A DNA stretch of 17,682 bases, taken from contig JAGHAD010000076.1 of the NCBI GenBank assembly GCA_021161685.1, forward strand, positions 1 through 17,682, in the 5' to 3' direction. Of the stretch, positions 1 through 17,682 are shown in pieces. A model generated the notes under the pieces. The model saw nothing but the letters and a program-made list of their open reading frames with translations. It was not told the origin of the DNA and made no database searches. Both the position numbers and the translations under genes were made by a program. Origin of the DNA: Thermoplasmata archaeon (GTDB lineage Archaea; Thermoplasmatota; E2; DHVEG-1; B18-G2). Position 1 is the first letter of the stretch, and every line of letters begins with the position of its first letter.

Positions 1-96
1 ACGCAGGAGATTGTCAAGGAACTCTATCCTCTGAGCTATAAAAGCAATAAATCTTTGCTGAAGCCATCTTACCAAGGTTCTCTATCCTTAATGTTA

Positions 97-170
97 AGCC
101 GGCGGAGGGATTCGAACCCTCGACCTGGTGATTACGAGTCACCCGCTCTACCAGGCTGAGCTACGCCGGC
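97..170 (-). tRNA. tRNA-Thr, anticodon CGU
   Basis: Read on the minus strand this is a complete 74-nt cloverleaf. It has a perfect 7-bp acceptor stem (GCCGGCG with CGCCGGC), a D arm GCTC/GAGC with the AGCCTGGTA loop, an anticodon stem GGTGA/TCACC with the loop CTCGTAA, and a T arm GAGGG-TTCGAAT-CCCTC. Loop positions 3-5 are CGT, so it reads the threonine codon ACG. The base after the acceptor stem is U, the usual discriminator of archaeal tRNA-Thr. CCA is not encoded and no intron is seen. A TATA element lies about 27 nt ahead of the first base. Confidence 0.97.
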
Positions 171-190
171 TAACTGGATAAAGGTTTGTT

Positions 191-202
191 ATCTTTATAT
201 CT
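191..202 (-). promoter_or_regulatory. TATA-box promoter of tRNA-Thr
   Basis: On the minus strand this reads AGATATAAAGAT. Its centre is about 27 nt upstream of the first tRNA base at 170, the normal archaeal TATA-to-start distance, so transcription should begin at or next to the mature 5' end. Confidence 0.7.
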
Positions 203-212
203 GTTGCTATAC

Positions 213-1253
213 TTAGATGAAGTTCATGCTTTCCGCTATTTGTAATTCTCCATGGAATTCTTCTTTGATGGATCCAGCTGAGACGTAACCATAAGCCTTC
301 ACGAAGAGCCTGCAGTAGCGTAAAATAAAGAGGTTAATGGGATGATAATCGGTTACGACAAGGGTAATAGATGCATGTACTTTGTCATCATCAACTAGTA
401 TAATGATCTTCGTTGGAATCTCTAGACCATCAACATTGATGAAGTCCAACGTAAAAATGGAAAAGTTTCTTTGGTCTATCCCAATGTAGCCATCTGAATC
501 AAGATTTAGAGTTGCTATTTTTGTATCGTTCTCCCACCTGTTCCTTATTTCAGCCCATGTTAGGCTCAATCTTTTTCCACCTATTCTGCCCCAGTACCAT
601 CCCTTGCTATCTATGCCAGTGAGGACAGAGTAATTCCAGTTGTGATCGTGATATCCAGTACCATATACCTCTAAGTTTTCATTGCCCAAAGTTAGCCTAC
701 CATAAACCAAAGCTTTTGGCAGCGGGACAACCCAACCTTCTCTCTTTGTATAGCATTTCCAACCAACGGTTGTTCCAATATAAATTAGATCGACAACAGT
801 TTTTCCTATTCTGATATAAAGTTTGTACTTCCACTTTCCATTTTCCCTAAAAGTCCCTAGATCCAGGTACATGACAACTTCATCTCCTATCCTTATGCAA
901 GGATACTCCTTTGAGACGAAGGATGGCAAGAAAATGGTTACCATTGAAGACCTTTCTAAAAGTTTTCCATCCTTGTAAATTTCAACGATATATCTCATCA
1001 CTCCCTGATCTTCCACCGAATGTACCGATATGCCAGTGTGGATGGCATAACCATTTTCAAAAACCGCATCGAAGTACCACCACTCCGTGGTTGGAATATG
1101 ATAGGGTCCATGGAATGCATCATCTCTTGGTGAGATTGACACCGGTTGCGGTTTAAAGGTAATTTTCTCTTTAAAAAAATCTCCAAATTCAAACTGACCT
1201 ATGGGTATAACCATGAAAAGGGCAAAGAATGCAAATAATCTTTGCAATAACAT
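213..1253 (-). CDS. Secreted CrtC/AttH-like lipocalin-fold protein
   Basis: This is a 346-aa protein beginning with a hydrophobic signal peptide (about residues 5-19), so it is probably exported. It carries the hallmarks of the CrtC (carotenoid 1,2-hydratase / hydroxyneurosporene synthase) and AttH lipocalin-like superfamily. These are the EWWYF motif at residues 57-61, GYHDHNW at 200-206 and an aromatic WYWGRI segment at 219-224. Characterised bacterial CrtC proteins hydrate carotenoids, but most relatives have unknown substrates, and no carotenoid gene is visible nearby. I infer a secreted lipid- or isoprenoid-binding or hydrating protein and would not call it CrtC. A TATA box 27 nt before the ATG and the lack of a Shine-Dalgarno sequence suggest a leaderless mRNA. 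The tRNA downstream has its own promoter. Confidence 0.75.
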   Translation of the reverse strand: MLLQRLFAFFALFMVIPIGQFEFGDFFKEKITFKPQPVSISPRDDAFHGPYHIPTTEWWYFDAVFENGYAIHTGISVHSVEDQGVMRYIVEIYKDGKLLERSSMVTIFLPSFVSKEYPCIRIGDEVVMYLDLGTFRENGKWKYKLYIRIGKTVVDLIYIGTTVGWKCYTKREGWVVPLPKALVYGRLTLGNENLEVYGTGYHDHNWNYSVLTGIDSKGWYWGRIGGKRLSLTWAEIRNRWENDTKIATLNLDSDGYIGIDQRNFSIFTLDFINVDGLEIPTKIIILVDDDKVHASITLVVTDYHPINLFILRYCRLFVKAYGYVSAGSIKEEFHGELQIAESMNFI

Positions 1254-1274
1254 CGATTTTTTATTTGTATCACA

Positions 1275-1284
1275 TAATATAAAA
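1275..1284 (-). promoter_or_regulatory. TATA box of the CrtC-like gene
   Basis: The minus strand reads TTTTATATTA. It is centred about 27 nt ahead of the ATG at 1253, and no Shine-Dalgarno sequence lies between. This fits a leaderless transcript starting at the initiation codon. Confidence 0.6.
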
Positions 1285-1319
1285 CTTTTTGTACGTTTAA
1301 AAGATTGGAATGATGATAG

Positions 1320-1326
1320 TTTTATA
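1320..1326 (+). promoter_or_regulatory. TATA box of the 78-aa gene
   Basis: TTTTATA is centred about 27 nt before the ATG at 1350, which predicts a leaderless transcript. It lies back to back with the promoter of the CrtC-like gene. Confidence 0.6.
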
Positions 1327-1349
1327 CAGCTAAGGGATTTACTAGAGGT

Positions 1350-1586
1350 ATGAAAGTCAAGGTTGGCAAATTATACGAGCTGGAATTGAAAGATGAAAAA
1401 GTTCTGTTTGCAATAATGTACGCATTTGAAAAGGGAAGAAACAAAGATGTATACAGCTTAATGGTCTACAGCCATAAAGGTGCATTTGAATTTCCGGTAC
1501 GGAAGGAAACACTGAACAGGTGGGTAAAGGAAAATAAACTGAAGGAGGTCGAAGCCGAAAGTGCCCTCCGGCAGATATTGGGATAA
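1350..1586 (+). CDS. Small hypothetical protein, 78 aa
   Basis: I do not recognise this protein. It is a soluble, charged, lysine- and glutamate-rich protein of 78 residues with no signal peptide, membrane segment or cysteine pair. Its N-terminal half looks like beta-strands (KVKVGKLYELEL, then a VYSLMVYS strand), and the C-terminal 25 residues look helical (KETLNRWVKENKLKEVEAES). The TATA box at 1320-1326 sits 27 nt before this ATG, which supports both the start and a real transcription unit. It stands alone, divergent from the CrtC-like gene and convergent with the dehydrogenase. GAGG directly touching the ATG is too close to be a useful ribosome-binding site. Confidence 0.7.
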   Translation: MKVKVGKLYELELKDEKVLFAIMYAFEKGRNKDVYSLMVYSHKGAFEFPVRKETLNRWVKENKLKEVEAESALRQILG

Positions 1587-1601
1587 AAATTGTACAAAAA
1601 A

Positions 1602-1607
1602 TTTTTT
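1602..1607 (+). terminator. Oligo-T terminator candidate
   Basis: A run of six T lies 16 nt after the stop of the 78-aa gene. Archaeal RNA polymerase often terminates at such T-tracts without a hairpin. The same AT-rich stretch could instead be a TATA element for the short ORF starting at 1632. Confidence 0.35.
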
Positions 1608-1631
1608 AATTCATGAAGGTAGAGAAAAACG

Positions 1632-1709
1632 ATGATGAAGAACAAGAAAAATGAAAAGAACGAGCCGGATCCGACAATCGAGGTGCCAGATCCATACCCA
1701 GAGATCTAA
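1632..1709 (+). CDS. Possible 25-aa microprotein
   Basis: This short ORF begins ATG ATG and ends TAA at 1707-1709, overlapping the 3' end of the dehydrogenase gene tail to tail by 4 nt. The product is split in two: a Lys/Asn/Glu-rich first half (MMKNKKNEKNEP) and an acidic, proline-rich tail ([14 protein letters not shown]) with two PDP motifs. An AT-rich TATA-like run at 1602-1609 is about 27 nt upstream, the spacing seen for leaderless genes here, and a GAAGGT sequence lies about 12 nt upstream. No family is recognised. The length is too short to exclude chance, and a 13-codon ORF beginning at 1613 overlaps it in another frame. Confidence 0.3.
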   Translation: MMKNKKNEKNEPDPTIEVPDPYPEI

Positions 1710-2728
1710 AATTTTATTATCACTTTTACAGATTCTTTTGCTTCTGATACAAGATCAAAACCCTTCTGTATTTCTTCAAGTTTTAACCTGTGGGTTATCA
1801 TATCCTTTACTTCTATTTTCTTCGTTTTGAGAACTTCTATCGCCTCTTCTATGTCTCTTGGAGCTCCTGCGTAAGTTGATACCACTTTCACACCCTTATT
1901 CCATAAATCAAAAATCCTTATTGGAACTTCTATGTCAGGAGCCAGAGGTGCAAAGAGCAGGATTGTCCCTCCTTTATCAACACAATCAATAGCTTGCAAA
2001 ATTGCGCCCGGGGCACCAGCAGAGACTATAACCATATCTGCCAAATACCCGTCGTTTATCTCTTTCAACTCCTTTACGACGTCATCTTTTTCAGCATGGA
2101 GGGCAAGATCAGCACCATACTCCAGAGCTTTTTCAATCCTATACTTGTTGATATCGACGCAAACAACCTTCTTTGCTCCCCACGCCTTTGCGAGCTTCAA
2201 CTGAAGTAAGCCAGATATTCCGCTTCCTATGATGAGGATGGTTTTGTTAGGCTTGAACTCTGCTATTCTAAATCCCCTTATCGAGCAAGCCAAGGGTTCA
2301 ATAAAAACACCCTCTTCATAAGATATTTCTTTTGGTAATAAGAAAACACCTCTATCCACGTTTATCTTTGGAACTCTTATGTATTCAGCAAAACCCCCGG
2401 GATCGAAGTTAGTTGAACGTAGAGTACTGCATAAGGTATGTTGTCCATTTAGGCAGTACTTGCATTTATTGCATGGTACGTGATGCGACACGAAAACTCT
2501 ATCTCCAACTTTGTACGCATCCACTCCTTCTCCTACTTCCACTATATCTCCAGTTATTTCGTGACCCAGTACTCTTGGCGCAGTCTTTATTCTGTACCAT
2601 TCCATGACATCGCTACCGCAGATTCCACTAGCCCTTACCTTAACGAGAATTTCCCCTTTCCCTATTTTTGGTATCGGTATCTCCTTTATCCTGATGTCCT
2701 TGTTGTTGTAATATACGGCTACTTTCAT
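1706..2728 (-). CDS. Zinc-dependent medium-chain alcohol/polyol dehydrogenase
   Basis: This 340-aa protein belongs to the medium-chain dehydrogenase (MDR) family of sorbitol, threonine and alcohol dehydrogenases. Catalytic zinc ligands are visible as C37 (GICGSD), H56-E57 (GHE) and E144 (IEPL). The structural zinc site has four cysteines at 86, 89, 92 and 100. The NAD(P)-binding Rossmann motif GSGISG is at 168-173, with an Asp at 192 at the end of the next strand, which favours NAD. The length is normal for the family. The ATG overlaps the TGA of the upstream aldolase gene by 4 nt, so the two are surely co-translated. The substrate cannot be read from sequence. Threonine dehydrogenase is one possibility, but the aldolase partner and the divergent inositol operon point to a polyol or sugar-phosphate-like substrate (inference). 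Confidence 0.9.
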
Positions 2729-3507
2729 CCTTTGCTCTCTTCCTTAAATATATCAAAAGCTTCCTTTGGCGTCGCACCCTCATGGACAATTGCCCTAACC
2801 GCCTTTATCATGGCAACTGGATTCGATGACTGAAATATGTTCCTTCCCATGTCTACACCTGCAGCCCCAGCCTGTATGGCATCGTATGCCATTTTTAGAG
2901 CATCCTGCTCCGGTATTTTCTTTCCTCCAGCTATTACTATAGGTACCGGGCAACTTTCCACGACCTTTTCAAAACCTTCTACGTAGTAAGTCTTCACCAT
3001 ATGCGCTCCAAGCTCAGCAGCCATCCTACTAGCTAGAGATATGTACTTTGCATCTCTTTTCATTTCTCTACCAACTGCAGTCACTGCAAGTACTGGGATA
3101 CCATATCTCTCGGCATCGTCTATGTACTGTGTTAAGCCCAGAATGGTATCTCTCTCAAAGTCCGCCCCAACCATGATAGAAAAGGCTATCGCTGAGGCAT
3201 TTAATCTTATGGCATCCTCAATAGAAACTATTATTCCCTCATGGAGCAGTTCCTTTCCTATGATACTCGTTCCACCAGATACCCTTAATATAATAGGAAT
3301 GTCATTTGAAGGATCGACATAATTTCTCAAGGCTCCTCTCGTTAGCATTAGAGCATCGGCATAGGGTATAAGGGGATTGACCGTTTCATCGAACTTTTCC
3401 AAGCCGGTCGTTGGTCCCATGAAGTACCCATGATCTACGGCGAGCATCAAGGTTCTACCATCCTTTTTTATTATCCTGGATAGCCTGTTTTTCATTCCCC
3501 AATCCAT
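2725..3507 (-). CDS. LsrF-like class I (DhnA-type) aldolase/thiolase
   Basis: This TIM-barrel protein is closely similar to Escherichia coli LsrF, the thiolase acting on the phosphorylated autoinducer-2 product. Shared features include the [11 protein letters not shown] opening, the [13 protein letters not shown] segment, the presumed Schiff-base lysine in [10 protein letters not shown] (residue 172 from this start), the phosphate-binding [12 protein letters not shown] segment and [11 protein letters not shown]. Archaeal relatives are also annotated as fructose-bisphosphate aldolase or as the AroA'-type ketose synthase, so the exact reaction is open. The frame extends upstream to a TTG at 3555, but a TATA box at 3537-3547 would then lie inside the gene. 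The ATG at 3507 matches where LsrF similarity begins and gives 260 aa. It is the first gene of a pair with the zinc dehydrogenase (4-nt overlap). No lsr transporter or kinase is seen. Confidence 0.88.
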
Positions 3508-3536
3508 TTCAAACCCCAAGCTCGTAACTTCAAGGT

Positions 3537-3547
3537 GGTATATAAAG
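3537..3547 (-). promoter_or_regulatory. TATA box of the aldolase-dehydrogenase pair
   Basis: The minus strand reads CTTTATATACC. A start site about 26 nt downstream falls near 3516, giving a leader of roughly 9 nt before the ATG at 3507. This is the main reason for rejecting the longer TTG start at 3555. Confidence 0.6.
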
Positions 3548-3613
3548 TCTGTCAATGAGAGATTTCAACAAAAGCTCAAAATTTGGGCGAAAAGTAAAAA
3601 TCTTAGGTGAAAA

Positions 3614-3632
3614 AAGCATAATATTAATGCTT
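3614..3632. promoter_or_regulatory. Inverted repeat, candidate operator (AAGCAT-N7-ATGCTT)
   Basis: A perfect 6-bp dyad, AAGCAT then AATATTA then ATGCTT, lies between the two divergent promoters and touches the B-recognition element of the inositol operon. The size and symmetry suit a dimeric helix-turn-helix repressor or activator. No regulator gene is adjacent, so the binding protein is unknown. Confidence 0.4.
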
Positions 3633-3647
3633 CGAAAGTTTTTTATA
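3633..3647 (+). promoter_or_regulatory. BRE/TATA promoter of the inositol operon
   Basis: A CGAAAG B-recognition-like element (3633-3638) is followed by TTTTTATA (3640-3647). The predicted start is near 3670, leaving a leader of about 38 nt that contains the Shine-Dalgarno site. The same TCGAAAGTT core precedes the TATA box of the cdrS-ftsZ promoter at 16440. Confidence 0.55.
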
Positions 3648-3693
3648 GGAGTTTGCGTATCTCTATTTGCTTTGTTTTGATCGTTTGAATATC

Positions 3694-3704
3694 GGGGGGG
3701 TGAT
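3694..3704 (+). promoter_or_regulatory. Strong ribosome-binding site of inositol-phosphate synthase
   Basis: GGGGGGTGAT, nearly the full archaeal anti-16S sequence, ends 3 nt before the ATG at 3708 and fixes that start. Confidence 0.7.
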
Positions 3705-3707
3705 GCT

Positions 3708-4811
3708 ATGGGCAGTGTGAAAATAGCCATAATAGGTGTTGGGAACTGTGCAAGTTCCCTTGTACAGGGTATATACTATTACAGGGATAAGAATCCGGAT
3801 GATGTAAATGGTTTGATGCACTGGGACATAGGAGGCTACAAGCCCTATGATATAGAGGTGGTGGCTGCAATCGATATAGATAAAAGAAAAGTTGGAAAGG
3901 ATGTCAGCGAAGCAATCTTTGCAAAACCAAACTGCACAACGGTATTTTACAAGGATGTTCCAAAGATGGGCGTTGAAGTCGTTATGGGAAAGGTACTAGA
4001 CGGGGTTGCTCCCCACATGAAGAATTATCCCGAAGATAGAACTTTTATAGTAGCGGATGCAAAGGAAGCTGAAAAGGAAGATATAATCGATGTTCTAGAA
4101 GATAGCGGAGCCGAGGTAGCTCTTAATTACCTACCAGTCGGCTCTGAGGAAGCTACCAAGTTCTATGCGGAATGCTGCCTAGAGGCGGGCGTTGGTCTAG
4201 TTAACTGCATCCCAGTATTCATAGCAAGTAACGATAGCTGGGCAAGGAGGTTTGAAAAGAAAGGAATACCCATAGTTGGAGATGACGTCAAGTCGCAAGT
4301 CGGGGCAACGATAACGCATAGGGTTCTTGCAAAGCTATTCTCCGATAGGGGTGTAAAGATAGACAGAACTTACCAGTTGAACGTTGGGGGGAATACTGAT
4401 TTCTTGAACATGCTCGCAAGGGACAGGCTAAATTCGAAGAAGATATCAAAGACCGAGGCGGTGCAGTCTGTAATGAATTCAAGGTTAGACTCAGATAACA
4501 TACATATAGGTCCATCTGACTATGTACCATGGCTCAACGATAACAAACTCTGTTTCTTGAGACTTGAGGGGAGATTATTTGGAGATGTGCCAATGAACCT
4601 AGAGCTAAGGCTAAGCGTAGAAGATTCCCCAAACTCTGCCGGCTGTGCGATAGATGCGATAAGGTGCTGTAAACTTGCAATGGACAGGGGAATAGGAGGT
4701 CCACTTATATCTATATCTGCATACACCATGAAGCATCCTCCCCAGCAGTTTCCAGATAGTGTAGCTAAGGAAATGGTCGAAGAATTCATCCAAGGAAAAA
4801 GAGAGAGATGA
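3708..4811 (+). CDS. ino1: myo-Inositol-1-phosphate synthase
   Basis: This 367-aa enzyme converts D-glucose 6-phosphate to L-myo-inositol 1-phosphate with NAD as internal redox cofactor. It is the short archaeal/actinobacterial type, not the roughly 500-residue eukaryotic form. Visible family features are the NAD-binding GVGNCASSLVQG (10-21), GDDVKSQVGAT (191-201), NVGGNTDFLNM (225-235), SKTEAVQS (247-254) and KHPPQQFPD (342-350). It is first in a three-gene operon. A strong Shine-Dalgarno sequence precedes the ATG, and its TGA overlaps the kinase start by 4 nt. The product is the entry point both for di-myo-inositol phosphate and for archaeal inositol phospholipids. The presence of IPCT/DIPPS in the same operon points to the solute. 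Confidence 0.95.
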   Translation: MGSVKIAIIGVGNCASSLVQGIYYYRDKNPDDVNGLMHWDIGGYKPYDIEVVAAIDIDKRKVGKDVSEAIFAKPNCTTVFYKDVPKMGVEVVMGKVLDGVAPHMKNYPEDRTFIVADAKEAEKEDIIDVLEDSGAEVALNYLPVGSEEATKFYAECCLEAGVGLVNCIPVFIASNDSWARRFEKKGIPIVGDDVKSQVGATITHRVLAKLFSDRGVKIDRTYQLNVGGNTDFLNMLARDRLNSKKISKTEAVQSVMNSRLDSDNIHIGPSDYVPWLNDNKLCFLRLEGRLFGDVPMNLELRLSVEDSPNSAGCAIDAIRCCKLAMDRGIGGPLISISAYTMKHPPQQFPDSVAKEMVEEFIQGKRER

Positions 4812-5686
4812 ACTATAAGGTATGCATAATCGGACATATTACGAGAGATCATGTAAGGATAGGTGACAGGAGTTGGACTGCACCTGGAGGGACAGCGTAC
4901 TACCTTTCCATAGCACTTCATAGCTTGGGAGTAGAACCGATAGTGATCACAAAATTAAAAAAGGAAGATAGATACCTGCTTAGTGATCTGGAAGAAAGGG
5001 GTATAGAGGTGATTGCGGAGTATACCAAGCATACTACCACTTTTGAGAATGTGTACATTGATGGAAAAAGGCTACAGAGAGTAATTTCCATCTCCTCACC
5101 ATTTACGGCAAAGGATATCGATGGTATAGATGCAGATCTGTTTTATTTGGGCTCCCTTACAAGAAATGACTTGGAAGAAGATCTCCTCTCGAGATTAAGA
5201 AACCGCTTTACGGCGATCGATGCCCAAGGTATGTTAAGAAAGGTTGATGGTGGAAGGATAGATTTGGAAAGGATGGAAAATCCAGATAAGCTATCCTGTG
5301 TGGATATAATTAAGCTTAATGAAAGAGAAAGCATAGCATTGGCTGGAAAGACCGATCTAATTGGAGCGATACGAGCTATAAAGCTATTTGGGCTAGAGGA
5401 GATAGTGATCACTTTAGGGGAAAATGGAAGCGTAATCCATGCGAATGGAAAAACCTACAGGATACCACCATTTAAGACAAAGGTCGTCGATCCTACTGGA
5501 TGTGGAGATACTTACATGGCTGGCTACATCTACAAAAGATTAAGAACAAAAGATTATAATGAGATAGGCATCTTTTCTTCAGCTGTAGCATCTATTAAGC
5601 TCAGTAAGAGAGGTCCATTTACGGGAAGTGAAAGAGATGTTGAAAGCTTTATTAATAGCAGCGGGAAGGGGAGAAAGGCTTGGTGA
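4808..5686 (+). CDS. PfkB-family sugar kinase, probable inositol kinase
   Basis: This 292-aa ribokinase-fold kinase has the N-terminal substrate motif PGGTAYY (26-32), the middle KLNERESIAL segment (169-178), TLGENGSV (202-209) and the C-terminal anion-hole signature DPTGCGDTYMAGY (228-240), where Asp234 is the expected catalytic base. Related PfkB enzymes include the myo-inositol kinase of Thermococcus kodakarensis. Its position between inositol-phosphate synthase (4-nt ATGA overlap) and IPCT/DIPPS (about 50-nt overlap) supports phosphorylation of free inositol, returning it to the inositol-1-phosphate pool. That substrate is inferred from context. The family also contains ribokinase, fructokinase and nucleoside kinases, and sequence alone does not decide between them. 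Confidence 0.88.
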   Translation: MNYKVCIIGHITRDHVRIGDRSWTAPGGTAYYLSIALHSLGVEPIVITKLKKEDRYLLSDLEERGIEVIAEYTKHTTTFENVYIDGKRLQRVISISSPFTAKDIDGIDADLFYLGSLTRNDLEEDLLSRLRNRFTAIDAQGMLRKVDGGRIDLERMENPDKLSCVDIIKLNERESIALAGKTDLIGAIRAIKLFGLEEIVITLGENGSVIHANGKTYRIPPFKTKVVDPTGCGDTYMAGYIYKRLRTKDYNEIGIFSSAVASIKLSKRGPFTGSERDVESFINSSGKGRKAW

Positions 5687-6941
5687 AATTACTAAAGATA
5701 GACCGAAACCCCTCATCGACCTGCTTGGCCTTTCTTTAATAGAGAGAATTATTCTTACAGCGAGAGAAGTTGGAATAAGTGATTTTGTTATAGTGACTGG
5801 ATACAAGGGTGAGAAAATAAAGGAAAAGCTCGGAAATGGGGAGAAGTACGGCGTTAAAATAGAGTATGTTGAAAACAGGGAATGGAAAAAAGGAAATGCC
5901 CTGTCGGTAATGAAGGCAAAAGACCTCTTTAATGACAAATTTGTATTGCTCATGTCCGATCACATATTCAATGGGGATATACTCAATGCTTTGATCAAGA
6001 GCGATATAAAAGCTTCAGTCATCCTAGCTGTTGACAGGAGGGAACCCTTAGAAGAGGATACCAAGGTCTTGGAAGTGGAAGGGTTAATAAAAGACATAGG
6101 TAAAAAGATAAGCAAAGCTAATGCGATCGATACCGGAATATTCATGTGTTCTCCAAGCTTCTTTCAGTATGTGGAGAGAGCGATAGAGAAAGGTAAAGAT
6201 ACCCTATCAAGCTGTGTCCTTGAGGCTGCAAAGAATGGAGATGCAAGGGTATTTGACATATCAGAGATTGATAATGCTTGGTGGATAGATATAGATACGA
6301 AGGAGGATTTAAGGGAAGCGGAAAGAATTCTGTGCAGGAATTTGATAAAAAGGACAGATGGACCTATCTCCAAATATATAAACAGACCAATTTCCGTCAG
6401 GATATCAAAAGTTCTTGCTAAAACGAGTATTAAACCCAGTACAATTTCCATAATTAGCTTTATCCTTTGTATCGTATCTTTCTATCTTTTTTTCATTGGA
6501 AATTATCTAAGCATAGCTCTCGCTGGGGTGGTCGGGCAGTTATCTTCAATAATAGATGGATGCGATGGGGAGATAGCTAGATTAAAGTTCATGGCAACGG
6601 ATTACGGAGCATGGCTGGATGCGGTTTTGGATAGGTACGGAGATGCTTTCATGATAGCTGGCATCATCTACGCATCTTGGATTTCAAGTGGGGATATCAA
6701 AGCATGGTTGTTTGGCTTGATTGCATTAATTGGAACTTTTATGAACAGCTACACAGCCATAAGATATGATTCCATATTCGCCGAAAGGAGAAGGAAGCAC
6801 GAGATAAGGATAGGGAGAGATGTTAGGATGTTCCTCATCATGATAGGTTCTCTCCTGAACCAGCTTTTCTACACATTAGTTGCCCTAGGTATACTGACTA
6901 ACGCAGAAGTCATTAGGAGAATTTATGTTTGCAGAGATTGA
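5637..6941 (+). CDS. Bifunctional CTP:inositol-1-P cytidylyltransferase / DIPP synthase
   Basis: This two-domain protein of 434 aa activates inositol-1-phosphate with CTP and then condenses CDP-inositol with inositol-1-phosphate to the phosphorylated precursor of DIP. The N-terminal part is a nucleotidyltransferase with the loop ALLIAAGRGERLG (about 5-17), DRPKPL and LLMSDHIF. The C-terminal part is a membrane CDP-alcohol phosphotransferase with the complete signature DGCDGEIAR, eight residues, then GAWLDAVLD (four Asp, about 307-332), set among hydrophobic segments. Fusion of both activities is known from Archaeoglobus and other hyperthermophiles. The frame opens at a GTG at 5628, but GGGAAGTGA just upstream favours the ATG at 5637, where family similarity begins. 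It overlaps the kinase by 50 nt. The phosphatase that completes DIP is not in the window. Confidence 0.93.
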   Translation: MLKALLIAAGRGERLGEITKDRPKPLIDLLGLSLIERIILTAREVGISDFVIVTGYKGEKIKEKLGNGEKYGVKIEYVENREWKKGNALSVMKAKDLFNDKFVLLMSDHIFNGDILNALIKSDIKASVILAVDRREPLEEDTKVLEVEGLIKDIGKKISKANAIDTGIFMCSPSFFQYVERAIEKGKDTLSSCVLEAAKNGDARVFDISEIDNAWWIDIDTKEDLREAERILCRNLIKRTDGPISKYINRPISVRISKVLAKTSIKPSTISIISFILCIVSFYLFFIGNYLSIALAGVVGQLSSIIDGCDGEIARLKFMATDYGAWLDAVLDRYGDAFMIAGIIYASWISSGDIKAWLFGLIALIGTFMNSYTAIRYDSIFAERRRKHEIRIGRDVRMFLIMIGSLLNQLFYTLVALGILTNAEVIRRIYVCRD

Positions 6942-7741
6942 TTTAGAATTTCCTTTAGCCACTTTGGCATGGCGAAAGAAGCAAGGTGAAGTTCTGGAGT
7001 ATAGTATATCGTTTCTATCTCTCTTTTTCTGAATCTCTCTACAATTTCTTCTTCATTTAAGACCAGAGGTTTTTTTGAGCAGAGCAAAAAACTCCACATT
7101 CCAGATGGATAAGTTGGGACAAAGGAGAGATAGACAGCTCTATGCGGAAAGCATCCTGAGTTTTCCAATATAGCTAAGAAGTAGTCCTTCTGAAGATATG
7201 GAGATTGACTCTGCGTCACGAGCAAGTCGCATATCTTAAAACATTCCCGATAGAACTTTTTTGAAATCAAAGGTTTGCTCAGTGCATCCGGATCGCTTCC
7301 ATCAACTATCACGACATCAAACTTTTCGTTGCAGTTTGAAACAAAATCCAAACCTTCTTTCAGAACTATCTCTACCCTTTCTAAAGCACCTCTATCTATG
7401 GAAACGTACCTTCTGCAGATTTCTATAACATCTTTGTCGATCTCTACCAAGATAACCTTTTTGGGATGATGCTTTAACACCTCTCTCGCCGCCCCGCCAT
7501 CTCCTCCTCCTATTATCAGTACTTTCTCTGGATTTGGATGCATAAGTAAAGGAACGTGCACGAGCATTTCGTGGTAGAAACCCTCGTCTTTCTCGCTCAA
7601 CTGTATCTTTCCGTCTATCACAAGAACTTTCCCCATGCATGTAGAAAAAACTTCTATCTTCTGCATGCCTTTTTTCTCTATGATCTTCTCTCCCTCCAGT
7701 CCAAAAAGCACACAGCCATGCTTCTCTATCACTTTATCCAT
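6923..7741 (-). CDS. speE: Aminopropyltransferase (spermidine synthase family)
   Basis: This 272-aa Rossmann-fold transferase moves the aminopropyl group of decarboxylated S-adenosylmethionine to an amine acceptor. Seen are the N-terminal beta-domain ending SEKDEGFYHEML (49-60), the nucleotide-binding IIGGGDGGAAREV (76-88), the acidic VEID at 99-102 and the DGSDPDAL loop (147-154) that contains the catalytic Asp. In hyperthermophilic archaea such enzymes may prefer agmatine or make long polyamines, so putrescine need not be the acceptor. The frame is open to 7867, but that would overlap the upstream protease gene. A TATA box at 7765-7776 and the family's usual N-terminus support the ATG at 7741. 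Its 3' end overlaps the IPCT/DIPPS gene tail to tail by 19 nt. Confidence 0.92.
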   Translation of the reverse strand: MDKVIEKHGCVLFGLEGEKIIEKKGMQKIEVFSTCMGKVLVIDGKIQLSEKDEGFYHEMLVHVPLLMHPNPEKVLIIGGGDGGAAREVLKHHPKKVILVEIDKDVIEICRRYVSIDRGALERVEIVLKEGLDFVSNCNEKFDVVIVDGSDPDALSKPLISKKFYRECFKICDLLVTQSQSPYLQKDYFLAILENSGCFPHRAVYLSFVPTYPSGMWSFLLCSKKPLVLNEEEIVERFRKREIETIYYTPELHLASFAMPKWLKEILNQSLQT

Positions 7742-7764
7742 ACAATTCGACTTTAAGGTTAAGG

Positions 7765-7776
7765 AGTTTATTAAAG
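7765..7776 (-). promoter_or_regulatory. TATA box of the aminopropyltransferase gene
   Basis: The minus strand reads CTTTAATAAACT, centred about 29 nt before the ATG at 7741, in the 40-nt gap after the protease gene. It predicts a leader of only a few nucleotides and argues against the longer start at 7867. Confidence 0.5.
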
Positions 7777-7781
7777 TAGCT

Positions 7782-9344
7782 CTAAAATTCTCTTTTGAAA
7801 AAGGTGAGATCAATCCTGTGCCAGTCATCAAAGTCGTATTTGCCTCTAGATCCATCTGAGTAATCAACCAGAATATAAACGTAGTTGTAGTTCATGCAAC
7901 TTCTGTATACCCTGTACTTCCACCATTCCCTCCTTGGGAAAACTGTGTATATGTTATCACATCCCGGCGTATTCCAATTGAAAATTCCTAAAGTATGACC
8001 CAACTCGTGCATTATAACGCTGGCATAAGCTACAGCTCTCTGATAATCCCTATCAAAGCCTCTCCTCAAAAACCCAGCAATAAAGTGAAACTTACGAGAT
8101 AAGTTTTCCACCACATCCGCTGATATTTGGAGGCTATCGAGTTGGTAATGCTCTCCATCTATTGAGGTTGGATAGACGTATCCGGGCCATCCCGCATCAT
8201 GGACAATTACTCCATAGTGCATAATTCCTCTTTTCCACTTGCACAAATCGCCATGCAGGAAATAGTTGAGATAGATGTTTTTTAAGTCATCTCTTGACGT
8301 ATGATTGCTGTATGGTATGATTTCTCCTCCTCCATCCCATCCCTCATTTATATGAATCACTATGTTATGTCTGGAAAAAGCTTCTTCAAGTAGGCGTTTT
8401 GTTAGAGGAGGGAGTATAGCCTCTCCGCTTCCATTTTCTCTCTCCATCTGATCTATCTCCAAGAAAATATCTTTCCTGAATGGATCTGCACCAAATGAGG
8501 AGAGTAAACACTCTTCTACGTTGTTCAACCCATCGTTATCTAAATCTAGTAAAGAATGGTTTTCTGGACGTTTTGGATGATAGAACCACTCATCTATATA
8601 TCTTCCCTCCTTATGGTCATACTTGAAGGTATGACCCCACTTCCATTCCCAATAGGTTGATACCCCATCGCCATCGTGATCGATTCCACCATCATTGGAG
8701 AAAGGATCAGTTCCAAACACATTGACTTCAGCCCAGTAAGGAATATGATCTCCATCGTAATCATTCTGATAAATGTCAAAACACAGCTCAAAGTCCCCAT
8801 CCTTTTCATAAGTGCTCCCATCATCGCATCCATTCAGCCTGCCATAGCCACTCGAATCCGAAAGAGCCTTAACTGGGGATAGCCAATCACCACCAAGCCA
8901 GTGTCCGGATTTTACATTGTAGTATATCTCTGCATACCTCTTTTCCGGTTCTTTTATGCTCCCTATGTCCATTAATTTATCCTTTCCCTTATTCCAATCC
9001 CAGAGCTCTATCCTTATATACACCCATTCTTGATCATCTGGAATGTCGCAAGTGAACTTCCATAGCTGATCCTCCACGTATCTTACATTGTGCCATACCG
9101 GACTTCTAAACTCTACATTATTAACAAATACCTTTACATAAAGATCCGGAAACATCCATTTGAACTTGGGCAGATACCACTTTCCATAATCTAGACTCCT
9201 TATGCACTTTATCTCAATGGTAATTTTTAGGTTTGTTAGAGGATCAAAGTCCGTACCTCTCTCTCCTTTGATTGGAAATGTGAAAAAGAGCAAGGGTAAC
9301 ATGCATGCAAAGATTCTTGCGAGGTTTTTCATATAAAACACCAT
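7782..9344 (-). CDS. Secreted metalloprotease-like protein with C2-like and calcium-binding repeats
   Basis: This 520-aa exported protein has a signal peptide at about residues 6-25, then a C2-like beta-domain (about 38-190). Three EF-hand/thrombospondin type-3-like acidic loops follow: NDYDGDHIPYWAE (194-206), DHDGDGVSTYWEW (222-234) and DLDNDGLNNVEE (267-278). The C-terminal domain is metzincin-like, with MHELGHTLG (445-453) giving zinc ligands H446 and H450 and catalytic E447, and a Met-turn-like SCMNY (482-486). A DYSDGSRGKYDFDDW stretch (494-508) follows. The metzincin third ligand, 10 residues after the first His, is Asn456 instead of His or Asp, so activity or the ligand set may differ. 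It starts 29 nt after the phosphoesterase gene and is probably co-transcribed with it. ATG 9332 (with GGTG upstream) is an alternative start. Confidence 0.78.
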   Translation of the reverse strand: MVFYMKNLARIFACMLPLLFFTFPIKGERGTDFDPLTNLKITIEIKCIRSLDYGKWYLPKFKWMFPDLYVKVFVNNVEFRSPVWHNVRYVEDQLWKFTCDIPDDQEWVYIRIELWDWNKGKDKLMDIGSIKEPEKRYAEIYYNVKSGHWLGGDWLSPVKALSDSSGYGRLNGCDDGSTYEKDGDFELCFDIYQNDYDGDHIPYWAEVNVFGTDPFSNDGGIDHDGDGVSTYWEWKWGHTFKYDHKEGRYIDEWFYHPKRPENHSLLDLDNDGLNNVEECLLSSFGADPFRKDIFLEIDQMERENGSGEAILPPLTKRLLEEAFSRHNIVIHINEGWDGGGEIIPYSNHTSRDDLKNIYLNYFLHGDLCKWKRGIMHYGVIVHDAGWPGYVYPTSIDGEHYQLDSLQISADVVENLSRKFHFIAGFLRRGFDRDYQRAVAYASVIMHELGHTLGIFNWNTPGCDNIYTVFPRREWWKYRVYRSCMNYNYVYILVDYSDGSRGKYDFDDWHRIDLTFFKREF

Positions 9345-9373
9345 AATATAAATAAGTTCTTTCCTTAATAAAC

Positions 9374-10780
9374 TTAATCCACCTTTTCCAGCTTCACAAG
9401 GACTTCGCTCTTCTCTGGAACATATACATCAACGTAAACCTCCATCTTATCATTTACCTTTCTCTCCATCACCACGCATCCATTGTTTATGCTGTAATTT
9501 CCCGCAGGCACTAGGAAAGTCAACCTCACCTTTATGCTCTTTTCTAGATCATTTCTCACGAGCTTCGTAAATTGATCTAGTTCTTTACATTCGATGTGAT
9601 AAAGGGGTATGGAGTATTTGGGCTCCTTGTAATTGTAGGAAACGATGGACCAGTTCCTAACGCTAACCAGCCTATAGCCCCAGTATGCATTTCTAGGTGC
9701 GCTTGCTGCGGTGGTTGTCGTTATGAAAATGGTGTTATTTCGTATGGTGACATCATCAAAATGGACATGACCTGCAAATACCGCATTCACTTTGTACCTT
9801 TCTATCATCCTTAACAGTTCTTCCCTACCAGCATAACCTATACCAAGGAGAGATTGGTGAGAAGTATTCCATAGGGGATTATGGTGAAGCATAATTATCT
9901 TTAGCTTTGCACAACTTCTAGACAGCTCTTTTTCAATCCACTTCAGTTGATTTTCAGATATATAGCCTCCCCAACTCAGGGCAAGGATAGAAAATGCTAA
10001 CCTTGCATATCTTGGCCAGTCGTAAGAGTTGACCGCGATGAAAGAAGCATTACCATAGCTGAAGGTGTAATTTAAAGGTCCAAAGTATTTCTTCCAGAAT
10101 GTGAAACCATCCTGACCAAACTGGATGTATCCATCGTGATTGCCAGGGCACATGAAAGTCGGAACCTGAAGCTTTTCCAAAATCCGATAACATTTCTCAT
10201 ATTCTCTGCCGTATTCCCCTGGATATATCTGACCAAACACTAGATCACCGGTGATGATCACGAAATCGGGATTGAGCAAATTGATCTCCTCAATACATCT
10301 TTTTGCAGCCTTCCACCCTATCGTTTTCCATACACTTTCTTTCATCCCCCTTGGATCTCCAACGTGAAAGTCTGTAAGATGAATAAAGGTGAAGTTTCCA
10401 TCTATTTTGTTTTCCACATAAATTGCCCTGGGTTCCGTTACGGAGATCTCTCCAAGGCAAAGAGTGAGATTATAAAGCTCTTCTGGAGTTTCTTCTGGTA
10501 CTAGCACCTTACAGTACCAATTTTCACCAGATCTTTGATTACTCAAAATTTTTAGTTTGATTTTATCAGGTATGGGGTCAAAGGATGTTGAGATTACCAC
10601 TGAATCTATACAGTAGGGGGCTTGGTAAATTATGGTAATTGTTGAGTTCTTCTCGACTATTGCTGGAAAGCCAAACCTTGGATAGATGATATCTATTGAT
10701 AGGTTTTCTTTGTGTTGGGAAGGGGATACCAAAGGTAGAGTTAGCACTGAAATCCCCAGAATCAAGGGCAGGTAATTCAT
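9374..10780 (-). CDS. Secreted calcineurin-like metallophosphoesterase
   Basis: This 468-aa protein starts with a signal peptide (about residues 3-20), then a beta-domain of about 100 residues and a calcineurin-like catalytic domain (about 131-350). The two-metal site is complete: D137 and H139 (TDFHVGD), D179 (GDL), N214-H215 (GNHD), H299 or H300 (LHHNP), and H338 and H340 (GHVH). Roughly 70 C-terminal residues are beta-rich and resemble a small accessory domain. Secreted relatives hydrolyse phosphomonoesters, phosphodiesters or nucleotides; the substrate here is unknown. A TATA box about 28 nt before the ATG suggests a separate, nearly leaderless transcript even though the surface-protein genes lie just upstream. 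The protease gene follows at 29 nt. Confidence 0.87.
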   Translation of the reverse strand: MNYLPLILGISVLTLPLVSPSQHKENLSIDIIYPRFGFPAIVEKNSTITIIYQAPYCIDSVVISTSFDPIPDKIKLKILSNQRSGENWYCKVLVPEETPEELYNLTLCLGEISVTEPRAIYVENKIDGNFTFIHLTDFHVGDPRGMKESVWKTIGWKAAKRCIEEINLLNPDFVIITGDLVFGQIYPGEYGREYEKCYRILEKLQVPTFMCPGNHDGYIQFGQDGFTFWKKYFGPLNYTFSYGNASFIAVNSYDWPRYARLAFSILALSWGGYISENQLKWIEKELSRSCAKLKIIMLHHNPLWNTSHQSLLGIGYAGREELLRMIERYKVNAVFAGHVHFDDVTIRNNTIFITTTTAASAPRNAYWGYRLVSVRNWSIVSYNYKEPKYSIPLYHIECKELDQFTKLVRNDLEKSIKVRLTFLVPAGNYSINNGCVVMERKVNDKMEVYVDVYVPEKSEVLVKLEKVD

Positions 10781-10803
10781 CTTACTTTTAATCTGAGTTA
10801 AGG

Positions 10804-10813
10804 CTATTTATAG
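10804..10813 (-). promoter_or_regulatory. TATA box of the phosphoesterase gene
   Basis: CTATAAATAG, a palindromic TATA element, is centred about 28 nt before the ATG at 10780, inside the 50-nt gap after the propeller-protein gene. It allows the phosphoesterase and protease genes to be expressed independently of the two large surface-protein genes. Confidence 0.55.
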
Positions 10814-10830
10814 TTTTAGGTAAATAATTT

Positions 10831-13746
10831 TCACAGGTAAACTATGTATCCTGGCCATGCAAAGGGATCCTTTTCTATTCCTTTACTGTAAAAAATGGCT
10901 TTCACTCGGTATATTCCGATGGGTGGATGGAACGAGTATGAATAATAGCCATATGCATCCTTTGTGGTATCGATGCCCTCTCTATGGATAGACCTGATGA
11001 CCGTATCTATGACAAACTTTACCTCATCGATCTCTCCCCTAGGTTTTATCTTAACCATTAATGAGGGCGTTGTAACCACCGAGCAGCCGAGTACCGCAAG
11101 GAGGAGAGAAGGCTTTCTTTCAACAGAGCTGTACCAATATCCAATTTCCGGATAGTAAGAGAATGCCGTTGTCTTTGTCGATATCATCTTGAAGTCCCCG
11201 CCGACGTTTCCAGCTACATCCCACGCTTTAGCCTCTATCTTGTAACTTTCTCCAGATCCGACCGTGAATGTATAGACATATCTCTCTTCCCAGGTGAACC
11301 ATTCTTTCATCAGCTCATCATTGATGTAAATCGCAGCTCTAGCTATTCCGGAGCCTTCTTCATCAACGGTGAATTCTATGGTTACATCTCCCGGCTCAAC
11401 GATATCCTCCTTTGGCTTTGTTATATAAACCTTTGGAGGTCTTCCATCTATCTTTATGATCTTTTTCTTTGGATTTTCGGCATTTCCAGCTTTATCGACC
11501 GACCAGTACTCTATCTCATGCTCGCCGGTACCTCTAACTATGAAAGTGCATGGATTCTGTTTGCTGGAGTGCAGATCTCCATCTATACTGTAGTAAATGG
11601 TATCTACTCCACTTCCATTATCATATGCCCTAAGCTCCACCTCGACATAGGTTGTAAACCATCCATTCTCTCCATTTGGCTCTTCAGGATCAGTAAACAG
11701 CAGGGTCCATGGTGGTTCAGTATCTTCACCTATATATTCTATGCCCCACTTATCTATCCATGGGGTATCCGATGCGATATCCCTTGAAAGAACAGCCTTC
11801 AGTCTTATGTTGGTAACAGGTAGATCGGATATATCTCCGAGTCCGGTTTTTAGTACATTTCCAGAAGAATCCAGGACATAGAAAACTATGTTTCCAGAAG
11901 CATATCCATAGCTTGCATAGAACCTCTGCCATTTCTTAACATTGAGCTCCTCCACATCAAGTATCTTTGAATACAAGGCAGCTTCCGTTACAAGCTCCTT
12001 AACTTCTCCAAAGCTGTAGCTAACATCTGGAGAGCCAGTCGTTTTATAGATGTGCCACACGCTTCCAAATGCATCCGCATACTCGCTAGCTTGGTCTCTT
12101 TCATCTTCCCACACCGCAAATATCTTTCCATCATCTGATACCGCCAGGTTATTCCAATCTACATTCTCTGATGATCCATCAGATAGTGGTTGTTCCGATG
12201 TCATTACCAGCTTACCATTCTTGTTGTAAACGAGCTTTCCCCATAGTTCATCTCCCTTATCATAGGATACAAAGAACATCTTTTCAAGATATGGTACAAC
12301 ATCGGTTCTTATGTAATTGTTACCAGACTGTATCTTGAAGATACCCAAGGGCATGTTTCCATCCTGATCCAGAAATGCTCCCCACACGTTTCCTCTGTAT
12401 TTTCCAGCACTCAAATCGCCGTCATTCCATGTAACGAGATACTCGTCTGTATATGGATTGTAATTAACGGCAGGCCAAACATTGTCTCTATCTTCTGTAC
12501 CTACGACTATTGTTTTTGTCCAAACCTCTATACCATTTGGATCGAGTTTCGTAACCTTTATACCAAAAGGTCCATTCTCGCAATCATCGCCAAACTCATA
12601 TACAACCAAAAAGAATCCATTTTTGTCACCACATACCCATGGTTGTCCTTCATAGTTTGCGCCGCGTGTTATCTGAAATTCATCACTCAAAGGATTTCCA
12701 TTCCTGTCATAGAACCTTCCCCAGACGTTATAATTGTTAGGTCCTTCTCTTCTGTCCTCCCACACCACAAGATATCTCCCACTGCTGTAAGCAACGCATG
12801 CATCTTCCTGGATATCTGGCGCATCGCATATTGGCTCACTCAATGGAGTAACCTTCCCATCTGGAGTCACTATTGCTCCCTTGATATCTATTTCGAATCT
12901 CCTCGCCATATCGGCGGGATTTTCTTCCCAAACGACAAAGAACTTGTTACCATCTGAAGCTATGGAGGGATCTTCACCATGCCTTGACTTATCCACCATT
13001 ATCTCTATATCTGTATCAGTTTCCGGTGGAGGTTGTGGATCTTTTCCATCTGAGTTGTAGGTCCTTCCCCTTATATCGCTGTAGCTGGCTCTCTCCATGT
13101 AATAAGGACGATCCTCTGGACCGAGCCTCTCTTCCCATGCAACTAAAAATCTTCCTCCACCAAAAGCCACATCTGGGTCCCATGCTCCTTCCCTATAGTT
13201 CTTGTAGGATATCATTACATCGGGATCTGTCCTATCATCCCATTTAAAAACTATATCGAAGTTGCTGTTGCTCGGCGCATTCGGATCTCCATAGAACATG
13301 TAAACTACGCTCTCTCCACTCGGAAGCTCTGGAACGATTCTGATCCAAACATCGGCTTTGCAATCATCATAATCCCCAACCCAGTATTCCAAATCGTATA
13401 CCTTGTCATCATAAACATAAACGAAACGTAGGTCACTATAATCCGCCTGCATCTCCGGCTCGCGATGCACTTCTAATGGTAAAACGTATGCTTCCTTTGG
13501 AGGTCCAGTATTGTTAATGTGAATCTCTCTCATCTTTGGCCAAGGATAATACCATGCCTTGTAAGTGTTCTTCATGATCACTTTACTATCCTTTAGTTCT
13601 ATGTTGTATGACATCGCCCTGTCTATCTTGCTCCAGTCTAGGAAATCATCTTCCCAGTAGAATGTTCCATTCGCTATAATAAATGTGCTTGGAATGAGCA
13701 AAGCTATCGATACTGCAATTGCTCCATATCTCAAACATCTAACCAC
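10831..13746 (-). CDS. Large secreted multidomain protein: DUF2341, seven-bladed propeller, Ig-like domains
   Basis: This 971-aa exported protein has a signal peptide at about 8-25. Residues about 60-165 match DUF2341 (VWIRIVPELPSGESVVYMFYG with a following DPN). Seven repeats of an F/Y-x-V-x-W/Y-E/D strand begin at residues 200, 269, 325, 378, 436, 491 and 542, each followed by an acidic or glycine loop. This is the pattern of a seven-bladed beta-propeller. Then come a beta-sandwich segment (about 575-672), an OmpL47/Ig-like domain (about 674-768, IYYSIDGD and SVDKAGNAENP), a second Ig-like domain (769-858) and a final domain (860-971) homologous to the N-terminal domain of the upstream gene product. 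There is no C-terminal anchor. The GTG start follows GGAGGTG, which overlaps the upstream stop, so translation is probably coupled. It is probably a binding or structural surface protein; no enzyme motif is seen. Confidence 0.85.
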   Translation of the reverse strand: MVRCLRYGAIAVSIALLIPSTFIIANGTFYWEDDFLDWSKIDRAMSYNIELKDSKVIMKNTYKAWYYPWPKMREIHINNTGPPKEAYVLPLEVHREPEMQADYSDLRFVYVYDDKVYDLEYWVGDYDDCKADVWIRIVPELPSGESVVYMFYGDPNAPSNSNFDIVFKWDDRTDPDVMISYKNYREGAWDPDVAFGGGRFLVAWEERLGPEDRPYYMERASYSDIRGRTYNSDGKDPQPPPETDTDIEIMVDKSRHGEDPSIASDGNKFFVVWEENPADMARRFEIDIKGAIVTPDGKVTPLSEPICDAPDIQEDACVAYSSGRYLVVWEDRREGPNNYNVWGRFYDRNGNPLSDEFQITRGANYEGQPWVCGDKNGFFLVVYEFGDDCENGPFGIKVTKLDPNGIEVWTKTIVVGTEDRDNVWPAVNYNPYTDEYLVTWNDGDLSAGKYRGNVWGAFLDQDGNMPLGIFKIQSGNNYIRTDVVPYLEKMFFVSYDKGDELWGKLVYNKNGKLVMTSEQPLSDGSSENVDWNNLAVSDDGKIFAVWEDERDQASEYADAFGSVWHIYKTTGSPDVSYSFGEVKELVTEAALYSKILDVEELNVKKWQRFYASYGYASGNIVFYVLDSSGNVLKTGLGDISDLPVTNIRLKAVLSRDIASDTPWIDKWGIEYIGEDTEPPWTLLFTDPEEPNGENGWFTTYVEVELRAYDNGSGVDTIYYSIDGDLHSSKQNPCTFIVRGTGEHEIEYWSVDKAGNAENPKKKIIKIDGRPPKVYITKPKEDIVEPGDVTIEFTVDEEGSGIARAAIYINDELMKEWFTWEERYVYTFTVGSGESYKIEAKAWDVAGNVGGDFKMISTKTTAFSYYPEIGYWYSSVERKPSLLLAVLGCSVVTTPSLMVKIKPRGEIDEVKFVIDTVIRSIHREGIDTTKDAYGYYSYSFHPPIGIYRVKAIFYSKGIEKDPFAWPGYIVYL

Positions 13747-13752
13747 TCACAC

Positions 13753-13759
13753 CACCTCC
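13753..13759 (-). promoter_or_regulatory. Ribosome-binding site overlapping the upstream stop codon
   Basis: On the minus strand the TAG stop of the PKD-protein gene runs straight into GGAGGTG, which sits 6 nt before the GTG start at 13746. This layout implies translational coupling of the two surface-protein genes and supports the GTG start. Confidence 0.7.
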
Positions 13760-16323
13760 TATGGATATGGGACGGGATACCATTCTCCCTTCCATAATAT
13801 CTTGATATCCCAATCTCCAGGTAGAGGCTTATCTCCAAGAATCCATATCCTTGGGACTCTACCGTTTACGGTATCCCACATTATGGTTCGAGTAATATTG
13901 ATGAAGTTTCTTCCAACAAGACTACAGCCGTACTGGTAGTTGTATGACGCATCTGGATCATATTGCAGGGTAAAGTTGAACTCTCTACCAACTGCTTTTC
14001 CAAATGTATAGATGGTTAGATGACCCGTCTCATCGAATTCCCAGTCGAGCTTCAGTTTTCTGTCACCATAAAGCGATATGTAGCCATAAATCTTGAAATC
14101 AGGGCTATCCATATCGATAAAGGTGACGTTCAGATCTTTGTTGAGTTGTAATAGCAGTTCTCCTCCCTCTCCAAGTTCCCATGTTCCAGTAACATTGAAT
14201 GTGATATCCTCGTAATCCACCATAATAAAAGCATCTACCAGCGCATCAACCTCTCCCCTGAAACTGAGCTTCTTGAAGATGCCGGCATGCCTGTTCCATT
14301 CCAGAGCGAAATCGTCGGTTGCAATATCCTTGACATCGATCTTAACGGCCACATGATCCTCCTTTGTTGCCAAAAAGCTTAAGCCAAACATCTTTTTACC
14401 TTCGGTATCCAAACCAACCTCTCCATATCCATCTCCAACTGGTAGATCATAAAACGCTTTGGCATGTCCATCTTTTATCCTTAACGTTCCTTCGAGTCTC
14501 CATCCTTTAAAATTAACCGGAACGGTAATGGTAGTTGTTAATCCAGAGTATTTCTCCAGCTCTATGTAACCTCTTGCACCTGGGATATCAATAAATCCAG
14601 CTACGTATAAATTCTTTGGAAAGTTTGTAACCTTAATGAAAGGCTCTTCACTTCCTTTCAGGTACAAGCTCGCCTCATCTAGGTTATCTGACATTTTCAA
14701 GTCGATGAATCCCAATGCCCTTCCAGCTATCAAGCTTGCGTTGAGTCCCCACCTTGCTTCGATCCTCTCCGGTATACCTTTAAGCTCCAATCTGATTACG
14801 TTACCATTCTGGGTCGAGTTAACCAAATAGGTTACATCATATGATCTATCCGCTTCATAAACAAAAGATCTCTCTCCCAAAAATGTGAGGTCAAACTTCA
14901 TGTAGCTTGGTAAAGGATCTAGGATGAAGGACTGAGCGAAATCCTCGAAGAGCGTGCCCTTAGATGAAAGCTCCACGCTCGTTCTTAAGCCGGGCGTTTC
15001 TTCAAAGTAGTATTCTATCTTCCCCTCCCTTGGTACGGATGTTATCGTCACCTCTGGAGCGGGATCAATCTTTAATGTTATGACCCTGTGGAAAGCTTCA
15101 TTACCATTGGAATCAACGGTAAGTAAACTAGCCTCGTAGGTTAGGGGTACCGGATTTCCACCATAGAGATAAGGATCTATCTTCATTCTGAGGATGCCCG
15201 GATCTCTTAGACTTTCCTTTCCGAAGTAGAACCATGTCCCAACGTTATGAGGTCCTTCTCCTCCTCCATCGTATCTGTAGGTAACCCTCGCTGAGAAGTA
15301 CTCGGCAGATAATTCAGCTTCCTCGCTCTCTAGTAGAGAGTAAGGAAATCTAAACTCCAGGGATACTTCAAAATCTTTTGTCAGGTCGGTCGATTCATCT
15401 ATCGATACAATGAAGTCTGTCAGTATCGCCTCTATATCTCTTATCTTTGTCTTTGCAAAATCAAGCCTTACCTCAGTATCATCCTCCCTCTGCATGGTTA
15501 ACTTGTATATCCTGTGGGTTGGAGAATGATACAGCATGTTAATGAAATCGTCAACATCTATATCCAACTTAACCTCATCCTCCTTTCCTTCATATTTGGT
15601 CACTATCCACACTCCAAGATCGTAGTCCACAACGGTTATCCTCTTGCTGGCAAAGCTCTTTTCGCCTTCGTCATCAATAACTTCTAGAGTAACCACGTAT
15701 TTTCCAGGCTTGCTGTAAGTATGAGATGGATTCATCTCATCGGAACTGCTACCATCACCAAATTCCCAATGATAACTTACTATGTCACCTCCATCTGGAT
15801 CATAGCTTTGCGATCCATCAAAGTGCACTTCCTTGCCTTGCCATACCACTTTAGGGGCTTCTATGACTGCTACTGGCTTTTTCTTCATACACCCTCCAAA
15901 CATTAGAAAGATGACACCATCTACCGTTTCTCTTGATATCTCCTTGCCATTATAATACGCTATGGCAACGATCTTGTAGCCATGCGAGGGTAGGTAGAAT
16001 CTGCAGTTGAATTTTTCCCTTCCATCAAATGTTTTTTCATCAACTAGAGAGCTACCACTGTATACCAAAATGCTCACCTTATCTACGTCACCTTTTGTTT
16101 CCACCCCAACTTTAAGGCATGAATCTATGACAAGGGATTTCCCTAGGATTGAAAGAAGAACGCTAGGTCTACCGGTGGTATCAAAGAAGTACAGCTTTCC
16201 AGCTTCAGGGTATTTTATATCTACAACTTTCTGCTCTTCATGGATAGAGGTAGATACTAGGCATAGCAATACAGGTACGCTAACAATTAGCAAACAATAT
16301 CTTCTAAGGATTAATCCTTTCAA
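13759..16323 (-). CDS. Secreted PKD-domain, beta-rich surface protein
   Basis: This is an exported protein of about 854 aa. After a signal peptide comes a domain (about 36-140) that is homologous to the last domain of the downstream protein and begins with IKYPEAGKLYFF. A classic PKD domain follows (about 150-232: FDGSQSYDPDG, YHWEFGDGSSS, HTYSKPGKYVVTLEV). The remaining roughly 600 residues match nothing I recognise. They are dense in alternating beta-strand sequence, almost free of cysteine, and may form a long beta-sheet stack. There is no C-terminal membrane anchor. The frame opens at a TTG at 16341, but a GGAGGTG site at 16333-16339 and a TATA box at 16374-16386 place translation downstream, so I chose TTG 16323. 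GTG 16335 and TTG 16341 remain possible. It is the first gene of a two-gene operon. Confidence 0.78.
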   Translation of the reverse strand: MKGLILRRYCLLIVSVPVLLCLVSTSIHEEQKVVDIKYPEAGKLYFFDTTGRPSVLLSILGKSLVIDSCLKVGVETKGDVDKVSILVYSGSSLVDEKTFDGREKFNCRFYLPSHGYKIVAIAYYNGKEISRETVDGVIFLMFGGCMKKKPVAVIEAPKVVWQGKEVHFDGSQSYDPDGGDIVSYHWEFGDGSSSDEMNPSHTYSKPGKYVVTLEVIDDEGEKSFASKRITVVDYDLGVWIVTKYEGKEDEVKLDIDVDDFINMLYHSPTHRIYKLTMQREDDTEVRLDFAKTKIRDIEAILTDFIVSIDESTDLTKDFEVSLEFRFPYSLLESEEAELSAEYFSARVTYRYDGGGEGPHNVGTWFYFGKESLRDPGILRMKIDPYLYGGNPVPLTYEASLLTVDSNGNEAFHRVITLKIDPAPEVTITSVPREGKIEYYFEETPGLRTSVELSSKGTLFEDFAQSFILDPLPSYMKFDLTFLGERSFVYEADRSYDVTYLVNSTQNGNVIRLELKGIPERIEARWGLNASLIAGRALGFIDLKMSDNLDEASLYLKGSEEPFIKVTNFPKNLYVAGFIDIPGARGYIELEKYSGLTTTITVPVNFKGWRLEGTLRIKDGHAKAFYDLPVGDGYGEVGLDTEGKKMFGLSFLATKEDHVAVKIDVKDIATDDFALEWNRHAGIFKKLSFRGEVDALVDAFIMVDYEDITFNVTGTWELGEGGELLLQLNKDLNVTFIDMDSPDFKIYGYISLYGDRKLKLDWEFDETGHLTIYTFGKAVGREFNFTLQYDPDASYNYQYGCSLVGRNFINITRTIMWDTVNGRVPRIWILGDKPLPGDWDIKILWKGEWYPVPYP

Positions 16324-16373
16324 TCTCCTTTCCACCTCCAAAGAGTTTCCTGTTAAAATCCATAAAACTTCTT

Positions 16374-16386
16374 CTATTTATAAATT
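16374..16386 (-). promoter_or_regulatory. TATA box of the surface-protein operon
   Basis: The minus strand reads AATTTATAAATAG. A start near 16354 would give a leader of about 31 nt containing the GGAGGTG site, consistent with the TTG at 16323. It is divergent from the cdrS-ftsZ promoter. Confidence 0.55.
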
Positions 16387-16440
16387 GTGGTCGATAGCAG
16401 TTTCTGAAATTGTCTATTTACTCCTTGTTTTGAACTGAAT

Positions 16441-16454
16441 CGAAAGTTATATAA
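16441..16454 (+). promoter_or_regulatory. BRE/TATA promoter of the cdrS-ftsZ operon
   Basis: CGAAAG (BRE-like) followed by TTATATAA gives one of the best promoter matches in the window. The predicted start is at about 16476-16478, which coincides with the first base of the long hairpin. Confidence 0.65.
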
Positions 16455-16477
16455 GCCGATGTAATATTCGGATTAGC

Positions 16478-16544
16478 GTCAGACAAATGATGCCGTTGTC
16501 GTTCGTCTGTATGACGAACGACGGCTGAGCATCATACGTCTGAC
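16478..16544 (+). promoter_or_regulatory. Long hairpin in the 5' leader of the cdrS-ftsZ mRNA
   Basis: Three nested perfect stems are visible. GTCAGAC (16478-16484) pairs with GTCTGAC (16538-16544). ATGATGC (16487-16493) pairs with GCATCAT (16529-16535). GTCGTTCG (16498-16505) pairs with CGAACGAC (16515-16522) around a 9-nt loop. The element starts at the predicted transcription start and ends just before the GGTGGTGAGGAG ribosome-binding region. It may be an RNA structure controlling stability or translation, or a DNA operator, since CGTCTG-type half-sites recur in it. No known riboswitch class is recognised. Confidence 0.65.
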
Positions 16545-16568
16545 ATACAGGTGGTGAGGAGAAAAAAT

Positions 16569-16805
16569 ATGGAAACCGCCGAAACGACGAGACTAACAAT
16601 AAGGTTGCCGACAAGATATGTGCATTTGATAGATACATTCATAAGGCTCGGTGAATTCTCATCGAGGTCAGAGGTAATGCGCCGTGCCCTCATCGATTTC
16701 GTTGCCAACTACGCGAACGACCTACTCGAAAAGGCAGATAAGCTCAAGAAGATACAGGAGCTGGAGCAGGCGGTTTCCGTGCTAGATTCACTTGCGAAAA
16801 GATAA
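16569..16805 (+). CDS. cdrS: Ribbon-helix-helix regulator of cell division (CdrS-like)
   Basis: This 78-aa protein has a ribbon-helix-helix (CopG/MetJ-type) fold. The DNA-contacting strand TRLTIRLP (about 7-14) is followed by a helix ([12 protein letters not shown]), a turn and a second helix ([17 protein letters not shown]). A C-terminal extension predicted to be helical follows ([21 protein letters not shown]), possibly for oligomerisation. A gene of this kind directly upstream of ftsZ2 has been characterised in haloarchaea as CdrS, a regulator of ftsZ2 and division; assignment here rests on fold and synteny. The frame opens at GTG 16551, but that codon lies within the GGTGGTGAGGAG ribosome-binding site, so the ATG at 16569, 7 nt after it, is preferred. 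Autoregulation through the dyad-rich leader at 16478-16544 is plausible (inference). Confidence 0.88.
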
Positions 16806-16828
16806 CCCCAAACCTAGGAGGGGATGGG

Positions 16829-16882
16829 ATGCCGAAGGGTGCTCCCCCGGCACCCTTCACAACTACCAGGAGGATAATTTGA
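16829..16882 (+). CDS. Possible 17-aa leader peptide before ftsZ
   Basis: A 17-codon ORF ([17 protein letters not shown]) begins at an ATG 7 nt after AGGAGG (16816-16821). It ends at a TGA whose last base is the A of the ftsZ ATG (TGATG junction). Position, ribosome-binding site and stop-start overlap suggest translational coupling to ftsZ. The ORF contains the perfect hairpin at 16834-16858. It could be a regulatory leader peptide or chance within a non-coding spacer. An alternative 17-codon frame from ATG 16824 has its ribosome-binding site too close. Confidence 0.35.
16834..16858 (+). promoter_or_regulatory. Perfect 9-bp hairpin between cdrS and ftsZ
   Basis: GAAGGGTGC and GCACCCTTC form a 9-bp stem around the 7-nt loop TCCCCCG. 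It is GC-rich, has no following T-run and lies 10 nt before the ftsZ ribosome-binding site. It is more likely a translation or mRNA-processing element than a terminator. Confidence 0.6.
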
Positions 16883-17682
16883 TGGTTGGAAAGAAGGGAA
16901 TGGGTGATAGCCTAGTTGCTAATGCTATAAAACACTGGGAGCAAGAGGAGAGAAAGCTGAGAGAGAAAGAGGGCGAACTGTTCGGTGAACCTCAGATTGT
17001 TATTGTAGGTTGCGGTGGTGCAGGTGGTAATACGATAACGAGATTACACAAGTTGGGTGTAAAGGGAGCAAAGACGATAGCTATAAACACCGACAAGCAA
17101 GCACTGGATTTGGTTGAGGCAGATGAGAAACTACTCATAGGGAAAACCATAACAAGGGGACTTGGAGCTGGAGGTTATCCAGAGGTGGCAGAGAGATGCG
17201 CCAGGGAGGCGAGTAGGGAGATAGAAGAGTTGTTGAAAGGAGCTGATTTAGTTTTTATAACAGCTGGAATGGGAGGCGGAACCGGAACCGGAGCATCCCC
17301 AGTAGTTGCGGAGATCGCAAAAAAGCAAAATGCAATCGTTACAGCAATGGTTTCAACTCCTTTCAATGTTGAGAGAGCACGCCTCATAAAAGCTGATGAA
17401 GGACTCGATAAACTCAGAAAAAAGGCAGACAGCGTCGTTGTACTTGATAATAACAGATTACTGGAATTCGTTCCAAATCTTCCAATCAATCAGGCTTTTT
17501 CTGTGATGGATCAGTTAATAGCAGAGACCGTGAAAGGGATAGCTGAGACAATAACTCTTCCTTCCCTGATCAATCTAGATTACGCGGACATGAAGACGAT
17601 AATGGAATCGGGTGGACTCTCTGTCATGCTATGGGGAGAGGCTGAGATGGATGCAGGGGTAGAAGCCATAGTAAATGAAACC
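16882..17682 (+). CDS. ftsZ2: Cell division GTPase FtsZ (FtsZ2-type), 3' end missing
   Basis: The first 267 residues of a tubulin-like GTPase that polymerises into the division ring are present; the gene runs off the window. GTP-binding elements are GCGGAGGN (43-50), the tubulin signature [11 protein letters not shown] (128-138), [10 protein letters not shown] (158-167) and [14 protein letters not shown] (188-201). The T7 catalytic loop is NLDYADM (231-237). The stretch from FSVMDQ through ETVKGI to [16 protein letters not shown] resembles archaeal FtsZ2 more than FtsZ1 (judged from memory of haloarchaeal proteins). AGGAGGAT (16868-16875) lies 6 nt before the ATG and fixes the start. An N-terminal charged extension (about 1-36) precedes the GTPase domain. 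The gene is co-transcribed with the upstream RHH gene. Confidence 0.95.

Follow-up and report, generated by a model that had tools for sequence, protein, structure and literature searches.

The cdrS-ftsZ operon of Thermoplasmatota is probably under dual control, by an operator for an RHH protein and by a trans-acting antisense small RNA (sRNA) that would set how much FtsZ is made relative to CdrS; other messages with a GGGATGCAC box, FtsZ-family paralogues included, may be further targets of the core of this RNA. The larger result is the predicted antisense RNA on ftsZ, which is stronger than the finding on the hairpin at the promoter of the operon. Control of division-protein levels in archaea that use FtsZ is known mainly from haloarchaea. 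If true, the sRNA would represent a phylum-wide archaeal base-pairing RNA against a tubulin homologue, with a target site that changes together with it, and RNA control of an archaeal cytoskeletal gene would be open to direct test. The operator, if true, would link Thermoplasmatota with methanogens and their relatives through a single half-site grammar at the same promoter, and it predicts autorepression.

The cdrS-ftsZ operon and the hairpin at its promoter

The window, by which we mean the whole stretch of DNA that was analysed, comprises 17,682 nt from a Thermoplasmata archaeon (contig JAGHAD010000076.1, GCA_021161685.1), and its own genome is a draft of 157 contigs that is 88% complete. 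The features of the operon are as follows.

16441-16454, + strand: BRE-like CGAAAG and TATA TTATATAA of cdrS-ftsZ (from sequence)
16478-16544, + strand: hairpin, interpreted as an RHH operator in inverted-repeat form that covers the predicted transcription start (from fold, conservation, half-site spacing and single copy)
16478-16484, no strand assigned: GTCAGAC, full GTCnGAC box 1 (from sequence)
16498-16522, no strand assigned: four inner half-sites, GTC at 16498 and 16505, GAC at 16513 and 16520 (positions in sequence)
16538-16544, no strand assigned: GTCTGAC, full GTCnGAC box 2 (from sequence), which the pattern scan of the own genome also returned as second arm
16569-16805, + strand: cdrS, RHH protein of 78 aa (Pfam RHH_1, NCBIfam search)
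16812-16878, + strand: element 2, conserved structured region 5' of ftsZ and predicted sRNA target (model R1, 44.4 bits)
16816-16832, + strand: box A, AGGAGGGGATGGGATGC, complementary to the loop of the relatives' sRNA (sequence, alignment)
16834-16858, + strand: stem P2 between the boxes, 16834-16842 with 16850-16858 (fold, covariation)
16860-16869, + strand: box B, CAACTACCAG, complementary to the 5' portion of the relatives' sRNA (sequence, alignment)
16869-16873, + strand: GGAGG, Shine-Dalgarno of ftsZ, abutting box B (from sequence)
16882-17682, + strand: ftsZ, running past the end of the window (TIGR00065 above cut-off)

The gene directly downstream of the hairpin, in the same operon, encodes a protein with a Pfam RHH_1 domain (E 2.7e-6). 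It scores 25.1 bits against the haloarchaeal CdrS equivalog of NCBIfam (NF058555), far below the cut-off of 100; the name CdrS denotes here the gene that adjoins ftsZ and not membership in that equivalog. A single CdrS-like match is present in the own genome; 48 of 59 related genomes, and 43 of 52 from the order, contain a cdrS homologue. In 92 of 98 CdrS loci the RHH strand has the form R-x-T-x-R, and in RHH proteins such residues face DNA. The nearest named relatives of the FtsZ protein are those of Thermoplasmatota MAGs. Upstream of the operon, two large divergent genes occupy 10831-16341 on the minus strand; one product (860 aa) contains a PKD domain, the other (971 aa) DUF2341 and Big_7. 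Among known Rfam RNAs, the window matched only tRNA, with one tRNA gene at 97-170 on the minus strand as its sole match, and 16430-16920 gave matches at chance level.

The first-pass annotation had described nested perfect stems of 7, 7 and 8 bp over 67 nt, beginning 27 nt past the centre of a BRE/TATA element and leading into the cdrS ribosome-binding site. The sequence bears out each of these points, and the fold is even stronger than was described: 16478-16544 forms 28 pairs with a minimum free energy of -41.6 kcal/mol against a mean of -17.2 in 200 dinucleotide shuffles (z -8.5), none of which equals it. The outer stem of 7 bp pairs 16478-16484 with 16538-16544 and encloses a middle stem of 7 bp, one isolated pair and an inner stem of 13 pairs, two of which are G.U. 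When 67-nt stretches of both strands were scanned in 5-nt steps, the hairpin ranked as the most stable place in the window. The BRE-like CGAAAG occupies 16441-16446 and the TATA element 16447-16454; the distance from TATA centre to hairpin is 27 nt in the window and 25-33 nt in those relatives in which a simple pattern picked up the nearest TATA-like string. The ribosome-binding site GAGGAG and the ATG of cdrS at 16569 follow 3' of the hairpin. Transcription of cdrS-ftsZ is predicted to start at the hairpin, and the transcript would begin with this structure because the half-sites are arranged as an inverted repeat.

The hairpin is present once in the draft genome by BLAST. A trans-encoded partner for it was set aside, as a scan of the own genome with the 5' hairpin string returned one exact copy, namely its own second arm, while two mismatches gave 13 places against 5 for a reversed-pattern control. 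A reading as a sigma-70 promoter or intrinsic terminator was likewise rejected, with one match for either, where shuffles gave 1.0 and 0.3, respectively.

A predicted RHH operator and a possible RNA role

The hairpin site appears to be an operator composed of several half-sites, with the RHH protein CdrS as its most likely binder. We read it in this manner because the string is conserved, because the boxes repeat at 11 bp, because CdrS carries the R-x-T-x-R strand and because CdrL binds upstream of cdrS-ftsZ2 in a haloarchaeon. GTC[ATG]GAC lies 3' of the promoter in all 63 Thermoplasmatota cdrS-ftsZ leader copies that are readable in full (49 + 14), mostly inside GTCAGACAAAnGATGTCnTTTGTC; these copies include many same-species duplicates, with 15 identical pairs. 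The leader counts omit the contig-truncated L041, L125 and L127, loci without a cdrS match (including L130), and the RHH paralogues L122, L123 and L131, in which the string is absent and the stretch examined holds neither ftsZ nor element 2. The 33 distinct Thermoplasmatota leaders all agree at 11 positions, of which 10 fall within the first 23, and the 3' half is variable. GTC and GAC together occur 280 times in these leaders against 124 in shuffles, GTC is followed by GAC at a spacing of 4 in 45 instances against 0.6 expected, and same-strand spacings are enriched at 7, 11, 14, 21, 22, 28, 33 and some others. The exact string occurs as a single copy in the own genome, which fits the expectation for an autoregulatory site.

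The same half-sites recur in a group of 34 leaders from methanogens, ANME archaea, Archaeoglobi and relatives, with which L073, a Thermoplasmatales MAG with GTCGGAC, was pooled for the spacing, strand-fold and G.T/A.C counts. Same-strand spacings of 11, 22 and 33 occur here 106, 93 and 78 times against 1.7-1.8, and a GTC-to-GAC spacing of 4 occurs 75 times against 1.0. In the cdrS leaders of methanogens and relatives (L054-L110), tandem palindromic GTCnGAC boxes with an 11-bp step lie between promoter and cdrS, so that the array places one box on each helical turn. Peaks at 11, 22 and 33 are absent from 13 haloarchaeal leaders, in which spacings of 21 and 26 were seen instead.

MetJ and Arc represent multi-site RHH operators, with short repeated half-sites that are read by RHH dimers. 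The predicted operator likewise resembles that of the omega repressor, with short half-sites, tandem or inverted, that are read by RHH dimers. It differs from all three in the half-site itself, in the palindromic GTCnGAC boxes that follow one another every 11 bp in methanogens, and in the mixed 7/11-bp steps that the predicted operator of Thermoplasmatota would use. In haloarchaea, the RHH protein CdrL of Halobacterium binds upstream of cdrS-ftsZ2 (PMC7439475), while the 18 listed ChIP sites of Haloferax CdrS share a symmetric motif and include none at the cdrS promoter (PMC8406309). Given this list of sites and the presence of CdrL at the Halobacterium locus, the operator may be bound by an RHH protein other than CdrS. 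The gene pair is the same there and here, whereas at the present locus GTCnGAC sites form an inverted repeat across the predicted start, the genome has one CdrS-like match, and the 11-bp phasing of boxes in methanogen leaders is absent from haloarchaeal ones.

The first-pass annotation had offered an RHH operator or a 5' RNA element as readings of the hairpin and had proposed to look for compensatory changes. The former has gained from string conservation and from 11-bp GTCnGAC repeats at the same place in other archaea, with binding as its prediction, and it is the reading that we favour. That the hairpin acts mainly as RNA, either shielding the cdrS-ftsZ message as a stem-loop at its 5' end or adjusting the translation of cdrS, with conserved letters that are RNA letters, seems rather unlikely to us, although a part of the evidence leans toward it. 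Among 33 representatives, left after leaders with shared 8-mers had been collapsed in a set of 45, native arms paired better than swapped arms (-24.05 vs -18.3 kcal/mol, p 4e-5; p 3e-5 without the window, and p 0.02 on the minus strand), but 9 of the 33 showed no such advantage. The plus strand is more structured than the minus strand (median z -2.39 vs -1.57; z below -2 in 19 of 32 leaders vs 8 of 32), and haloarchaeal leaders lean the same way (z -3.24 vs -1.74, n=10); methanogen-group arrays, however, fold nearly equally on both strands (z -3.09 on plus, -2.86 on minus, n=34), which indicates that box arrays alone yield hairpins. In strand-neutral stems, G.T exceeds A.C by 88 to 52, a bias that shuffled leaders also show (337:276), and L126, from the window's class, retains a long hairpin with different letters.

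Compensatory change gives a similarly divided answer. For the structure of a relative, 76% of cells pair and double changes number 46, with 28 in shuffles, but the number of double-change pairs and of pair types, the measures least misled by relatedness, stay at shuffle level (287 and 227 of 500 shuffles reach them). The window's own pairs exceed shuffles by no measure, and RNAalifold found no consensus structure on the 33 leaders (0 pairs). Moreover, an RNA role does not require the 11-bp phasing. Partial support for a 5' RNA element comes from the preference for native arms and from a modest strand and G.U bias. We conclude that there is some RNA-level signal at the hairpin that a pure DNA site would not predict, and that an RNA role is possible; pairing seems to be partly kept in Thermoplasmatota, and the hairpin may shield the 5' end of the transcript. 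A chance or mobile palindrome without function is highly improbable. It would agree with a near-perfect form in the window that is not common to all relatives and with arms that diverge widely in their 3' half. However, the fold lies beyond every one of the 200 shuffles, and the conserved 5' string occurs at the same place in all relatives examined; the mobile form was set aside on the single copy in the genome.

A predicted antisense RNA against ftsZ

The clear RNA-level element of the operon is element 2, between cdrS and ftsZ, and not the hairpin. It is the second most stable place of the window in the 67-nt scan, and in 41 distinct sequences of relatives the boxes GGGATGGGATGC and AACTACCA are nearly invariant and flank a stem. 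The last base of box B in the window, 16869, is the first G of the ftsZ Shine-Dalgarno. Stem P2 has 98.5% of cells paired and 44 double changes against 9.5 in shuffles (reached by 0 of 500) in an alignment of 40 sequences that was model-fitted, i.e. fitted to the structure, and its covariation score of 0.264 falls to 0.089 or less when the stem is slid. The number of double-change pairs (6 vs 4.4, reached by 66 of 500 shuffles) and of pair types (14 vs 13.3) showed no excess in the same 40 sequences. A leader peptide in the gap between cdrS and ftsZ was set aside by eye, as insertions and deletions shift the reading frame. The covariance model R1, which was built from sequences that include the window's own (as L001), matches next to cdrS in 42 of 80 class genomes with E below 1e-8, all of them from the window's order.

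Many genomes also contain other R1 matches, about 46-55 nt long. On the opposite strand of these places, 18 of 20 fetched loci have a BRE/TATA-like promoter followed by a conserved RNA layout, typically GGAAGGA..GGCUGGUAGUUG..GAGUGCAUCCCAUCCCCUCCU..CCAGCC..UCCUUCC and then mostly a T-run. The sRNA model R2 was made from these 18 loci, with L181 (partly masked) and L184 (of a different kind) omitted. R2 matches 59 of the 80 class genomes at E<=1e-10 and 15 of the 17 genomes of family f7 at E<=0.004, in all 15 of which the layout was seen by eye; across the phylum it matches 114 of 243 genomes at E<=1e-4, including 56 outside the window's class. The sRNA loci are L166-L183, L187-L236 and L273-L292. 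Of 49 matches, 43 were checked, all in relatives: BRE-like letters precede 42 by a loose criterion, the median distance to the centre of the TATA-like element is 26 nt (range 6-41), and 39 have a T-run of at least 3. The terminal stem slightly favours its own partner (-23.38 vs -22.26 kcal/mol, p 8e-4). These features point to a separate gene with its own promoter and terminator in the relatives, as would be expected of a trans-encoded sRNA.

No Rfam match at the gathering score was found in 20 sRNA loci of relatives, and a literature search, with most subscription papers and preprints outside its reach, found no such RNA in this phylum. The target site is present in the window's own genome, in which no sRNA gene was found; as this draft is 88% complete, absence of the gene is not proven. 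Four other genomes of the window's family carry the sRNA gene in three cases and a fragment at a contig end in the fourth. Some genomes hold two or more copies of the gene, for example L173 and L176, both in G042.

The pairing of sRNA and ftsZ leader was assessed in 30 genomes, consisting of 21 of the 28 class genomes outside the order and 9 within it (G053, G058, G063, G067, G069, G074 and G077 were omitted). Perfect runs were used in place of duplex energies, since energies permit long loops. The longest perfect run averaged 17.2 nt with the native sRNA and 13.8 nt with foreign sRNAs (p 1.9e-5), and shuffled leaders gave a mean of 6.8 nt and a maximum of 11 in 1200; in family f7, which has a variable linker, the means were 20.3 and 15.9 nt (n=13, p 0.010). 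These and the other p values given here are optimistic because related sequences are not independent. Native runs that include the variable linker reach 33 nt in G066, 30 nt in G068 and 26 nt in G070, with further native runs of 21 nt in G073, 20 nt in G060 and G062, 19 nt in G061 and 18 nt in G079, the last a lineage-specific match. In G055, also of f7, the model found a diverged sRNA with a native run of 15 nt, and no second full copy of its variant box was found within that genome. At least one foreign sRNA outruns the native one in 12 of the 30 genomes. This is clearest in the window's order, whose boxes do not vary and in which foreign sRNAs match equally well or better.

In other classes, the match at the FtsZ leaders examined reaches 16 nt in G086 and 11-12 nt in G080, G091, G099 and G107, and is shorter in others; at cdrS-ftsZ it is short or absent in many genomes, and at the cut-off used no FtsZ match was found in 6 of 20 genomes (an ftsZ stretch of G117 was not counted, having an improper leader). 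Within the relatives tested, extended complementarity appears to have been kept through change in both partners, and we predict a trans-acting antisense sRNA of ftsZ.

It is possible, though quite improbable, that the boxes which element 2 has in common with the small-RNA loci represent a DNA motif, such as an initiator or regulator site, and that their antisense relation is incidental. Short GGATGGGATGCA boxes close to where four further genes of the own genome are likely to have their 5' ends (by eye, from weak model matches) would fit such a motif, as would GGGATGCA before several FtsZ-family paralogues of other classes, in matches of 8-11 nt that are singly within the chance range. A DNA motif is opposed by the lineage-specific letters beyond the box, which change jointly in both partners in the runs listed above for G066, G068, G070, G073 and G079, and by the make-up of the small-RNA locus, which has a hairpin with T-run and, at a median distance of 26 nt, a TATA-like element. 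The sRNA, as we prefer to read these loci, probably has further targets besides ftsZ, which we regard as a lead from sequence.

Proposed control of the operon and known counterparts

An RHH operator and an sRNA that act on one message appear to us a likely explanation of the data as a whole. An RHH protein, most likely CdrS, would occupy the GTCnGAC-type half-sites over the predicted start and, once bound, would block RNA polymerase, resulting in autorepression of cdrS-ftsZ. The message would start with the hairpin as an RNA copy of the DNA operator, possibly serving as a shield of its 5' end. For the second control, the RNA of about 70 nt predicted from relatives, if expressed and if present in the window's own species as well, would pair in the cell with the two boxes beside the ftsZ ribosome-binding site, and in the window's order stem P2 would bulge out between the paired boxes. 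Occlusion of this ribosome-binding site would yield less FtsZ relative to CdrS. Such a decrease is the most likely outcome, and an effect of opposite sign is possible.

Small RNAs that act on ftsZ mRNA have been described in bacteria, namely DicF of E. coli (PMC5069750), StfZ (PMC9628754) and DinR of Klebsiella, which covers the ribosome-binding site (PMC10907235). The likeness lies in ftsZ mRNA as target, which is predicted for the sRNA here. The three RNAs are bacterial and, as far as known, unrelated in sequence to that of Thermoplasmatota; unlike them, the present candidate is a stand-alone gene with an archaeal promoter and with target boxes between cdrS and ftsZ. Among archaea, sRNA162 of Methanosarcina mazei is reported to have cis- and trans-encoded mRNA targets, one of which is a bicistronic message for a transcription factor (PMC3510493). 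It belongs to a different lineage and has a different target, and the complementarity of the Thermoplasmatota candidate has changed jointly in both partners among relatives. We do not claim membership of the candidate in the RNA families of DinR, DicF or sRNA162.

Several box-like sequences were seen away from the operon. The own-genome boxes of the GGATGGGATGCA type, which may be further sRNA targets, lie in L323 (533), L324 (576), L325 (567) and L164 (1506, minus strand), and one of the associated open reading frames looks PAS-like by eye. GGGATGCA(C) lies shortly 5' of FtsZ-family paralogues in L308, L313, L315, L316, L317, L319 and L321. Finally, L184 (G005) carries at 1147-1222 on the minus strand a box-A-like hairpin, GAGGGGGATGGGATGCGCCCCTC, at a locus that is neither cdrS-ftsZ nor the usual sRNA gene.
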